In this document: positions 1-64,000 of the stretch, piece by piece
Position numbering within the stretch: position 1 is the stretch's first letter
Layout of the letters: each line of letters starts with the position of its first letter
Source of the DNA: Agarivorans sp. Toyoura001
GTDB lineage: Bacteria > Pseudomonadota > Gammaproteobacteria > Enterobacterales > Celerinatantimonadaceae
Assembly: GCF_005405585.1 (NCBI RefSeq)
Contig: NZ_BJEQ01000003.1
Coordinates: forward strand, 62,001 to 126,000
Reading direction: 5' to 3'
DNA length: 64,000 nt
Translations under genes and position numbers: made by a program
Notes under the pieces: generated by a model
Databases searched by the model: none
What the model was told of the DNA's origin: nothing
The model's input: the letters and a program-made list of their open reading frames with translations, nothing else

Positions 1-857
1 GTATTAAACGCCAACTGGACCATGGCGAAATAGTCATGGTGTCTCCATTAGGAGTATCGGTAACCGGCGAGCTATTTAACATTTGCTCGGAAGATATCAC
101 CACCGAAATAGCGGTGTCTTTGAAAGCAGATAAAGTAATTTACTTCAGTCCCGAGCAAGGTATTCACAATGACAAAGGCCTGTTGATTAGCGAACTATTA
201 CCTGATGCGGCCAACGAGCTAATGCGCTCAGAGCCTTTTTTACGTGATACCGACAAAGACACTCTGCGTTATTTGCGGGCGGCCATTCAATGCAGTGACC
301 GAGGTATCGACCGCTGTCATTTGGTCAGTTACCAGCAAGACGGCGCGTTGCTAAAAGAGCTCTATACCCGTGACGGCAGTGGCACTCAGCTGGTGCAATA
401 TAGTTATGAGCGAGTTAGAGAAGCGAGATTGGATGACATTAATGGCATCATTGAGCTGATTCGCCCGTTGGAAGAAGAAGGCATACTGGTAAGGCGCTCC
501 CGCGAGTTACTAGAAATGGAAATTGAGCGATTTACCATTGTTGAGCGCGACGGCATGATCATTGGGTGTGCTGCATTGTACGCTTTCAATAATGAAAACG
601 TTGGTGAGTTAGCGTGTTTAGTTAGTCATCCGCAATACCGCCAAGCGAGCCGGGGTGATCGACTACTTCAAGCCATTGTTAATCGAGCCCGTCAACAGGG
701 TTTAGCAAAATTGTTTGTGCTCACAACTAAAAGTATTCATTGGTTCAGGGAGCGTGGTTTTAGCCCCGCTGATTTCGAAGACTTACCCACCGAGAAACAG
801 GCTATTTATAACCTGCAGCGACGCTCTAAAATTTTAATTATGGATGTTGAGCGCTAA
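1..857 (+). CDS. argA: N-acetylglutamate synthase (amino-acid N-acetyltransferase), C-terminal part
   Basis: This is the first enzyme of arginine synthesis: it acetylates glutamate with acetyl-CoA in the cytoplasm. The reading frame is open from base 3, so the true start lies outside the window and about 284 C-terminal residues are present, against roughly 440 for the E. coli protein. The visible part begins inside the amino-acid-kinase-like domain (VSVTGELFN, SPEQGI). It ends in a GNAT domain with VGELACLVSHPQYR and the acetyl-CoA loop SRGDRLLQAIV, then a C-terminal FVLTTKSIHWFRERGF stretch typical of ArgA. An internal ATG at 36 is not the start, because homology to ArgA continues upstream of it. 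A strong terminator follows directly, so nothing is co-transcribed downstream. Identification is very secure. Confidence 0.96.
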   Translation, partial: IKRQLDHGEIVMVSPLGVSVTGELFNICSEDITTEIAVSLKADKVIYFSPEQGIHNDKGLLISELLPDAANELMRSEPFLRDTDKDTLRYLRAAIQCSDRGIDRCHLVSYQQDGALLKELYTRDGSGTQLVQYSYERVREARLDDINGIIELIRPLEEEGILVRRSRELLEMEIERFTIVERDGMIIGCAALYAFNNENVGELACLVSHPQYRQASRGDRLLQAIVNRARQQGLAKLFVLTTKSIHWFRERGFSPADFEDLPTEKQAIYNLQRRSKILIMDVER

Positions 858-869
858 CTCGCTGTCGGC

Positions 870-910
870 CACTCACACTAAAAAGCCACTCCACTGTGAG
901 TGTTTTTTTT
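870..910 (+). terminator. Rho-independent terminator of argA
   Basis: Perfect 8 bp stem (870-877 with 895-902) followed by a run of eight T at 903-910, starting 12 bases after the argA stop codon. Confidence 0.88.
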
Positions 911-933
911 ATGCTGAGTATATCTGTACAAAA

Positions 934-961
934 TAAAAAGCCAGCGCCATAAAGGCGCTGG
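934..961 (-). terminator. Rho-independent terminator of the porin gene
   Basis: A 9 bp GC-rich stem (940-948 with 953-961) with a 4-base loop. On the minus strand it is followed by a T-rich tail. It lies about 70 bases past the stop of the porin gene. Confidence 0.85.
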
Positions 962-1031
962 CAAAAGACAAACATACACAAGAAAATAAGGAACACGCTA
1001 AGTTAGGCGCTTAGCGTGTGTTATATCTGTC

Positions 1032-2063
1032 TTAGAAGTCGTAACGTGCTGCGAAGTGGAACTCGTTCTCAGCATTGTCGATGTTGTTGATTTGGTAAGC
1101 AGCAACGATACGCAATTGCTTAGTTAGGTCGTAACGGCCTTCAATTGTGTAGTAATCAACGTTGTCGTACTTAGCTCCGCCTTGTGGCTCAACTTCAGCT
1201 TTGTTCCACATCGCTTGCGCACGGAAGGTTTTAGTGAACTTGTAACCCGCTACTAGCTCGTAACCAGTGTGCTCGTTTTTAGCATCTGAACCGTGAAGTT
1301 TAAATGCTTTGTTGTTTTCGCCCATCGAGTAGTTAGCTGCTGCGTAAACGCCATTTGCGTCGTAGTTAACACCCAATAACGCTAGCTTGCTGTCTTTTGC
1401 TTCGCCATTGTTAGCAATGTTGTAACCCGCACCTAGACCAAGACCAAAATCAAAAGTGTAAGCTAAAGCAATACCGTAAGCAGAGTTGTCTGCGTCAACC
1501 GTTTGGTTGCCATCAGCATCTTCCATTTTTTGGTTGTCGTTAAACTTGTAAGAAGCGTGGATATCGAAACCGCTGAATTCACCCGCGTATTTAAGAACGC
1601 TGTCTGAACGGCCAATACCTTCTTCACGGCTAGAGCTGATGCCGATAGCAGAGTTACCGTATGGGTTAACGTAGCTTGAATCAGTCCAGTCAGCGACTAA
1701 CTCTAGAGCACCGTAGTTACGACCAAAGGTAACTTCACCGAAGTCGCCACCAAAACCAGCGTAAGCTAAACGCGCTTTAGTTGCTGAAGTGTTGTCACCT
1801 TCGCCGTTGTTTTCCATTTGTAGCTCGTAACGGCCTAAAGCATAGTTTGACGCGCCAATCATAGATTTAACTTTAGCGCCAAAACGTACGTATTGATCTG
1901 CACCAAAGTTATCAGACTTACCAGCGTCGTCACCAGCAGTGTAACCCGCGTAAATACGACCATATAGGTCTACAGCGTGTTTCTCGTCTTCGTATACTTT
2001 AGCAGCGTTAGCTGAACCAGAAGCAGCGGCAACTGCGATAGCAATAAGAGTAAGCTTTTTCAT
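1032..2063 (-). CDS. General porin, OmpU/OmpC-like (Gram-negative porin family)
   Basis: Outer-membrane trimeric porin expected to pass small hydrophilic solutes. It has 343 residues with a clear signal peptide (MKKLTLIAIAVAAASGSANA, cleavage near residue 20). VDLYGRIYAGY then starts the barrel, and FGRNYGALE and many alternating aromatic strands follow. The protein ends in FHFAARYDF, with the terminal Phe needed for outer-membrane assembly. Length and layout fit the Porin_4 family of vibrios and Alteromonadales. A ribosome site (AGGGA) lies 5 bases before the ATG. The gene is monocistronic, with its own terminator. Codon use looks like that of a highly expressed gene. Pore selectivity cannot be read from the sequence. 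Confidence 0.93.
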   Translation of the reverse strand: MKKLTLIAIAVAAASGSANAAKVYEDEKHAVDLYGRIYAGYTAGDDAGKSDNFGADQYVRFGAKVKSMIGASNYALGRYELQMENNGEGDNTSATKARLAYAGFGGDFGEVTFGRNYGALELVADWTDSSYVNPYGNSAIGISSSREEGIGRSDSVLKYAGEFSGFDIHASYKFNDNQKMEDADGNQTVDADNSAYGIALAYTFDFGLGLGAGYNIANNGEAKDSKLALLGVNYDANGVYAAANYSMGENNKAFKLHGSDAKNEHTGYELVAGYKFTKTFRAQAMWNKAEVEPQGGAKYDNVDYYTIEGRYDLTKQLRIVAAYQINNIDNAENEFHFAARYDF

Positions 2064-2273
2064 TTTAATCCCTAAAAAATGTGAACTGTATCAAGTAAAA
2101 GTTGAACAAATCTTAGGACTGGTAAATGACAGAGAGGTGACTGAAATATTAAAGATTAATGACAGCGGAACTTTAAGGAAAGCTCTGCAAGCGACTAATT
2201 ATTAAGCATTTTATTTAGTTAATGCTCAAGTTAATTAAACGCATGCAGATTAAAATACGGTTGATTCAAACAC

Positions 2274-2867
2274 CTAGAAACGGTAATTCAAGCCCATATT
2301 AAGACCCAATTGCGACCAATAACCGCCAACGAAGGTCACTTGGCATCCTGGGCCACATTCTATTTTGGTGCCATCGTTTACAAAGGTGCCGTACAAGCGC
2401 CCCTCTAGTTTTAAATCGAGGTTCTCGGTTAGGTGATAAAAATAACCACCACCAATGCTAATAGAAAAACGCTGGGTGTCGCTGCCAGGGCTTGCCGCAA
2501 AATGGGTAAGACCGGCACCACCACTAGCAAAGGTTTCAAAATTCTCATACTGCCAACGGCGAGAGGCAGTTAGGTGAGCATACAATACGTCAACGTCGGT
2601 GTTAGCGTTGTCGTTCATCTCGGTGTTTTGCCAAGAGACTAAAGCCCCAACGTAATTGTCGTAGGTTTCGCGCTTGCGGTTTTCACCACTAGTGGTGGCA
2701 AAATCAAAAGCCGCCATATAAGAAGGCGCAGAACGCACCGAGTAGGTTTCTTCTGTATCAAGATCGGTCATTTCACCACCAAAGGTGTAACCCGCTCCAA
2801 TACTAAGATCGGCCAGAGCCGGTAGCGAAATACTCCACGCAAGTAAAAAACATCCTTTCTTTAGCAT
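2274..2867 (-). CDS. Small outer-membrane beta-barrel protein, function unknown
   Basis: The 197-residue product starts with a signal peptide (MLKKGCFLLAWSISLPALA) and continues with alternating hydrophobic and polar strands (LSIGAGYTFGGEM, FSISIGGGYFYHL, LKLEGRLYGTF). It ends in LGLNMGLNYRF, a classic outer-membrane insertion signal with terminal Phe. This is the pattern of an 8-stranded OmpA/OmpW-like barrel. I chose the ATG at 2867 because a perfect AGGAGG lies 7 bases upstream. A longer frame starting at 2906 would have to use an ATG inside an inverted repeat and would bury the signal peptide. A CECGPGC-like pair of cysteines near residues 166-171 may form a disulfide. No specific family was recognised. 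Confidence 0.82.
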   Translation of the reverse strand: MLKKGCFLLAWSISLPALADLSIGAGYTFGGEMTDLDTEETYSVRSAPSYMAAFDFATTSGENRKRETYDNYVGALVSWQNTEMNDNANTDVDVLYAHLTASRRWQYENFETFASGGAGLTHFAASPGSDTQRFSISIGGGYFYHLTENLDLKLEGRLYGTFVNDGTKIECGPGCQVTFVGGYWSQLGLNMGLNYRF

Positions 2868-2878
2868 CGGTAACCTCC

Positions 2879-2905
2879 TGTTAGACACATCAACAGTGTC
2901 TAACA
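2879..2905 (-). repeat. Perfect 10 bp inverted repeat abutting the ribosome site
   Basis: Arms 2879-2888 and 2896-2905 are perfect 10 bp complements around a 7-base spacer. On the minus strand the second arm ends 2 bases into the AGGAGG of the gene starting at 2867. There is no T-run, so this is not an ordinary terminator. It could be a protein operator or an mRNA hairpin that controls translation or stability. Confidence 0.75.
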
Positions 2906-2925
2906 TTCAGTCACTTAAGCCAAGA

Positions 2926-3120
2926 TCAAATCTGCTTAAACTGGTTACTTATCGCATTATAGTGATAACCAATAGTTTCTAAACGGCGCGCTAAAGATCG
3001 CTCTTCAAGGCCAAACGTTAAGGCGAGATCTTCCAAGCTATCGCACTCTAGGCGTAACTTTTCGTTCACAATGCCCAATAATATGTTGGCTTCTAGGTTT
3101 AACATGTAGCTAGCATCCAT
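2926..3120 (-). CDS. DUF4250 family protein
   Basis: A 64-residue cytoplasmic protein of the DUF4250 family. Hallmarks are LEANILLGIVNEKLRLEC near the N-terminus, a middle helix SLEDLALTFGLEERSL, and the ending ETIGYHYNAISNQFK, which matches the family's conserved IGYxYNxxxNQF tail. The middle reads like a helix-turn-helix (LALTFGLEERSLARRLETIG), but function is not established for the family. Two tandem ATGs (3123 and 3120) are possible; the second has the better spacing (6 bases) from GGAG. It lies just upstream of and in line with the small barrel gene, so the two may share a transcript. Confidence 0.8.
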   Translation of the reverse strand: MDASYMLNLEANILLGIVNEKLRLECDSLEDLALTFGLEERSLARRLETIGYHYNAISNQFKQI

Positions 3121-3253
3121 CATTCTCTCCCGAGTATTAAATGGTATTGAGTTAATTTGAGCTTAGCTAAAAAAGCAGCAAGGGTGACAAATTTTGAACC
3201 TAGCATTTGCCTAATCTGCTGTACGTTTTTATTTACCCAGCCTTAAAACGCAA

Positions 3254-3277
3254 AAAGCCTGACCAAGGCCAGGCTTT
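3254..3277 (-). terminator. Rho-independent terminator of grxA
   Basis: An 8 bp stem (3254-3261 with 3270-3277) whose minus-strand end runs into a T-rich tail. It starts 20 bases after the grxA stop. Confidence 0.78.
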
Positions 3278-3297
3278 AACCGCATCTTACTTAGCAA

Positions 3298-3555
3298 TTA
3301 GATATCAAATTGCTCACGCATTAATGCTTCATATTCTGTACAGCCGCCCACGTGTGTTTCATCAACAAAAATCTGCGGTACTGTTTCTACAGGTTTGCCT
3401 ACGGTTTTTTCCAAATCAGCTTTAGAAATACCTTCAGCATGAATATCAACATAACGGAAGCTGTAGTCTTCATGTGCTTCGCTAAGTTGTTCAGCAATCT
3501 GTTTTGCACGAACACAATAAGGGCAACCCGGACGACCAAAAATTACTGCAAACAT
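3298..3555 (-). CDS. grxA: Glutaredoxin 1
   Basis: Small cytoplasmic thiol-disulfide oxidoreductase that uses glutathione, for example to reduce ribonucleotide reductase and OxyR. It is 85 residues, the same size as E. coli GrxA. The active-site CPYC is at residues 11-14 in the context FGRPGCPYCVRAKQIAEQL. The cis-proline loop ETVPQIFVDETHVGGCTEYEAL is complete. It has its own terminator and no obvious partner gene. Confidence 0.95.
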   Translation of the reverse strand: MFAVIFGRPGCPYCVRAKQIAEQLSEAHEDYSFRYVDIHAEGISKADLEKTVGKPVETVPQIFVDETHVGGCTEYEALMREQFDI

Positions 3556-3696
3556 TGTTAAACTCCAGAATAACGTGAATTGGGCTTACTATAACGGCTA
3601 AGCATTAAATTAAAAAATTGAATATTTCGTTGTTAGCGATAGGCAACAACTATCAAACTCTATAGACCTGCGTACTGATTAGTTTCTTTCATTGCT

Positions 3697-4989
3697 CTAT
3701 CCATCAGACATTGCTAACAAACACTGCTTAAACTGCTCAACAAAGTTGTTGCGCATTTCTGCACTAATCATCGGTTCTACGCAGTTAATGGTAACCGTTA
3801 ACGCACCGGCCAAACTTTGCGAACCCAACCAGAATATAGCGCCAATAAGATGCTGAGCAGCGGTAAAGTAATATTGCTGCGGAACCAATGCAGTAGCGCT
3901 TGCCTGGGCGAATAAAGGGGCGATGTTACCAAGGTTAGACAAGTGTAAGCAATTAAAGCGCCCCGCCACTTGCTTCATATCGTCATCCGCTCGGCGCGGC
4001 GCTTGAGCTTGCCACCATTCATCGCTACAAGAGACTAAATGCAGCCCGGTATTTACTTGCTGCTGATATAGGGCATTAACTTGCTGGGCGCGTTGCCAAA
4101 AGGCTTGCTCTGCGGAACAATCTACCGCAAAAGAGAACATCGATACGTAACACGCTAGCTCATGCTCATCTACCGGAGGCGCGACTATTGGCCGCACGTT
4201 AGCATTTCCGCCTGCGCTAACCAAAGTCGTGTTTGATTTAGCTAAGGCCAAGGCGGTTTCAACGGCCGCGGTGTACAGCAAAATAGTCAAGCTCACATGA
4301 TTCTCTCGCGCCAACGCTAGAAGCTGAGTAGTTTGTTGCTGGCTAAAGGCCAGCAGCGCCAGTTTATTTTGCTGCAAGCGTTGTGGGCTGGTTTGGCTAA
4401 GCCAAGCGCTTGTTTGCTCAGGTGTAATCGGTGCACAAAAAGGACTTTCACCTGTCGATAAATCAATATCAGGAATGGCATGGTGTATACACTGGCGAAT
4501 AGCAAAGGGGACAAATTGCGGCGCCTGTTGCTCGGCCACTTGCTGATGCCGCTCTAACCACTCGGCTAATAAAGCCGTGGCCGATAAACCATCACAAATA
4601 CTGTGGTGCATACTTACAATAAGCGCTGACTGCTCTGCACCTATCAGCACCCTCACCCGCCAAAGCAAACCAGACGCACTTAAGGGAGTATTGGTTTGCT
4701 GCTGCATATGTTCAGTGAGAAATTGCGGAAACACTGCGTCGTCGCCGTTAAACTCAATCACCTCAACACTCGGCGGTTTTGAGCTCGGCAACCATTGCCA
4801 TTGTTCATCAACTTGAGAAAGGCATACCGATAGCAATGGGTGGCGCTGCTGCAATAATTGATGAATATGCGCAATGTGAGTCGGGTTGATTTGCCCTCTC
4901 ACACTTACTGCATTCACCACTAACATAGCGCCGGTGCTAGTGAGTTCGGCAAATAAAGCTTCAGTTACACCTAAAGGGCGAATCATCAT
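3697..4989 (-). CDS. Condensation-domain-like acyltransferase (PapA/alcohol acetyltransferase superfamily)
   Basis: The 430-residue protein carries the superfamily signature HHxxxDG as HHSICDG (about residues 128-134), in which the second His is the catalytic base. Around it lie RHPLLSVCLSQ near the N-terminus and LHLSNLGNIAPLF near residue 345, both usual for single-domain condensation/acetyltransferase proteins. The expected reaction is transfer of an acyl or aminoacyl group from a thioester (CoA or carrier protein) to an alcohol or amine. The second ATG is preferred (AGGAG 5 bases upstream) over a TTG one codon earlier. It lies 59 bases downstream of an MFS exporter on the same strand and probably shares its transcript. 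No carrier protein or synthetase is nearby, so the substrate is unknown. Confidence 0.78.
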   Translation of the reverse strand: MMIRPLGVTEALFAELTSTGAMLVVNAVSVRGQINPTHIAHIHQLLQQRHPLLSVCLSQVDEQWQWLPSSKPPSVEVIEFNGDDAVFPQFLTEHMQQQTNTPLSASGLLWRVRVLIGAEQSALIVSMHHSICDGLSATALLAEWLERHQQVAEQQAPQFVPFAIRQCIHHAIPDIDLSTGESPFCAPITPEQTSAWLSQTSPQRLQQNKLALLAFSQQQTTQLLALARENHVSLTILLYTAAVETALALAKSNTTLVSAGGNANVRPIVAPPVDEHELACYVSMFSFAVDCSAEQAFWQRAQQVNALYQQQVNTGLHLVSCSDEWWQAQAPRRADDDMKQVAGRFNCLHLSNLGNIAPLFAQASATALVPQQYYFTAAQHLIGAIFWLGSQSLAGALTVTINCVEPMISAEMRNNFVEQFKQCLLAMSDG

Positions 4990-5048
4990 CAATGCTCCTT
5001 TGTTGATTTACTTAACTACAGCTGCAGCTAAGTGACTAACAAGGCTCA

Positions 5049-6230
5049 TCATTGCATAGATGGGACTTTCACTTTTAGTATCTGGATCACCATGTTTAGC
5101 ATTAAACCCACACCCATGATGCTAAATATGATCGCCATCGCATCAGGACTTGGCACCAACAAGGTCGTTAAACCGCCCACCGCGATAGCGGTTAAGGTCA
5201 TTTGAGTGGTACCACTTAACGCAGACACTGCGCCCGCTTGGCTTGGAAACAAACCAAACAAGCCAGCTTGTGAGATAGGATAAATAACCCCGACACTCAC
5301 GCTTATCATCGCCATACCCACTACCACCCACGCTAAAGAGTGCGCTTGAGTAGCCAAAATAAAGGCCGCGACAAACGGCAAGCAAGACGCAAATCCCAGT
5401 ATGTGCTGCTCTGGCCAACGGCCGGTGAATCGTCGAGTAAAGGCGCTACCAAGCGCGAGCCCGCCAGCAGGAATAATCATCATTAAACCAAAGTCGTCGG
5501 CGCTTAAGCCAAAATCATGCTGCAAGATAAACGGAGCGCTACTAATCATGTACATCAAACCAATGCTAGCGATCCACCCGTAGCTGGAGTAACGAACAAA
5601 ATTGCTATCGCAGGCTAGCATTAGGTAATCGTTAACCACCCGCTTAACCTGTAACGGCGGGCCGCGCTCGGCTTGGGTTTCGGGCAGCAACTTAGCGGCA
5701 ATAATCATTAAACTCGCGCCAGCCATGCCGATAATAATGAACAGATAGTGCCAGCCCCAGTAAGCCGTAACAATACCGCCAATCACGGGCCCTAAAACCG
5801 GAATCACCGACGCAGCCATACCTAACCAAGCAAAACCATTTTTAAGATGTTTTCCGCGGTAGCTATCGCTAATCAAGCAGCGCGCCAAAATTTGGTTACT
5901 GCCAGCCCCCAAACCTTGAATCATGACTCCCGCCAACAACAAGTTAAGGTTATTTAAGCCTAAAAAAGTAAGCAGGTTACCTAGCAAGAAAATACTTTGC
6001 CCCAGCCAGAATATACGACGACGCCCATAACTGTCGGCTAGCGGGCCATAAAACAGCTGAGAGATGCCTAAACCTAAAATGAAACACACAATAAGCCGCT
6101 GTACTAAATGCTCGTCTACCGCAAAGTGCTGCGCCATTTCTGGTAGCGCAGGGGTAAGTAAGCCGTTGGTTAATTGAGAACAGGCAATAAAGGCAATAGA
6201 GAACAACAGGGGAATACGCGAATAAGTCAC
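5049..6230 (-). CDS. MFS transporter, Bcr/CflA/EmrD-type drug efflux
   Basis: Inner-membrane proton-driven exporter of about 393-399 residues with 12 predicted transmembrane helices. The cytoplasmic loop between helices 2 and 3 shows the MFS motif GPLADSYGRRR, and the segment GPVIGGIVTAYWGWHYLF is the helix 5 antiporter motif of Bcr/CflA pumps. A GTG start at 6230 has GGAG 7 bases upstream. The alternative ATG at 6248 has no ribosome site, so I prefer GTG. It is divergent from a LysR gene and precedes an acyltransferase. A plausible reading is that the regulator senses a compound which the pair modifies and exports, but this is inference. Confidence 0.85.
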   Translation of the reverse strand: MTYSRIPLLFSIAFIACSQLTNGLLTPALPEMAQHFAVDEHLVQRLIVCFILGLGISQLFYGPLADSYGRRRIFWLGQSIFLLGNLLTFLGLNNLNLLLAGVMIQGLGAGSNQILARCLISDSYRGKHLKNGFAWLGMAASVIPVLGPVIGGIVTAYWGWHYLFIIIGMAGASLMIIAAKLLPETQAERGPPLQVKRVVNDYLMLACDSNFVRYSSYGWIASIGLMYMISSAPFILQHDFGLSADDFGLMMIIPAGGLALGSAFTRRFTGRWPEQHILGFASCLPFVAAFILATQAHSLAWVVVGMAMISVSVGVIYPISQAGLFGLFPSQAGAVSALSGTTQMTLTAIAVGGLTTLLVPSPDAMAIIFSIMGVGLMLNMVIQILKVKVPSMQ

Positions 6231-6309
6231 TAACAAACTCCAATACATCAGCGAGTTTATTGTAATTTATTGCTAAGCGCGGATAATCATTCATTAAAGA
6301 CATGATTTA

Positions 6310-6324
6310 TTTCCCTGAGGGAAA
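6310..6324. promoter_or_regulatory. Candidate LysR operator between divergent genes
   Basis: Dyad of perfect 6 bp arms around 3 bases, TTTCCCTGAGGGAAA, containing a T-N11-A pattern. It lies 22 bases before the lysR ATG and about 80 bases before the divergent exporter start, the usual place for a LysR-type regulator to bind. No binding evidence is available. Confidence 0.5.
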
Positions 6325-6345
6325 CAATCAACCAGGAGCGCAGTA

Positions 6346-7230
6346 ATGGATTGGCTAAATGTAGTGCAAACCTATGTAGCAGTAGTAGAAAGCAATAGCT
6401 TTGTACAAGCAGCTCACCAGCTCAACATAACCACATCGTCTTGTAGCAAGCGCATATCATGGTTAGAGTCTCAGCTACACTGCCAACTACTATTACGCAC
6501 CACTCGGCGGGTACGCACCACCGAACAAGGCCAACAGTTCTATTTGCAAAGCTGTGATTGGTTAAGTCAGTTCGACAACATGCGTCGGCAACTGGGTCCC
6601 TCAACCCAAGGATTAACTGGCAACTTAAGCATTGGCTCTCCTGCTGTGTCGGGTAGCCTATTTGTTACCCCCATTATCGCCACCTTCTTACCCATGCATC
6701 CACATTTAACAGTAGAGCTATCAGAAATAGAGCCAGGAGTGATTCCCGATCTATCCTTAGATATTGTTATCAGTCGGCAAATAGACAACTTCGACAGCAC
6801 CAGTTATCGCATGCTGCATTTATTTGACTACGCAGTGAAGTGCTTCGCCAGCCCACGTTTTTTGTCTATTCATGGTCCAGTAGAAAATGCCAAGCAACTC
6901 AAGCAACTTCCGCTGTTATTAGTACAAGGGCAAATACGCTCTGGAGGGGTAAAATTTAACGACGGCACAATATTAAACCAAGCCTCTCGTTTCATCACTC
7001 ACGACCCGCTGGCAGCTATTCAGGCAGCAGTACACCATATGGGAGTGGTATTGGTCTCCGAAGATTTAGTTCAGCAACAGTTAATAGACGGTAAATTGGT
7101 TGAAGTGGTGCCGGGTTTGTTGTCGGAGCAACGCACCGTGTGCGCCTATTACCCAGCGCATCGCTTTGAAAACCCCAATATCAGCGCTTTTCTGCAGCAC
7201 CTGCGTCAACAAATCCAAAACACACATTAG
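6346..7230 (+). CDS. LysR-family transcriptional regulator, divergent from exporter
   Basis: A 294-residue DNA-binding regulator. The N-terminal winged helix-turn-helix covers about residues 1-60 (FVQAAHQLNITTSSCSKRIS, then LHCQLLLRTTRRVRTTEQG). A periplasmic-binding-protein-like effector domain follows from about residue 90 (GNLSIGSPAVSGSLFVTPII). The start has AGGAG 7 bases upstream. It is transcribed away from the MFS exporter/acyltransferase pair and probably controls it. The effector cannot be told from sequence. Confidence 0.9.
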   Translation: MDWLNVVQTYVAVVESNSFVQAAHQLNITTSSCSKRISWLESQLHCQLLLRTTRRVRTTEQGQQFYLQSCDWLSQFDNMRRQLGPSTQGLTGNLSIGSPAVSGSLFVTPIIATFLPMHPHLTVELSEIEPGVIPDLSLDIVISRQIDNFDSTSYRMLHLFDYAVKCFASPRFLSIHGPVENAKQLKQLPLLLVQGQIRSGGVKFNDGTILNQASRFITHDPLAAIQAAVHHMGVVLVSEDLVQQQLIDGKLVEVVPGLLSEQRTVCAYYPAHRFENPNISAFLQHLRQQIQNTH

Positions 7231-7246
7231 CAAATTGTCTTCGGGC

Positions 7247-7280
7247 ATAAAAAAACCGCTAGCGTTTAGGCTAGCGGTTT
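7247..7280 (-). terminator. Terminator between lysR and the 41-residue gene
   Basis: An 11 bp stem (7253-7263 with 7270-7280) around a 6-base loop. The T-run is much better on the minus strand (A-run 7249-7255 on the plus strand). It therefore best serves the small minus-strand gene at 7340-7465 but may also stop lysR transcription. Confidence 0.8.
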
Positions 7281-7339
7281 ATAGGATGTAACAAGCGTAA
7301 ATATTAAGTCACGAGTTTAAAAGGCAACTACAGCGTAGT

Positions 7340-7465
7340 TTACTCGGCCGCTTCAACATCTGATTCAGGTTCTTTTGCTTCAATGTCTTCACTGATAGGC
7401 AGGCGTACAAAAAAGCCTTTACCCGTTGCAAAACAACGCATCGTTTGCTGTTGGTCTTGTTCCAT
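7340..7465 (-). CDS. 41-residue conserved-looking small protein, function unknown
   Basis: Short gene with good expression signals: AGGAGA 9 bases before the ATG and a strong terminator 60 bases past the stop. The product begins MEQDQQQTMRCFATGKGFFV, has a basic/aromatic middle around a single Cys (residue 11), and ends in an acidic tail rich in Glu and Asp. There is no signal peptide and no membrane segment. I do not recognise the family. The combination of ribosome site, stop and dedicated terminator makes a real gene more likely than chance, but conservation in relatives is untested. Confidence 0.6.
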   Translation of the reverse strand: MEQDQQQTMRCFATGKGFFVRLPISEDIEAKEPESDVEAAE

Positions 7466-7974
7466 TTAGATAAGTCTCCTAGGTTGTTGCAAGTTTAAAA
7501 AAGTATTATTTCTGCTTATGTTTTGCTTATTGCCACTTGCGTAAGTAAGGCTAGCTAGTGAATAAAAATTGCACAAGAAATAATCGGTAAAAATCCTATT
7601 TAGCCCACTCTTTCTTGATCTAGCTCAGTCTTGCGGGAGGTAATCTATAGGCTTTTATCAGAAATGTGAAGTACTAATTTACCACTTTGGAGATGTCGGC
7701 CAAAAACGACAATATTTTTAATCATTAAAATCAATAACTTAATGAAAACAAAAAAACGCCAAAGAATGGCTTATAGCTAATTGATATGTAGGGATCTTGG
7801 TTTAATTAGATTTGGCTATATTTGTTTAAATAGCCAGAGAATAACAATAGATGAATCAATCACTTACAAGTTAGTGTTTACTAGCCGTAACACATGTGAA
7901 TATTTATTCAAATAAACCACTAATGACAAAAAACTTAAATAATGAGTTATCGCTAAGCCCCGTGGAGACTGGAC
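7466..7974. other. Intergenic, no gene recognised
   Basis: About 500 AT-rich bases upstream of the 41-residue gene. I found no convincing reading frame, RNA gene or repeat. A partial palindrome (7951-7957 with 7974-7980) spans the stop codon of the next gene but lacks a T-run. Confidence 0.5.
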
Positions 7975-8136
7975 TTAGCGCTTCTTTATTTTCACAAAAT
8001 CGAAAAACAACCACAGTCCGATAATTGTTGCCGATACAACGACCCCATATTCCAAATAAAGATGGATGTATCCAAGAAAAAAGCTAACGGCAGGAAGAAC
8101 GATTACCAACAATAAGGCCAACAGCACATAGCCCAT
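7975..8136 (-). CDS. Small two-helix membrane protein (53 residues), function unknown
   Basis: The product is almost entirely hydrophobic. A first transmembrane helix covers residues 2-21 (MGYVLLALLLVIVLPAVSFF), a short polar turn with His and Glu follows (GYIHLYLEY), a second helix spans 31-45, and the end is basic (DFVKIKKR). Under the positive-inside rule the C-terminus should be cytoplasmic. GGGG lies 6 bases before the ATG. It sits 59 bases downstream of the secreted-protein gene at 8196-8639 on the same strand and may be co-transcribed. No family was recognised. Confidence 0.55.
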   Translation of the reverse strand: MGYVLLALLLVIVLPAVSFFLGYIHLYLEYGVVVSATIIGLWLFFDFVKIKKR

Positions 8137-8195
8137 TTAAGTCCCCAATAATTTTACCAGTAGAAATTATATCCTGATAATTGCCAAGGACAAAG

Positions 8196-8639
8196 CTATT
8201 CGAAGTAAGAACGCAACTGTAATTGCACATGGCCGTTTTTCCACACAGTGGTATCGATTTGCGTTTTGCAAATGGCACATAGGGTTTTATTCGACAGGGT
8301 TAAATGGCCAGACATGCGGTTACCTTTGGCACGAAACATTAAGTTTTGCTGAGCCTGCCAACGTAAGCCACCGCGCCAATTGGCCCGCCACTGCGGCACT
8401 TGTTGGTAGCGTAAAAAAGTAGATTGTTGCTCAGAGGAAGTCACTGGCTGGGCAGTATTGGTTTGCGAAGTATTAAACTGTTGCTCTTGTAACCAATTAA
8501 TATCACTAAATAAATTTTTAGTTGCTTGGGGTTGCTCAAGTTCGTTCTCAACGCTGAAATCAAATTTAAGCGCAGTGTTAGCATAAACCACATTTACCCA
8601 CATCAACATTGTTACAATTAACGATAATGCAATAGCCAT
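8196..8639 (-). CDS. Hypothetical secreted protein with CxxC motif
   Basis: A 147-residue protein with an N-terminal signal sequence (MAIALSLIVTMLMWVNVVYA). A polar, Gln-rich linker follows, then a C-terminal beta-rich part containing the pair CAIC and ending in VQLQLRSYFE. The ATG at 8639 is 4 bases after GGAGGT; an in-frame TTG four codons earlier would overlap that ribosome site. The product is likely periplasmic or outer-membrane associated. The two cysteines could form a disulfide or bind metal. No family was recognised. Confidence 0.65.
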   Translation of the reverse strand: MAIALSLIVTMLMWVNVVYANTALKFDFSVENELEQPQATKNLFSDINWLQEQQFNTSQTNTAQPVTSSEQQSTFLRYQQVPQWRANWRGGLRWQAQQNLMFRAKGNRMSGHLTLSNKTLCAICKTQIDTTVWKNGHVQLQLRSYFE

Positions 8640-9054
8640 AACGACCTCCAACCTACCTTAGTATATGTAGCTACTTCCTCTTTTATTGTTAAGGGTTTAT
8701 CAAGCAATCGTTCTGCTTAGGCATAAAGCCTTTACTAAAGAGTAGTAGACGTAGTTGTATCCAGCTATTTCCATGCCACTACTCTGGGATCACTCAGGAA
8801 CGACGTTACATTTTACTAACCTAATGACACCTAGGCATAACCTATCACACCGATAAACTTTACAAATTGGTTTGACCATTAGAAATAAGCGATACTTTTG
8901 TGCGAAGTTACTTGACTGTTAGGCCGTAGTTTTCTTTCATATCACACCAAATGCGTAAAGTTAGTTAACTTGCAGGAACTAACAAATATTTAATATGCAG
9001 CGACGTGTTGCCCAAATAGCAACTCAACATAAAAACCAATAGCAGGAACACACT
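8640..9054. other. Intergenic upstream of pntA
   Basis: About 415 bases between divergent genes. They must hold the promoters of pntAB and of the secreted-protein gene, but I see no promoter or operator strong enough to call, and no gene. Confidence 0.5.
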
Positions 9055-10614
9055 ATGCAAATCGGAATACCTAAGGAGATCTTCGACCAGGAGAGCCGGG
9101 TAGCCGCCACCCCAAAAACCGTAGAGCAGTTGCTAAAACTCGGCTTCTCTGTGGCAGTGGAAAGCGGCGCAGGAACAGCGGCCAGCTTTAATGACGAAGC
9201 TTACACAGAAGCCGGCGCAGATATCGTAACTAAAGAGCAGGCTTTTCAAGCCGACCTCATTTTTAAGGTGAATGCGCCTTTAGATGGCAGCAACGATACC
9301 ACTGACGAACTTGCCCTTATAAAAGAAGGTGCAACCGTAGCCAGTTTTGCATGGCCTGCACAAAATCCTGAATTGCTAGAAAAGTTTAAAGCCGCCAAGG
9401 TTAACTTGCTAGCCATGGACATGGTGCCACGGATCTCTCGTGCTCAATCTTTAGATGCGCGTAGTTCACTTGCCAACGTAGACGGTTACCGCGCGGTTAT
9501 TGAAGCAGCCAACCACTTTGGTCGCTTTTTTACCGGGCAAATTACTGCAGCAGGTAAAGTACCACCAGCCAAAGTATTAATTATTGGCGCAGGTGTAGCC
9601 GGTTTAGCCGCATTGGGCACCGCGGGTAGCCTAGGCGCCATTGTTCGTGCTTTTGATACTCGTCCTGAGGTTAAAGAGCAAATCAACTCAATGGGCGCTG
9701 AGTTCCTAGAGTTAGATTACGAAGAAGAAGACACTGGCGACGGTGACGGTTACGCCAAAGAAATGAGCGCAGCCTTTATTGATGCTGAAATGGCCTTGTT
9801 CCGCGAACAAGCCAAAGAAGTCGATATCATCATTACCACCGCATTAATTCCTGGTCGCCCAGCACCTAAGCTGATTTTGGCTGACATGGTTGAATTAATG
9901 AAACCAGGCAGCGTGATTGTAGATTTGGCAGCCGCTACTGGTGGTAACTGTGAGTTAACCGAGCCCGGTGAAATTGCCGTTAAACATGGCGTAACCATTA
10001 TTGGTTTAACCGACATCTCGCGTCGTTTGCCAGCGCAAGCTAGCCAACTGTATGGCACCAACTTAGTTAACCTGCTTAAGTTACTTTGCCCAGAGAAAGA
10101 CGGCGAAATTAACATCAACTTCGAAGACGAAGTATTGCGTGGCGTAACCTCAGTGAAAGAAGGCGAAATCACCTTCCCACCACCCGCCATTCAAGTTAGT
10201 GCCCAGCCTAAAGTTGAAGCACCAGCGCCAACACCAGAAGTAGTGGTAGAAGAAAAGCCTGCTAAACCTTGGGTAAAACCATTGATTGCAGCCGCTGGCC
10301 TCGCCGCCTTTGCTTGGGTAGCCGATGCTGCTCCAGCAGACTTCTTACAGCACTTCACCGTATTTATGTTGGCCTGTGTTGTTGGTTACTACGTGGTATG
10401 GAACGTGAGCCATTCACTGCATACACCATTAATGAGCGTAACTAACGCCATTAGTGGCATCATCATTGTGGGTGCCTTAGTACAAATGAAAGCCGACACC
10501 TCCTGGGTAGTATTGTTGCTATCGGGTATTGCCGTGCTTATCGCCACCATCAACATCGCCGGTGGTTTTACTGTGACTCAGCGGATGCTGAAAATGTTCC
10601 GCAAAGACAAATAG
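9055..10614 (+). CDS. pntA: NAD(P) transhydrogenase subunit alpha
   Basis: Proton-translocating transhydrogenase: it moves hydride from NADH to NADP+, driven by the proton gradient across the inner membrane. The 519-residue alpha subunit begins [10 protein letters not shown], with the alanine-dehydrogenase-like dI domain binding NAD(H) through a Rossmann fold ([22 protein letters not shown], about residues 174-195). A Pro/Glu-rich linker near 380-405 separates it from the membrane domain with four C-terminal helices. E. coli PntA is 510 residues. AGGAA precedes the ATG. The gene is followed after 13 bases by pntB, forming a two-gene operon. Confidence 0.97.
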
Positions 10615-10627
10615 GAGAAATAGTCAC

Positions 10628-12028
10628 ATGTCTCAAGGTATTGTATCTGCAGCTTATTTAGTGGCTGCACTATTGTTTATCTTCAGCCTCGCCGGCTTAA
10701 GTAAACAAGAAACCGCTCAACGCGGTAACATATTTGGCATTATCGGTATGGCCATTGCGGTAATCGCAACCCTAGCCAGCACCCAAGTTACCGGCGGTAG
10801 CTGGATCATCACCCTTGCCATGGCAATTGGTGCTGCTATTGGTATTCGCTTAGCACTTAAAGTTGAAATGACTGAAATGCCAGAGCTGGTAGCCGTGCTA
10901 CACAGCTTCGTAGGTATGGCTGCGGTATTGGTTGGTTTTTCAAGCGCCATCGACCACAGCTCGTTAATGGATGCGGTAACCGGTCTTATCGACCCCGTTG
11001 CTAAGAACATTCACGACGTAGAAGTATTCCTCGGTATCTTTATTGGTGCTGTAACCTTCACCGGTTCAGTCGTGGCCTTTGGTAAGCTTCGCGGCATTAT
11101 CAGCAGTGCCCCTAAAGCGCTTCCTGGTGCTCACTGGTTAAACCTAGGCATGATTGTGGTATCAATCTACTTAGGCAGCATGTACATGGACAGCGGCTCT
11201 ATGTGGCCACTAGTGATTATGACGCTTATCGCCTTTGTATTTGGTTACAACCTCGTATCGGCCATTGGCGGCGCAGATATGCCAGTAGTGGTATCAATGC
11301 TTAACTCATACTCTGGTTGGGCAGCGGCAGCAGCTGGCTTCATGTTAGGCAACGATCTATTGATTGTTACCGGTGCATTAGTCGGTAGCTCGGGCGCGAT
11401 TCTGTCTTACATCATGTGTAAAGCCATGAACCGCTCTTTCATCAGCGTAATTTTAGGTGGTTTTGGCGCCGAAGGTGGCACAGTAGTGGCCAGCGACGTA
11501 GACCAAGGCGAGCACACTGAAACGCAAGCTGAAGACGTAGCCGAAATGCTAAAAGACGCTAACGAAGTGATTATTGCTCCAGGTTACGGTATGGCGGTTG
11601 CGCAAGCCCAATACCCAGTAGCAGAAATTACTCAAAAGCTACGTGATAAAGGCGTTAAGGTACGTTTTGCTATTCACCCAGTAGCGGGTCGTTTACCTGG
11701 CCACATGAACGTATTGTTAGCCGAAGCCAAAGTTCCTTACGATATCGTAATGGAAATGGACGAAATTAACGAAGACTTCGCGTCTACCGACGTAGTGCTA
11801 GTCATTGGCGCCAACGACACGGTTAACCCTGCGGCTAAAGAGCCAGGCAGCCCAATTGCCGGTATGCCAGTGCTTGAAGTATGGGATGCGAAGAAGGTGG
11901 TGGTGTTTAAACGTTCAATGGCGACGGGTTATGCTGGTGTTCAAAACCCATTATTCTTTAAAGAGAATACTGACATGTTGTTTGGTGATGCTAAAGAAAC
12001 GGTTCAGAAGATTCTTTCTCATATCTAA
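10628..12028 (+). CDS. pntB: NAD(P) transhydrogenase subunit beta
   Basis: The 466-residue partner of PntA. The N-terminal membrane part has about nine helices (to roughly residue 260) and forms the proton channel. The C-terminal dIII domain binds NADP(H), shown by GGFGAEGG, the nucleotide loop [12 protein letters not shown] and the tail [10 protein letters not shown]. Its size equals that of E. coli PntB (462). A terminator follows at 12053. The operon supplies NADPH for biosynthesis and redox defence. Confidence 0.97.
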
Positions 12029-12052
12029 TCAGGTGATGTGTTGATGATGAAA

Positions 12053-12076
12053 GCCGCTCATTGAGCGGCTTTTTTA
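12053..12076 (+). terminator. Rho-independent terminator of pntAB
   Basis: A 7 bp GC-rich stem (12053-12059 with 12063-12069) with a 3-base loop and a T-run from 12070. Confidence 0.88.
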
Positions 12077-12077
12077 T

Positions 12078-12491
12078 TTAAGCGTTACGGATTCGCTTGT
12101 CCAGAATAGAAAGTTCAGCTTGAACTTTAGTGAAAGTTAGCCAAGCTGTTCCCTTTAATTCTGACATGTCATCTTTAGACTCACCATTTTCCATAAAATC
12201 TACAAGTGCTCGATGGGCGATAAAGTTTCTTTTTGTTTGTAAATTTTTGAGCTCTTCAATAAGTGCGTCATTATAACTAAATTTTGAAAAAGCTTTTATC
12301 AAAGCTCCCAGAGCGGCATTTTCGTATTCTTTTCCTGTAAAATTAAAAGGCAGGTTTTTAGGAAGGTGAATCTTTACTAACTTGCAGCTGTATTCGATAT
12401 AGAGCTTCAAAGAGTCTTCTATCATTTGATAAATCAACAGCAAATCCGAAACACTCTTCGAGTACAGCTGATATTCTATTTTATTATCCAT
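12078..12491 (-). CDS. HEPN-like small protein, candidate RNase
   Basis: A 137-residue mostly helical protein from an AT-rich gene. Its second half has KRNFIAH (R and H at about residues 88 and 93), which fits the Rx4-6H catalytic motif of HEPN ribonuclease domains, including the frequent Asn after Arg. Helices before it (IYQMIEDSLKLYIEYS and ALGALIKAFSKF) fit the four-helix HEPN bundle. HEPN proteins are often toxins or abortive-infection factors paired with a nucleotidyltransferase, but no such partner is adjacent. Two ATGs (12494, 12491) follow GAGGAG, and the second is better spaced. The low GC content against neighbouring pntB suggests recent acquisition. HEPN membership rests on one motif and predicted helicity. 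Confidence 0.55.
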   Translation of the reverse strand: MDNKIEYQLYSKSVSDLLLIYQMIEDSLKLYIEYSCKLVKIHLPKNLPFNFTGKEYENAALGALIKAFSKFSYNDALIEELKNLQTKRNFIAHRALVDFMENGESKDDMSELKGTAWLTFTKVQAELSILDKRIRNA

Positions 12492-12774
12492 CATCTCCTC
12501 ATTAAGCTAACACTTTCAATAATTTATAGTAAGTTTTGTCGATTATCTAAGTAACCTAAAACCCGCTTCCAATACATTCTAAAACAAGCGCTAATGCCAC
12601 ATCATCAATTATGTAACCACGCTTTTAATATTCAGGCACTAAATTGCCTAAGAACAACAATCATATCTTTAGGAGATGTGACGATTTAATTGGTATATGC
12701 ACTAATAGTTACTTCAGATTTCGCCCTGACGGCGACTTCCTTAAGCTTCAAACAGCCAGAGCTTAACTAAGGAA
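12492..12774. other. Non-coding AT-rich flank
   Basis: About 280 bases between the HEPN-like gene and the palindromic repeat. No gene, RNA or promoter was recognised. A short motif at 12721-12735 (a Gly/Cys-rich GC dyad, CGCCCTGACGGCG) may belong to the repeat element. Confidence 0.4.
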
Positions 12775-13076
12775 AAAGAAAGGCTGCCCCAGCATCATCT
12801 TCTTCCTGCGTTGCTCACTCACTGCGGCGTCAAAACAACTCGCTACGCTCAAACAGGTTTTGCCTATACCCGCCGCTCGCTTGCGCTACTCAGCGATGAT
12901 GAAGGGGAATTAAGGTCAAGAGCCGATGCTGACCGCTCTCCGTCCCCATCATTCCCGCTGAGTATCGCAGTAAATTAGCGATAAAGCCGAGGAATGTTTG
13001 AGCGAAGCGAGCTTCCGAAGGCGCGCTAATTTATGAGAAACGCAGGGTAAAGGGAATGCGGGGTGGCCTTTCTTTT
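12775..13076. repeat. Long imperfect palindromic intergenic repeat (~300 bp)
   Basis: The stretch folds back on itself around 12926. AAAGAAAGGCTGCCCC at 12775-12790 matches, in reverse, the GGGGTGGCCTTTCTTTT end at 13060-13076. CTCGCTACGCTCAAACA near 12840-12857 matches TGTTTGAGCGAAGCGAG near 12994-13010. CTACTCAGCGATGATG near 12887-12903 matches CATCATTCCCGCTGAGTA near 12948-12966. The middle closes as GGTCA...TGACC. It is GC-richer than its flanks and codes for nothing obvious. Sequences of this style occur as dispersed intergenic repeats in some Gammaproteobacteria, but copy number cannot be judged from one window. Confidence 0.7.
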
Positions 13077-13078
13077 GT

Positions 13079-13110
13079 GTACTAAGTTTTAACTAATCAA
13101 AACTTAGTAC
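13079..13110. repeat. Perfect 12 bp inverted repeat at the edge of the palindromic element
   Basis: Arms 13079-13090 and 13099-13110 are exact complements (GTACTAAGTTTT and its reverse) around 8 bases. It lies directly after the long palindrome and could be its terminal structure or an attachment-like end. No T-run is present for a terminator. Confidence 0.65.
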
Positions 13111-13164
13111 ATCCCGCTAAGGCAGGTTCAAAACCAGCCTTAAGGTTTATCTACTGTTACATTA

Positions 13165-13875
13165 CTAGATAAAAGCTCGTACTAAGAAAAACCAGACAAG
13201 GGCTAAAATGGCGTAATTAAAAGTAACGCGCACTGGGCCTGAGGCTTTATATTTACCGGTATGCAAAACCTTATAAGCAGGTGGATTTCGAATTCTCGAT
13301 ACCAAATAAATAGCGGTAATTAACATCAGACTACCACCAATAATGGCAACCCCCGTTTGACCTAGAGTATCGACCACCGAAACTAAAAACTTGGCTTTTT
13401 TACCTCTTAACTCATCCCCTTCAACCGCTAAACTATCACCCAAGCTATAAAACAACCATGTTAAAAAGCCAAATATAGTTAAAGCCCATAACGACCCATA
13501 ACTGGCTCTAGGAATACTATAATTATCTTCGCATTCTTCAAAGTTTTCTCCAAGAGATGACTTTAAATGACCATATGCGTCATCAAACGAATCCTGACCA
13601 CTAAATTGCATAGTCTCATCGTTTTCTTCCTTGCCGCTTTTGTTGGTAACCGTTATTTCATATCTAGCTGAATCAGCTGAAACTCGTGTTATCGTTGTTA
13701 ATAACAATGTTTCAGTATCTTTAGGCATAGCCTTTGCTGGGGTAATTCCTTCGCTTAAGTTTTTTGCGATATCTTTCCCCTCGCCCTCATTTGACTCCGA
13801 GCCCATGTAAATCGCTTCGTGGCCGATTGCATAAAAATCTAAACCGACGGTTGCTTCTCCGTGCCATGACTTCAT
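13165..13875 (-). CDS. Membrane protein of unknown function, three helices
   Basis: A 236-residue protein. The first ~120 residues are soluble (MKSWHGEATVGLDFYAIGHE, then an acidic stretch and a beta-rich part with ITRVSADSARYEITVTNK). Three transmembrane helices follow at about 125-146, 173-194 and 218-235. Without an N-terminal signal the soluble part is probably cytoplasmic. The ATG at 13875 (GGAAG upstream) is preferred to a TTG one codon before. Codon use and AT content resemble the HEPN-like gene across the repeat, so both may belong to one acquired segment. The family was not recognised. Confidence 0.65.
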   Translation of the reverse strand: MKSWHGEATVGLDFYAIGHEAIYMGSESNEGEGKDIAKNLSEGITPAKAMPKDTETLLLTTITRVSADSARYEITVTNKSGKEENDETMQFSGQDSFDDAYGHLKSSLGENFEECEDNYSIPRASYGSLWALTIFGFLTWLFYSLGDSLAVEGDELRGKKAKFLVSVVDTLGQTGVAIIGGSLMLITAIYLVSRIRNPPAYKVLHTGKYKASGPVRVTFNYAILALVWFFLVRAFI

Positions 13876-14570
13876 CAACTAACTTCCTTTTCTATTGATT
13901 TCTTAAATAAAAACCTTGTATTAGTTAAGGACTAATGGCATGTCATAAAAGCCATTAATAACAATAACTAAAAACACATAAAAGCAAAGAATAAAGTGCT
14001 ACTTAATGACTAGGGACAATCAAGTAATAAAAAAATCAATAAAGTATGCAAACTGAGATCTGTCTCCATATCCCGACACCGCTTCACCATTAGTAATCTA
14101 CTAAGGTGGGGAGAGAAACAACCCCTTATACAAGAAATCACAAAATCGTGAATTTAAGGCTTCGTGCGCAAAGTGGCATAAAAAGTTGTCTTTTCGCATT
14201 AACCTAACTAGGTCGAAACAACGGGTAGAGCGATTTGAAAAAGATGAATTTAACCAGTAACAAGCAACAAAAACGCAATGGCTTACTTTCTTGCTGTAGT
14301 GCTACAAACAAGCAGATTTGCCTATTTTGTTTAGGTAAAGACACTATCCACCCTCCCTCTCAAACACGGTAATGAGTTCTGCGGCTTTATCTCTACTAAA
14401 GCCTTAGCGGCACTTCTTCCTTTGAACCTGCAGTTAGGTCACTACAAACTTGGAATGAACAATGATCCTGGATTTAAAAACTCTTCGTATCAATGTTCAG
14501 CTTAATATTTGCCTATCTCTCCTTCCCTCAACTATTTTTATCTAAGCGAATCTGAAACAAGGGAAGAGCT
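13876..14570. other. Intergenic upstream of the histidine kinase
   Basis: Nearly 700 bases with no firm gene. It holds a 42-codon frame at 14244-14372 (begins MNLTSNKQQKRNGLL, four cysteines) with only a weak purine stretch before its ATG; I do not call it. A weak hairpin lies near 14091-14115. Confidence 0.4.
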
Positions 14571-16304
14571 TTGTTAGAACTCGAATTTATTACTCAAATA
14601 TCCCAAGACTCTGCTGTCGAATTCACTAAGTCTGCCCACTTTAACCAAGCCTTAGATATCTTGAGCCAACTACTCAATAGCCCATATTTAAGCCTTACCC
14701 ACATTTATAATGACAAAGACAATCACGAGTTACAGTTAAGCAGTTGCGGCTATCACCAGCCCACAGCAACACTGACTCACGCTAAATCTACCTCTGCTGA
14801 AGCGCAGCTTCCCAACTATTTACGTGAGTTAAGCCAGAGCAAGCAAGAGTGTGCTGTAAGCGGTAATGAGCTAGACCAACAGTTTGGGTTTTCTTCCTCA
14901 ATCAAACAAAACTGCAGTATTCAGCTGGTTCCATTTTTTGAGGCCGAGACTCTAATTGGTGTTCTCGGGGTACAAGCAGAAACTTCACCCAACTTACTAA
15001 GCACCTTTCCTGCGAGTTATTGGGTGCTGAATAACCTACTGCTTAGCCACCATAGGCATAAAGTGGCGTCTGTTAAGCTCGACACCTATCAGATCGTTCT
15101 TGACCTCATGCCACAGCGGGTATTTTGGAAAAATCGCAGCTCTCGATATTTAGGCTGCAACCAAGCCTTTGCCACCGATGCTTCTTTAGGGAAGCCCGAA
15201 GATATTATTGGTTTAAATGACTTCGATACCTTTCCTGAGCAAGCCGAGTTATATCGCTCTGACGATGCTCATACAATGGAAACACGTAAACATATGATTA
15301 GCTCCGAGGAGCCGCAGACCCACCAAGACGGTACCCAAATTTGGCTGCGAACGTCGAAACGTCCGATCATCACCAAAAATGATGTGGTGGTGGGCTTAGT
15401 GGGGACTTACGATGACATAACTCTACTGAAGCAAACTCAACAGCAGTTGCATAGCGCCAAAACGGAACTGGAAGAAAGAGTGACTAAACGTACCGAGCAA
15501 CTAAGTGAATCGAACTCTAAACTGGAAAAAGTGATTGAGGAACTTAAAACAACCCAAAGCAAACTGGTAGAAACAGAGAAAATGTCGGCATTAGGCAGGT
15601 TAGTGGCAGGGGTCGCTCACGAGATCAATACTCCACTGGGTATAGCAGTGACTAGCTCTAGTCACTTAACTGAGTTGTCGAACGATTTAGATCAAGCAGT
15701 ACTCAGTGGCAACATCAGTAAAAGCAAGTTTCACAATATTTGCGAGAATATCAACGTAAGCAGTGAGTTAATCCTTCGCAACTTACAGCGGGCATCAGAT
15801 TTGGTGAGCAACTTTAAGATGGTTGCGGTTGATCAGTCTCACGATGAAAAACGCCAGATAGTATTAATGCAATATTTACACGATGTCGTTAATGCGATGA
15901 CACCAAAAACCAACAAAAAAAATATTAGAGTATTTCTCTCCGGTGATGAAACCTTAAGCTTGCTCACCTATCCAGGTTCCATTGCCCAAATCATCACCAA
16001 CCTTATCGACAATGCAATGATTCATGCCTTTGCTAACAGTGATAGCGGTGAAATTAAAATTCATTTCATGGTGAAAAGCCAATATTTGGAGCTGTACTTT
16101 GAAGATAGTGGCGAAGGCATAGAACCCGAACAAGTGAATAAGATATTTGAACCCTTTTTCACCTCTAAACGCGGCCACGGTGGCTCTGGGTTAGGACTAA
16201 GTATTATCTATAACATTATTACTCAGCGCTTTAACGGCAATATTCACTGCGAAAGTGTAAAAGGTAAAGGCGCTCGGTTTGTGGTGAGCTTGCCTTTGGA
16301 TTAG
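14571..16304 (+). CDS. Orphan PAS-domain sensor histidine kinase
   Basis: A 577-residue two-component sensor. Residues 1-170 resemble a GAF-type sensory domain (FNQALDILSQLLNSPYLSL). A PAS domain lies at about 172-290 (LMPQRVFWKNRSSRYLGCN, VVGLVGTYDDITLLKQ), then a coiled coil to about 335. The HisKA domain has phospho-acceptor His350 (GVAHEINTPLG), and the HATPase domain has N box NLIDNAMIHAF and glycine boxes DSGEGI and GGSGLGLSI. No transmembrane helix is visible, so it is likely cytoplasmic. The start is a TTG at 14571; an in-frame stop lies just upstream, no other early start exists, and GGGAAGAG precedes it. No response regulator is adjacent. Confidence 0.87.
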   Translation: MLELEFITQISQDSAVEFTKSAHFNQALDILSQLLNSPYLSLTHIYNDKDNHELQLSSCGYHQPTATLTHAKSTSAEAQLPNYLRELSQSKQECAVSGNELDQQFGFSSSIKQNCSIQLVPFFEAETLIGVLGVQAETSPNLLSTFPASYWVLNNLLLSHHRHKVASVKLDTYQIVLDLMPQRVFWKNRSSRYLGCNQAFATDASLGKPEDIIGLNDFDTFPEQAELYRSDDAHTMETRKHMISSEEPQTHQDGTQIWLRTSKRPIITKNDVVVGLVGTYDDITLLKQTQQQLHSAKTELEERVTKRTEQLSESNSKLEKVIEELKTTQSKLVETEKMSALGRLVAGVAHEINTPLGIAVTSSSHLTELSNDLDQAVLSGNISKSKFHNICENINVSSELILRNLQRASDLVSNFKMVAVDQSHDEKRQIVLMQYLHDVVNAMTPKTNKKNIRVFLSGDETLSLLTYPGSIAQIITNLIDNAMIHAFANSDSGEIKIHFMVKSQYLELYFEDSGEGIEPEQVNKIFEPFFTSKRGHGGSGLGLSIIYNIITQRFNGNIHCESVKGKGARFVVSLPLD

Positions 16305-16311
16305 CCCACAA

Positions 16312-16336
16312 AAAAAGCCGCTAGGGTTAGCGGCTT
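16312..16336 (-). terminator. Terminator shared by the kinase gene and tmaR
   Basis: An 8 bp stem (16315-16322 with 16329-16336). The T-run is on the minus strand, 20 bases past the tmaR stop. On the plus strand it closely follows the kinase stop and may act weakly. Confidence 0.78.
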
Positions 16337-16358
16337 ACTATAAAAACACAGCGGTAAA

Positions 16359-16670
16359 TTAACCTTTTGCGTCTTTCAATTTCTTAGCTAAATCACGGCG
16401 TTCTTTAGACAAATCAGCGTTCTTAATAGTGTATTCGTCAACACGGTCTTCGTAGTCGGCACGCATGTTCTCGATAATTGCTTTAACATCGCTAACACTC
16501 ATGTTGTCTTGAATGTAGTTTTCCAAATTGTCGAGCAAATCTACACGCTTACGGTTATCGCGAATTTTCTTATCAATATCCACCATTTCGCGCTTTAATT
16601 TGTTGCGTCTGCGACTCATAGAAACAAACTCCAATACCTTGGATACACTACCTACAGCTTGCTTTTCCAT
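16359..16670 (-). CDS. tmaR: TmaR/YeeX (DUF496), PTS polar-localisation regulator
   Basis: A 103-residue coiled-coil protein of the DUF496 family. Nearly the whole length follows E. coli Yee[18 protein letters not shown], then [36 protein letters not shown] and [15 protein letters not shown]. coli YeeX (renamed TmaR) clusters enzyme I of the sugar phosphotransferase system at the cell pole and limits its activity. Whether that role holds here is inferred from family. Two tandem ATGs follow AGGAG; the second (16670) has better spacing. Confidence 0.9.
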
Positions 16671-16807
16671 CATTTCTCCTAAGTGGTGTTAAACCTTAAA
16701 TGCGCACTTACGATTAACTTACTCGCTTGAATATTTTCGGCAATCTTTATTTATACAAAGCGTGGTTTCACCGAAGCTAGATCAAACGGCGTGGCTATTT
16801 CATCCTA

Positions 16808-16845
16808 GCCTTAAAACAACAAAGCCGCTACTTAGCGGCTTTGTT
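16808..16845 (-). terminator. Terminator of the DUF2058 gene
   Basis: Perfect 12 bp stem (16818-16829 with 16834-16845) with a 4-base loop, 16 bases past the stop. The minus-strand tail is T-rich but interrupted by G. Confidence 0.78.
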
Positions 16846-16860
16846 CTATCTAACTTTCCT

Positions 16861-17382
16861 TTACCACATCAAATCATCTGGGATTTGATAATCGGCATAA
16901 GGATCATCTTCATCAATTACATCTTGGCTTGGGTCGTTAATTAGCACCACCACGCTTTCATCGCGTTGGGCTATTTTCTCGGCCACAATGGTAGGAACTA
17001 CTTCATACGCTTCACCTAGCGTAACAATCGCTAAACGGCCATTACTGAGTTGCTTGCGCAGCTCGTCGGTCACGTAGATTTTCTTAATCAAACTACCATG
17101 ATTGAAGTTATAGGCTTCGTCACCACGTTTTCTGTCTAGCATGTTCATTTCGATCAGCTGCTTAATTTGCGCAGCTACCGCCTTTTTGGCTTTTTCGGCA
17201 TTTTGCTGCTGAGCCAGTTCGGCGTCTCGTTGTTGCTGTTCTGTGCGCGATTGCTCTGCGGCGGCTTTCACTTCTTTGGCTAAAGTACGTGATTTTTTAT
17301 TGGTTTTGCCTACTTTTTTGGCTTTTTTCTTGTCGACTAAACCTGCTTTAAGCATTTGCTCTTGCAGTGATAACTTGGCCAT
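16861..17382 (-). CDS. yaiL: DUF2058 protein, YaiL family
   Basis: A 173-residue protein colinear with E. coli YaiL. The start is MAKLSLQEQMLKAGLVDKKK. A long Lys/Gln/Ala-rich charged coiled coil follows (residues 20-70), then QIKQLIEMNMLDRKRGDEAYNF with an IKKIYV strand, and the ending DEDDPYADYQIPDDLMW. The family has been annotated as nucleoprotein or polynucleotide-associated, but no activity is firmly known. It is cytoplasmic and single-gene with its own terminator. Confidence 0.88.
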   Translation of the reverse strand: MAKLSLQEQMLKAGLVDKKKAKKVGKTNKKSRTLAKEVKAAAEQSRTEQQQRDAELAQQQNAEKAKKAVAAQIKQLIEMNMLDRKRGDEAYNFNHGSLIKKIYVTDELRKQLSNGRLAIVTLGEAYEVVPTIVAEKIAQRDESVVVLINDPSQDVIDEDDPYADYQIPDDLMW

Positions 17383-17505
17383 GAGAAATGAATACCTTCA
17401 ATCTATTAATGAGTGGTTTGGCTGCAATGCCAGTGGCCTAGATAATACGCCAAGCAGCCACTAATTAGAACCATTAGCCACGCTGGCAGTAACACAGCTT
17501 AAGGC

Positions 17506-18033
17506 TTATTCCTCTTCTGGCGCCAGGGTAAGAGACAAAGGTTGGTCTTGCGGGTAGCCCGATAAATCAATGTCACTGCCATTAAGCCGTAAGCTAAAAC
17601 CTTCTATTTGCGAGAAATACAGCGACGCCGGGTGCATCACTTGCCAAGTTCGCAAATCGCCCATGCCTAGCCAACCGTCAAACACCACTTTGTCGCGACC
17701 ATCAATCACCAGTAACTCTGCGCGATCATCAGCTTCAATCTCTAGCTCTATCACTTGATCGGGGCGTAATGTTTCTGGCTGCCATTGATCGCTAGGCGCT
17801 ACCCAGTAATAAGTGCGTGAACCTTGCCAACGATAAGGCAGCTGCGTAGGTGGGCGAATAGGTAAAATAGGCCGCATTGGATGTTCAATAGGATGGCTAG
17901 GAATGGGGCGTTCAATCGGTTGCTCAGGTTTATGTAAGCGCGCAGGCTGGGCGCTTTGCTCAGCAATACACGCTTCAATTAAGCCTATTACCAATAATAT
18001 GGCCAAACCGATATTACATAAAAATCTCAGCAT
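17506..18033 (-). CDS. Secreted proline-rich protein of unknown function
   Basis: A 175-residue protein with a signal sequence (MLRFLCNIGLAILLVIGLIE, possible cleavage after ACIAE). A Pro/His/Arg-rich low-complexity stretch with repeated PIxxP units spans about residues 28-65, followed by a compact beta-rich domain (VIELEIEADDRAELLVIDG, YFSQIEGFSLRLNGSDIDL) and an acidic end. The ATG at 18033 follows GAGG; an in-frame TTG at 18045 would overlap that site. It is divergent from recG. No family was recognised. Confidence 0.62.
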   Translation of the reverse strand: MLRFLCNIGLAILLVIGLIEACIAEQSAQPARLHKPEQPIERPIPSHPIEHPMRPILPIRPPTQLPYRWQGSRTYYWVAPSDQWQPETLRPDQVIELEIEADDRAELLVIDGRDKVVFDGWLGMGDLRTWQVMHPASLYFSQIEGFSLRLNGSDIDLSGYPQDQPLSLTLAPEEE

Positions 18034-18128
18034 TAGTCGCCTCAAATACGCTTAAACCTTTGATTAGTAATAATAGCTGAAAAATTCATATATACTCTTG
18101 GTACATGATCATATTTACAGTGGTTTAA

Positions 18129-20210
18129 GTGGAATTAAGCAGCTTACCCATTACCGCACTTAAGGGCGTGGGCGACAAACTTGCCGAAAAACTCCTACGC
18201 CTACAGATTCGAAATGTGGGCGATTTGCTGCTGCATCTGCCACACCGCTACGAAGATCGCACACGCATTTGGCCAATTAATGATTTATTGCACGGCGCGC
18301 ACGTATCGGTGCATGGCGAGATCACCAAAGTAGAAACCATTCACGCCCGCCGACGCATGTTAACCTGCCGAATTAGTGACGGTAGCGGCAGCATAACACT
18401 GCGTTTCTTTAACTTTAACAACGGCCAAAAAGCTGCCATGCAACAAGGTTTGTGGATGCGGTGTTTTGGTGAAGCCAAGCGCGGTAAACATGGCTGGGAA
18501 ATGATCCACCCCGAATACAGCATTGTGGCCGATCCCAGTGCGCCATTGATGGATGAGAAACTCACCCCGGTTTACCCCACTACCGAGGGCTTAAAACAGC
18601 TCAACTTACGAAAGCTCAGTGAGCAAGCCTTTACTCTGCTTAAACAATACCCATTAGTGGATTGGCTGCCGCCAGCGTTACGGCCACATGGTTTAGATCT
18701 AAATCAAGCACTTATGCAATTGCACCGCCCGGAACCCGATACCGAGTTGTCTTTGTTAGAAGAAGGTCGCCATCCGGCTCAGCAACGATTAGTCATTGAA
18801 GAACTGGCAGCACATCAGTTAAGCATGTTAAAGCTTCGCCAAGAGCAACAACGCCAAGCAGCCATAGCCCTGCCCTTGGCAACCGAGCTAGAGCGCCACT
18901 TTCTCGCTCAATTACCCTTTAAACCAACCAATGCTCAACAGCGCGTAGTCGCAGAAATAAAAACTGATACTCAGCAGCCACATGCCATGATGCGCTTAGT
19001 GCAAGGTGATGTAGGCAGCGGCAAAACCTTAGTGGCGGCTATGGCGGCCTTGCAAGCCTTGGGCAACGGCTACCAAGTTGCTTTAATGGCGCCTACCGAA
19101 ATTTTGGCCGAACAACACGCGCTCACCTTCGCCAGTTGGTTTGAGCCCTTAGGCATAAAGGTAGATTGGGCTGCAGGTAAACAAAAAGGCAAAGCTCGCG
19201 CCGAAGCGATGGCAAGAATCGCCAATGGCGAAGCACAAATGGTGGTGGGCACTCATGCTATTTTTCAGGAGCAAGTGCAGTTTGCTCACTTAGCTTTAGT
19301 GATTATTGATGAGCAACACCGCTTTGGTGTTCATCAACGTATGGCCCTGCGAGAAAAAGGCGCGGCGATAGATGGTAGCAATACCCTGCCACACCAACTG
19401 ATAATGACAGCAACCCCTATCCCCCGCACTTTGGCCATGACCGCTTACGCAGATCTGGAGCTTTCAATTATTGATGAGCTGCCACCGGGGCGAACACCCA
19501 TTAAAACCGTGGCACTGCCCGATACCCGCCGCGAACAAGTTATTGAGCGAGTTTATCAAGCCTGTCATACCGATGGCCGGCAAGCTTATTGGGTGTGTAC
19601 CTTGATTGAAGAGTCGGAAGTATTGCAGTGCCAAGCCGCCGAAGACACCGCCGACACCTTGCAAAAGCAACTGCCCGATCTGCGAATTGGTTTAGTACAT
19701 GGCCGCATGAAACCCCAAGAAAAACAGTGGGTAATGGAACAGTTTAAAAGCCACCAGCTCGATTTATTAGTGGCCACTACCGTGATTGAAGTGGGGGTAG
19801 ATGTACCCAATTCTAGTTTAATGATTATTGAAAACCCTGAGCGTTTAGGCTTGGCGCAATTGCACCAATTGCGCGGCCGCGTGGGTCGCGGCAAGGTAGA
19901 AAGCCACTGTGTCTTGATGTACCACAGTCCGCTGTCTAAAACAGCCAGCTCACGCTTAAGTGTATTGCGCGACAGTACCGATGGCTTTGTGATTGCCCAG
20001 CGCGATATGGAGATCCGCGGCCCCGGTGAGCTACTAGGCACCAAACAAACGGGATTAGCAGAGTTTAAAATTGCTGACTTGGTAAGAGACCAAGCCATGA
20101 TAGGCGAAGCACAAGCCTTGGCCAAACAGTTGCTACAACAAACACCCGCCTGCATTGAGCCGCTCATTGCGCGCTGGTTAGCTGATCGCGAGCAGTTTGC
20201 TCAAGCATAA
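18129..20210 (+). CDS. recG: ATP-dependent DNA helicase RecG
   Basis: Branch-migration helicase that reverses stalled forks and processes Holliday junctions. The 693 residues match E. coli RecG (693). The N-terminal wedge/OB domain has LHLPHRYEDRTRIWPI, ISDGSGSITLRFFNF and LTPVYPTTEGLKQ. Walker A GDVGSGKT is at 293-300 and DEQH at 394-397. The C-terminal helicase domain has TTVIEVGVDVPNSSLMIIEN and QLRGRVGRG, with the TRG wedge region after it. It uses a GTG start at 18129. Its stop directly abuts the stop of the convergent LysR gene, with no bases between. Confidence 0.97.
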   Translation: MELSSLPITALKGVGDKLAEKLLRLQIRNVGDLLLHLPHRYEDRTRIWPINDLLHGAHVSVHGEITKVETIHARRRMLTCRISDGSGSITLRFFNFNNGQKAAMQQGLWMRCFGEAKRGKHGWEMIHPEYSIVADPSAPLMDEKLTPVYPTTEGLKQLNLRKLSEQAFTLLKQYPLVDWLPPALRPHGLDLNQALMQLHRPEPDTELSLLEEGRHPAQQRLVIEELAAHQLSMLKLRQEQQRQAAIALPLATELERHFLAQLPFKPTNAQQRVVAEIKTDTQQPHAMMRLVQGDVGSGKTLVAAMAALQALGNGYQVALMAPTEILAEQHALTFASWFEPLGIKVDWAAGKQKGKARAEAMARIANGEAQMVVGTHAIFQEQVQFAHLALVIIDEQHRFGVHQRMALREKGAAIDGSNTLPHQLIMTATPIPRTLAMTAYADLELSIIDELPPGRTPIKTVALPDTRREQVIERVYQACHTDGRQAYWVCTLIEESEVLQCQAAEDTADTLQKQLPDLRIGLVHGRMKPQEKQWVMEQFKSHQLDLLVATTVIEVGVDVPNSSLMIIENPERLGLAQLHQLRGRVGRGKVESHCVLMYHSPLSKTASSRLSVLRDSTDGFVIAQRDMEIRGPGELLGTKQTGLAEFKIADLVRDQAMIGEAQALAKQLLQQTPACIEPLIARWLADREQFAQA

Positions 20211-21152
20211 CTAAGTTAGGCTATAAATCTCGTCTCGACAGTGTTCCACCAGTACCTCTTGCAACCACATATATAAAGGGTTTTGTCGATTACGATAATG
20301 AAACACATAACCAGTATCATATTTTACCGCTAAATCTAAAAAGTCCTCGCCTAATTCAAACCGTTTAATACCCGGTATATCTTCGGGAGGATAATAAGTA
20401 ACACTGGGATACATAAAGTCACTCACCCGCAGCACATCCAAAATAGAACCTGGCAGCTCTGAGCGAAAACCAATGGTAATCTCTACTCCATGATTAGCGA
20501 GAAATTTTTCGGCCTCACTGCGCGCAGCACTCCAGCCAGGCACATGAATTAGCGCAGTACTGTATTTGGCGAAATCCTGTGGAGACACCGTATTTCCCTC
20601 TATGGGGTGACCTTCTTTGGCATAAACATAAATGGGCTGGCGCCATAATCTACGTTGTACCAACTCCTTAGAGCCTTCTACCGGCAATAAACACAAACCA
20701 AAATCAATTTGCCCGCGCTGAATTAACTCACAGGTATCGGCGCCCCAAGTTGCCACTTGCAAGCGCAGTTCTGGAGCGTGTTGCTGTAACACCACAAATA
20801 GTCGCTTGGCAACAGAGGCTAATAACATCGGGTGCATAGCCACCTTAATCAAGCCTTCTAGCTCAGCCGGATTAAAATCGTTATGGTGGTCCACCACATT
20901 GGCTAATTCGGCCAATATGCTAGGTAAACTTAGCGAAAGCTGTTCCGCTTTAGGGGTGGCAATTAAGCCATGCTGAGCACGAACAAACAGTTCATCCCCA
21001 AAGTGTTCTCGTAATTTTTGCAAGGAGCGACTAATTGCCGGTTGGCTTACGTTCATTCGCTCAGCCGTGCGCCGAGTATTTAGCTCTTGGGCTAAAATAA
21101 CAAACACTTTGAGTAGGTTTAAATCGAGTGATTCAAATGAACTATTGGTCAC
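20211..21152 (-). CDS. LysR-family transcriptional regulator
   Basis: A 313-residue regulator with an N-terminal winged HTH (RTAERMNVSQPAISRSLQKLREHFGDELF, about residues 27-56, split here only by motif) and an effector domain from about residue 100 (GLIKVAMHPMLLASVAKRLF). The DLNLLKVFVILAQELN start is typical of the NodD/LeuO-like LysR branch. It is convergent with recG and has no divergent partner, so its targets are not evident. An inverted repeat 31-53 bases upstream of the start may be an autoregulatory site. Confidence 0.9.
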   Translation of the reverse strand: MTNSSFESLDLNLLKVFVILAQELNTRRTAERMNVSQPAISRSLQKLREHFGDELFVRAQHGLIATPKAEQLSLSLPSILAELANVVDHHNDFNPAELEGLIKVAMHPMLLASVAKRLFVVLQQHAPELRLQVATWGADTCELIQRGQIDFGLCLLPVEGSKELVQRRLWRQPIYVYAKEGHPIEGNTVSPQDFAKYSTALIHVPGWSAARSEAEKFLANHGVEITIGFRSELPGSILDVLRVSDFMYPSVTYYPPEDIPGIKRFELGEDFLDLAVKYDTGYVFHYRNRQNPLYMWLQEVLVEHCRDEIYSLT

Positions 21153-21182
21153 TGGTTACCCCGCGGCTATTGGTGGCAGAAA

Positions 21183-21205
21183 CTGTTAGTAATTACTCAT
21201 AACAG
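21183..21205. promoter_or_regulatory. Candidate operator upstream of lysR (20211-21152)
   Basis: 6 bp arms (21183-21188 and 21200-21205) separated by 11 bases, enclosing the 10 bp palindrome AGTAATTACT at 21188-21197. The position just upstream of the regulator's start suggests autoregulation. Evidence is symmetry only. Confidence 0.4.
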
Positions 21206-21296
21206 TAGCAGTGAAACCCGCTAAGCTCATCATAATTCGAATAAGCTAGGTATTTACTGAGCAAGCGCACATAAACGCAATGGGAACTTAAGGCAT

Positions 21297-21322
21297 AAAA
21301 AAACCGCCAATAGTGACGGTTT
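21297..21322 (-). terminator. Rho-independent terminator of glpK
   Basis: A 9 bp stem with one G-T pair (21301-21309 with 21314-21322), 4-base loop, and a 7-base T-run on the minus strand. It begins 19 bases past the glpK stop. Confidence 0.85.
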
Positions 21323-21340
21323 ATTGTTTAAACGCTGCGG

Positions 21341-22945
<1,605 letters not shown>

Positions 22946-23082
22946 TTAAATTTGGCAACCCAATAGCTCAGTAAAAACTTGTAGTAACCTCGCCTATATC
23001 ACTTTGTTAATCGTGACAATATTTGGTTTTTAAGTAGACTTAGCCTGTCTAGAAAATAGTCCTTATTACGGAACCCCCAGTT

Positions 23083-23871
23083 GTGAAGCAGACCCAGCGC
23101 CACCAGCAAATACTTCAAGTCATCAAAACTCAAGGCTTTGTCGCAACAGAAGAACTCGTTGAATCGCTCAATGTGAGTCCGCAAACCATTCGCCGAGACC
23201 TTAACGTTCTCGCCGAGCAAAAGCTGATTCATCGCCACCATGGCGGTGCCTCTTTGCTAACCAGCAGCGTGGTAAACGATTCATACTCTACCCGTAAGAT
23301 TAAACAGCACGTGGAAAAAGAAAGCATTGCGCAAAAAATTGCCGAGCAAATTCCTAACGGTGCGTCACTGTTTCTAGACATTGGTACCACTGCTGAGACC
23401 ATCGCCAGAGCTCTGCTTAATCATCGTGACTTGCGCATTATTACTAACAACATACATGTTGCAGCATTGCTGATGGTGAAAGATGATTTCAATGTGATAA
23501 TGGCAGGCGGAGCGTTACGTAACAAAGATGGCGGCATAGTGGGCGAAGCAACTATTGATTTTATTAAGCAATTTCGCTTGGATTACGGGGTAATCACCGT
23601 TAGTGGAATTGATTTAGATGGTTCCTTATTAGACTTTGACTACCACGAAGTACGTGTCACTCAAGCCATTATTGCCAGCTCGCGCAACGTGATACTGGCG
23701 GCAGACCACAGTAAATTTGGTCGCAACGCCATGATTAACATTGGCAACATTGCCCAAATTGGCCAGCTTTATACCGACCGGCCAGTACCCACCGACATTG
23801 CTGACATTTTAAAGCGCGAAGAAGTACAACTTACCCTATGCCCTCCGTCGCAGCCAAGCAGCGCTAACTAA
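23083..23871 (+). CDS. glpR: Glycerol-3-phosphate regulon repressor (DeoR family)
   Basis: A 262-residue repressor that releases DNA on binding glycerol 3-phosphate. The N-terminal HTH MKQTQRHQQILQVIKTQGFV...VSPQTIRRDLN is nearly that of E. coli GlpR. The sugar-phosphate domain shows FLDIGTTAETIARALLNH, RIITNNIHVA, GEATIDFIKQFRLDYGV, GSLLDFDYHEVR and DHSKFGRNAM. GTG start at 23083. It stands between glpK (divergent) and glpD and its operators are found in front of both. Its stop overlaps the stop of the convergent hydrolase gene by 4 bases. Confidence 0.95.
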   Translation: MKQTQRHQQILQVIKTQGFVATEELVESLNVSPQTIRRDLNVLAEQKLIHRHHGGASLLTSSVVNDSYSTRKIKQHVEKESIAQKIAEQIPNGASLFLDIGTTAETIARALLNHRDLRIITNNIHVAALLMVKDDFNVIMAGGALRNKDGGIVGEATIDFIKQFRLDYGVITVSGIDLDGSLLDFDYHEVRVTQAIIASSRNVILAADHSKFGRNAMINIGNIAQIGQLYTDRPVPTDIADILKREEVQLTLCPPSQPSSAN

Positions 23872-24611
23872 GCAAATTTTTTGCGGATTAAATCACCTAA
23901 AAACTGCTTATAGCGGGTAGGCTTTGCAGGACAAAGTAGCTGCAGCGCAAGCAGTTCGTCACTGCTAATTTCCCCTCCCTCGCCATGGGCCAGTAAATAG
24001 TTGCTCACCGCCAATTGTCGGTAGCGCTCAAGAGACGCTCTGTAGTCCGCTGGCTGGCTTATTGGAAAAGGACAAATCAGCTTCTGCTTTACCCTTAAAA
24101 TAGTATCGGCCACATACAAAGTTTGAGTTTCTGGGTGATACAAAGACAAATCGCGATCGGTATGCCCAGGAGTAAATAGCACCTGCCAATCACTAAAACC
24201 GGGGAGCAGCTCACCATCTTTCAAGCGGTATTTGGTGCTTAACAGTGGAGAGTACCAAAGGTTAACGCGTTCGCGTTGATGACGCTGCCCAACATAGTAT
24301 GCCAGCCCCAAATCCATTAAGTGCATCACTCTGCCTCTAAAGCCCTGATACCACTCGCCTGCAACATCGCCAGTAGCTAACTCAAGCGGGTAGTGCTTTT
24401 GGAGGTAACTCGCTCCACCGGCATGATCAGGATGCATGTGAGTGACCATCACCAATTTAAGTTGTTCAAAAGGACGACCCAGTTGCTCGATGATAAAACG
24501 CTTAAGTATTGAGACATCGGCACGTGAGCAGCCATCTAATAGCAGCAGCTTTTCTGGGTACTCAACCAAAAAAATATTTTGAATATAACCTTCAAGCTGA
24601 TGAATCTTCAT
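23868..24611 (-). CDS. Metallo-beta-lactamase-fold hydrolase
   Basis: A 247-residue cytoplasmic zinc hydrolase. The metal motif THMHPDHAGG (HxHxDH at residues 58-63), the later TPGHTDRDLSLY and VADTIL form the binuclear site. A C-terminal His in LLAHGEGGEI completes it. The start at 24611 follows GGAG 4 bases upstream; the longer frame to 24698 would run into the glpD promoter region and adds no homologous sequence. It sits between glpR (convergent, overlapping stops) and glpD (divergent). Substrate unknown; a glyoxalase II- or lactonase-like reaction is possible. The glp context is suggestive but not proof of a link to glycerol metabolism. Confidence 0.82.
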   Translation of the reverse strand: MKIHQLEGYIQNIFLVEYPEKLLLLDGCSRADVSILKRFIIEQLGRPFEQLKLVMVTHMHPDHAGGASYLQKHYPLELATGDVAGEWYQGFRGRVMHLMDLGLAYYVGQRHQRERVNLWYSPLLSTKYRLKDGELLPGFSDWQVLFTPGHTDRDLSLYHPETQTLYVADTILRVKQKLICPFPISQPADYRASLERYRQLAVSNYLLAHGEGGEISSDELLALQLLCPAKPTRYKQFLGDLIRKKFA

Positions 24612-24752
24612 TCTGCTCCGACCACTTGTTAATAGAATGTGGCAGCTTAGAGCAAAAACTCCATGCAAACAAACAGCAGACAAGACACGCGCGAACAATT
24701 AACTCAACTTTTTTGCAACAATGATTGTTTTTCGATCTAGTTATGCTCTATT

Positions 24753-24770
24753 ATGCTCGATAACGAAAAC
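24753..24770. promoter_or_regulatory. GlpR operator at glpD
   Basis: ATGCTCGATAACGAAAAC resembles the GlpR operator and lies 33 bases before the glpD ATG. A second, weaker half-match (ATGCTCTATTATGCTCG) overlaps it from 24742, so tandem binding is possible. Confidence 0.75.
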
Positions 24771-24802
24771 AAACGAACTTTAATTCATGAGGATCGCGAG
24801 TA

Positions 24803-26344
24803 ATGGAACAAACAAACGACCCATATAGCTATGACTTAATTGTGATAGGCGGTGGTATAAACGGAGTAGGTATTGCTGCAGATGCAGCAGGCCGTGGCCA
24901 ACGTGTCGCCTTGTTTGAACAAAACGATCTCGCCAGTGCCACCTCCTCTGCCAGCTCTAAGTTAATACACGGTGGTTTACGCTACTTAGAACATTATGAG
25001 TTTCGCTTGGTGAGTGAAGCACTGAAAGAACGAGAAGTATTATTGAAAATGGCTCCTCATTTAGTCGAGCCAATGCGCTTTCGTTTACCGCATCGCCCGC
25101 ACTTGCGCCCATGGTTATTAATTCGTATGGGTTTGTTTCTTTATGACAACTTGGCGAAACGCGGCACGCTTCCCGCTTGCCAAGGATTAAGCTTTGGCCA
25201 AAACAGTGTGCTGAAAAAAGACATTACCAAGGGCTTTGAATACTCTGATTGCTGGGTCGACGATGCCAGATTAGTGATCAGCAATGCGTTACTCGCCGAA
25301 AAGCATGGCGCTTATATCGCGCCCCGCCATAAAGTGATTGCCGCAAAACGAGATGGCCAACACTGGTTGGTAGATGTACAAAATACCCACAGTGGAAAAC
25401 AGCAACAATATCGCTGTGCAACCCTAGTGAATGCTGCAGGCCCTTGGGTTCAACAATTTATCGAACAACACATGCAGCAAACACCGCCGCGCACGATTCG
25501 TTTGGTGAAAGGCAGCCATATTGTGGTGCCCAAAATTCACAACGAACAGCAATCTTATATATTGCAAAACAGCGACAAACGGATTGTATTTGTCATCCCT
25601 TATCAACAGGAATACTCGCTCATTGGCACCACTGATGTGGAATATAAGGGCAACCCTTCTGAAGTCGCCATCTCAGACGAAGAAGTCAATTATCTTTGTG
25701 ATGTGGTAAACCAGCACTTTAAGCAGCAAATTGCCCCTAGTGATGTGCTACATACTTTCTCGGGCGTTCGACCTTTATGCCAAGACGAATCAGACGACCC
25801 GTCTGCAGTGACTCGTGATTACACGTTAGAGCTGAGCGATGAAAGTGATGGCGCGCCACTGCTATCAGTATTTGGTGGCAAACTCACCACCTATCGAAAA
25901 CTAGCCGAAGCAGCCTTAGAGATGCTGGCTCCGCGTATAAAAGATTTGGGTCCCGCTTGGACCAAAGCGTCGTTCCTACCTGGCGGGGCAATCCATAGCA
26001 GCATTCAGAGTTTTATTAAGTTACAGCAAGCCGAGTCAGACCTGCCAGCGGAGCTGATCGCTCGCTGGTGTATGCAATACGGTAATCGCGCCAAGCAACT
26101 GTTACACGATGCGCAACAGCAGGGATTAGGCGAGTTGTTTGGTGGCAACCTCTATCAAATAGAAGTGGATTACCTGCGCAACAATGAATGGGCCAGTGAA
26201 CTTGATGACATATTGTGGCGCCGAACTAAACAAGGTTTGAAGTTTGATGCCGAGCAGCAGCAAACCCTGCAGAACTATTTGGCGAGCAAGCTTTCCTTAA
26301 CCGCTGTAGAGAACGGTACTGTCGATTCGGTAAACGTTGATTAA
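24803..26344 (+). CDS. glpD: Aerobic glycerol-3-phosphate dehydrogenase
   Basis: Peripheral inner-membrane flavoenzyme oxidising glycerol 3-phosphate to dihydroxyacetone phosphate and feeding electrons to quinone. The 513 residues (E. coli 501) carry the FAD Rossmann motif DLIVIGGGINGVGIAADAAG at the N-terminus. SSKLIHGGLRYLEHYEFRLV, DARLVISNALLAEKHGA, VNAAGPW, IGTTDVEY and FGGKLTTYRKLAE follow. It is expressed under GlpR control and ends in a strong terminator. Confidence 0.97.
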   Translation: MEQTNDPYSYDLIVIGGGINGVGIAADAAGRGQRVALFEQNDLASATSSASSKLIHGGLRYLEHYEFRLVSEALKEREVLLKMAPHLVEPMRFRLPHRPHLRPWLLIRMGLFLYDNLAKRGTLPACQGLSFGQNSVLKKDITKGFEYSDCWVDDARLVISNALLAEKHGAYIAPRHKVIAAKRDGQHWLVDVQNTHSGKQQQYRCATLVNAAGPWVQQFIEQHMQQTPPRTIRLVKGSHIVVPKIHNEQQSYILQNSDKRIVFVIPYQQEYSLIGTTDVEYKGNPSEVAISDEEVNYLCDVVNQHFKQQIAPSDVLHTFSGVRPLCQDESDDPSAVTRDYTLELSDESDGAPLLSVFGGKLTTYRKLAEAALEMLAPRIKDLGPAWTKASFLPGGAIHSSIQSFIKLQQAESDLPAELIARWCMQYGNRAKQLLHDAQQQGLGELFGGNLYQIEVDYLRNNEWASELDDILWRRTKQGLKFDAEQQQTLQNYLASKLSLTAVENGTVDSVNVD

Positions 26345-26356
26345 AGACCCAATCTT

Positions 26357-26392
26357 GCTCAAGAAGTCCTTTAGAACTTCTTGAGCTTTTTT
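26357..26392 (+). terminator. Rho-independent terminator of glpD
   Basis: Perfect 11 bp stem (26357-26367 with 26376-26386) with an 8-base loop and a T-run, 13 bases past the glpD stop. Confidence 0.92.
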
Positions 26393-26564
26393 ATCATTGC
26401 TTGACCAAAGCATGTTTGAAACACTACAAATCAATCCTAAAAATAACGCTTTAAACAGCATTTTTTACCAAAACCATACATTCACCTACGCTTTGCTCCT
26501 TTCTTTACACGCCCGGCACAGTTAGACTTCATCCACTTTAGTATGGATATGCTGACTAGAAATA

Positions 26565-27740
26565 ATGAATCAGGAATTTTTGCCCCTAAGCCGCCCGGCG
26601 ATTGAGCAGCAAGAAATAGATGCGGTAGTCGACGTACTTAAATCAGGCTGGATTACCACCGGTCCGAAAAATGCCGAGCTAGAAACCGCGGTAAAACAAT
26701 ACACTGGCGCTGAACACGCCGTGGCCTTGAGTAGCGCCACCGCAGGCCTTCACCTCACTTTGGTCGCATTAGGCATAGGCCCTGGCGATGAAGTGATTAC
26801 CCCGTCAATGACTTGGGTATCCACCGTTAACCTGATTACCCTAATGGGCGCCAAGCCGGTATTTGTAGATGTTGATGCAAATACTTTGATGACCACCGCC
26901 GACCGTATTGAAGCGCAAATCACCAATAAAACCAAGCTGATAGTGCCCGTTCACTACGCTGGCGCTCCTCTCGATCTAGATGCTATTTATGCCTTAGCTG
27001 AACGATACAACATTCCCGTGGTCGAAGATGCAGCCCATGCTATTGGTTGTGAGTACCAAGGCAGGCCCATTGGTAAAACCGGTAACTGTATTTTCTCTTT
27101 GCATGCTATTAAAAACGTAACCACTGCAGAAGGCGGTATTTTTACTACCAATAACGCTGAACTGGCTGAGCGAATTCGCCGCTTAAAGTTTCATGGTTTA
27201 GGTGTTGATGCTTTTGACCGAGAAACCCAAGGTAGAGCCCCTCAAGCAGAAGTGATTGAACCGGGATACAAGTACAACATGCCCGATATTTGCGCGGTGC
27301 TTGGTTTAGGCCAAATGCAGCGTTTATCCGAGATTACTCAACAGCGTCAGCAGCTAGTGGCACATTACCGAGAACTGTTGAGTGAAGTGGATGGCATTTC
27401 GCCATTGAGCGTTCCTGACTATTCACATACTCACTGCTGGCATTTAATGATCGTAAGGGTTGATAATGATGTGTGTGGCTTTGACCGCGACCAGCTCATT
27501 AGTTCGTTAAAACAACACGCTATTGGCGCAGGTATTCACTTTAAAGCCTGCCATAGTCAAAAGTATTATCGTGAAAATTACACAAGTCGATTCGGCGAAA
27601 TAAACCCGAATTTAAGCAATACAGAATTTAACAGCCAACGTATTTGCTCGCTGCCGCTATTTCCTAGCATGCAGTTAAGCGATGTTGAGCGTGTGGTAAC
27701 AACAATCACTCAACTTATTGGATCTTCTCATGAGGCATAA
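26565..27740 (+). CDS. arnB: UDP-4-amino-4-deoxy-L-arabinose aminotransferase
   Basis: PLP enzyme making UDP-L-Ara4N from UDP-4-keto-arabinose with glutamate. The 391 residues show the DegT/DnrJ/EryC1 family pattern: [55 protein letters not shown] and the PLP lysine at about 183 in [14 protein letters not shown]. The C-terminal [11 protein letters not shown] and CSLPLFPSM are those of ArnB. First gene of a seven-gene arn operon. The 220 bases upstream hold the glpD terminator; I could not identify a PmrA or PhoP box. Confidence 0.96.
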
Positions 27741-28716
27741 GCAAGAAATCAAATTCGTATCTATCGTTATTCCGGTTTACAACGAAGCTGATAGTTTACA
27801 AGAGCTGATTAAACGAACCTGCGCAGCCGCAGATACCATGGGCAAAGATTACGAAGTTCTATTGGTTGATGACGGCAGTAAAGACAACAGTGCCGACCAA
27901 ATTGAAGCGGCCGCCGCTGCAGAAGGGAGCCATGTTGTGGGTGTCATCCTAAACCGTAACTATGGCCAACATAACGCTATTATGGCCGGTTTTGAGCATG
28001 TGCGTGGTGACTTAATCGTTACTCTAGATGCCGACTTACAAAACCCGCCAGAAGAGATCCCTAACCTGGTGGCCAAAGCAGAAGAAGGTTATGACTCGGT
28101 AGGCACTGTGCGTAAAAACCGCCAAGACAGCCGCCTTCGTCGCTACCCTTCAATGCTTATCAACAAGATTGTAAAACGCTCAACCGGCGTAGAAATGAAC
28201 GACTACGGTTGTATGCTGCGCGCTTATCGCCGTCACGTAGTGGATGCGATGTTACAGTGCCACGAACGCAGTACTTTTATTCCCATTTTAGCCAACGGCT
28301 TTGCTCGCCACACCATCGAGATTGATGTTGAACACAGCGAGCGCCAACAAGGCGAATCAAAATACAACATTATGGGTTTAATCAACCTGATGTTCGATTT
28401 GCTAACCAGCATGACCACTGCACCGCTAAGAATGCTCAGCATAGTGGGCGGAGCCATTGCGGCTTTAGGCGGTTTATTTGGCCTAGTTTTACTCTTTATG
28501 CGCTTAGTTTACGGCGCTGAATGGGGCGTAGACGGGGTATTCCCACTATTTGCTCTATTATTTATCTTTATTGGTGCTCAATTTGTAGGTTTAGGTTTGC
28601 TTGGCGAATATATTGGCCGCATCTATTCCGACGTACGAGCACGACCGCGTTATTACGTTCAAGATGTGTTGGTAGGCGAAGCCACCAAACAGGCGCGCGA
28701 TAGTAAGCCTGAATAA
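27730..28716 (+). CDS. arnC: Undecaprenyl-phosphate 4-deoxy-4-formamido-L-arabinose transferase
   Basis: Inner-membrane GT2 glycosyltransferase placing Ara4-formyl-N on undecaprenyl phosphate. The 328-residue product has the GT2 domain ([60 protein letters not shown]) and two C-terminal membrane helices (from about residue 232 and 268). The ATG at 27730 overlaps the arnB stop by 11 bases, showing translational coupling. Confidence 0.96.
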
Positions 28717-28764
28717 GTAACGATACGCGAAACTCATTTACCAATTATTTCTAAGGAATAAACC

Positions 28765-30741
28765 ATGAAAGCAGTGGTGTTTGCTTATCACAACATTGGT
28801 TGTGCTGGCATTAAAAGTCTTCTCGACGCGGGCGTAGAAATTGCCGCAGTATTTACTCACTTAGACGATGGTAACGAAAACGTCTTTTTTGAATCGGTTG
28901 CTAAACTAGCCGCCCGTAATGGCATCCCAGTATTTGCCCCAGAAGATGTAAACCACCCGCTATGGTTAGAAAAAATTAAAGCGATGCAGCCAGAGGTATT
29001 TTTCTCTTTCTACTATCGCTCTATGATTAGCCAAGCCGTATTAGATTTAGCCCCTAAAGGTGGCTTTAACCTGCATGGTTCTTTGCTACCACGCTATCGT
29101 GGCCGCGCGCCAGTAAACTGGGCATTATTAAATGGCGAAACCGAAACTGGCGTAACCCTACACGCCATGACAAGCAAAGCCGATGCTGGCGATATTGTTG
29201 CCCAAGAAAAGCTAAGTATTAACCAAGATGATACTGCCGCGACTTTGCACGCTCGCCTAACCGAGTTAAGTAGCCAACTGTTAGCCAAAGCGCTGCCGCA
29301 ACTGGTTGCAGATAAGCACTCTCTAACTCCACAAGATGAAAGCCAAGCCACTGTATTTGGTCGCAGAACGCCGGCCGATGGTGAAATTAAATGGGCGGAA
29401 AACGCATCAACTATCTTTAACCTTTGTCGTGCGGTAACTGAACCCTTCCCTGGCGCCTTTACCTTCTTGGGTGAGCGCAAAGTAATCTTCTGGAGCACCA
29501 CTGCTAGCGAACAAGAATTTGATGCAACGCCAGGTACCATTGTAGCCACTGCGCCGCTGACCATTGCCTGTACTCAAGGCTCATTAGTGGTTAATGCCGG
29601 TCAAACCGAAAACGGCTTGTACTTAAACGGAGAGCAACTGGCTGGCGAAATGCACCTAGTAGCGGGCATGCGTTTTGGCCCACAAGCCAGTGCCGTAATT
29701 GCAGCAAAACGTCGCCAAAAAGTACTGATTTTAGGCGCCAATGGCTTTATCGGTAACCACTTAACCAAGCGCTTACTAGATGACGGCAAATACGAAATCT
29801 ACGCAATGGACATGAGTGCTAACCAAATTGAGCAGCATTTAGAGCACCCTGATTTTCACTTTGTCGAAGGTGACATCACCATTCATAACGAATGGATTGA
29901 ATACCACATTAAGAAGTGTGACATTGTGCTGCCACTGGTAGCGATTGCCACCCCCATTGAATACACCCGTAACCCGTTACGTGTATTTGAACTGGACTTC
30001 GAAGAAAACCTAAAGATTGTGCGCGAATGTGTGAAATACAATAAACGCATTATCTTCCCGTCAACCTCAGAAGTATACGGCATGTGTACTGATGAAGAGT
30101 TTAACGAAGACAGTTCGCCGCTAATTACTGGCCCAATTAACCGCCAGCGTTGGATTTACTCAACCTCGAAGCAGTTATTAGACCGCGTGATTTGGGCTTA
30201 CGGTAAAAAAGACAACCTTAAGTTTACCCTATTCCGTCCGTTTAACTGGATGGGCCCACGTTTAGATAGCTTGAACTCAGCGCGGGTTGGTTCTAGCCGT
30301 GCGATTACTCAGCTAATTCTAAACTTGGTTGAAGGTACGCCAATTAAGCTGATTGATGGTGGTGAACAGAAACGTTGTTTCACTGACATCTCGGAAGCCA
30401 TTGAAGCCTTGTTCCGTATTATCGAAAACAAAGACGGCTTGTGTGACGGCCAAATCATTAACATTGGCTCGCCAGACAACGAAGCCAGTATTAAACAAAT
30501 GGCTGAAACCCTAGTGGATAAGTTTGACGCACACCCACTGCGTGAAAAATTCCCACCGTTTGCCGGTTACCACTTAGTAGAAAGTAAAACCTTCTATGGT
30601 GATGGTTACCAAGATGTTCAGCATCGCCGTCCAAGTATTCGCAACGCCAAGCGCTTACTTGATTGGGAACCTAGCATCATGATGGAAGATACCATCGAAG
30701 AAACCTTAGACTTCTTCCTTAAAACAGCCGTTGACGAGTAA
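28765..30741 (+). CDS. arnA: Bifunctional UDP-Ara4N formyltransferase / UDP-glucuronate decarboxylase
   Basis: A 658-residue two-domain cytoplasmic enzyme. The N-terminal formyltransferase (to about 305) has the catalytic stretch [20 protein letters not shown] with His near 104 and uses formyl-tetrahydrofolate on UDP-Ara4N. The C-terminal decarboxylase has the NAD-binding motif [14 protein letters not shown] from about residue 318 and [16 protein letters not shown] with the catalytic Tyr/Lys. It converts UDP-glucuronate to UDP-4-keto-arabinose. E. coli ArnA is 660 residues, so both halves are complete. AAGGA precedes the ATG. Confidence 0.97.
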
Positions 30742-30743
30742 CA

Positions 30744-31658
30744 ATGAGTTCGAAAGATACGATAAAAGTTGGTTTAAGAATTGATGTAGATACCTTTCGT
30801 GGCACGCGTTTAGGCGTGCCCAAGTTATTAGACATTTTTCAACGCCACAACATTAAGTCGTCATTTTTCTTCACCGTTGGACCCGACAACATGGGGCGCC
30901 ATATTTGGCGCCTTTTACGTCCGGCCTTCTTGAAGAAAATGCTCCGCTCTAAAGCCGCTAGCTTATACGGCTGGGATATCATTTTCCGTGGTACTTTTTG
31001 GCCCGGCCCAGTGATAGGCAAAAAGCTCGCATCAGTCATAAAAAATACTGATCAAGCCGGCCATGAAATTGGCTTACACGCTTGGGACCATCACAAATGG
31101 CAAATGAAAACTGACAGCATGTCGCAAAGTGAATTAGGCAATGAAATTCGCAAGGGTTATCAAATGCTGGCGGGCATTACCGGCAAAGACGTGCAATGCA
31201 GTGCGGTAGCAGGTTGGCGATGTACCGAGACCACTCTTGATGAAAAAGAAGCGTTTCCGTTTCGTTATAATAGCGACTGCCGAGGCGAATCTATTTTTGT
31301 TCCTAAACCAGGCATGGCGCCACAAATCCCGGTGACCTTACCCACCTACGACGAGTTAATTGGTCAAGAAGGCGTAGACGAAAGTAATTATAACCAAGCC
31401 ATTCTAGATAGAATTAAAGCCGATAGCTTAAACGTGTACACCATTCATGCAGAAGTAGAAGGCATTGTTTGCGCTGAAATGTTTGAGCAACTGATTATTG
31501 CCGCCAAGCAACAAAACATTGAATTTGTGCCACTGTGTGACTTGCTTGACCAAGATTATGTGTCTTGGCCACAAGATAGCATTCTTAATATAGAAATGGA
31601 TGGACGCGAAGGTTGGTTAAGCCATCAAGCGTCGCTTATTCGCCCTCAAACGCCTTAA
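30744..31658 (+). CDS. arnD: 4-deoxy-4-formamido-L-arabinose-phosphoundecaprenol deformylase
   Basis: Removes the formyl group from the lipid-linked sugar. The 304-residue NodB-like polysaccharide deacetylase shows the metal motif VGLRIDVDTFRGT near the N-terminus, HEIGLHAWDHHKW with the His residues of the zinc site, and YNSDCRGESIF. It starts 2 bases after the arnA stop, so it is translationally linked. Confidence 0.95.
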   Translation: MSSKDTIKVGLRIDVDTFRGTRLGVPKLLDIFQRHNIKSSFFFTVGPDNMGRHIWRLLRPAFLKKMLRSKAASLYGWDIIFRGTFWPGPVIGKKLASVIKNTDQAGHEIGLHAWDHHKWQMKTDSMSQSELGNEIRKGYQMLAGITGKDVQCSAVAGWRCTETTLDEKEAFPFRYNSDCRGESIFVPKPGMAPQIPVTLPTYDELIGQEGVDESNYNQAILDRIKADSLNVYTIHAEVEGIVCAEMFEQLIIAAKQQNIEFVPLCDLLDQDYVSWPQDSILNIEMDGREGWLSHQASLIRPQTP

Positions 31659-31677
31659 ATCAGGACTAACCATTAGC

Positions 31678-33327
31678 ATGCGCCACTTACGAATCAACCT
31701 AGCCACTTGGGTGCCCATCTTCTTTATTTTGCTCTACCTATTACCTTTAGGTATGCGTGATTTATGGTCACCCGACGAACTACGCTACGCCGAAATTTCA
31801 CGTGAAATGGTCAGCAGCGGTGATTGGGTAGTGCCGCGTTTTAACGATTTACGTTATTTCGAAAAACCGGTAATGGGTTATTGGATGAATGCGGTATCGC
31901 AGTTGGTGTTTGGTGAAACCAATTTTGCGGTGCGCGCGGCGTCGGCCTTTAGTGCCTTAGGGGCAGCATTTTGTATTTTCTTGTTGTTAGCCCGCTTTGC
32001 CTCACGGCCGGTAGCTTGGTTAACCTCAGGCATTTATTTAAGTATGTTTATGGTGTCGGGGGTGGGCACCTATAGTGTGTTAGACAGCATGCTGAACCTC
32101 TGGCTTACCGCCAGTTTTACTGCGTTTTACTTTGCCATTCGCAGTGAAGAAATGCGGCAACGCGCTAAATATTATGGTTTGGCTGGTTTCTATTGCGGGT
32201 GCGCAGTATTAACCAAAGGCTTTTTGGCATTGGCTTTGCCGGTGCTGGTAGTTGTGCCATACATGTTATGGACTAAACAATTTAAGGTGCTATTAAAATG
32301 GGGCTGGTGGGTAATGCTGCTTGCCTTGCTCACCTGCTTGCCGTGGGCCTTAGCAGTACATGCCGCTGAACCTGATTATTGGCATTACTTCTTTTGGGTG
32401 GAGCATATTCAGCGGTTCTCCGCCGAAGATGCCCAGCACTCTGCGCCAATCTGGTATTACTTGCCATTTTTAGCCGCTGGCGTACTGCCATGGTTATTTT
32501 GGTCACCCAGCGCCATTAGCCACCTAAAAGGACAAATGCATTCTCCGTTGCTTCGTTATGCCTTGTTATGGGCAGTATTGCCTTTGGTCTTTTTCTCTTT
32601 AGCTAAGGGCAAGCTAGCCACTTATATTCTGCCAATTATGGCTCCGCTAGCGATTTTATTTGCCTTTGGTATTCAGCAAGCTTTTGCTAAATCCTGTAAA
32701 GGTTTAAAGTGGGGAAGCTACTTAAACGCGGCCTTATTTGCCCTACTCGCCATAACCACGCTAGTATTACACTTCACTGGAAAACTGCCCTTAGATGCTG
32801 AAGAGTCTTACCGCCCTTGGTTACTGTTTAGTATTTTCGGTTTCTGGTCTGCAATGGCCGTGGTAGCGATAAAAGCCAATAGCCTCAACAGCAAAGTCGC
32901 CAGCTACATGTTAATGCCGCTGGGATTATTTATGTTGGCATGGGCAACCTTTCCTAATGTCAGCATCTACTCAAAAATGCCCGCTAAATTTATGCAGCAA
33001 ATCTCTCACTTGGTAGAGCCCAATACTGTATTAGTGGCAGATTACCCAGACACTATGTCGGCGTTTAACTGGTACTTTAAACGTGAAGATGTTTACTTAG
33101 TGGGTCAAAAAGGTGAAGTAAGATACGGCCTAGAGTATCCCGATGCTCAGCACCGCTACATTGAAACTAAAGCGCTAGCTAGATTTATTGAGCAACAACG
33201 GCAACATGCACCAGTGATGATTTATTATCGCGATAAACCCGATATGGGCGGTGAGTTACCAGACACTACTCAACGCATAGATAAAGGTCGCTACACCGTG
33301 CTCTATTATCAAGCGTTAAACCAATAA
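31678..33327 (+). CDS. arnT: Lipid A 4-amino-4-deoxy-L-arabinose transferase
   Basis: Inner-membrane glycosyltransferase (549 residues; E. coli 550) moving L-Ara4N from undecaprenyl phosphate to lipid A on the periplasmic side. This lowers negative charge and gives resistance to polymyxin and cationic peptides. It has about twelve membrane helices and the PMT-family first loop [36 protein letters not shown] (given here as the family block at about residues 29-64), with the catalytic Asp/Glu pair. The C-terminal periplasmic part has [14 protein letters not shown]. Confidence 0.95.
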
Positions 33328-33686
33328 TGCTTGAGTGGTTATTGGTGGTGGTATCCATTAGTTGCAGCTCGTTGAGCCAATATTGGCAGAAACGCGCGGC
33401 GCTGTTGTTTGCTGATCAACCTGAGTTAAGTACGGTAAGCAAATTGCTATCTAAGCCTTTGCTACTGGGCATTATGTTTTTGGCCTTAGGTGCAGTGTTT
33501 TGGCTAGGTGTACTCAGCCAGTGGGATGTATCCGTTGCTTACCCATTACTTAGCAGTAACTTTGTGATCATGTTACTCATTTCTAAATTTGCCTTTAACG
33601 AACCGGTCAGTCGTCGCCAGTGGTGCGGTGTCACCTTAATTATGTTGGGTGTCGCTATTCTTGGAGGGGCAAGCCAATGGCTTTAA
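33327..33686 (+). CDS. arnE: Undecaprenyl-phosphate-Ara4N flippase subunit
   Basis: A 119-residue four-helix membrane protein of the EamA/SMR type. It forms, with ArnF, the flippase that moves lipid-linked Ara4N across the inner membrane. [19 protein letters not shown] near residue 70 is the family's conserved segment. The start overlaps the arnT stop by one base (TAATG). Confidence 0.92.
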
Positions 33687-34108
33687 AAACTGAGCCAAGA
33701 AGCGTGGCCTTAGCATTGCTAAGCGTAGTGTTTATCTCGCTGGCCCAACTTGCTATGAAATGGGGAATGAGCCAGCTCACTCTTCATTTTTCGGCCTTAA
33801 ATGAGCTATGGAATAGCCAGCAATACTTCGATGTACTGAGCGATTACCTTGCTTATTTTGTTAGTGTATTAGCAGGCTTAGGGTTTTATGCGCTGTCGAT
33901 GGTATGTTGGGTTTTGGCGTTAAAACGATTAGCTCTTTCGGTGGCATATCCATTATTAAGCTTAAGTTACGTGATCGTTTATTTTTCTGCTATTGCTTTG
34001 CCGTGGATTGGCGAAGCCTTTAGTTGGGTGAAAGCCTTGGGCATCGTCTTTATTTTGGCTGGCATTGTCTTGGTATTTCCTCGAGCTAACACAAAAAGTA
34101 ATACCTAA
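33677..34108 (+). CDS. arnF: Undecaprenyl-phosphate-Ara4N flippase subunit
   Basis: A 143-residue four-helix membrane partner of ArnE with the same conserved core ([19 protein letters not shown]). I place the start at the ATG at 33677 (GGAGG upstream, overlap of 10 bases with arnE). The frame is open from 33620 but that segment is out-of-frame arnE sequence. Last gene of the arn operon. Confidence 0.92.
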
Positions 34109-34240
34109 CACCAGCAATACTGCGGCTTTCGCCAAAAGGGGTGAAGCCTGCGCTATTAAATGTGCGAATACTCAAGTATTGTTGCTATGTCTATCTGTAT
34201 TACTATTGCCTTAAATTAGTCGCATGGAGTTTGCGCCAAC

Positions 34241-36508
34241 ATGAAACGCTTTTTTGACCTACTTGCCATCTTATTATTACTGCTACTGGCAACTTCGGTC
34301 TTTTTCTTGTTTTCTTTTCACCCAGATCGCTACAAAAGTGATTTTTTGCATTGGTTTAATCAACAAAGCGATTGGCAGCTCAACTATAAAAATACCCAAT
34401 GGTCCTTGAAGCAACCTTTAAGTCTGCAAGCATTTGATCTTGAACTGGCGAAGTCTGGGCAAGCCGCTATTTTAGCTAAACAAGCAACGCTTAATTTTGC
34501 CTTAATGCCTTTGTTACAGGGCAACATTAGCCTTGATAGCTTATCGATTGATCAGGCACAGATTGCTCTAACTCAGCAGTTATTCGACGCCCCAGCCGAA
34601 CCAATAGCCACAGAGCAACAATCAAACAACCCTGTTCTAGCTTGGCTTGACAGCGTAGAACTACAACAGGTTATTGTTAAAGATAGTGATTTTATATGGC
34701 AAGACGCTGAGCAACCCTATCGTTTAGAACGCTTTGAACTGGCCATTGAAGATTGGCAAATTGACTTAAACAACCCCAGCCCTAAACAATGGCAATTTAC
34801 CTTACATAGCTCGGCGCAATTGTTGGTCACGCCTTGGCAAGAAATCGCCATGCCACAGCTAAGCTTGGCCTATGCTCAAGAACAGTTGGTGATTGACCAT
34901 ATCGGTGCCGACCTTTTACAAGGCTCGGTATATGCTTCTGCAGAGCTGAGTAATAAACAATTACGCATTCGCGAAGTGGCCTTAAATAGCCTGCGTTTAG
35001 AGCATTTTGCAAATCAGCAGTTTGGCACAACAGATGCTAATTCAGAGCCGCAAGAGCCACTCATTCTGCCTGAGTTAGACTGGCTTGATAGCATTCAAGT
35101 AGATAACTTATTGCTGAACCAAATTAGTTTGGTATCGCAAGTCAATGGCCACAACTTAGTACTCAATAAATTCACCGCAGAAGTCGAAAACTTTCAAAGT
35201 CCCTGGCCATTTGATCAACAAGCCTTTGAAGCCGATTACGCATTTATTGCCGACGAATTTGGCATAGATCATATTCAGTTTAACGACCTCACTGCGAGTG
35301 GACGCGTGGCACAAGGGCAATTTTCCTTAGCTGCCTTGCGGAGTCAGTTGTTTAAAGGCCAACTCAGCTTATCGCTAAGCTATGTATGGGAGCAACAAGC
35401 CTTAACCCTGCATCAACTGGTATTAGCCAATAACGAAATACCTATACAGCCCAATTGGTTACCACAAGCCCCAACAGATTCTGGCGAAGATTCGGTGCAG
35501 CCCAGCACTGAGCTCGGTGCTCCACTCCAACAATTCAATATTGAACAGTTGGAGCTACAGCAAGTTAAACTACTTTCTTACGCCGACCAATTCCCCTTTT
35601 CTGCCACCGGCCTTAACGTAGAGTTGCGTCAATTAGAGTTAATAAGAGACGGTAAATGGCAATCGGTAGATGATATTTGGCAGGCTCGAAGCCAAGTATT
35701 TGTAGAAGCGCCAGAGCTAGCTTACCGCGGCATGGTACTAAGCCATGTGAGTATGGATTTAGGGTCAGATCAACAGATAGGTTACTTCAATCTCTATGGT
35801 GAACTACCTTTAGGCCAATTTGAGCTGCAAGGGCAAGCGTTATTAGACCAAGAAAATAAACCATGGCAAGCCGAGTTATCAGGCTTGTTACTCGACGTAA
35901 GCCCACTAGCCCGCTTGGCAAACAACCGCGATTTTAGTTTAGTGGGGGATTTAGAACTGGCCGGAAAGTTACGTGGGAAACTGAGCGACTTTGGCGCTAA
36001 TATCGACGGTTCAATCGACTTTCATAGCCAGTTATTACAACTGCCAGGTGCCGATTTAGAAGTGACTTTAGATCAAATTATCGAAAGCCCGCGTCAATAC
36101 TTTGAAGACCCCAACCCACTCATTTCGTCAGGATGGCCTGTTTTTTGGCAAAATCCACGTAGCTTGCCACAAGGGATTACCCAATTTACTAATCTAGCCT
36201 TAAGTGCTGAACTTGAGCAGGGAAAACTGCGCATTGCTCCCCAGCCTCTACCGGGCTTGCGTTACCAGCTCACCTTAGCTGGTGAAGTAGACTTAGCTAA
36301 ACAACGTTTTAACGACTTAAAACTGGTCGTGGCCGATCAGCCTTGCTGGCGTTTAGTGCACTCCATCACTGGTCAATGGAGCCAACCCGCAGTGAGCTTC
36401 GATCACTATCTTTCACCTCGTCGCTACTCGGTAGACCAACAAGATTTTGTTAGAGCACCTAGCATTCCTCAGTGTCGTTATCCTCTAGCAGGGCAAGTAA
36501 GCGAATAA
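34241..36508 (+). CDS. AsmA family protein
   Basis: A 755-residue inner-membrane-anchored periplasmic protein. One N-terminal helix (LLAILLLLLLATSVFFLF, residues 7-24) is followed by a long beta-rich body of the AsmA/TamB-like fold. AsmA hallmarks are the early WSLKQPLSLQAFDLELAKSG and PLLQGNISLDSLSIDQAQI blocks. The C-terminal repeat region has GDLELAGKLRGKLSDFGANI and PGLRYQLTLAGEVDLAKQRF. The family is implicated in moving phospholipids or assembling the outer membrane. It is longer than E. coli AsmA (617). It follows the arn operon by 130 bases and is probably separate. Convergent with a LysR gene 2 bases away. Confidence 0.83.
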   Translation: MKRFFDLLAILLLLLLATSVFFLFSFHPDRYKSDFLHWFNQQSDWQLNYKNTQWSLKQPLSLQAFDLELAKSGQAAILAKQATLNFALMPLLQGNISLDSLSIDQAQIALTQQLFDAPAEPIATEQQSNNPVLAWLDSVELQQVIVKDSDFIWQDAEQPYRLERFELAIEDWQIDLNNPSPKQWQFTLHSSAQLLVTPWQEIAMPQLSLAYAQEQLVIDHIGADLLQGSVYASAELSNKQLRIREVALNSLRLEHFANQQFGTTDANSEPQEPLILPELDWLDSIQVDNLLLNQISLVSQVNGHNLVLNKFTAEVENFQSPWPFDQQAFEADYAFIADEFGIDHIQFNDLTASGRVAQGQFSLAALRSQLFKGQLSLSLSYVWEQQALTLHQLVLANNEIPIQPNWLPQAPTDSGEDSVQPSTELGAPLQQFNIEQLELQQVKLLSYADQFPFSATGLNVELRQLELIRDGKWQSVDDIWQARSQVFVEAPELAYRGMVLSHVSMDLGSDQQIGYFNLYGELPLGQFELQGQALLDQENKPWQAELSGLLLDVSPLARLANNRDFSLVGDLELAGKLRGKLSDFGANIDGSIDFHSQLLQLPGADLEVTLDQIIESPRQYFEDPNPLISSGWPVFWQNPRSLPQGITQFTNLALSAELEQGKLRIAPQPLPGLRYQLTLAGEVDLAKQRFNDLKLVVADQPCWRLVHSITGQWSQPAVSFDHYLSPRRYSVDQQDFVRAPSIPQCRYPLAGQVSE

Positions 36509-36510
36509 GT

Positions 36511-37422
36511 CTAGAGTTGTATGGCTAAAGGCTGATGCTGCGCTTGTTCAATAAAACAATCTCGCAAAGGGTTCTGGCTACTGTCTTTACGCCACACAAA
36601 ATTGAAGGTTCTACGCATATCTAAGCTAGGTGTATTTAAGGCTATTAACTCACCCGCTTGAATCGCCTGTTCTACGCTACGTAGTGGTAAACAACTTAAA
36701 TACGCGCCATTAGCCACCAGCGCAACTAAACTCGGCACATGGCTATATTCTCGCCACACTTTTATCTTGGTAATTTTGCCATGAATCGCCCCGTTAAAAA
36801 TATCTCGCGTTCCAGAGCCCGCCTCACGTAATACCCACCTTGCTCGACTAAGTTTGGCTAAGTTCACTTCTTCATGAGACGCTAGAGGGTGCTGCTTACC
36901 CGCCACTACTACTAACTGGTCTTCACACCAAACTTGCTGAGCAATTCGGCTGTCGCTGCAATGCCCTTCTATAATGCCAAGTTGCAAACGATAGTCGAGC
37001 AAACCTGCTAACACTACTTCGGTATTACTGATCTGTGGGTGAATCACCAAGTCAGGATAGTCTTTATCTAGCTTAGCGATGATCTGCGCCAAAAAGTATT
37101 CCGCGATAGTTTGGCTAGCGCCAACAGTAAGCTCTCCGCTTATCACTTGCTGCCCAGCAAACCCCTGCATAATGTGCTGACTTTCCATTAACACTCGCTT
37201 GGCTCGTGGACGCAACCAGTGGCCCCAATGATTGAGTCGTAGTCGTTTTCCTTGGCGCTCAAACAAACGTTGTCCCAAACCGGTTTCCAGTTGATTTAAA
37301 GCCATACTAGCAGCAGACTGAGTCATGGATAGTTGCAGTGCAGCGGCACTAACACTGTGGGTTTCGGCAATGCATACAAACACCGACAGCTGTTTAAGAC
37401 TAAAGCGATACAGATGCTGCAT
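36511..37422 (-). CDS. LysR-family regulator, CysB/YeiE-like
   Basis: A 303-residue regulator. The N-terminal HTH (SVSAAALQLSMTQSAASMAL, about 24-43) and ERQGKRLRLNHWGHWLRPRAK are as in the YeiE/CbbR branch. The effector domain starts at about 92 (SGELTVGASQTIAEYFLAQI) and has WVLREAGSGTRDIF, shared by YeiE-type proteins. A perfect 12 bp-armed palindrome with T-N11-A symmetry lies 22 bases upstream of the start and is very likely its own operator. Target genes beyond itself are not evident. Confidence 0.9.
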   Translation of the reverse strand: MQHLYRFSLKQLSVFVCIAETHSVSAAALQLSMTQSAASMALNQLETGLGQRLFERQGKRLRLNHWGHWLRPRAKRVLMESQHIMQGFAGQQVISGELTVGASQTIAEYFLAQIIAKLDKDYPDLVIHPQISNTEVVLAGLLDYRLQLGIIEGHCSDSRIAQQVWCEDQLVVVAGKQHPLASHEEVNLAKLSRARWVLREAGSGTRDIFNGAIHGKITKIKVWREYSHVPSLVALVANGAYLSCLPLRSVEQAIQAGELIALNTPSLDMRRTFNFVWRKDSSQNPLRDCFIEQAQHQPLAIQL

Positions 37423-37443
37423 ATAAACTTTCCTGATGAACTA

Positions 37444-37478
37444 AACGAGGTATATTCAATACTCTAATATACCTCGTT
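37444..37478. promoter_or_regulatory. LysR operator, perfect 12 bp inverted repeat with T-N11-A
   Basis: Arms 37444-37455 and 37467-37478 (AACGAGGTATAT and its complement) are exact and separated by 11 bases, so the innermost bases read T-N11-A, the LysR consensus. There is no T-run, so it is not a terminator for the upstream gene. It lies 22 bases before the lysR start. Confidence 0.8.
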
Positions 37479-37543
37479 AGCACTAAAAGGAAACGGCCTG
37501 ATAAGAAAGGGTTAGCTAGAGCCTTTTGTAGGAAGGAACGAAC

Positions 37544-38455
37544 TTAAGAATCAAGGTGAGCTTTCGGCAAAATAACATAAAAACCTTTAAATTCAGCGGC
37601 GGTTTTATTGTTATGGCAAACTTGCACAGTGACTGTCATTTTGCATTTTTTCCCCTCTAACAAGGGTAACAAGCTGCCTTTCATTTGGCTTTTCTTGACC
37701 TTGGCAATAGCGTCTTGGTCAATCGCTTTACGGTGTTTTATCTCACCCTTAGCCAATACAATATCTCCAGCAAAGCCATGTTCTTGCAGCATCAACCAAA
37801 TCATTCCCCAACCCGACAATACCGCCTGGCTATATATGCTGCCGGCAAACATAGTGGAATGCGGATTACCGTTTCCGGCAATAGGTAATTTGGTAGTTAG
37901 TTCGTTGCCGGTATATTGATGTAGCCGAACGCCCATTTTTTCACTTAAGGGAATTTGTTGGTTAAACATTAACTGTAAGGCAGTACATAACTTAGGTTGA
38001 CGAACAAAACGGTGTTCTGGAGACAGCTCCTTCACCATTTGTTGCACTTTTACTTTTACTTTATCAAAGGTAGGGTCGCCAGCAGGTTCAAAGCCACAGC
38101 TAGTAAAAAAAGCCTGAGCGTCACCACGGGCATTGACTACAATACGCTCTACGCCTTCATCATGGGCCGCCTCTTCTAACGCCAACATCAACAACGTTCC
38201 TAAACCGTGTTTACGTTGCTCAGGGCAAACAGCTACATGACGAATAAGTGCTTCTTTATTATCACTTAAAAACAAGCGACCAACCGCTAAAGGGTCACCT
38301 CTGTTATCACGAATCATGCGATGAATACTGTGATCATCATAAGCATCTCGCTCACTACCGAGTGGTAGCTGCAAAGGTTTGTTCAATACTTCCCAACGAA
38401 ATTGATAATACTTATCCATTTCACCAGACGCATCTGGGCAAATCACCTTAAACAT
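37544..38455 (-). CDS. GNAT acetyltransferase fused to hotdog-fold domain, YiiD/FabY-like
   Basis: A 303-residue two-domain protein. Residues 1-145 are a GNAT domain (YYQFRWEVLNKPLQLPLGSE, acetyl-CoA loop VCPEQRKHGLGTLLM, then FFTSCGFEPAGDP). Residues 155-300 are a thioesterase-like hotdog domain of the YiiD C-terminal family (NGNPHSTMFAGSIYSQAVLSGWGM, ILAKGEIKHRKAI in general form, VQVCHNNKTAAEFKGFYVI). This is the layout of E. coli YiiD (renamed FabY, linked to fatty-acid synthesis initiation). In E. coli yiiD lies next to dtd and yihY; here those two are 15 kb away. GGGA precedes the ATG. Confidence 0.87.
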   Translation of the reverse strand: MFKVICPDASGEMDKYYQFRWEVLNKPLQLPLGSERDAYDDHSIHRMIRDNRGDPLAVGRLFLSDNKEALIRHVAVCPEQRKHGLGTLLMLALEEAAHDEGVERIVVNARGDAQAFFTSCGFEPAGDPTFDKVKVKVQQMVKELSPEHRFVRQPKLCTALQLMFNQQIPLSEKMGVRLHQYTGNELTTKLPIAGNGNPHSTMFAGSIYSQAVLSGWGMIWLMLQEHGFAGDIVLAKGEIKHRKAIDQDAIAKVKKSQMKGSLLPLLEGKKCKMTVTVQVCHNNKTAAEFKGFYVILPKAHLDS

Positions 38456-38561
38456 AGCTATTCCCTTATTGCTTATCAGCCAAACCCACGGCTGCAGCGC
38501 TGTGTCTTATTATGACACTTATCATCATTAAAAATTCATCACCCCATACCAAGTATTATCA

Positions 38562-38984
38562 TTAACCTGGAGTGCTAACTTTACATATTGCACCTAATCG
38601 CAACAATAAACCAACACTTAACATGGTAGTTAGCATGTCCATCACACTGTGGTAGTTCAGCCACCACATCAGCGCCAAATAAGCGAAATAAATGGACCAA
38701 GACACCAAGCGCCAACGAGGCCTAGCCAGATGAAGTAACACTTGAAGACAAAAAGCTAGCGCAGTATGAGTGCTATAGTCCAAACCCCAGCGTGGCCACC
38801 ATGAATAATGGAGATCTATTAGCATCAACCCGTAAGTGCTTGCTAAGCCTACCAGTAATAACAAAATACCATTTTGAAGCTTTTGCTGTTGCTCCTGCTT
38901 TAGGTATCGAAAAGCGATAAGCACTAATACAAGCACCAACAATGGTGTGTATAAGTCGGCAACTACAGCCAAAAACTGCGTCAT
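38562..38984 (-). CDS. Small integral membrane protein, possibly PAP2-like
   Basis: A 140-residue protein with about four to five membrane helices. It contains DYSTHTALAFCLQVLLHLARPRWR (given by key parts: STHTA at about residue 72) and WWLNYHSVMDMLTTM. These recall the SxHT and HxxxD signatures of PAP2-type lipid phosphatases, though the usual KXXXXXXRP block is absent, so activity is doubtful. The ribosome site is weak. It is divergent from the DUF945 gene at 39091. Confidence 0.6.
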   Translation of the reverse strand: MTQFLAVVADLYTPLLVLVLVLIAFRYLKQEQQQKLQNGILLLLVGLASTYGLMLIDLHYSWWPRWGLDYSTHTALAFCLQVLLHLARPRWRLVSWSIYFAYLALMWWLNYHSVMDMLTTMLSVGLLLRLGAICKVSTPG

Positions 38985-39090
38985 AGTAAAAACCCATTAG
39001 CTCAGTCTAAAATGGCCATCAGTTTACTATTGCCCAGCGGAACAATATACAATGATAAATCGGCCAATCTAGTCCTTAGGAATTTGCTCA

Positions 39091-40362
39091 GTGTTAAAGA
39101 AAAGCATAATGGCGCTAACCACACTCGTTGCCATAACTTGTGGTGCTCAGTACCTAAGCCATTCGCAATACCGCCAGCAGGTGAAGCAAATCGTGGCGGA
39201 CTTCAACCAGCAGAATGAGTGGCAATTAAACCAAACTGTATTGAGCAGCAACTGGTTTCAGCAACAAGAACAATGGCAACTTACAGGCAACCTAAGCCAG
39301 CTGGGTTTAGATCCCCAGCCAATTGAGCTTCACGTCATTCAGCAAGTTAGCATCTGGCCGTTATGGCTTGAAGGAAAGTGGCAAGTTGACCCCGAGCAAG
39401 CAAGTTATCAGCAGTGGTTAAGTGACTTAAACCTTACAGCAGTTCCACATTTAGGAACCTGGCAAGCTAACTTGCTCAGCCAGAAGTTACAGCAGCAATT
39501 GCGGGTAGATTCTTTTGAACATAACTACACGGAGTTAGCACTTAGCTTTAAGCCCATGAGCATTTCTACGGTTAGCGATTTGTCCTTTCAGCAAGGTGAG
39601 GCAACGCTTAGCTGGCAAGGAATGGAATTGCTTGATAGCCAACAAAATGGTGACCACATTCACTTAGGTAAAGTGGAAGCCAGCGAAACCTTTAGCCAGC
39701 GTCAGCAATGGACATTAGTAGAAAATGCCAGTTGGTCTGTCGAACAGTTACGCCTTCAATTAGGCCAAGGTGAAACCCTACTGAAGTTGCAGAACCTTTC
39801 AGTAAACAACAGCTTTAGTGAAATTAAACAGAATGCGTATTTAAGTCTAAATACTGAGTTAAATAGTTTCATTTTAAGAGAAGGGGCTGAAGTATTTCAG
39901 CTAGACCAATTAATACTGCGCTCTAGTTTAGGCGGTGTACCGATGCAAAGCTTAATTCAGCTGGCCCAGTCAAAATACACCTCGCTAAGTTCTGATGAGC
40001 GAGATGTATTGGTGCAGCAAGCAGTATCAAATGGTATTGAATGGCAGTTAGATACCTTAATGTTTGAGGTCGACTCGAGTTATAACAGCTTACCCTTACA
40101 GGGCGATATTAACCTAGCAGGCAAAGCGAAACTGCTACCTTTCGAACTCGACCAAGTAAGCCGCCCGATACAGCTATTGCGCTACATAGATTTAAATTTG
40201 GTCATAGATGTTGGCGACCAGCTGTTTAATCAAAGCCCTTTATCTGCGTATATTCTTGCTCTACGCAATGCCGGGTACTTGCTACATGAAGAAGGCCGAG
40301 ATCGCAGCGAACTGATCTTCAACGACAACGAATTCACCATGAACAGCATGCCAGTTAATTAA
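39091..40362 (+). CDS. DUF945 family protein, YdgA-like
   Basis: A 423-residue protein with an N-terminal membrane anchor or signal (MALTTLVAITCGAQYLS, from about residue 7) and a long beta-rich periplasmic body. It ends in the family's characteristic tail: ALRNAGYLLHEEGRDRSEL and then NDNEFTMNSMPVN, matching the YdgA pattern of G-x-hydrophobic...EG...NG-x-hydrophobic-x-hydrophobic-N. GTG start with TAGGAA 8 bases upstream. Function is unknown. Confidence 0.75.
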   Translation: MLKKSIMALTTLVAITCGAQYLSHSQYRQQVKQIVADFNQQNEWQLNQTVLSSNWFQQQEQWQLTGNLSQLGLDPQPIELHVIQQVSIWPLWLEGKWQVDPEQASYQQWLSDLNLTAVPHLGTWQANLLSQKLQQQLRVDSFEHNYTELALSFKPMSISTVSDLSFQQGEATLSWQGMELLDSQQNGDHIHLGKVEASETFSQRQQWTLVENASWSVEQLRLQLGQGETLLKLQNLSVNNSFSEIKQNAYLSLNTELNSFILREGAEVFQLDQLILRSSLGGVPMQSLIQLAQSKYTSLSSDERDVLVQQAVSNGIEWQLDTLMFEVDSSYNSLPLQGDINLAGKAKLLPFELDQVSRPIQLLRYIDLNLVIDVGDQLFNQSPLSAYILALRNAGYLLHEEGRDRSELIFNDNEFTMNSMPVN

Positions 40363-40505
40363 GTGTGAAAACACTCTCTCCTCTCAACGCCGCTGAAGTC
40401 AGCTTGCTGACAATCACACGATAAAATCTTATTGAATGGTTCAAGCAGTCTAAATCTGGCAATGTGCGCTTAAGTAATCCGCACATTAGACCTCAAACTT
40501 GAGAC

Positions 40506-40532
40506 AAAAAAATGCGGCGATAAACGCCGCAT
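40506..40532 (-). terminator. Rho-independent terminator of malM
   Basis: Perfect 8 bp stem (40512-40519 with 40525-40532) with 5-base loop and a T-run on the minus strand, 36 bases past the malM stop. Confidence 0.88.
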
Positions 40533-40567
40533 AAACAGGGATTAGAAAAAAACACACTGGTATTACA

Positions 40568-41527
40568 CTACTGTTGCTGCTGTTTCTTCAATTGCTGCAT
40601 AAAATGAGACTGCGCTTTTGTCGAACCAGCTCGCTCTGCCTCCTCGACTAGGTTTAAGGCCCTAGTAAGGTCATCCTGTGCTACTGCTTTACTAATTTGA
40701 TCTAGATAAAAAGTCTCTGTATCACTTAGCATATCTGCGCTTGGCGCTTTAGTAGCAGCTACCGTGGTGGTAGTGGCTACTGCAGTAGCGGCCGCTGCAT
40801 CTGCTTTAACTGGAGCAGCTTCAACGGGCGTTAAATTTTGATTGGGTTCAGCCGAAGTAACAAACGACGAACTGAATAACACTTCGCTAAAACGAATATC
40901 TAGGTTACCTATCGGAGAATGTTTTGAATAATATTTAAAGGCCGAAGGTAAACCACCACCGGTTTTTTCTTCGTAAACAACTTTAGGATCAATCAGTTCG
41001 GTTTTACCGCCATATTCATTGGCTTTACTGTAAACCAATAAGTAACGTGCTTGTTTGGCTTGCTCAGGTGTGATGGCCTGCTGCATAGATAAAAAGCCTT
41101 CCGGGTCTAATGTAGTACTTTCAATTCGAAGCACCTCATTCAAACCTTGATCATAAAAAATCGCGGTAGGTACAAATACGGTACGCGCTACAAGACTATC
41201 TAAATGAAAGGTAAATTGAGAGATATCATCAGGGATCAGTAAGGCTGCGGTATAAGAGTTACCTTCAGGAAATTGAACTACTGGTGACTTTTCAGTGACA
41301 TCGATACGATTAGTTCTGTCTAAAGACAATAACTGATATTGCAGCTGTGAGGGTAGCTTTGGAGAAACACTTGAAGATTGTAAGTTGGCTGCTATTTTTG
41401 CCTCATCGGCAAATTGAGCCCCCCAAGTTCTAAACGGGTCAGTGACTTCTAAAGGCTTGTCATTGCTAGAACTTGAACACGCGCTAGCTAAAACACAAGC
41501 AACTACTACCGTTAATACTTTTTTCAA
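40568..41527 (-). CDS. malM: MalM-like periplasmic lipoprotein
   Basis: A 319-residue protein with a lipoprotein signal (MKKVLTVVVACVLASAC, lipid-modified Cys17). The middle domain has SYTAALLIPDDISQFTFHLDS and TEYG-type lines. An Ala/Val/Thr-rich linker (about residues 235-262) leads to a C-terminal helical repeat MLSDTETFYLDQISKAVAQD...ALNLVEEAERAGSTKAQSHF. That last block closely follows E. coli MalM, the periplasmic protein of the maltose regulon whose exact function is unknown. It follows lamB on the same strand after 89 bases. Here it sits beside beta-glucoside enzymes, not amylases, so its sugar may differ. Confidence 0.86.
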   Translation of the reverse strand: MKKVLTVVVACVLASACSSSSNDKPLEVTDPFRTWGAQFADEAKIAANLQSSSVSPKLPSQLQYQLLSLDRTNRIDVTEKSPVVQFPEGNSYTAALLIPDDISQFTFHLDSLVARTVFVPTAIFYDQGLNEVLRIESTTLDPEGFLSMQQAITPEQAKQARYLLVYSKANEYGGKTELIDPKVVYEEKTGGGLPSAFKYYSKHSPIGNLDIRFSEVLFSSSFVTSAEPNQNLTPVEAAPVKADAAAATAVATTTTVAATKAPSADMLSDTETFYLDQISKAVAQDDLTRALNLVEEAERAGSTKAQSHFMQQLKKQQQQ

Positions 41528-41616
41528 ATTTCCACCTCTTAAATGCGGGCGCTAACACCTTAGCGCCCACTCCTTGGTTTGAGTACCTATTTAAACAGTA
41601 CTCAGCTTAGCTGGGT

Positions 41617-42834
41617 TTACCACCAAGCTTCAACCATGGCACCCACTTTTGTTACGTCAACCGTCTCTTTTCCATCAGTTTTCACTTCACCTGTTACAGC
41701 GTAGAAGCGAACAACTGGGCGTGACCACATGAAGTGACCCACTTGGAAGTTTTGCGACAAGGTGATTTTCCATGCGTCACTTTTGTTTGCAGAGCCGCCA
41801 ACATCTGTGCGCTCGGTAAAGTGAACACCCGCTTCTAGAGCAGTAGCCATGTACTCAGTCCAGTGATGCTGAGGACGAACAGCAACGGCGTATTCAACTT
41901 TTTCGTCGAATGAGCAACCAGTTTGCTTACAATCGACTAACAAGTAGTTAGCGTTGTATTCCATGGCTGTCATTTCGCCAAAGTTAACTGCACCGTCTAA
42001 GAAAGCACCGTAAGAAGCGGCTTTTTTATCTTCATAGTTTGACCAGTTTTGGCCCGCTGAGTTAGCAGAAATCAATGCGGCAGCGTCAGTTTCGTAACGA
42101 GCAGCAACTTGGAACCAACCATTGCTTAAACCTTGACGGTAAGAAGCAAATACCTGCCATGCATCATTGTTTTCAATGCGGTCAGGGTTAGCTGCATCAT
42201 CTATATCCCCAGTAGTAAACGCGTAGTTACCACGGAATTTAAGAGCACCTTGCTCACTCACTTTAATATCATGCAAATTAAAGGCTAAAGAGTTAACTGA
42301 ACCCTTTTTATTTTCAGGAGTTGTACCACCACCACCTTGTGTCCAACCTAAATCAAGTTGAGCAAAACCAAGGTTTAAGTTATCAACACCGGCACCAGAA
42401 CCATCGGCACTAAGCATGAAGTAATCGCTCAAGCCACCTTGTTCACGACCGTAGAAACGTTTACCAGCCCAAACATAAGCATCTGGTTGTGAAGCAAAAA
42501 TACCTTTACCACCACCGTAGAACTGAGCTAAACCGATGGTATCGCCCCAAGTAGGCGAGTAACCAGGAGTGTTAAGCATAACGTTCATGTCAAATTTAGC
42601 ATCGCCATTCTCAAAACCTTGAGAAAGCATAAACTCCATCCAGTTGTCTTCGTTACCAAGACGACCTGCACCATTAATTTCACCGTGTTCGCCTTTTAGC
42701 TGAACAATTTCGTCGCCCGATGCTTCTAAAGCATAGCGGCCGTAACCAGAAAAATTAGGGGTACCCGCGAACGAGCTAAGAGAGGTTGCCGCTGACGCGA
42801 CTGCAATTGCAATTGTAAGCGCTTTCACTTTCAT
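41617..42834 (-). CDS. lamB: LamB-type maltoporin, oligosaccharide-specific outer-membrane porin
   Basis: A 405-residue 18-stranded barrel forming a trimeric sugar channel. It has a signal peptide (MKVKALTIAIAVASAATSLSSFA), then GTPNFSGYGRYALEASG as in LamB. RLGNEDNWMEFMLSQGF, VWAGKRFYGREQGGLSDYFM and GAGVDNLNLGFAQLDLGW are LamB signature strands, and it ends in VGAMVEAWW. The ATG at 42834 is chosen (GGAG 9 bases upstream) over a TTG three codons earlier. A LacI-type operator lies 122 bases upstream. Because its neighbours are GH116, GH94 and GH1 enzymes, it probably passes beta-gluco-oligosaccharides, not maltodextrins. Confidence 0.9.
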   Translation of the reverse strand: MKVKALTIAIAVASAATSLSSFAGTPNFSGYGRYALEASGDEIVQLKGEHGEINGAGRLGNEDNWMEFMLSQGFENGDAKFDMNVMLNTPGYSPTWGDTIGLAQFYGGGKGIFASQPDAYVWAGKRFYGREQGGLSDYFMLSADGSGAGVDNLNLGFAQLDLGWTQGGGGTTPENKKGSVNSLAFNLHDIKVSEQGALKFRGNYAFTTGDIDDAANPDRIENNDAWQVFASYRQGLSNGWFQVAARYETDAAALISANSAGQNWSNYEDKKAASYGAFLDGAVNFGEMTAMEYNANYLLVDCKQTGCSFDEKVEYAVAVRPQHHWTEYMATALEAGVHFTERTDVGGSANKSDAWKITLSQNFQVGHFMWSRPVVRFYAVTGEVKTDGKETVDVTKVGAMVEAWW

Positions 42835-42955
42835 TTTGTTCAACTCCGTGTGAATCTTGAAATTTTATTGGAAGCATTTTTTATATATGGCGAACTAGCC
42901 ATGGTTAAGAAGTATAAGACTCAAAATTAGATAAATAAGTGACCAACATCACTAA

Positions 42956-42969
42956 TGAAAGCGCTTGCA
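42956..42969. promoter_or_regulatory. LacI-family operator upstream of lamB
   Basis: TGAAAGCGCTTGCA fits the general LacI/GalR pattern TGNAANCGNTTNCA at every fixed position. It shares the core TGAAAGCGCTT with the sites at 43672 and 53157, pointing to the lacI gene at 52077. Confidence 0.78.
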
Positions 42970-43172
42970 AAAAACAAGGATCACAATTTAAACAAAATTA
43001 GAACCTATAGTTTCATGAAATATAGTGAAATAACCCCATGCAACATGAAAGCAGTTTCACGGATAAACCATTGTTATTTATGAGTTATTCATCTAGAGAA
43101 ATAAGGTGCTGTATACTTATGAAACAAATGATGTTTTTTCGCATATTCACTTTTGTTACAAAAACTAAACTA

Positions 43173-43188
43173 TGTGAGATGAATCAAA
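43173..43188. promoter_or_regulatory. Candidate CRP site
   Basis: TGTGAGATGAATCAAA matches the CRP pattern TGTGA-N6-TCACA in nine of ten fixed bases. Placement in the middle of a catabolic regulatory region is sensible, but it is far from both starts. Confidence 0.45.
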
Positions 43189-43671
43189 TAATTGTTTTCA
43201 TCTGATGTTTTTTACACTTATTAGTGCATCAATAAGTCTCAATACCTATTATTAATTAGTTAAAATGAAGCTTTGAGTTGATAAGGAAAAACAAATAAAG
43301 CATTAAAATTCATGAAAATACTGAAGCAAATGTTAGCGGCGGTACCTTTAATTTAGCCCCAAGCCTTATTTTCTCATCGAACAAGTCAACACGCGATGCA
43401 ATAAAATAACCAGCTAATGTTTTTTAGCATTCTCACAGGCCTCGCAATACGGCAATGGAATTCTTTCATACATCAACTGATTGTACCTAGCCTCCAGATA
43501 GCCTATCAATAAAGGCCTTGAGCCTTTCTATAGAACAACCAAACTACACTTATTGACTAAATTGCCTTGGCTTCTTTCATAGCTTTCCTATTACGAAATC
43601 TTTTATTGAGGCCGATCACTTTTTCGAATTGATGCACTAAACAAGCTAAGGCTACCTGTTAACATGCCATG

Positions 43672-43685
43672 TGAAAGCGCTTACA
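43672..43685. promoter_or_regulatory. LacI-family operator upstream of GH116
   Basis: TGAAAGCGCTTACA fits TGNAANCGNTTNCA fully; outer bases extend the symmetry (TGTGAAAG...ACACA). It ends 30 bases before the GH116 ATG, a position suited to blocking transcription. Confidence 0.82.
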
Positions 43686-43715
43686 CATCAATAGTATTTA
43701 GTTGAGGTCATCCCA

Positions 43716-46700
43716 ATGTTGCATCGTTACACCGCTCAATCCAGTTATTTTGGTCAGGTCAGTGACTTGATGAGTCCAGGATTGGCCGACGAGTTTGTAC
43801 AACCCTGGTATGTTCCATTAAGTACAACCCCAGCAGACACGGGGATCGCGGTAGGTGGTATTGGTAGTGCGTACACCCTAACACCAGCGGGAACAACGCC
43901 ACTGTTTCATATGTTACCGGGTTTGCATCTAGCCGACAGCCAGCGTGATGGTTTGCGATTAGAAGAGTTTTTCTTGAGCCAACGCGATGCAAATGAGCAG
44001 CAACTGGTGATAGTGAATCACAGCAACTTTCAGCAAAAGCAGAAGTTTTTCGCCTTAAGTAATCACCTACAACAGCCACTGTTTAAAGCTGATGATGATA
44101 CAGAGCAACAGCTTGCGCACCTGCAAAACCTTATTCAAGAGCCAGACCTCTACCAATGGAACCAAGCTAATTTACAGCGTTGGAATGTAGAGTTATCAGA
44201 CAAAACTCAGCAACTGTTAAGCAACCAAGTGACTGGCGCAGCGCTTAACATTAGTTGGTTACTCGATTTCTATGACGGCGCACTTGGCCTTAAAGCAGCC
44301 CACCAACAAGCACTCTATGGCGATTGGGAAGCAAATGCCTACCACGGCATAGCCACTTGCCCGAGCAAGCAAGTCAATTATCAAGCGCTGTATCCAGTCG
44401 CCAAGCAACAATTCGTTGACCAGCAAGCGATCCAAGTAACAAAGTTTCACTATAGCCCGGTGGTTCCTAATCACGAGGATTGGGCAGCCTTACCGGTGAG
44501 TTACACTCGTATCGTATTGCGTAACCAAAGCCAAACTAGACAAGCATTTAGCTTAATTCGCTGTATAGAAAACTTAAGCGGCTTTCAAGCGATTAAACAG
44601 CGCCCGGGCGTTCAAGACTCTGCCTGTAAATTGGTTCGTGCGGCTAACGGCCAAACAAGCCAACTGCATCGCTGGCAAAATGACGCTGAACACTGCGCCG
44701 TAGAAATGAGCGGTAACGCTAATCCAGGCATAGACTTTGACGGCCAAAGTTGTTTATCCGTTTCCGCGCCAACTGGTTGTTGGGTAAGCGCTAAGCCGTA
44801 TTTTTACACAGATAATACCGCCAATGTAGTGGCCGGAGGCTTAGCCAGCGGACGCTTAGGAGAATCATTTGACCGCGGTATTTACAGCGGCCGCGAACTC
44901 AGTTCAGCAGCGCTTTGCATTAGCGGCGAGCTTGCCCCTGGCGAGCAAGTCGAAGTATGTTTCTCACTAGTGCTAGATTTCCCCCATATTCGTTTACCGG
45001 GTCTAACTAGCCTTAAAAAGTACACCCAACAATTTCCACAAAGCGAAGGCAGAGCATTAGCTATTTGCCAGCATGCTATAGAGATAGAACCTCAGTTAAC
45101 GGCATCATTAGCTAATGTCAGCGAACAATTAATGCCTGACGATAGCCTAGCTAGCTTACCGCTTGGGCCGCAGGGACAAACCGAAACACGGACTCTGGCT
45201 CTAAACACCCTATCGTTTCTAGCTGAAGCTACCGTTTGGGATGCCGATGATAAATTTTTAGTAAGAGAATGTGCCGATTACCCATTCTTCAATTCCTTGG
45301 ATGTGTATTTTTATGGCTCGTTTTCATTACTACAGTGTTTTCCGCGCTTAGATGGCGCGGTAATGCGTCACTTCTCGCAAGCCGTGTTAGCAGAGAACTC
45401 GCATATTCGTCGCCACCATGAATACGTAGGCTTACCTCACGCCGATTTACCGAACGATAAAACCGAAGGTCCACGAGCGGTGCGAGGAGCAGTGATTCAC
45501 GATTTAGGCAGCCCTTTTGACGCTAAACCAGATGCTTACGACTGGCATAATGTTAAGGAGTGGAAGGATTTAGCGCCTAAATACATCTTAATGTTGCTAC
45601 GTCATTATCGTTTTCATGATGACAAAATCCTATTAAGCGATTGCTGGGAAGCGTGCCAAGCGGCCATGCATTACTTGCAAGCCATGGTAGAACCAGGCCA
45701 GTGCTTCCCACTGACTCGCGGCACCGACGATACCTTTGATAACCTGTCTTCACACGGTATTTCGGTATATTGCGGGTCACTGTGGATCGCCAGCTTAGAA
45801 GCCTACGCCACCATTGCAGAACTACTAAACAGAACCGGGATCCCGCAGGAGTACCGCTACTTAGCGTCATGCGCACGTAAGCAGTTTCACAGTAGCTTAT
45901 GGGACGAGCAGGCAGGCTACTTTCACTTCTATGTGACACCGCTGCAAATACGCGATATTAAAGAACAACAGCTCGAGGCCTTAAGTGATGCCTTAAAGCA
46001 GTCTCCTTTTGCTGGGCAACTTAAACTACAGAGCAAACCCTGTTCAGTGGAATTAGTGGAACGGCTTAACCAATGGTTAAACGAGCCAAGCCTGCCAGAG
46101 TTAGGCGATTTAGCCGATAATGTGCAGCAGTTATGGGCCGAGCACTGCGCGCCACTTAGCTGGCCTACTACTCAAGGTAACCCCAAAACGCTTCGCCAAA
46201 TACGAAAACTAGCACTCCTCGCGCTAGGCGACTTTTGGCAAAGCTCTTGGCACGCCAAGTTACAACTAGATAGCGATGATAGCTTTGCCGACCAATTGTT
46301 AGCCGACAGTTACTGTCGCATGCTGCAGTTACCCGCCATTGCTAGTGAGCAACAACAACGCCGCAGTTTGGCCTATGTTTATCGCCACAACTACCAAATA
46401 AATAGCGCACGAGTAGGCGCAGCCAACTTAGTCACACGCTTAGGTGAGCCTAAAGAGTGGGATAATTTCCAAGCTCACGACGTGTGGATTGGCGTGCAAT
46501 ACTCCTTAGTCACGGCGATGGCAGCCTTGGATATGCAGCAGCAGGCCGCTGATTTACTCAACGCCACTTATCGCAATCTATATCAAGATGCACGCATTCC
46601 GTTTGCCGCTCCAGAAGGGTTTAATGCTAGCTGCCGCTTTAACAGTAAGCAGTTCTCCCACTTGAAAGACGGCGAAACCGAGCAGCTTCATCAGGCGCTA

Positions 46701-46943
46701 ATAGACTTAGGTTTACTCTATTCAGATGGGCGTATTGCTGCAGATATTCCACGTCAGTTTAATGAGTTCAAACTGCGCAGTGCCGCCCTATGCCAAAAAT
46801 TTCAGTTAAACAGCCAAACGCTGTTCTACGCCTTACACCATACCGGACTTAAGTACACCGCAGGTCGCTACTTCCGCCCCGGCATGATCTTTTCTTTAGC
46901 TTTGGTTAAGCCTTTGACCAACGCCGAACAGCATTCAGCTTAA
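43716..46943 (+). CDS. Glycoside hydrolase family 116 (DUF608) beta-glucosidase-like enzyme
   Basis: A 1075-residue protein of the GBA2/GH116 type. The N-terminal domain has GIAVGGIGSAYTLTPAGTTPLF. The catalytic (alpha/alpha)6 barrel from about residue 480 shows ECADYPFFNSLDVYFYGSF, IHDLGSPFDAKPDAYDWHNV, EWKDLAPKYILMLLRHY, DDTFDNLSSHGISVYCGSLW and HDVWIGVQYSLVTAM. By alignment with the family from memory, Glu518 is the likely nucleophile and Asp675 (in TFD) the acid/base. It has no signal peptide, so it is cytoplasmic. GH116 members act as beta-glucosidases, glucosylceramidases or beta-xylosidases. GAGG precedes the ATG. The GH94 gene follows after 16 bases. Confidence 0.85.
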   Translation: MLHRYTAQSSYFGQVSDLMSPGLADEFVQPWYVPLSTTPADTGIAVGGIGSAYTLTPAGTTPLFHMLPGLHLADSQRDGLRLEEFFLSQRDANEQQLVIVNHSNFQQKQKFFALSNHLQQPLFKADDDTEQQLAHLQNLIQEPDLYQWNQANLQRWNVELSDKTQQLLSNQVTGAALNISWLLDFYDGALGLKAAHQQALYGDWEANAYHGIATCPSKQVNYQALYPVAKQQFVDQQAIQVTKFHYSPVVPNHEDWAALPVSYTRIVLRNQSQTRQAFSLIRCIENLSGFQAIKQRPGVQDSACKLVRAANGQTSQLHRWQNDAEHCAVEMSGNANPGIDFDGQSCLSVSAPTGCWVSAKPYFYTDNTANVVAGGLASGRLGESFDRGIYSGRELSSAALCISGELAPGEQVEVCFSLVLDFPHIRLPGLTSLKKYTQQFPQSEGRALAICQHAIEIEPQLTASLANVSEQLMPDDSLASLPLGPQGQTETRTLALNTLSFLAEATVWDADDKFLVRECADYPFFNSLDVYFYGSFSLLQCFPRLDGAVMRHFSQAVLAENSHIRRHHEYVGLPHADLPNDKTEGPRAVRGAVIHDLGSPFDAKPDAYDWHNVKEWKDLAPKYILMLLRHYRFHDDKILLSDCWEACQAAMHYLQAMVEPGQCFPLTRGTDDTFDNLSSHGISVYCGSLWIASLEAYATIAELLNRTGIPQEYRYLASCARKQFHSSLWDEQAGYFHFYVTPLQIRDIKEQQLEALSDALKQSPFAGQLKLQSKPCSVELVERLNQWLNEPSLPELGDLADNVQQLWAEHCAPLSWPTTQGNPKTLRQIRKLALLALGDFWQSSWHAKLQLDSDDSFADQLLADSYCRMLQLPAIASEQQQRRSLAYVYRHNYQINSARVGAANLVTRLGEPKEWDNFQAHDVWIGVQYSLVTAMAALDMQQQAADLLNATYRNLYQDARIPFAAPEGFNASCRFNSKQFSHLKDGETEQLHQALIDLGLLYSDGRIAADIPRQFNEFKLRSAALCQKFQLNSQTLFYALHHTGLKYTAGRYFRPGMIFSLALVKPLTNAEQHSA

Positions 46944-46959
46944 CAATTCTGAGGTAAAT

Positions 46960-49374
46960 ATGAGCAAGCAATACGGTTATTTCGATGACCAAAACAAGGA
47001 ATACGTACTAACTACGCCGAAAACGCCGATAAAATGGGCGAACTACGTGGGAACTCTCGACTTTGGCGGTTTAGTAGATACCACTGGCGGCACCGTTGTG
47101 TGTAAACAAGATCCCGCCTTAAACCGTATTACTAAATACATTGCACAGTTGCCACAGTCTGAGTTTAAAGGCTCAACGGTGTATATTCGCCGCAAAACTG
47201 CGCAAGGTTACCAACTGTTTTCTCCGTTCTTTACGCCAACGTTAGAAGCCTTAGATAAGTTTGAATGTCGCATTGGTTTGTCTTACACCCGCTGGGTAGT
47301 TGAAGCTCAAGGTTTGCGTATCGACCTTAAGATTTTTGTTCCTCAAGGTTCTAGCACCTTAATTCAAGATATTCAGGTCACTAACATTAGTGAGCAAACC
47401 CAAGCTGTAGATGTAGTACCGGTTTACGAGTTCACCCACTTTGATGCTTTAAAACAGCTAGTAAATGCCGATTGGGTACCGCAAACCATGGCGCTAAAAG
47501 CGCACCCAGAAAGCACTGGCCACGTAGTTTTAGAGCAATATGCTTTCATGAAGCGTGATAGCGCAGTGAACTACTTAAGCTGTAACCGACCGGTTGATTC
47601 TTGGGAAGGTGACCGCCGTGCATTTTTAGGTGATAACGAATTTGGCTCTTGGTCAAAACCCTTATCACTAATGGAGCCTAGCTTAGGCAACTCTGAATGT
47701 GATCGCGGTGATAACGTAGGCGCGCTATTGGTGAACTTGGGCGAACTTGCGCCGGGAAACACTGAGCGGGTCATTACTCAGTTAGGCCAAGTAAGCAGTT
47801 TGGCTGACGCCAAACCAAGCATCGATTTATATCGCCAAGAAAGCGCTGTAGACCAAGCCTTTGTTGAGCTATCTGGATTTTGGGAAGACTACCTACAAGT
47901 GATGCAGGTAGACACCCCAGATACAGCCATGAACTCAATGCTCAACGTACATAATCCTCGCCAATGCCACACCACTAAAAACTGGTCTCGTTACCTGTCT
48001 TTATACCAGTTGGGCTACGGCGCTCGCGGTATTGGCTTTAGGGACTCATCACAAGATTTAATTGGTGTGATGTCGCACATGCCGCAAGAAGCACGCGAAT
48101 TTGCCGAGCGTTTATTATCGGTTCAACTCGCCAATGGCTCGGCCATGCACCAGTACTTCCCGCTCACTATGGAAGCCAACGAAGGTGACTCACGCGAAGA
48201 GCCAGAATGCCCTAACTACTACGGCGACGACCATTTATGGATCGTACTTACGGTTGCCCAGTACTTAAAAGAAACTGGCGATCTGGATTTCTTAAACAAG
48301 CCTATTTCTTATTACAGCAAAACCCTAGAACCTGAAGATCGCCCGCAAGCCAGCGTTTATCAACACTTGCTTAAAGCCGTTGATTTTACGTGGAATAATG
48401 TAGGTGAACATGGCCTACCGCTACTCGGTTTTGCCGATTGGAACGATACCGTTAACTTACCAACAGGCGCTGAGTCTCTGTTTGTTGCTAACTTATTTGG
48501 TAAAGCGCTAAAAGAGCTGTTAGACATTGCTAAAACCTTGGATGACCAGAGCAGCTACGATTTGCTCAATGGCTACTATCAAGAAATGAAACAACGCGTT
48601 AATCAGCATGCTTGGGACGGCGAATGGTGGGTACGTTACTTTACTAACGAAGGCCAACCGATTGGTTCGCATAAAAACCAACATGGTAGTTTATACACCA
48701 ACGGACAGTCGTGGCCGGTAATCTCTGGCTTTGCTGAAGGCGACCGCATGCTAGCTGGCCTTGAAGCTGTTAATCACAAGCTAAATACCAAGTACGGCAT
48801 TATGTTGTCTGGCCCTGGTTATAATGGTTTTGACCCACAACTGGGTGGCGTAAGTACTTACCCACCGGGTGCTAAAGAAAACGGGGGGATCTTCTTACAC
48901 TCAAACCCTTGGGTAATGATGGCCGAAACCATAGCCGGTAACGGCGACCGTGCCTTTGAGTACTACAACCAAATTAACCCTGCTTTCCACAACGATAACT
49001 TGGATGTATTCCAATCCGAACCTTATTGTTATCCGCAAAATATTCTAGGCGCGGAACACAAACAATTTGGTATGGGTCGCAACGCCTGGTTGTCGGGCAC
49101 CTCTGCCTGGACTTATGTAGCTGGTACCCAATACATCTTGGGTATTAAACCCACGCTAACGGGGCTAGAAGTAGACCCTTGTATTCCAACGGCATGGCCT
49201 GGCTTTAGCGTGAAACGCCGTTACCGTGGCGCGCAATACAACATTGAGGTTAGCAACCCTAACGGCGTGAGCTCGGGTGTGGTAAGTGTTACCGTAAATG
49301 GCGACGCAATAGATGGAAAAGTGCTACCTGTCTTTAGTGAAGGCGAGCATCACGTAGAAGTGGTACTAGGCTAA
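46960..49374 (+). CDS. GH94 disaccharide phosphorylase (cellobiose-phosphorylase-like)
   Basis: An 804-residue cytoplasmic enzyme splitting a beta-linked glucose disaccharide or oligosaccharide with inorganic phosphate, yielding alpha-glucose 1-phosphate. It starts MSKQYGYFDDQNKEYVLTTP as GH94 proteins do. Sugar-site block GFRDSSQDL is near 357-365, the catalytic acid Asp in FADWNDTVNLP near 492-494, phosphate-site His in GGIFLHSNPW near 646 and WLSGTSAW near 712. VDPCIPTAWPGFSVKRRYRGAQY forms the C-terminal domain. Cellobiose, laminaribiose, chitobiose and cellobionate phosphorylases share this frame. I cannot decide between them; the diverged N-terminal half argues against calling it plain cellobiose phosphorylase. 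Confidence 0.88.
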   Translation: MSKQYGYFDDQNKEYVLTTPKTPIKWANYVGTLDFGGLVDTTGGTVVCKQDPALNRITKYIAQLPQSEFKGSTVYIRRKTAQGYQLFSPFFTPTLEALDKFECRIGLSYTRWVVEAQGLRIDLKIFVPQGSSTLIQDIQVTNISEQTQAVDVVPVYEFTHFDALKQLVNADWVPQTMALKAHPESTGHVVLEQYAFMKRDSAVNYLSCNRPVDSWEGDRRAFLGDNEFGSWSKPLSLMEPSLGNSECDRGDNVGALLVNLGELAPGNTERVITQLGQVSSLADAKPSIDLYRQESAVDQAFVELSGFWEDYLQVMQVDTPDTAMNSMLNVHNPRQCHTTKNWSRYLSLYQLGYGARGIGFRDSSQDLIGVMSHMPQEAREFAERLLSVQLANGSAMHQYFPLTMEANEGDSREEPECPNYYGDDHLWIVLTVAQYLKETGDLDFLNKPISYYSKTLEPEDRPQASVYQHLLKAVDFTWNNVGEHGLPLLGFADWNDTVNLPTGAESLFVANLFGKALKELLDIAKTLDDQSSYDLLNGYYQEMKQRVNQHAWDGEWWVRYFTNEGQPIGSHKNQHGSLYTNGQSWPVISGFAEGDRMLAGLEAVNHKLNTKYGIMLSGPGYNGFDPQLGGVSTYPPGAKENGGIFLHSNPWVMMAETIAGNGDRAFEYYNQINPAFHNDNLDVFQSEPYCYPQNILGAEHKQFGMGRNAWLSGTSAWTYVAGTQYILGIKPTLTGLEVDPCIPTAWPGFSVKRRYRGAQYNIEVSNPNGVSSGVVSVTVNGDAIDGKVLPVFSEGEHHVEVVLG

Positions 49375-49390
49375 ACCGAGTACAGCAATA

Positions 49391-49418
49391 AAAAAGCCAG
49401 CGCTATGCTGGCTTTTTT
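49391..49418. terminator. Bidirectional terminator between GH94 and ABC ATPase genes
   Basis: A stem of 11 bp (49391-49401 with 49407-49417) whose A-run and T-run flank the GC core on both sides. It terminates both convergent transcripts. Confidence 0.9.
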
Positions 49419-49438
49419 GTATTTAAAATAACGACTTA

Positions 49439-50536
49439 CTATGGCTGAGCTAAAGACTTTTGCGTCTCTGCATCAAACAAGTGCACGAAGGTGGCATCTA
49501 AAAATATCTCTAGAGACTTAGGCAATTTACCATGCTCCGCTGGAGCTTCAATCACAATATTCTGCCCGCCCATTTCTGCTTTCACGTGCATAGTCGCACC
49601 TAATAATTCACTATCAGAGAAGGTAGCTTTGGCCGCTATAACGTGGCTAGCTTCTAGCTGTTTCTCATGTAAATGAATATCGTTAGGGCGAATGCCTAGC
49701 GTTAGTGCTTGACCTTCTTGTAGCTTACCTACGAATTTCTCCGGGGCTTTAATCACCTGGCCAGCTAATTCCAACAGCCACTCGCCGTCTTGCTGTTTAG
49801 CAGTCACTGGGATCATATTCATAGACGGCGAACCGATAAAGCTCGCTACAAATTGATTTTTAGGCTGAGTAAACACCTCATAAGGCGTACCAATTTGTGC
49901 GGTAACCCCTTTATTCATGATCACGATACGATCTGCTAAGGTCATCGCCTCTACCTGGTCATGCGTAACATATAAGGTAGTTACACCCAATTTATGGTGC
50001 ATGTCTTTTATTTCTGCACGCATTTTGCCGCGAAGCTTAGCGTCGAGGTTAGATAAAGGCTCATCAAACAAAAATAGCTTAGGCGTGCGCACCATAGCCC
50101 GCCCCATGGCGACCCGCTGGCGTTGCCCACCAGAAAGTTGTTTAGGTTTACGATGAAGATAGTCAGTTAACTGCAGCATTTCGGCTGCCCAATCCACTGA
50201 CTTTTTAATCTCTTTTTTCTTAACCCCTTGAACTTTAAGCGCAAAGGCAATGTTTTCGTATACTGTCATGTGGGGGTAAAGCGCATAGCTTTGAAATACC
50301 ATGGCAAGATCGCGATCTTTTGGGTCAACGTCGTTGAGGCATTTTTCATCCATACAGATTTGACCCGAAGAAATGGTTTCTAAGCCGGCCACCATCCTCA
50401 AAATGGTGGATTTACCACACCCAGAGGCTCCGAGTAGTACCACAAATTCACCATCACTCATCTCTAAGTCGAAACCTTTTACAATTTCAACTTTGCCGTA
50501 ACTCTTACGTAGATCTTTAAATGACAGTGACGCCAT
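49439..50536 (-). CDS. ABC sugar importer ATPase, UgpC/MsmK/MalK-like
   Basis: A 365-residue ATP-binding subunit of a carbohydrate importer of the CUT1 class. Walker A GASGCGKST is at 36-44, signature LSGGQ at 134-138 and Walker B LFLFDEP at 154-160, with D-loop SNLDAKLR and switch HDQ in YVTHDQVEAMTLADRI. The C-terminal OB-type regulatory domain (from about 240, GSPSMNMIPV, LGIRPNDIHL) is as in MalK/UgpC. It lies 2 bases after the GH1 stop. No binding protein or permease gene is in the window, so it must serve importers encoded elsewhere, like the shared MsmK ATPase of Gram-positives. Confidence 0.92.
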   Translation of the reverse strand: MASLSFKDLRKSYGKVEIVKGFDLEMSDGEFVVLLGASGCGKSTILRMVAGLETISSGQICMDEKCLNDVDPKDRDLAMVFQSYALYPHMTVYENIAFALKVQGVKKKEIKKSVDWAAEMLQLTDYLHRKPKQLSGGQRQRVAMGRAMVRTPKLFLFDEPLSNLDAKLRGKMRAEIKDMHHKLGVTTLYVTHDQVEAMTLADRIVIMNKGVTAQIGTPYEVFTQPKNQFVASFIGSPSMNMIPVTAKQQDGEWLLELAGQVIKAPEKFVGKLQEGQALTLGIRPNDIHLHEKQLEASHVIAAKATFSDSELLGATMHVKAEMGGQNIVIEAPAEHGKLPKSLEIFLDATFVHLFDAETQKSLAQP

Positions 50537-50538
50537 AA

Positions 50539-51882
50539 TTATGCTCCTGCGCGTTGTTGTAAAAATTGTTGGAAGTATTTAGCACTTTGCTTAAGCACTC
50601 GTTGCTGGCTTGCGTAATCAACATAAACAATGCCAAAACGTTTCTCATAACCGAAGGCCCACTCAAAGTTATCCATTAAACTCCAAGCAAAATAGCCACG
50701 CATATCCACGCCCTGCTCCATTGCCACAGCCACCGCGTCTAGGTGTGATTGGTAGTAGTCACAACGTTGTTGATCGATCACTTCGCCATTTTCCAGGCTG
50801 TCTGCGCCGGCCATGCCGTTTTCGGTAATGAAGATCGGCGGCAAGGTATAGCGCTGATTAAGTTTTACCAATAAAGCGGTGAGTGCTTCAGGGCACACTT
50901 CCCAACCCATATCTGTACGCTCTACATCTGGCAGCACCACTTGGCACGGGCCATTTTCAGTGGCTTTAATCACGTGGCGGGTATAGTAGTTAATGCCTAA
51001 GAAGTCGATGGGTTGGTTAATTAAGGCCAGATCGCCAGGTAAAATAGTCGGCCACCATAATGGTTGCTGCTGGCGAATCGCTGCTGGGTATTCCCCTTCA
51101 ACAATGGGCTGTAAGAACCAATGAATGCCCTGTTGCTCATCAAAATCGGCAGCTAATACATCAGCCGCATTGGTTGGGTCTGCTGGGTAAGCAGGGGTAA
51201 AGTTAAGTACAATACCGTGCTCTGCTTTAGGGGCGTTTTCACGCATTTTTGGCAATGCTAAACCGTGAGCTAGCAATATATGGTGAGCAGCTTGAAAACC
51301 TAGCTTATCCTCTGTTAAACCGGGGGCGTGCTGACCAAAGCGGTAACCTAAAAAGGCACTACATAGTGGTTCGTTAAAGGTAGCATAACTAAATACTGAA
51401 TCACCTAAAGCTTTTGTCATGATGTCGGCAAATTCAGCGAATTTATAGGCTGTTTCGCGACTTAACCAACCACCTCGGTCTTCTAGATACTGAGGTAAAT
51501 CCCAATGATAAAGGGTAACAAATGGCTTAATGCCTAATTCATTAAGCTTGGCAATTAAGCGTTTATAAAACTCAATTCCTTTACTGTTTACTTGCCCTTC
51601 TACTGGCATAATACGCGGCCAAGCAATCGATAAACGATAAGCATCAACGCCTAACTCGGCGATCATCTCTAGGTCTTGTTCCCAAAGATGGTAGTGATCA
51701 CATGCTACTGTGCCGTCGTCGCCATTAGCCACTTTTCCGGGAGTGGCACAAAAGCGGTCCCAAATAGACTCACAACGTTCATCTTCTTTATTTGCGCCTT
51801 CAATTTGAAACGCAGCGGTAGCCACACCAAATACAAAGTCACTACGACGAAAAGGAGAAGACTCGGGAAATTCAAAAGACAT
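50539..51882 (-). CDS. GH1 family beta-glucosidase
   Basis: A 447-residue cytoplasmic (alpha/beta)8 retaining glycosidase releasing glucose from beta-glucosides. The N-terminal FVFGVATAAFQIEGA, acid/base Glu171 in TFNEP and nucleophile Glu354 in ITENG are all present, as is the sugar-site WSLMDNFEWAFGY near the end. The size is typical of bacterial BglA/BglB (about 450). GAGG precedes the ATG. There is no residue pattern for 6-phospho-glucosides that I can pick out, fitting ABC uptake and not PTS uptake. Same strand as lacI upstream and the ATPase downstream. Confidence 0.95.
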   Translation of the reverse strand: MSFEFPESSPFRRSDFVFGVATAAFQIEGANKEDERCESIWDRFCATPGKVANGDDGTVACDHYHLWEQDLEMIAELGVDAYRLSIAWPRIMPVEGQVNSKGIEFYKRLIAKLNELGIKPFVTLYHWDLPQYLEDRGGWLSRETAYKFAEFADIMTKALGDSVFSYATFNEPLCSAFLGYRFGQHAPGLTEDKLGFQAAHHILLAHGLALPKMRENAPKAEHGIVLNFTPAYPADPTNAADVLAADFDEQQGIHWFLQPIVEGEYPAAIRQQQPLWWPTILPGDLALINQPIDFLGINYYTRHVIKATENGPCQVVLPDVERTDMGWEVCPEALTALLVKLNQRYTLPPIFITENGMAGADSLENGEVIDQQRCDYYQSHLDAVAVAMEQGVDMRGYFAWSLMDNFEWAFGYEKRFGIVYVDYASQQRVLKQSAKYFQQFLQQRAGA

Positions 51883-52076
51883 AACACAACCTCAACACTA
51901 CGCCTTTACTGACGCATATCATTATATTCATGGGATAAAAAAGAGACTGCCAGCAGATTTACTGCTGATCGACCTTAGCTATACATTCACAAAAACGCAT
52001 AGCTAACATCAAGCAAGGAGTCGATTAAGAGTAACTGGGACAGGTCATATTCAACTCCTTAAATTGGGTAGGTAAG

Positions 52077-53078
52077 CTAACCGACGGGAGGTGCCGACGA
52101 TTCTCGCACTATAAGTTGTGGTTCTAACTGCACACCTTTTACTAGGTCTACATTTGATAAATTCTGTAACACCATATTTGCTGCGATGGTGCCCATTTCT
52201 TCAATTGGAAAACGAATAGTGGTCATCTTCGGTCGCAAATAGCGCGAATAAAACATGTCATCGTAGCCCACCACCGAAATTCGCTCCGCTGGTGATTCAT
52301 TGTCTAGCGACAAAATGTCGTATACGCCAATAGCAATGTTATCGTTACCGCACACCACTCCGGTGAACTCAACATCACGCTGGAATAACTTAGCCGCCGC
52401 TTTGTTGCCGCCATCTTCTTGGTACAAACCTTCTACGACTAACTGTGCGTCGTATTCTATGCCTGCTTCATTAAGGGCATTACGGTAACCTTGTAAACGC
52501 TCTCGCGCATCAAGGTGAACTAATGGACCCGTGATCGAAGCGATTTTTGTATGACCTAAATCGATAAGATGTTTGGTCGCCAAATATCCGCCTAATTCAT
52601 TGTTCAAATAAATACAGCGATTGGCTAACTCCGGCACATAGCGGTTTAATACAAAAATATTAGGATTACGCTGACACATTTCGATCAGCTCATCGTCACC
52701 CATGGCCTGTACCACTAGCAAAATAGCGTCGACACGACGAGAATTTAAAAAGCGAATCGCATCTCGCTCTTGTTCTAAATCATCGTGGCCACTGGTAGCG
52801 ATAAGGTGCTGGCCTTCGTTTCGCAATACCGATTCAATACTGTGCATCATGGGACCATAGAACGGGCCAGATAAGGTACCCACTACAATCCCCACGCTAT
52901 AAGAGCGGTTGGTAGCCAGAGCTTGAGCAAATGAATTAGGTTGATAACCCAATTTATCCATCGCAGCCATAACACGCTCTCGGTTAATTTCCGATACCTT
53001 GTTATTGCCGTTCATCACTCTAGATACGGTTGCTTGCGATACACCCGCTAGATCAGAGACTTCCTTGATCGTTGCCAT
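52077..53078 (-). CDS. LacI-family repressor of the beta-glucoside locus
   Basis: A 333-residue regulator. The N-terminal HTH and hinge read MATIKEVSDLAGVSQATVSR and VSEINRERVMAAMDKLGYQPN. The periplasmic-binding-like core (from about 60, SYSVGIVVGTLSGPFYGPMM, VVCGNDNIAIGVYDIL, ISVVGYDDMFYSRYLRP) binds the inducer sugar. It is preceded by two operators of its own type and a good sigma70 promoter, so it represses itself. Near-identical operators before lamB and GH116 indicate it controls the whole locus. The GH1-ATPase pair follows after 194 bases and may be read from the same promoter. Confidence 0.93.
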   Translation of the reverse strand: MATIKEVSDLAGVSQATVSRVMNGNNKVSEINRERVMAAMDKLGYQPNSFAQALATNRSYSVGIVVGTLSGPFYGPMMHSIESVLRNEGQHLIATSGHDDLEQERDAIRFLNSRRVDAILLVVQAMGDDELIEMCQRNPNIFVLNRYVPELANRCIYLNNELGGYLATKHLIDLGHTKIASITGPLVHLDARERLQGYRNALNEAGIEYDAQLVVEGLYQEDGGNKAAAKLFQRDVEFTGVVCGNDNIAIGVYDILSLDNESPAERISVVGYDDMFYSRYLRPKMTTIRFPIEEMGTIAANMVLQNLSNVDLVKGVQLEPQLIVRESSAPPVG

Positions 53079-53101
53079 TATTACTTTAGCCTCGCTGTAT
53101 T

Positions 53102-53115
53102 AGTAAGCGCTGACA
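53102..53115. promoter_or_regulatory. Second, weaker LacI-type operator before lacI
   Basis: AGTAAGCGCTGACA keeps the AAGCGCT core and fits TGNAANCGNTTNCA in most positions. It lies 24 bases before the lacI start and about 42 bases from the main operator. Confidence 0.55.
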
Positions 53116-53156
53116 CTATAGTTTCTCTGGGCACAGTCAGAGTTAACCTATTCCCG

Positions 53157-53170
53157 TGAAAGCGCTTTCT
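53157..53170. promoter_or_regulatory. LacI-family operator overlapping the lacI transcription start
   Basis: TGAAAGCGCTTTCT shares the TGAAAGCGCTT core with the sites at 42956 and 43672. It begins 5 bases downstream of the -10 box of the minus-strand promoter, so a bound repressor would cover the start point. Confidence 0.82.
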
Positions 53171-53174
53171 CTTA

Positions 53175-53203
53175 ATATGACTGATTGCAGTTATTTATGT
53201 CAA
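53175..53203 (-). promoter_or_regulatory. Sigma70 promoter of lacI
   Basis: Minus strand: perfect -35 TTGACA (53198-53203), 17-base spacer, -10 TCATAT (53175-53180). The predicted start near 53168 falls in the operator. Confidence 0.75.
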
Positions 53204-53268
53204 TTGCCTTTGGGGGCAGCAAATCTGATATGTGAGCCGCCGCAAAGTTTCGATTTCATTGGTGAAAA

Positions 53269-53706
53269 TTAGATTTGAAGCCAAAAAGTCATTGGCCCGT
53301 CATTTACGGAAGACACTTGCATGTCGGCAGCAAAGACACCGGTTTCGGTAGCTAGGCCGCGGTCTTTACAGGCACTGACAAAATGTTCGTAAAGATGTTT
53401 AGCTTGCTCTGGCGTAGCCCCTTTAGAAAACCCGGGGCGCAAGCCTTTATCGGTATCGGCCACTAAAGTAAATTGCGACACTACCAATAAGCTTCCCCCA
53501 GCTTGCTGCACATTCAGGTTAGTTTTACCGTTTTCATCGGCAAAAATGCGGTACTTAATAACCTTTTCACAAAGCTTCACCGCTTTGCTTTGATCATCGG
53601 TTTGTTCAACGCCTAGCAAAACTAATAAACCAGGACCAATGCTGCCACTTGTTTCACCACTAATTGTGACACTGGCCTGCTGAACCCGTTGAATTAAAGC
53701 AATCAT
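53269..53706 (-). CDS. dtd: D-aminoacyl-tRNA deacylase
   Basis: Removes D-amino acids (and glycine from tRNA-Ala) mischarged on tRNA. It is 145 residues, identical in length to E. coli Dtd. The active-site motifs SQFTL (77-81) and NDGPMT (135-140, normally ...GPVT/GPMT) are present. Its ATG overlaps the yihY stop as ATGA, so translation is coupled. The yihY-dtd order is as in E. coli. Confidence 0.96.
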
Positions 53707-54599
53707 AACGACTCCTCTATGTTGCTATCTATTGCTTGTGCTTGTTGTTGCTGTTGCTGTTGTGAAAACTCGCCAAGAGCGGCGGTGATCTCTGCGCCTA
53801 TCAATACCACTACCCAACTCACATAAACCCATACAAATAGTATAGGTATACTTGCTAAGGCACCGTAGATCACTTGGTAAGAAGGAAATGAAGCCACATA
53901 TAAGGCAAAACCACGCTTGCCCAACTCAAATAGCAAGGCGGCGACAACCGCACCGGTTAAACCGTGTTTAAAACGAATTGATTGGTTAGGCACCAATAAG
54001 TACAACAAGCAAAACGCGCCAATGGAAAACAACAAAGGCACCATACGTAACAGTTGATTCCATATTCCCAACAATGTTTCATCAGCAAACAACTGCATAG
54101 AGAAAATATATGAACTTAAAGCTAAGCTGCCCCCCATTAACAAGGGACCTAAAGTAAGAATCATCCAATACATAGGAAATGCGCTGCTCCAGCGTCGTTT
54201 CACTTTTACTCGCCAAATCATGTTCAAACTTTTGTCGATGGTAGAAATCAACATCAGCGCTACCACCGCCAATGCAGCTATTCCCACCGCGGTCATTTTT
54301 GAAGCGTTCTCCACAAAACCGCGTAGATTCTCTTTAACCACCTCGCCAGAAGCCGGCACAAAGTTGCTGAAGACAAAATCTTCAATATGAATTTGAAATC
54401 CAGCAAACACCGGAAAAGCACTGATAATTGAAAAAGTCACCGCCACCAAAGGCACCAACGACAGCAACGTGACATAAGCAAGTGAGCCGGCAATCATCGT
54501 GAGTTTTTCTTGTTTGATACGCTGAATCAGAAAATGGCTAAAGCTTTTTGCGGTGGCAAAATAACCTTGCCAATCAAGCGTTTTTAAACGGCCACTCAT
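53703..54599 (-). CDS. yihY: YihY/BrkB family inner-membrane protein
   Basis: A 298-residue protein with six membrane helices of the YihY (once called RNase BN) family. The conserved [22 protein letters not shown] marks the first helix. [24 protein letters not shown] and [26 protein letters not shown] are family blocks. The C-terminus is Gln-rich (a run of Q near residue 280). The start at 54599 follows GGAG; a longer frame to 54656 adds no conserved sequence. Function is not settled. Co-transcribed with dtd. Confidence 0.9.
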
Positions 54600-54794
54600 G
54601 ATTAATTTCACTCCTTTGTTTTTTATGGCTAAAGAATGACTCAGATATGCGCTCAACTCAAGTTTAACAAGGGCTTAAGCCTCTTATTTAACAAAAAAAA
54701 GCTAAACAAAAGCTGATGTTTTTTTGAACTGAATCACATAAAGTGCTAGACTCCCGCCCCATTTCGTTTTGTTCTTTTTTGGATCCTAAGAACC

Positions 54795-56354
54795 ATGTTT
54801 GAATTTCCTAAATTTCGGGGAGCTACGGTTAAAAACGACCTACTCTCTGGTTTAACTGTAGCGCTTGCGCTTGTTCCCGAAGCAGTAGCCTTCGCTTTTG
54901 TTGCTGGTGTAGAACCTTTAGTCGGTTTATACGCGGCCTTTATGGTGGGTTTAATTACCGCTGTAATTGGTGGTCGCCCGGGGATGATTTCTGGTGCCAC
55001 TGGTGCACTTGCGGTAGTAATGGTCGCACTAGTCGCAGACCACGGGGTACAGTATTTATTTGCCACCGTGGTATTAATGGGGATCCTGCAAGTGCTTGCG
55101 GGGGTATTCCATCTCGGTAAGTTTATTCGCATGGTACCCCACCCGGTAATGCTAGGCTTTGTTAATGGCTTAGCCATTGTGATTTTCTTAGCGCAATTAG
55201 GGCAGTTTCAAGTGCCTAATGCCTTTGGTGAAATGGAATGGATGCAAGGTAGCCAACTATGGATTATGTTAGGCCTAGTGGCGATTACTATGGCAGTAAT
55301 CCACTTTTTACCGAAGCTTACCAGCGCAGTACCTGCTTCTCTAGTCGCCATTGTGGGGGTAACGGTATCAGTGCATGTGCTTAACTTAGATACCCGCACC
55401 GTAGTAGATTTTGTACGCAGTATGACTGGCGATGCTAATGCGACAATTGCCGGTGGTCTGCCGAGCTTCTCTATTCCAAGCGTGCCTTTCAACTTAGAAA
55501 CCTTAAAAATCATCTTCCCTTATGCTCTAGTATTGGCGGCAATTGGTTTGATTGAGTCTCTACTCACCTTAACGGTAGTTGATGAGATGACAGGCACCCG
55601 TGGTCACGGTAACAAAGAATGTATTGGCCAAGGCGTTGCAAACGTTACAACCGGTTTCTTTGGTGGCATGGGCGGTTGTGCCATGATTGGCCAGAGTATG
55701 ATTAACATTCGCTCAGGCGGCCGTGGCCGTTTATCAGGCATCAGCGCTGCATTAGCCTTGCTTGGCTTTATTTTGTTTGGCTCATCTTTAATCGAAATGA
55801 TCCCATTAGCAGCACTGGTTGGTGTGATGTTTATGGTAGTACTAGGTACCTTTGAATGGGCCAGTTTACGCATGATTAACAAGGTGCCAAAAGCAGATTT
55901 CTTTGTGATTGTATTGGTATCGGTTGTTACGGTATTCACTGACTTGGCAGTAGCCGTAGTGATTGGTGTAATTGTGTCGGCTTTGGTATTTGCTTGGAAC
56001 CACGCAAAACACATCTACGTGACCACGTCTAGCGATGATGAAGACCACAAGGTGTATCAACTAGATGGTCCATTGTTCTTTGGTTCTGCGGCTAACTTCT
56101 TAGATTTATTTAGCCCAGCCAACGACCCAAAAGATGTAGTGATTGATTTTGCTAAATCGAGAGTGAGTGATCACTCTGCGATTGAAGCCATTGATACCTT
56201 GGCTGAGCGTTACGAAAAAGCCGGTAAAACTCTACACCTTAAGCACCTTAGCCCTGAATGTCGCAAGCTACTAACTAAAGCAGGCAGCGCGGTTGAAGTG
56301 AACTTGATTGAAGATCCTAGCTACAAAGTTGCCAGCGATACGTTAGACAACTAA
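54795..56354 (+). CDS. SulP family anion transporter with STAS domain
   Basis: A 519-residue inner-membrane transporter of the SLC26/SulP family, carrying sulfate, bicarbonate or another anion. About 12-14 membrane helices include the family signature near the N-terminus ([20 protein letters not shown]), [18 protein letters not shown] and [18 protein letters not shown]. The C-terminal STAS domain (from about 415) has [12 protein letters not shown] and [19 protein letters not shown]. The short STAS and early gene layout resemble BicA-like bicarbonate members, but substrate cannot be fixed. It ends with a strong terminator. Confidence 0.92.
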
Positions 56355-56375
56355 GCGCGTTAACCTCATCAAGAT

Positions 56376-56414
56376 AAAGCCGTTAACTCCGAGTGAGTTA
56401 ACGGCTTTTTTTTT
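56376..56414 (+). terminator. Rho-independent terminator of the sulP gene
   Basis: Perfect 14 bp stem (56376-56389 with 56395-56408), 5-base loop and a long T-run to 56414. Confidence 0.93.
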
Positions 56415-56461
56415 GCTCGCATGCTAGATTAAATAGAGGTTGTGCGGCGTTAGGGGCCACA

Positions 56462-57910
56462 GTGATAGATTCATTTTTGTCTGACTTAGGTTTGCTCATT
56501 TATGTATTGCTGATTATTGCAGTGGCCCTACAAGTGATGTTAAAACGCCGTCCAGTAGGCGTAACCCTTACCTGGCTGCTACTGATTTTTGCAATACCTT
56601 TACTGGGCATTATTTGCTACCAGCTATTTGGTGAGCGCTATTTGGGCCGCTTGCGCGCTAGGCGAGCGCGAGTAATGGAAACCAAGTACAAACAAAGTGT
56701 ACACCAGTTTAAGCGTTCTCCTCACGCTGTAGAGCGCTCCTGTTCAGAACAAGCAGAACCCCTAAACAAACTAACCCGGCGTTTGCTTGGCTTGCCAATA
56801 TTGGGAGGGAATTTATTACAAAACCTTGAAGATTCCCTCTCTACGCTAAGCCAGCTAACCCAAGATATACACCAAGCAAAAACCACCATCTACCTTGAGT
56901 TTTACATTGTACAACTCGGTGGATTAGTCGACCCATTGTTAGACGCTTTGGCGCTTGCTGCCCAACGAAAAGTAAGTGTGTACTTACTGGCTGACTCAGT
57001 AGGATCAAGAGAGTTTTTAAGCTCTGAGAAAAGACCCCAACTAGAACATGCTGGCGTAAATGTGATTGAAGCATTACACGCCAACCCCATTCGAATGCTA
57101 CTACAACGCATAGATTTAAGGCTGCATCGAAAAATTGCTGCCATTGACCAACACGTGGCGTATACCGGCTCTATGAATCTCGTAGACCCACGCTTTTTTA
57201 ATCAGCAGCGCGGCCTTGGCCAATGGGTTGATTTGATGTTGAGGGTGGAAGGTCCCGCTGCAGTAAACCTACAAGCGGTGGTCGCTTACGATATTGAAAT
57301 GGAAACTGGCTTGGCACTTATCGAGCAATTAGATTTAGTCTCTCCTGCCGCTTCTGCTGGTCAGCAGCTCATGCAGATTATGCCTTCAGGACCAGGCATC
57401 TTTGGCGACCATGTTATTCAGTTACTGCTCTCGTCTTTATACTTAGCCAAGCAACAAATTGTATTAACCAGCCCTTACTTTGTGCCTGATGAAAGCCTGC
57501 AAATGGCCTTAGTGACTGCCGCTAATCGCGGGGTAGAAGTTAACCTAATTTTACCCGCAAGAAATGATTCCTTTTTGGTACGGTACGCCAGCCATTCCTT
57601 TTATCAGCAACTATTAGATGCTGGCGTTAATATCTTCAAATTCAATGGCGGTTTATTACACACCAAAAGCCTGCTAATCGATCAGCAAGTTGCTTTGGTG
57701 GGCACCGTAAATTTAGACATGCGCAGTTTATGGCTTAACTTTGAAGTGACATCGATTATTGATGACAAAGATTACGCCAAAGATTTATATAGAATCATGC
57801 AACACTACTTACAACAAAGCAGTAAAGTTGATGCTATTGCCTGGCGAAAACGTCCCGTTTATCGACGGTTGATGGAAAATATTATCCATATTTTTAGTCC
57901 TTTGCTGTAG
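56462..57910 (+). CDS. clsA: Cardiolipin synthase
   Basis: Joins two phosphatidylglycerols into cardiolipin and glycerol at the inner membrane. The 482 residues are colinear with E. coli ClsA (486). Two N-terminal membrane helices (residues 8-27 and 36-56) precede the two phospholipase D HKD motifs, HRKIAAID from residue 222 and HTKSLLID from residue 400, with YTGSMNLVDPRFF and VGTVNLDMRSLWLNFE after them. The end IFSPLL matches ClsA. GTG start at 56462 after GGGG. Confidence 0.93.
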   Translation: MIDSFLSDLGLLIYVLLIIAVALQVMLKRRPVGVTLTWLLLIFAIPLLGIICYQLFGERYLGRLRARRARVMETKYKQSVHQFKRSPHAVERSCSEQAEPLNKLTRRLLGLPILGGNLLQNLEDSLSTLSQLTQDIHQAKTTIYLEFYIVQLGGLVDPLLDALALAAQRKVSVYLLADSVGSREFLSSEKRPQLEHAGVNVIEALHANPIRMLLQRIDLRLHRKIAAIDQHVAYTGSMNLVDPRFFNQQRGLGQWVDLMLRVEGPAAVNLQAVVAYDIEMETGLALIEQLDLVSPAASAGQQLMQIMPSGPGIFGDHVIQLLLSSLYLAKQQIVLTSPYFVPDESLQMALVTAANRGVEVNLILPARNDSFLVRYASHSFYQQLLDAGVNIFKFNGGLLHTKSLLIDQQVALVGTVNLDMRSLWLNFEVTSIIDDKDYAKDLYRIMQHYLQQSSKVDAIAWRKRPVYRRLMENIIHIFSPLL

Positions 57911-58258
57911 CAATCAAACGACCTAAGACCTAGCAAGGCACGTTATTCACCACTGCATAGTTATTCAAGCCCTTTACTCTGAAAGGAAGTAATCATGCTA
58001 GGTAAGGGTAGAATACTGCAATCCAAGAACTAGCTAACAATCCTTAAACGTCGCGCCTCCAACTATTATCCAGCGCAATACATTTATAGTATGAATAAGG
58101 CTTTCAGCACCTATAAACTGAGCTACCGCACATTTCAATCACAAAAACATCTAAATAAAGTGACTAAATAGCCATTTGGGCATGTAATCAATTCCCCCAT
58201 AATCATACATTTTCGCTCGTTATGCTTGGCGATTTATAGGATATATCTAGGTTTTCAT
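57911..58258. other. Intergenic between clsA and the acyltransferase gene
   Basis: About 350 bases with no firm feature. A 12-codon frame at 57995-58033 has a good AAGGAAG ribosome site 5 bases before its ATG, but is too short to call. Confidence 0.4.
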
Positions 58259-59089
58259 GTGAGTCATCAACAACCCAGTTCCATTGCTCCGCGTAAGTTG
58301 CAACTAAGCGCCTCCTCTGTAAAGCAATTAGCACTTCAGCACCAAGGCGAAGAACTCGCACAACGCTACCAACGTTTTTTTCAAGCGAGTATCGCGAGTA
58401 ACGATTCTGAAGTGAAGAAGGTCTATCAATTACGCCATCGCGTGTATTGTGAAGAGTTTAAATTTGAACCCAGTAATAAGCTGCAGCAGGAAAAAGACAA
58501 CTACGATAGCTACTCACAGTATTGCCGAGTGCAACATTTAACCAGCGGGCTTGATGCCGGTTGCTTAAGAATGGTGCACCCAAAAGGTCAACAGAGTCTG
58601 CCTATTTTGGATGCCTGCGGTTCGGCCATTACTCATCAAGCATTGCACCCAGATAATTTTGCCAGAGAAAGTATTTGCGAAGTGTCGCGCGTGGCTTTAG
58701 ATACTCAATTTCGTCGTAGGAAAATTGATAACAAAAGTGGTAATCGGCCTTCAGGCATGACGTTAGCGGAATTTAGCCAAAAAGAGCTGAGAACCTTTCC
58801 CTACATCACCATGAGTTTATATTTAGCAGCATCGATTGTTGCTGAACAAAGTGGCATTAAACACGCTTACGTGATGGTTGAACCCAAACTCGCCCGAAGC
58901 TTGTCCTTGTTTGGCATTAAGATGACGCGCATTAGCCCAAATATTGATTACCACGGTATTAGAGCGGCTTACCACATCACTCTTGAGCGCTTTCAAGAGC
59001 AACTCCCCTTGTTATATCAACCTTTGTTTGAGCTGATTAAACAAAGCGTTAACCCTAAAATAGGCTTACTCGCCAACTCCCCCGCTTAA
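58259..59089 (+). CDS. PEP-CTERM/exosortase-associated (FeeM-type) acyltransferase
   Basis: A 276-residue protein of the GNAT-like group that includes N-acyl amino acid synthase FeeM and the putative exosortase-associated acyltransferases, distant relatives of LuxI. Typical blocks are VYQLRHRVYCEEFKFEP, CEVSRVALDTQFRRRK near residue 150 and FPYITMSLYLAASIVAEQSG with HAYVMVEPKLARSLSLFGI. The expected reaction is transfer of a fatty acyl chain from ACP to an amine. I prefer the GTG at 58259 (AGG 7 bases upstream); a TTG at 58226 is possible. No exosortase or PEP-CTERM gene is in the window. Family assignment is from motif memory. Confidence 0.7.
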   Translation: MSHQQPSSIAPRKLQLSASSVKQLALQHQGEELAQRYQRFFQASIASNDSEVKKVYQLRHRVYCEEFKFEPSNKLQQEKDNYDSYSQYCRVQHLTSGLDAGCLRMVHPKGQQSLPILDACGSAITHQALHPDNFARESICEVSRVALDTQFRRRKIDNKSGNRPSGMTLAEFSQKELRTFPYITMSLYLAASIVAEQSGIKHAYVMVEPKLARSLSLFGIKMTRISPNIDYHGIRAAYHITLERFQEQLPLLYQPLFELIKQSVNPKIGLLANSPA

Positions 59090-59110
59090 CAAAAATTTTT
59101 ACAAAAACTA

Positions 59111-59136
59111 AAAAAGGCAGCCTAAGCTGCCTTTTT
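59111..59136. terminator. Bidirectional terminator between acyltransferase gene and typA
   Basis: An 11 bp stem (59111-59121 with 59126-59136), 4-base loop, A-run on one side and T-run on the other; both convergent genes end close by. Confidence 0.88.
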
Positions 59137-59158
59137 CAATCACCTTATAAACGCTTGC

Positions 59159-60982
59159 TTATGGTGCCTTAGGTGGGCGACCCGCACGCTTACGTTCGTT
59201 TTCGGTAAGCAAACGCTTACGAATACGAATGCTTTCAGGCGTCACTTCTACTAACTCGTCATCATCAATAAACTCAAGCGCTTGCTCAAGAGTCATAAGA
59301 ATCGGTGGCGTTAGTACTTGTGCTTCATCAGTACCTGAAGAACGAACGTTAGTTAGCTGCTTACCTTTCAGACAGTTTACTGTTAAATCGTTATCACGGC
59401 TGTGAATACCCACGATTTGACCTTCGTATACTTCGTCGGCATGTTGAGTAAATAAACGACCACGGTCTTGTAGGTTATACAACGAGTAAGTCAGTGCTTT
59501 ACCGGTAGCATTTGAGATCAATACGCCGTTTTGACGCTGACCAATCGTACCGCCCTTATGTGGACCGTAACGTTCAAAAGTATGGTAAATCAGACCTGAA
59601 CCTGAAGTTAGCGTCATGAATTCAGTTTGGAAACCCATTAAACCACGGCTTGGCATCAAGAAGTCCATGCGAACACGGCCTTTGCCATCTGGTGCCATAT
59701 CAGTAAGGTCACCCTTACGTAAGCCCATTTGCTCCATAACACTACCCTGATGCGCTTCTTCAACATCAATGGTTACTGTTTCGTACGGTTCTTCAAGTTT
59801 GCCATCTACCGTACGCAGAATTACTTCTGGGCGTGATACCGCAAGCTCAAAACCTTCACGACGCATGTTTTCGATAAGGATACCTAAGTGAAGCTCGCCA
59901 CGGCCAGATACGCGGAATTTATCCGGATCGTCCATTTCTTCAACACGTAAAGCAACGTTATGAACCATTTCTTTTTGCAAACGCTCAAGAATGTTTCGAG
60001 AAGTAACAAATTTACCTTCTTTACCAGCAAACGGAGAGTTGTTTACCTGGAAAGTCATGTTAACCGTAGGTTCATCAACACTCAGTGGCGTTAAGGCTTC
60101 AACGTTGTTGGTATCACAAATGGTGTCAGAGATTTTAAGCTCGCCAAGACCCGTAATAGCAATAATGTTACCGGCTTCTGCTTTCTGTGTTTCTTGACGC
60201 TCTAGGCCCAAGTAACTTAGCACAAGGCCAACTTTACCATTGCGGGTTTTACCGTCAGCGCCCACTACAGTCACTTGTTGGTTAGGCACAACACTACCGC
60301 GAGTAATACGGCCTACACCGATAACACCAACATAAGAGTTGTAATCTAACTGAGAAATTTGCATCTGGAAATCGCCACTTGGGTCAGCAGCTGGAGGAGC
60401 AACATTTTCAACAATTGCTTGGAACAATGGTTCCATGTTGTCTGATGGCTCATCTAAGTCCATGGTTGCCCAGCCGTTAATCGCTGATGCATAAACCACT
60501 TTAAAGTCTAACTGATCGTCAGTTGCACCAAGGTTATCGAATAAATCAAATACTTGATCCATAACCCAATCAGGGCGAGCACCTGGTTTATCAATCTTGT
60601 TAATGACTAAGATTGGCTTAAGGCCTTGAGCAAACGCTTTTTGTGTTACAAAGCGTGTTTGCGGCATTGGGCCTTCTTGGGCATCAACAAGTAGCAACAC
60701 TGAGTCAGCCATAGACATAACACGCTCTACTTCTCCACCGAAGTCGGCGTGCCCAGGAGTATCAACAATGTTGATATGGTAGTCGTTCCATTCAATAGCA
60801 GTATTTTTTGCAAGAATGGTAATACCACGCTCTTTCTCAATGTCGTTAGAGTCCATGACTCGCTCTTCAGCATCACCACGAGTAGTTAGCGTACCGGATT
60901 GCTGCAATAACTTGTCAACTAGGGTCGTTTTCCCGTGGTCAACGTGAGCAATAATGGCGATGTTTCTTAACTTATCTAGCAC
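59159..60982 (-). CDS. typA: Ribosome-associated GTPase TypA/BipA
   Basis: Translation-factor-like GTPase helping 50S assembly and stress growth. The 607 residues match E. coli BipA (607). The G domain has [25 protein letters not shown] and [16 protein letters not shown]-like domains follow, with the C-terminal domain [18 protein letters not shown] and [20 protein letters not shown]. The start is GTG at 60982 with a weak ribosome site. It is divergent from glnA, the same neighbourhood as in E. coli. Confidence 0.97.
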
Positions 60983-61122
60983 GGCTCTCAGCCCTTTTAT
61001 AATGAGGTAAAAGTAAAAAGTGCGCTATTGTACATATAAACGACAACTTCTCATAGTTTTAAGTTGATCACGGTTTTTCTCCTACCCACTTAGGGTATGA
61101 TAAGTGCGGCTAGAAACTTAAC

Positions 61123-61136
61123 GCACCAAAATGGAC
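61123..61136. promoter_or_regulatory. NtrC-binding site 1
   Basis: GCACCAAAATGGAC fits the NtrC pattern GCACC-N5-GGTGC in most positions. It lies about 95 bases upstream of the sigma54 promoter. Confidence 0.55.
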
Positions 61137-61155
61137 AAGAACAGCACCACAAAAG

Positions 61156-61170
61156 TGCACCGCATTGCAC
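61156..61170. promoter_or_regulatory. NtrC-binding site 2
   Basis: TGCACCGCATTGCAC resembles the E. coli glnA enhancer half-sites (TGCAC-N5-GTGCA). It is 33 bases from site 1, about three helical turns, so two dimers could bind the same face. Confidence 0.65.
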
Positions 61171-61220
61171 TAAATTGATGCCCCTTCCCATAACAACCAT
61201 ATATATCAATATCTTATGTG

Positions 61221-61237
61221 TTGGCACAGTTTTAGCT
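61221..61237 (+). promoter_or_regulatory. Sigma54 promoter of glnA
   Basis: TTGGCACAGTTTTAGCTT carries the -24 GG and -12 GC elements at the right spacing and almost repeats the E. coli glnAp2 promoter. It lies about 85 bases before the glnA start. Confidence 0.85.
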
Positions 61238-61322
61238 TCAAGCAACACAACAGCGTTAATTCGTTATAAATACTATTAAATCGATTGAACCATCAATTTT
61301 GATGACACCGGAGGTTAAAAAC

Positions 61323-62729
61323 ATGTCTGCAGAAGTTTTAGCTTTGCTTAAAGAGCAAGAGGTTAAATTTGTTGACTTACGCTTTACCGATACTAAAGGT
61401 AAAGAGCAACACGTATCTATTCCATCTCACCAGGTTGACGAAGATTTCTTCACCGACGGCAAAATGTTTGATGGTTCTTCTATTTCAGGCTGGAAAGGCA
61501 TTAACGAATCAGACATGGTATTAATGCCTGATCCTGCTACTGCAGTACTAGACCCGTTCACAGAAGAAAACACTCTAAACCTTCGTTGTGACATTCTTGA
61601 GCCAGCAACTATGCAAGGTTACGACCGTGACCCACGCTCTGTAGCTAAGCGCGCTGAAGAATACATGCGTTCTACCGGTATTGCAGATTCTGCATACTTC
61701 GGTCCTGAGCCAGAGTTCTTCTTGTTTGATGACGTTAAGTACAAAACTGACATGTCAGGTTCTATGTACAAAATTGATGCTGATGAAGCGTCTTGGAACT
61801 CAGACAAGCATTTTGAAGACGGTAACACTGGTCACCGTCCTGGCGTTAAAGGCGGTTACTTCCCAGTAGCACCAGTTGATTCTTCACAAGACCTACGCTC
61901 AGCAATGTGTTTAGTACTTGAAGAAATGGGTCAAACTGTTGAAGCGCACCACCACGAAGTAGCAACAGCAGGTCAGAACGAAATCGCCACTTTATTCAAC
62001 TCAATCGTTGAAAAAGCTGATGAAACTCAAGTTCTTAAGTATGTTGTTCACAACGTAGCTCACGCTTACGGTAAAACAGCGACTTTCATGCCTAAGCCAG
62101 TTGTTGGTGATAACGGTAGCGGTATGCACGTTCACCAATCAATTTGGAAAGACGGCGAAAACTTGTTTGCTGGTGACCTATATGGTGGCCTATCTGAAAC
62201 TGCATTGTTCTACATTGGCGGTATCATCAAACATGCTAAAGCGATTAACGCTTTTGCTAACGCATCTACCAACTCTTACAAGCGTTTGGTACCAGGTTTT
62301 GAAGCGCCAGTTATGCTAGCTTACTCAGCACGTAACCGTTCTGCTTCTATCCGTATTCCAGTAGTACCTTCGCCTAAAGCTCGTCGTATCGAAGTACGTT
62401 TCCCTGACCCAACAGCTAACCCATACTTAGCATTCTCTGCAATGTTGATGGCTGGCCTTGACGGGATCAAAAACAAAATCCACCCTGGCGATGCTATGGA
62501 CAAGGATTTATACGACTTACCTGCAGAAGAAGCAGCTGAAATTCCACAAGTGGCAACCTCACTTGAAAATGCACTAGCTTGCCTAGATGCAGACCGTGAA
62601 TTCTTAACTGCTGGCGGCGTATTCAGCAACGATTACATCGATTCTTACATCGCATTGAAATCAGCTGACGTTGAGCGCATCAACATGACAACTCACCCAG
62701 TTGAGTTCGAATTGTACTACAGCGTATAA
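61323..62729 (+). CDS. glnA: Glutamine synthetase, type I
   Basis: Makes glutamine from glutamate, ammonia and ATP; the dodecamer is cytoplasmic. The 468 residues (E. coli 469) show [18 protein letters not shown], the metal site [25 protein letters not shown] and [15 protein letters not shown]. The adenylylation site is Tyr397 in KDLYDLP. The ATG at 61323 follows GGAGG; the frame is open to 61299, but the eight extra residues would cover that ribosome site. Driven by the sigma54/NtrC region; terminator follows. Confidence 0.98.
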
Positions 62730-62750
62730 ACAAAACGTTACACAGCTTAA

Positions 62751-62778
62751 AAAACCCGCTTTAAAGCGGGTTTTTTTA
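62751..62778 (+). terminator. Rho-independent terminator of glnA
   Basis: A 10 bp stem (62751-62760 with 62765-62774), 4-base loop and T-run, 22 bases past the stop. It should separate high-level glnA expression from glnL. Confidence 0.92.
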
Positions 62779-62833
62779 TTGCTTTTCAATAGGTTTTTGC
62801 CCACCGTTAGCAGGTTGAATGGAGGAATTATCA

Positions 62834-63376
62834 ATGAGCAAATGGTTTGCTATCATTTTTTTTATCAGTTTCGGACTAGTAAGTGTTCAAGCCGCCGACA
62901 CTATTTACCAATGGGTAGATGAGAATGGCATCACCCACTTTTCAGATCGCCCCCAAGTTGGCGCTACCGAACTACAGGTAGACGTCGCTCCGCCAGCCAC
63001 CGATGGCCCCTTGGCAACTCCGCGTCCCCCCCTGAAAAAGAAACAAAAACCAATTAAGTATCAAGTACAAATTACCAGCCCAAGTCATGAACAAACCATT
63101 CGCGACAACGAAGGCAAAATTTCGATTACAGCAACCACTACGCCACTGCCGTTAAATAGCATGGGCTACAAGTTGGTGCTTGATGGTGTACCCCAAGGGC
63201 AAATCACTAAAATGGGGAGCTTTAACCTCACCAATATTGATCGTGGTGCCCATACTATTCATGTGCAGTTGGTTGATGAATCGGGCAAGGAAATTGCATC
63301 GTCTAAACCCATTACCGTATTTTTGCACCGCGCTAACGCATTTGGCGCTGGAGCAGCTGCAGCAGGGGGAGGCTAA
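62834..63376 (+). CDS. DUF4124 periplasmic protein between glnA and glnL
   Basis: A 180-residue protein. A signal peptide (MSKWFAIIFFISFGLVSVQA) is followed by the DUF4124 domain DTIYQWVDENGITHFSDRP (residues 21-39). A Pro/Lys-rich linker then leads to an Ig-like beta domain (YQVQITSPSHEQTIRDNEG, AHTIHVQLVDESGKEI), and the end is Ala/Gly-rich. The ATG at 62834 has GGAGG 8 bases upstream. A DUF4124 gene between glnA and glnL is, as I recall, common in vibrios and Shewanella. Its role is unknown. Confidence 0.85.
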   Translation: MSKWFAIIFFISFGLVSVQAADTIYQWVDENGITHFSDRPQVGATELQVDVAPPATDGPLATPRPPLKKKQKPIKYQVQITSPSHEQTIRDNEGKISITATTTPLPLNSMGYKLVLDGVPQGQITKMGSFNLTNIDRGAHTIHVQLVDESGKEIASSKPITVFLHRANAFGAGAAAAGGG

Positions 63377-63451
63377 CTAGCAACTCTCTGCCTTTTGAGG
63401 TTAAACTCAGTGCAGAAGCACCAACTTGGTGCGCCCATTCAGGAGAGAGTA

Positions 63452-64000
63452 GTGTTAGAGATCTCTGGCTTAGAACGTTTAGTATTGGAAAATCAAGTTA
63501 CCGCCATTGTGCTGCTTGATGCTGAGTTAAAAATTCAATATGTAAACGCTTCTGCCGAACAGTTACTCGGGCAAAGTGCCAAGCGGCTTATTGACGAGCC
63601 GCTTGCCATGCAGGTTAAACACAGTTCTCTAGACCTAAGCAAGCTTGGCAGTGTATGTAGCTCAGGGCAGAGCTTTACCGATAACGAAGTGACCTTAGTA
63701 TTTGATAGCCACCATGCTTTAGTCGAGCTCTCGGCCACGCGCATTAATAGTCAACAATACAACTTGTTGATGTTAGAAATGCGCGCCATTGGTCAACAGA
63801 AGAAAATTTCCCAAGAGTTATACCAACACGCCCAGCAACAAGCCGCAAAAGAATTAGTTCGCGGCTTAGCTCATGAAATCAAAAACCCATTAGGCGGACT
63901 GCGCGGCGCTGCACAGTTGCTTGAGAAAGAGCTAGTGAATCCAGAACTCAAAGAATTCACCGGCATTATTATTGAGCAAGCCGATCGGCTGCGAAAACTG
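63452..64000 (+). CDS. glnL: Nitrogen regulation sensor kinase NtrB, N-terminal part
   Basis: Histidine kinase/phosphatase that controls NtrC according to PII and so sets glnA expression. The first 183 residues are in the window and the frame runs off the right end. A PAS domain covers about 1-115 (LVLENQVTAIVLLDAELKIQ, NASAEQLLGQSAKRL). The HisKA domain has LVRGLAHEIKNPLGGLRGAA with the phospho-acceptor His. GTG start at 63452 with AGGAGAG upstream. glnG is expected next, outside the window. Confidence 0.93.
   Translation, partial: MLEISGLERLVLENQVTAIVLLDAELKIQYVNASAEQLLGQSAKRLIDEPLAMQVKHSSLDLSKLGSVCSSGQSFTDNEVTLVFDSHHALVELSATRINSQQYNLLMLEMRAIGQQKKISQELYQHAQQQAAKELVRGLAHEIKNPLGGLRGAAQLLEKELVNPELKEFTGIIIEQADRLRKL

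Follow-up and report, generated by a model that had tools for sequence, protein, structure and literature searches.

A predicted LacI-type regulon linking a LamB/MalM pair to GH116, GH94 and GH1 enzymes in Agarivorans sp. Toyoura001

Analysis of a 64,000-nucleotide stretch of the genome of Agarivorans sp. Toyoura001 (the window), a host whose habitat we guess to be marine, points to a regulon that probably serves short beta-linked gluco-oligosaccharides, most likely cello-oligosaccharides, and that is wired with xylan use through one operator. A bolder proposal, to which we give slightly less than even weight, is that one LacI protein coordinates the use of cellulose and xylan fragments, its operator having become fixed within codons for the signal peptide in several divergent LamB porins.

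Gene order and predicted operators of the locus

The ORF list and a Pfam/NCBIfam profile scan revealed seven genes of named families at 40568..53203 (Table 1), with the content and families given in the initial annotation. As also described there, lacI, GH1 and the ATPase gene head toward the other genes, converging on malM-lamB/GH116-GH94; the malM-lamB and GH116-GH94 pairs, which had been said to face each other, instead diverge from a common intergenic region. The locus, its gene order and its sites are kept in all seven genomes of the genus examined, this one included. The LacI protein reaches no equivalog cut-off in NCBIfam (GalR, 286.6 versus 557 bits), and an Rfam scan of the window returned nothing at curated thresholds.

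Table 1. Genes and predicted operator sites of the locus (window coordinates)
Feature	Position	Strand	Remark
malM-like gene (319 aa, TTG start)	40568..41527	-	Pfam MalM 55.3 bits, cut-off 26
lamB-family porin gene	41617..42834	-	Pfam LamB 197.9 bits
Operator-like 14-mer TGAAAGCGCTTACA in lamB codons	42814..42827	-	14/14 columns invariant, seven genomes
Predicted operator TGAAAGCGCTTGCA, upstream of lamB	42956..42969	+	11/14 columns invariant, seven genomes
Degenerate third lamB site TGAAAGCAGTTTCA	43046..43059	+	9/14 columns invariant, seven genomes
Predicted operator TGAAAGCGCTTACA, 30 bp ahead of GH116 start codon	43672..43685	+	14/14 columns invariant
GH116 beta-glucosidase-type gene (1075 aa)	43716..46943	+	Pfam GH116 catalytic 228.9 bits
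GH94 phosphorylase gene, cellobiose-phosphorylase type (804 aa)	46960..49374	+	Pfam 425.6 bits
UgpC/MsiK-type sugar ABC ATPase gene (365 aa)	49439..50536	-	NCBIfam UgpC subfamily 479.2 bits
GH1 beta-glucosidase gene (447 aa, non-phospho type)	50539..51882	-	NCBIfam TIGR03356
LacI-family repressor gene (333 aa)	52077..53078	-	Pfam LacI 70.5 bits
Second, weaker lacI site AGTAAGCGCTGACA	53102..53115	+	
Predicted lacI operator TGAAAGCGCTTTCT	53157..53170	+	one-mismatch site in 7/7 genus genomes

The shared-core operators reported ahead of lamB, GH116 and lacI were recovered as exact matches of the 11-mer TGAAAGCGCTT at 42817-42827 (-), 42956-42966 (+), 43672-43682 (+) and 53157-53167 (+). The sites first listed are present, and the list was incomplete, lacking the lamB-internal site, the degenerate third lamB site and the second lacI site. 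With one mismatch allowed, TGAAAGCGCTT is matched nine times in the window, where 2.72 matches would be expected, and none of 100 shuffles gave nine. The longer palindrome TGNAAGCGCTTNCA is found ahead of lamB, ahead of GH116 and within the first lamB codons, and ahead of lacI only with one mismatch. It has seven exact matches in this genome and three to six in each of seven relatives (42 over the eight genomes), where its reversed-pattern control has none and base composition predicts about 0.26 per genome; elsewhere the control matches once in G009 (four real matches) and three times in G105 (one real match). At one mismatch, the window's own genome has barely more motif matches than control matches (19 versus 15). 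The bare 11-mer is not specific, with six of its 15 exact genome matches in or beside unrelated genes (contigs C9, C10 twice, C23, C24 and C31). On contig C2 the 11-mer lies some 230 bp ahead of an alpha-amylase/CBM26 gene, which was not counted, as the 14-mer there carries more than one mismatch.

Across the seven genus genomes, 242 of 903 intergenic columns are invariant, and the GH116 site is the sole fully invariant 14-column stretch between the genes. Stretches with 13 of 14 invariant columns are reached elsewhere (e.g. at 42844-42848, 43010, 43573-43576 and 43596), so that conservation by itself does not single out the sites. The spacing of the lamB sites is constant in these genomes, with 90 bp from third to second and 142-143 bp from second to first. 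Five of the six other genus genomes have a version of the second lacI site 56-57 bp away from the first one, and G006 has none within two mismatches. A promoter-like TTGACA-18-CATATT lies at 53203-53174 (-) with the lacI operator just downstream, and is only suggestive because the promoter scan as a whole gave fewer matches than shuffled sequence (6 versus 19.3). The window LacI's own sites are imperfect, which counts against the main reading.

CG-centred palindromes ahead of lacI and of the catabolic operons, conserved in relatives, are what a LacI regulon would present, and passages of PMC4052901 give even palindromes centred on CG as the norm for LacI sites. The AglR consensus quoted there contains AAAGCGCTTT too; such a core is common to LacI proteins in general, and several repressors could therefore share these sites. 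The earlier proposal that all three transcripts share a single family of LacI-type sites is supported, and the family is conserved across the genus.

A candidate operator within the first codons of the porin gene

The likelier start of lamB appears to be the ATG at 42834, with GGAG 9 bases ahead that directly abuts an upstream TTG at 42843. The internal site encodes x-K-A-L-T of the presumed signal peptide, and in 18 of the 20 LamB genes compared a site stands in register at this place among the signal-peptide codons; it is missing from the two Vibrio-type LamB starts inspected. The start of lamB has six identical codons in a row, the longest run in the gene, in which 65 of 236 invariant residues have identical codons overall. 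This run is weak alone because the leader directly ahead is also conserved.

Judging from these alignments, a repressor site seems to lie within the start of sugar-porin genes, an unusual place. It would be a candidate for something rare, a coding-sequence operator that is conserved and travels with porin duplicates, as operators within coding sequence make up less than 1% of LacI sites according to a passage of PMC4052901. If the site is real, LacI bound just past the start codon could act as a transcription roadblock and loop to the sites 142 and 232 bp upstream, the operator would partly dictate the leader peptide of the porin, and duplicated porin genes would carry their control site along automatically.

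The strongest competing explanation is that LacI governs the local transcripts only, the distant and lamB-codon sites being coincidental or belonging to other LacI/XylR proteins. It would draw on the generic nature of the motif and on the appearance of the 14-mer in other Vibrio-type coding sequence where K-A-L-T or a like stretch happens to be so encoded. We regard it as rather unlikely, given that the three lamB sites hold their spacing in seven genomes and that the first-codon site recurs across LamB groups merely 33-51% identical to one another. Two further observations count against the main reading: the GH52 locus described below has a XylR-type regulator of its own, and four of the five exact places in three Vibrio-type genomes fall within predicted coding sequence.

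The porin itself passes the Pfam LamB threshold and scores 185.6 bits against the NCBIfam maltoporin subfamily, under the 394 cut-off. A count by hand puts Y, W, W and F opposite chain positions 6, 41, 74 and 118, which we take to belong to the sugar slide. The malM-like protein likewise passes Pfam MalM and stays under the cut-off of the NCBIfam MalM equivalog (121.7 versus 295 bits). The coupling of a maltose-type porin to beta-glucosidases that had been noted earlier is borne out, by a LamB-family protein below the curated maltoporin cut-off and a beta-glucoside enzyme set.

Enzymes, distant sites and the probable substrate

The GH116 residues E518 and D675, equivalent to the nucleophile/acid-base pair E441 and D593 of TxGH116, are conserved in 20 of 20 proteins (that of the window and 19 chosen relatives). 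Mapped through an inferred constant offset of 15, six catalytic or glucose-contact residues of TxGH116 (E441, D452, H507, T591, D593 and E777) are kept in all 20, E777 corresponding to E967. The solved-structure alignment stops short of R786, for which no counterpart could be placed; the guessed one, R974, varies, with R in 16 of the 20 proteins and S, S, A and P in L186, L187, L188 and L077. TxGH116 cleaves gluco-oligosaccharides with beta-1,3 as well as beta-1,4 linkages, and its E777 contacts the 6-OH (PMC10167657). Xylose lacks this group, and the conservation of E777 makes GH116 less likely as a xylosidase.

The best solved match of GH94 is the cellobiose phosphorylase 3qde (521.9 bits), ahead of chitobiose phosphorylase (441.9), cyclic beta-1,2-glucan synthase (225.1), the 'putative b-glycan phosphorylase' 4zle (168), cellodextrin phosphorylase (80) and laminaribiose phosphorylase (75). 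As far as such scores tell, GH94 sides with the cellobiose phosphorylases rather than with enzymes of other activity in its family; further GH94 matches in the eight genomes searched are only 23-35% identical. GH1 scores 604.4 bits against the NCBIfam BGL model TIGR03356, above 478.5, and the 6-phospho models stay under their cut-offs. Cello-oligosaccharides could come from the four GH9 matches of the genome. The sugar, which the initial annotation had left open, is less so in view of the GH94 scores and of a sister LacI beside GH149 in relatives. Its beta-gluco-oligosaccharide regulon stands in that GH1, GH94 and GH116 fit a cello-type substrate, and looks wider than proposed in that the sites extend to GH52, GH10 and a chemoreceptor.

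Exact sites mark GH52 with an ABC importer, two LamB genes opposite a GH10 xylanase, and the chemoreceptor. All five GH52 loci examined have an exact site ahead of GH52 and a one-mismatch site ahead of the linked ATPase, and site-bearing LamB genes stand opposite GH10 in G000 and G001 (two each) and in G004 (one). These links would suit a regulon whose main substrate is xylan or mixed beta-1,4-glycans, with LacI sensing a xylo- or mixed oligosaccharide and GH1, GH94 and GH116 either contributing side activities or acting on xylosides; so would Vibrio variabilis (L081), where GH116 is followed by ATPase, binding protein, permeases and GH10. That arrangement occurs in only one of six Vibrio-type loci (not in L071, L087, L186, L187 or L188), GH116 retains the E777 counterpart and GH94 best matches cellobiose phosphorylases, all of which leaves a xylan-centred regulon unlikely.

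Laminari-oligosaccharides (beta-1,3) as substrate and inducer are improbable. The beta-1,3 activity of TxGH116 would agree with them, as would exact sites 16 bp ahead of the called start of a GH149 beta-1,3-oligoglucan phosphorylase in G006 and upstream of a GH16 gene in G003. In G001, G003, G009 and G011, however, GH149 has a sister LacI (49-52% identical) at a distance of 0.4-0.55 kb; at E 1e-50 the window's genome gives no match to GH149 and, among LacI matches at E up to 1e-30, no other above 42% identity, and GH94 is far from laminaribiose phosphorylase. None of the five GH16 matches in the window's genome is at an exact site. The sister has sites near-identical to the window motif, shifted in type in G009 and G011 and mixed in G001 and G003. 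The outer base pair accounts for most of the difference, so that the two proteins offer a test case for diverging repressor specificity. A maltodextrin regulon was rejected, as the seven genes include no amylase (one further window ORF was family-scanned, with no match) and LamB, MalM and the ATPase fall under the maltose cut-offs.

For the preferred cello-oligosaccharide regulon, we infer repressor binding, inducer, substrate range, protein location and ATPase partner as follows. Without sugar, LacI would block transcription from 14-bp palindromes at its own promoter, ahead of GH116-GH94 and, as two or three spaced sites, around the lamB start, one of these within the signal-peptide codons. 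Entry of a beta-oligosaccharide inducer, presumably cellobiose or a longer cello-oligosaccharide, would release it. LamB, with MalM as presumed periplasmic helper, would pass oligosaccharides through the outer membrane, and these would cross the inner membrane intact, as suggested by the lack of a signal peptide evident to the eye in GH1, GH94 and GH116. GH116 and GH1 would trim them to glucose, and GH94 would convert cellobiose and phosphate to glucose-1-phosphate and glucose. The leftover ATPase may work with the binding protein and permeases that accompany GH52 on contig C7, or be a relic.

Comparable systems, the orphan ATPase and the Vibrio version

BglH of E. coli is akin to LamB and set in a PTS/phospho-glucosidase system. 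It resembles the window porin as an outer-membrane porin for beta-glucosides and differs in this context, the window GH1 being of the non-phospho type. BglH is called a beta-glucoside-specific outer-membrane porin in part of PMC2996990, which also treats the LacI-type Bgl regulon of Shewanella; the initial statement that no such system is described was therefore too strong in kind. For the exact gene set, we found no description in the open-access literature, judged mostly from search listings. The Shewanella regulon has a LacI-family BglR with predicted sites ahead of several beta-glucoside operons, and includes a predicted cytoplasmic beta-glucosidase and an outer-membrane transporter. It differs in its TonB-dependent Omp-Bgl and GPH permease BglT, with no phosphorylase mentioned in the relevant passages (PMC2996990), whereas the window combines LamB/MalM, GH94 and GH116 with an ABC ATPase and is connected to xylan genes. 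The seven-gene cellodextrin cluster of Ruminiclostridium cellulolyticum also combines uptake and breakdown of cellulose fragments, and cellobiose phosphorylase is mentioned in the consulted part of PMC5663094; that bacterium is Gram-positive and hence has no outer-membrane porin or MalM. The present locus may offer a checkable map of gammaproteobacterial uptake of cellulose and xylan fragments via LamB-type porins.

The ATPase is an orphan as first described, with no permeases adjacent. It scores above 432 against the NCBIfam UgpC subfamily and under 568 against the MalK equivalog (394.9 bits). The genome scan proposed for finding its permeases yielded the GH52-linked ABC importer on C7 and no other among exact sites. 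None was seen by eye at nine further one-mismatch loci, which look like background given the 19 versus 15 control. All 12 other permease regions fetched (with C7, 24 of 53 permease-domain matches) carry their own ATPase, so sharing of the window ATPase is not required. MsiK, the shared multi-sugar ABC ATPase of Streptomyces, is likewise encoded away from permeases, and differs in being shared, which the permease regions of this genome do not call for.

Outside the genus, a LacI relative 58-59% identical in G009 and G011, of another genus of the family, has an exact site 67 bp upstream. For the relative in Alginatibacterium (G007, 57%), a 19.9-kb stretch showed no site with at most one mismatch, although an exact TGAAAGCGCTTACA copy and one near site lie upstream of GH116 there. 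Of the three Vibrio-type genomes, L186 has one exact and one near site ahead of lacI, L187 one near site, and L188 none within one mismatch. Homologous enzymes share one neighbourhood in Vibrio (L186, L187, L188 and V. variabilis L081), in the order LacI-SBP-perm-perm-GH1-ATPase-GH94 beside GH116; identities to the window in L186-L188 are 64-66% for GH94, 55-57% for GH1, 58-60% for the ATPase and 47-48% for LacI. The Vibrio operon differs in having its own binding protein, permeases and an aldose epimerase, and no MalM match in the stretches compared. No close copy of its binding protein turned up in the four genomes of the genus searched, and by this comparison the dedicated Vibrio-type permeases appear to have been lost here. 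That protein scores 138.6 bits with 8bfy, a putative cellobiose-binding protein, which ranks behind 5ixp, a structure for which no sugar is given.

Gene content and distribution of the locus

Gene calls and family profiles bear out the seven genes of the window locus with the families that the initial annotation had given them. On the minus strand lie malM and lamB, on the plus strand GH116 and GH94 with 16 bp between them, and on the minus strand again lacI, GH1 and a sugar-ABC ATPase gene, convergent with GH94. The first two units had been described as facing each other; instead, they are divergently oriented, with about 0.9 kb of intergenic DNA between them. Synteny across the locus is kept in all seven genomes of the genus, including the window's own.

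NCBIfam profiles assign GH1 to the beta-glucosidases of non-phospho type (604 bits; cut-off 478.5), and the 6-phospho models stay below their own cut-offs. GH94 obtains its top scores from cellobiose phosphorylases, an activity that is predicted from similarity. When the window GH116 was aligned with 19 relatives picked among the fetched proteins, the counterparts of the two catalytic residues of the solved beta-glucosidase TxGH116, and of D452, H507, T591 and E777, were kept in 20/20 proteins, and the guessed counterpart of R786 in 16. Pfam places LamB, MalM and the ATPase in their respective families, but all three score below the curated maltose cut-offs of NCBIfam.

GH116 occurs in 11 of the 148 genomes searched, namely seven of the genus (own included), one of a sister genus and three of Vibrio type. 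A search covering close relatives returned 72 GH116 loci in named genomes, 67 with Fibrobacter-type titles and five from Alginatibacterium (one), Vibrio (three) and Myxococcales (one). Most records with this type of GH116 are from Fibrobacter (L018-L089), and its occurrence in a few gammaproteobacteria may reflect gene transfer. One in-frame TAG is reported in the GH116 of G003 (G003:C1:252317-255535, L096), and the records of Vibrio maritimus and V. variabilis (L071, L081, L087) have GH1, GH94 or GH116 matches that are split in two. No account of the LamB/MalM-GH116-GH94-GH1 set was found in the open-access literature; a LacI-controlled beta-glucoside regulon is known in Shewanella, with transport parts that differ from those of the window (PMC2996990).

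A palindromic operator-like motif

The operator core noted initially extends to TGNAAGCGCTTNCA, which has seven exact matches in the window's genome and 6, 6, 6, 5, 5, 4 and 3 in seven relatives, where about 0.26 per genome is expected from base composition alone. The reversed pattern has no match in these eight genomes, though it is a lenient control because it contains two CpG. Exact matches number 0, 4, 1 and 5 in the same-family genomes G008-G011 and 1, 2 and 2 in three Vibrio-type genomes, with control matches in two of these seven (one in G009, three in the Vibrio-type G105). Since one-mismatch matches in the window's genome hardly exceed the control (19 versus 15), only exact sites and conserved near-sites were used.

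Across the seven genomes of the genus, the GH116 site and the site inside lamB are invariant in 14/14 columns, and the remaining two lamB sites in 11/14 and 9/14; in the intergenic background, 242 of 903 columns are invariant and several unrelated windows reach 13/14. The spacing of the three lamB sites (142-143 and 90 bp) is constant in all seven. Upstream of lacI, a one-mismatch site is found in 7/7 and a second, weaker one in 6/7; the window's own lacI site has mixed outer bases (TG..CT).

The lamB-internal site codes for x-K-A-L-T, where the presumed signal peptide begins. The identical 14-mer stands in identical register in 18 of 20 LamB genes whose starts were examined, a count outside the LamB matches in L071 and L087; the two Vibrio-type LamBs of the 20 (L186, L187) lack it. 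The site-bearing LamB groups are 33-51% identical to one another, and the three G009 copies 77-82%. A functional role of this site is weakened because the 14-mer also occurs within other genes (4/5 exact matches from the three Vibrio-type genomes fall in predicted coding sequence) and because a large survey of LacI sites placed less than 1% of them in coding sequence (PMC4052901).

LamB genes with the 14-mer inside their codons
LamB genes	Genome	Locus	Internal 14-mer
Window lamB and six orthologues			present
Two	G000 (window's genome), contig C2	L009	present
Two	G001	L130	present
One	G004	L139	present
Three and three	G009 and G011		present

Probable wider regulon and transport

Beyond the main locus, sites were surveyed outside G002 and G005. 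An exact site precedes GH52, and a one-mismatch site the GH52-linked ATPase, in 5/5 loci examined (G000, G001, G003, G004, G006); GH52 was identified by protein starts in the last four, where some stretches end short of the permeases. In the window's genome, the neighbors of GH52 on contig C7 are the linked ATPase, a regulator of XylR type, a binding protein and two permeases. In three loci, the gene opposite the site-bearing LamBs has a one-mismatch site and encodes GH10 (by Pfam in L009, by protein start in L130 and L139), and an exact site precedes a chemoreceptor gene in L127 (Pfam) and L129 (protein start). Adjoining GH52 is a tandem pair of three-gene sets (L011, 321-4488); their small genes are alike by their starts, which resemble lipoproteins or secreted proteins, and a one-mismatch site precedes a set of this kind in G001, G003 and G004 (L131, L137, L138). 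The 11-mer core lies about 230 bp ahead of an alpha-amylase/CBM26 gene of 1109 aa (L010, G000:C2:297881).

The top match of the C7 binding protein is 5ixp, whose sugar is unnamed; a putative cellobiose-binding protein follows at 99 bits, and a xylo-oligosaccharide-binding one gives 32 bits. Both sugar types might be bound and carried by the C7 protein. The C7 and window ATPases are 57% identical. Among 12 permease regions fetched from the window's genome, none was found without its own ATPase (12/12 have one); together with C7 they cover 24 of its 53 permease-domain matches.

A homologous Vibrio-type operon (L186-L188; V. variabilis L081) differs in having its own binding protein and two permeases, in the order LacI, binding protein, two permeases, GH1, ATPase, GH94, and adjoins an epimerase and GH116. 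Its binding protein has a single 42-43% match each in G000 (the C7 protein), G001 and G003, and matches of 43% and 26% in G006 (E up to 1e-10). In G009 and G011, from another genus of the family, the same chromosomal slot, which adjoins dtd in L184, holds GH3, an operator, LacI (58-59% identical to the window's), the ATPase (67%) and three site-bearing LamBs; no permease was found in the stretches fetched there either. The LacI-ATPase-LamB core therefore persists while the enzymes change, and the slot by dtd appears to be an exchangeable cassette built around it. The slot in G009:C2 and G011:C5 (L183, L184) has a different enzyme set (GH3) and LamBs in tandem.

A sister LacI and the probable sugars

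Of 10 genomes searched for GH149 beta-1,3-oligoglucan phosphorylase, 8 have it; it was not found in the window's genome or in G007. The GH149 gene of G006 (1077 bits with 6hq6) has an exact site 16 bp upstream. A search outside G002, G004 and G005 placed a sister LacI, 49-52% identical to that of the window, 0.4-0.55 kb from GH149 in G001, G003, G009 and G011; the next-best LacI of G006 is 44% identical to the window's. The sister-LacI sites read AGNAAGCGCTTNCT in G009 and G011 and are mixed in G001 and G003, and in G003 a nearby GH16 gene has a site with full TG..CA. The location beside GH149, taken with these sites, points to laminarin as the sugar of the sister LacI, and would make cello-oligosaccharides the likeliest for the window system; cross-talk between the two is conceivable. 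It is chiefly the outer base pair that sets the sister-LacI operators (L218-L220, L136, L175-L178) apart. Elsewhere in the window's genome, another GH94, a distant one (26%; G000:C1:614237-617509), adjoins a further LacI gene.
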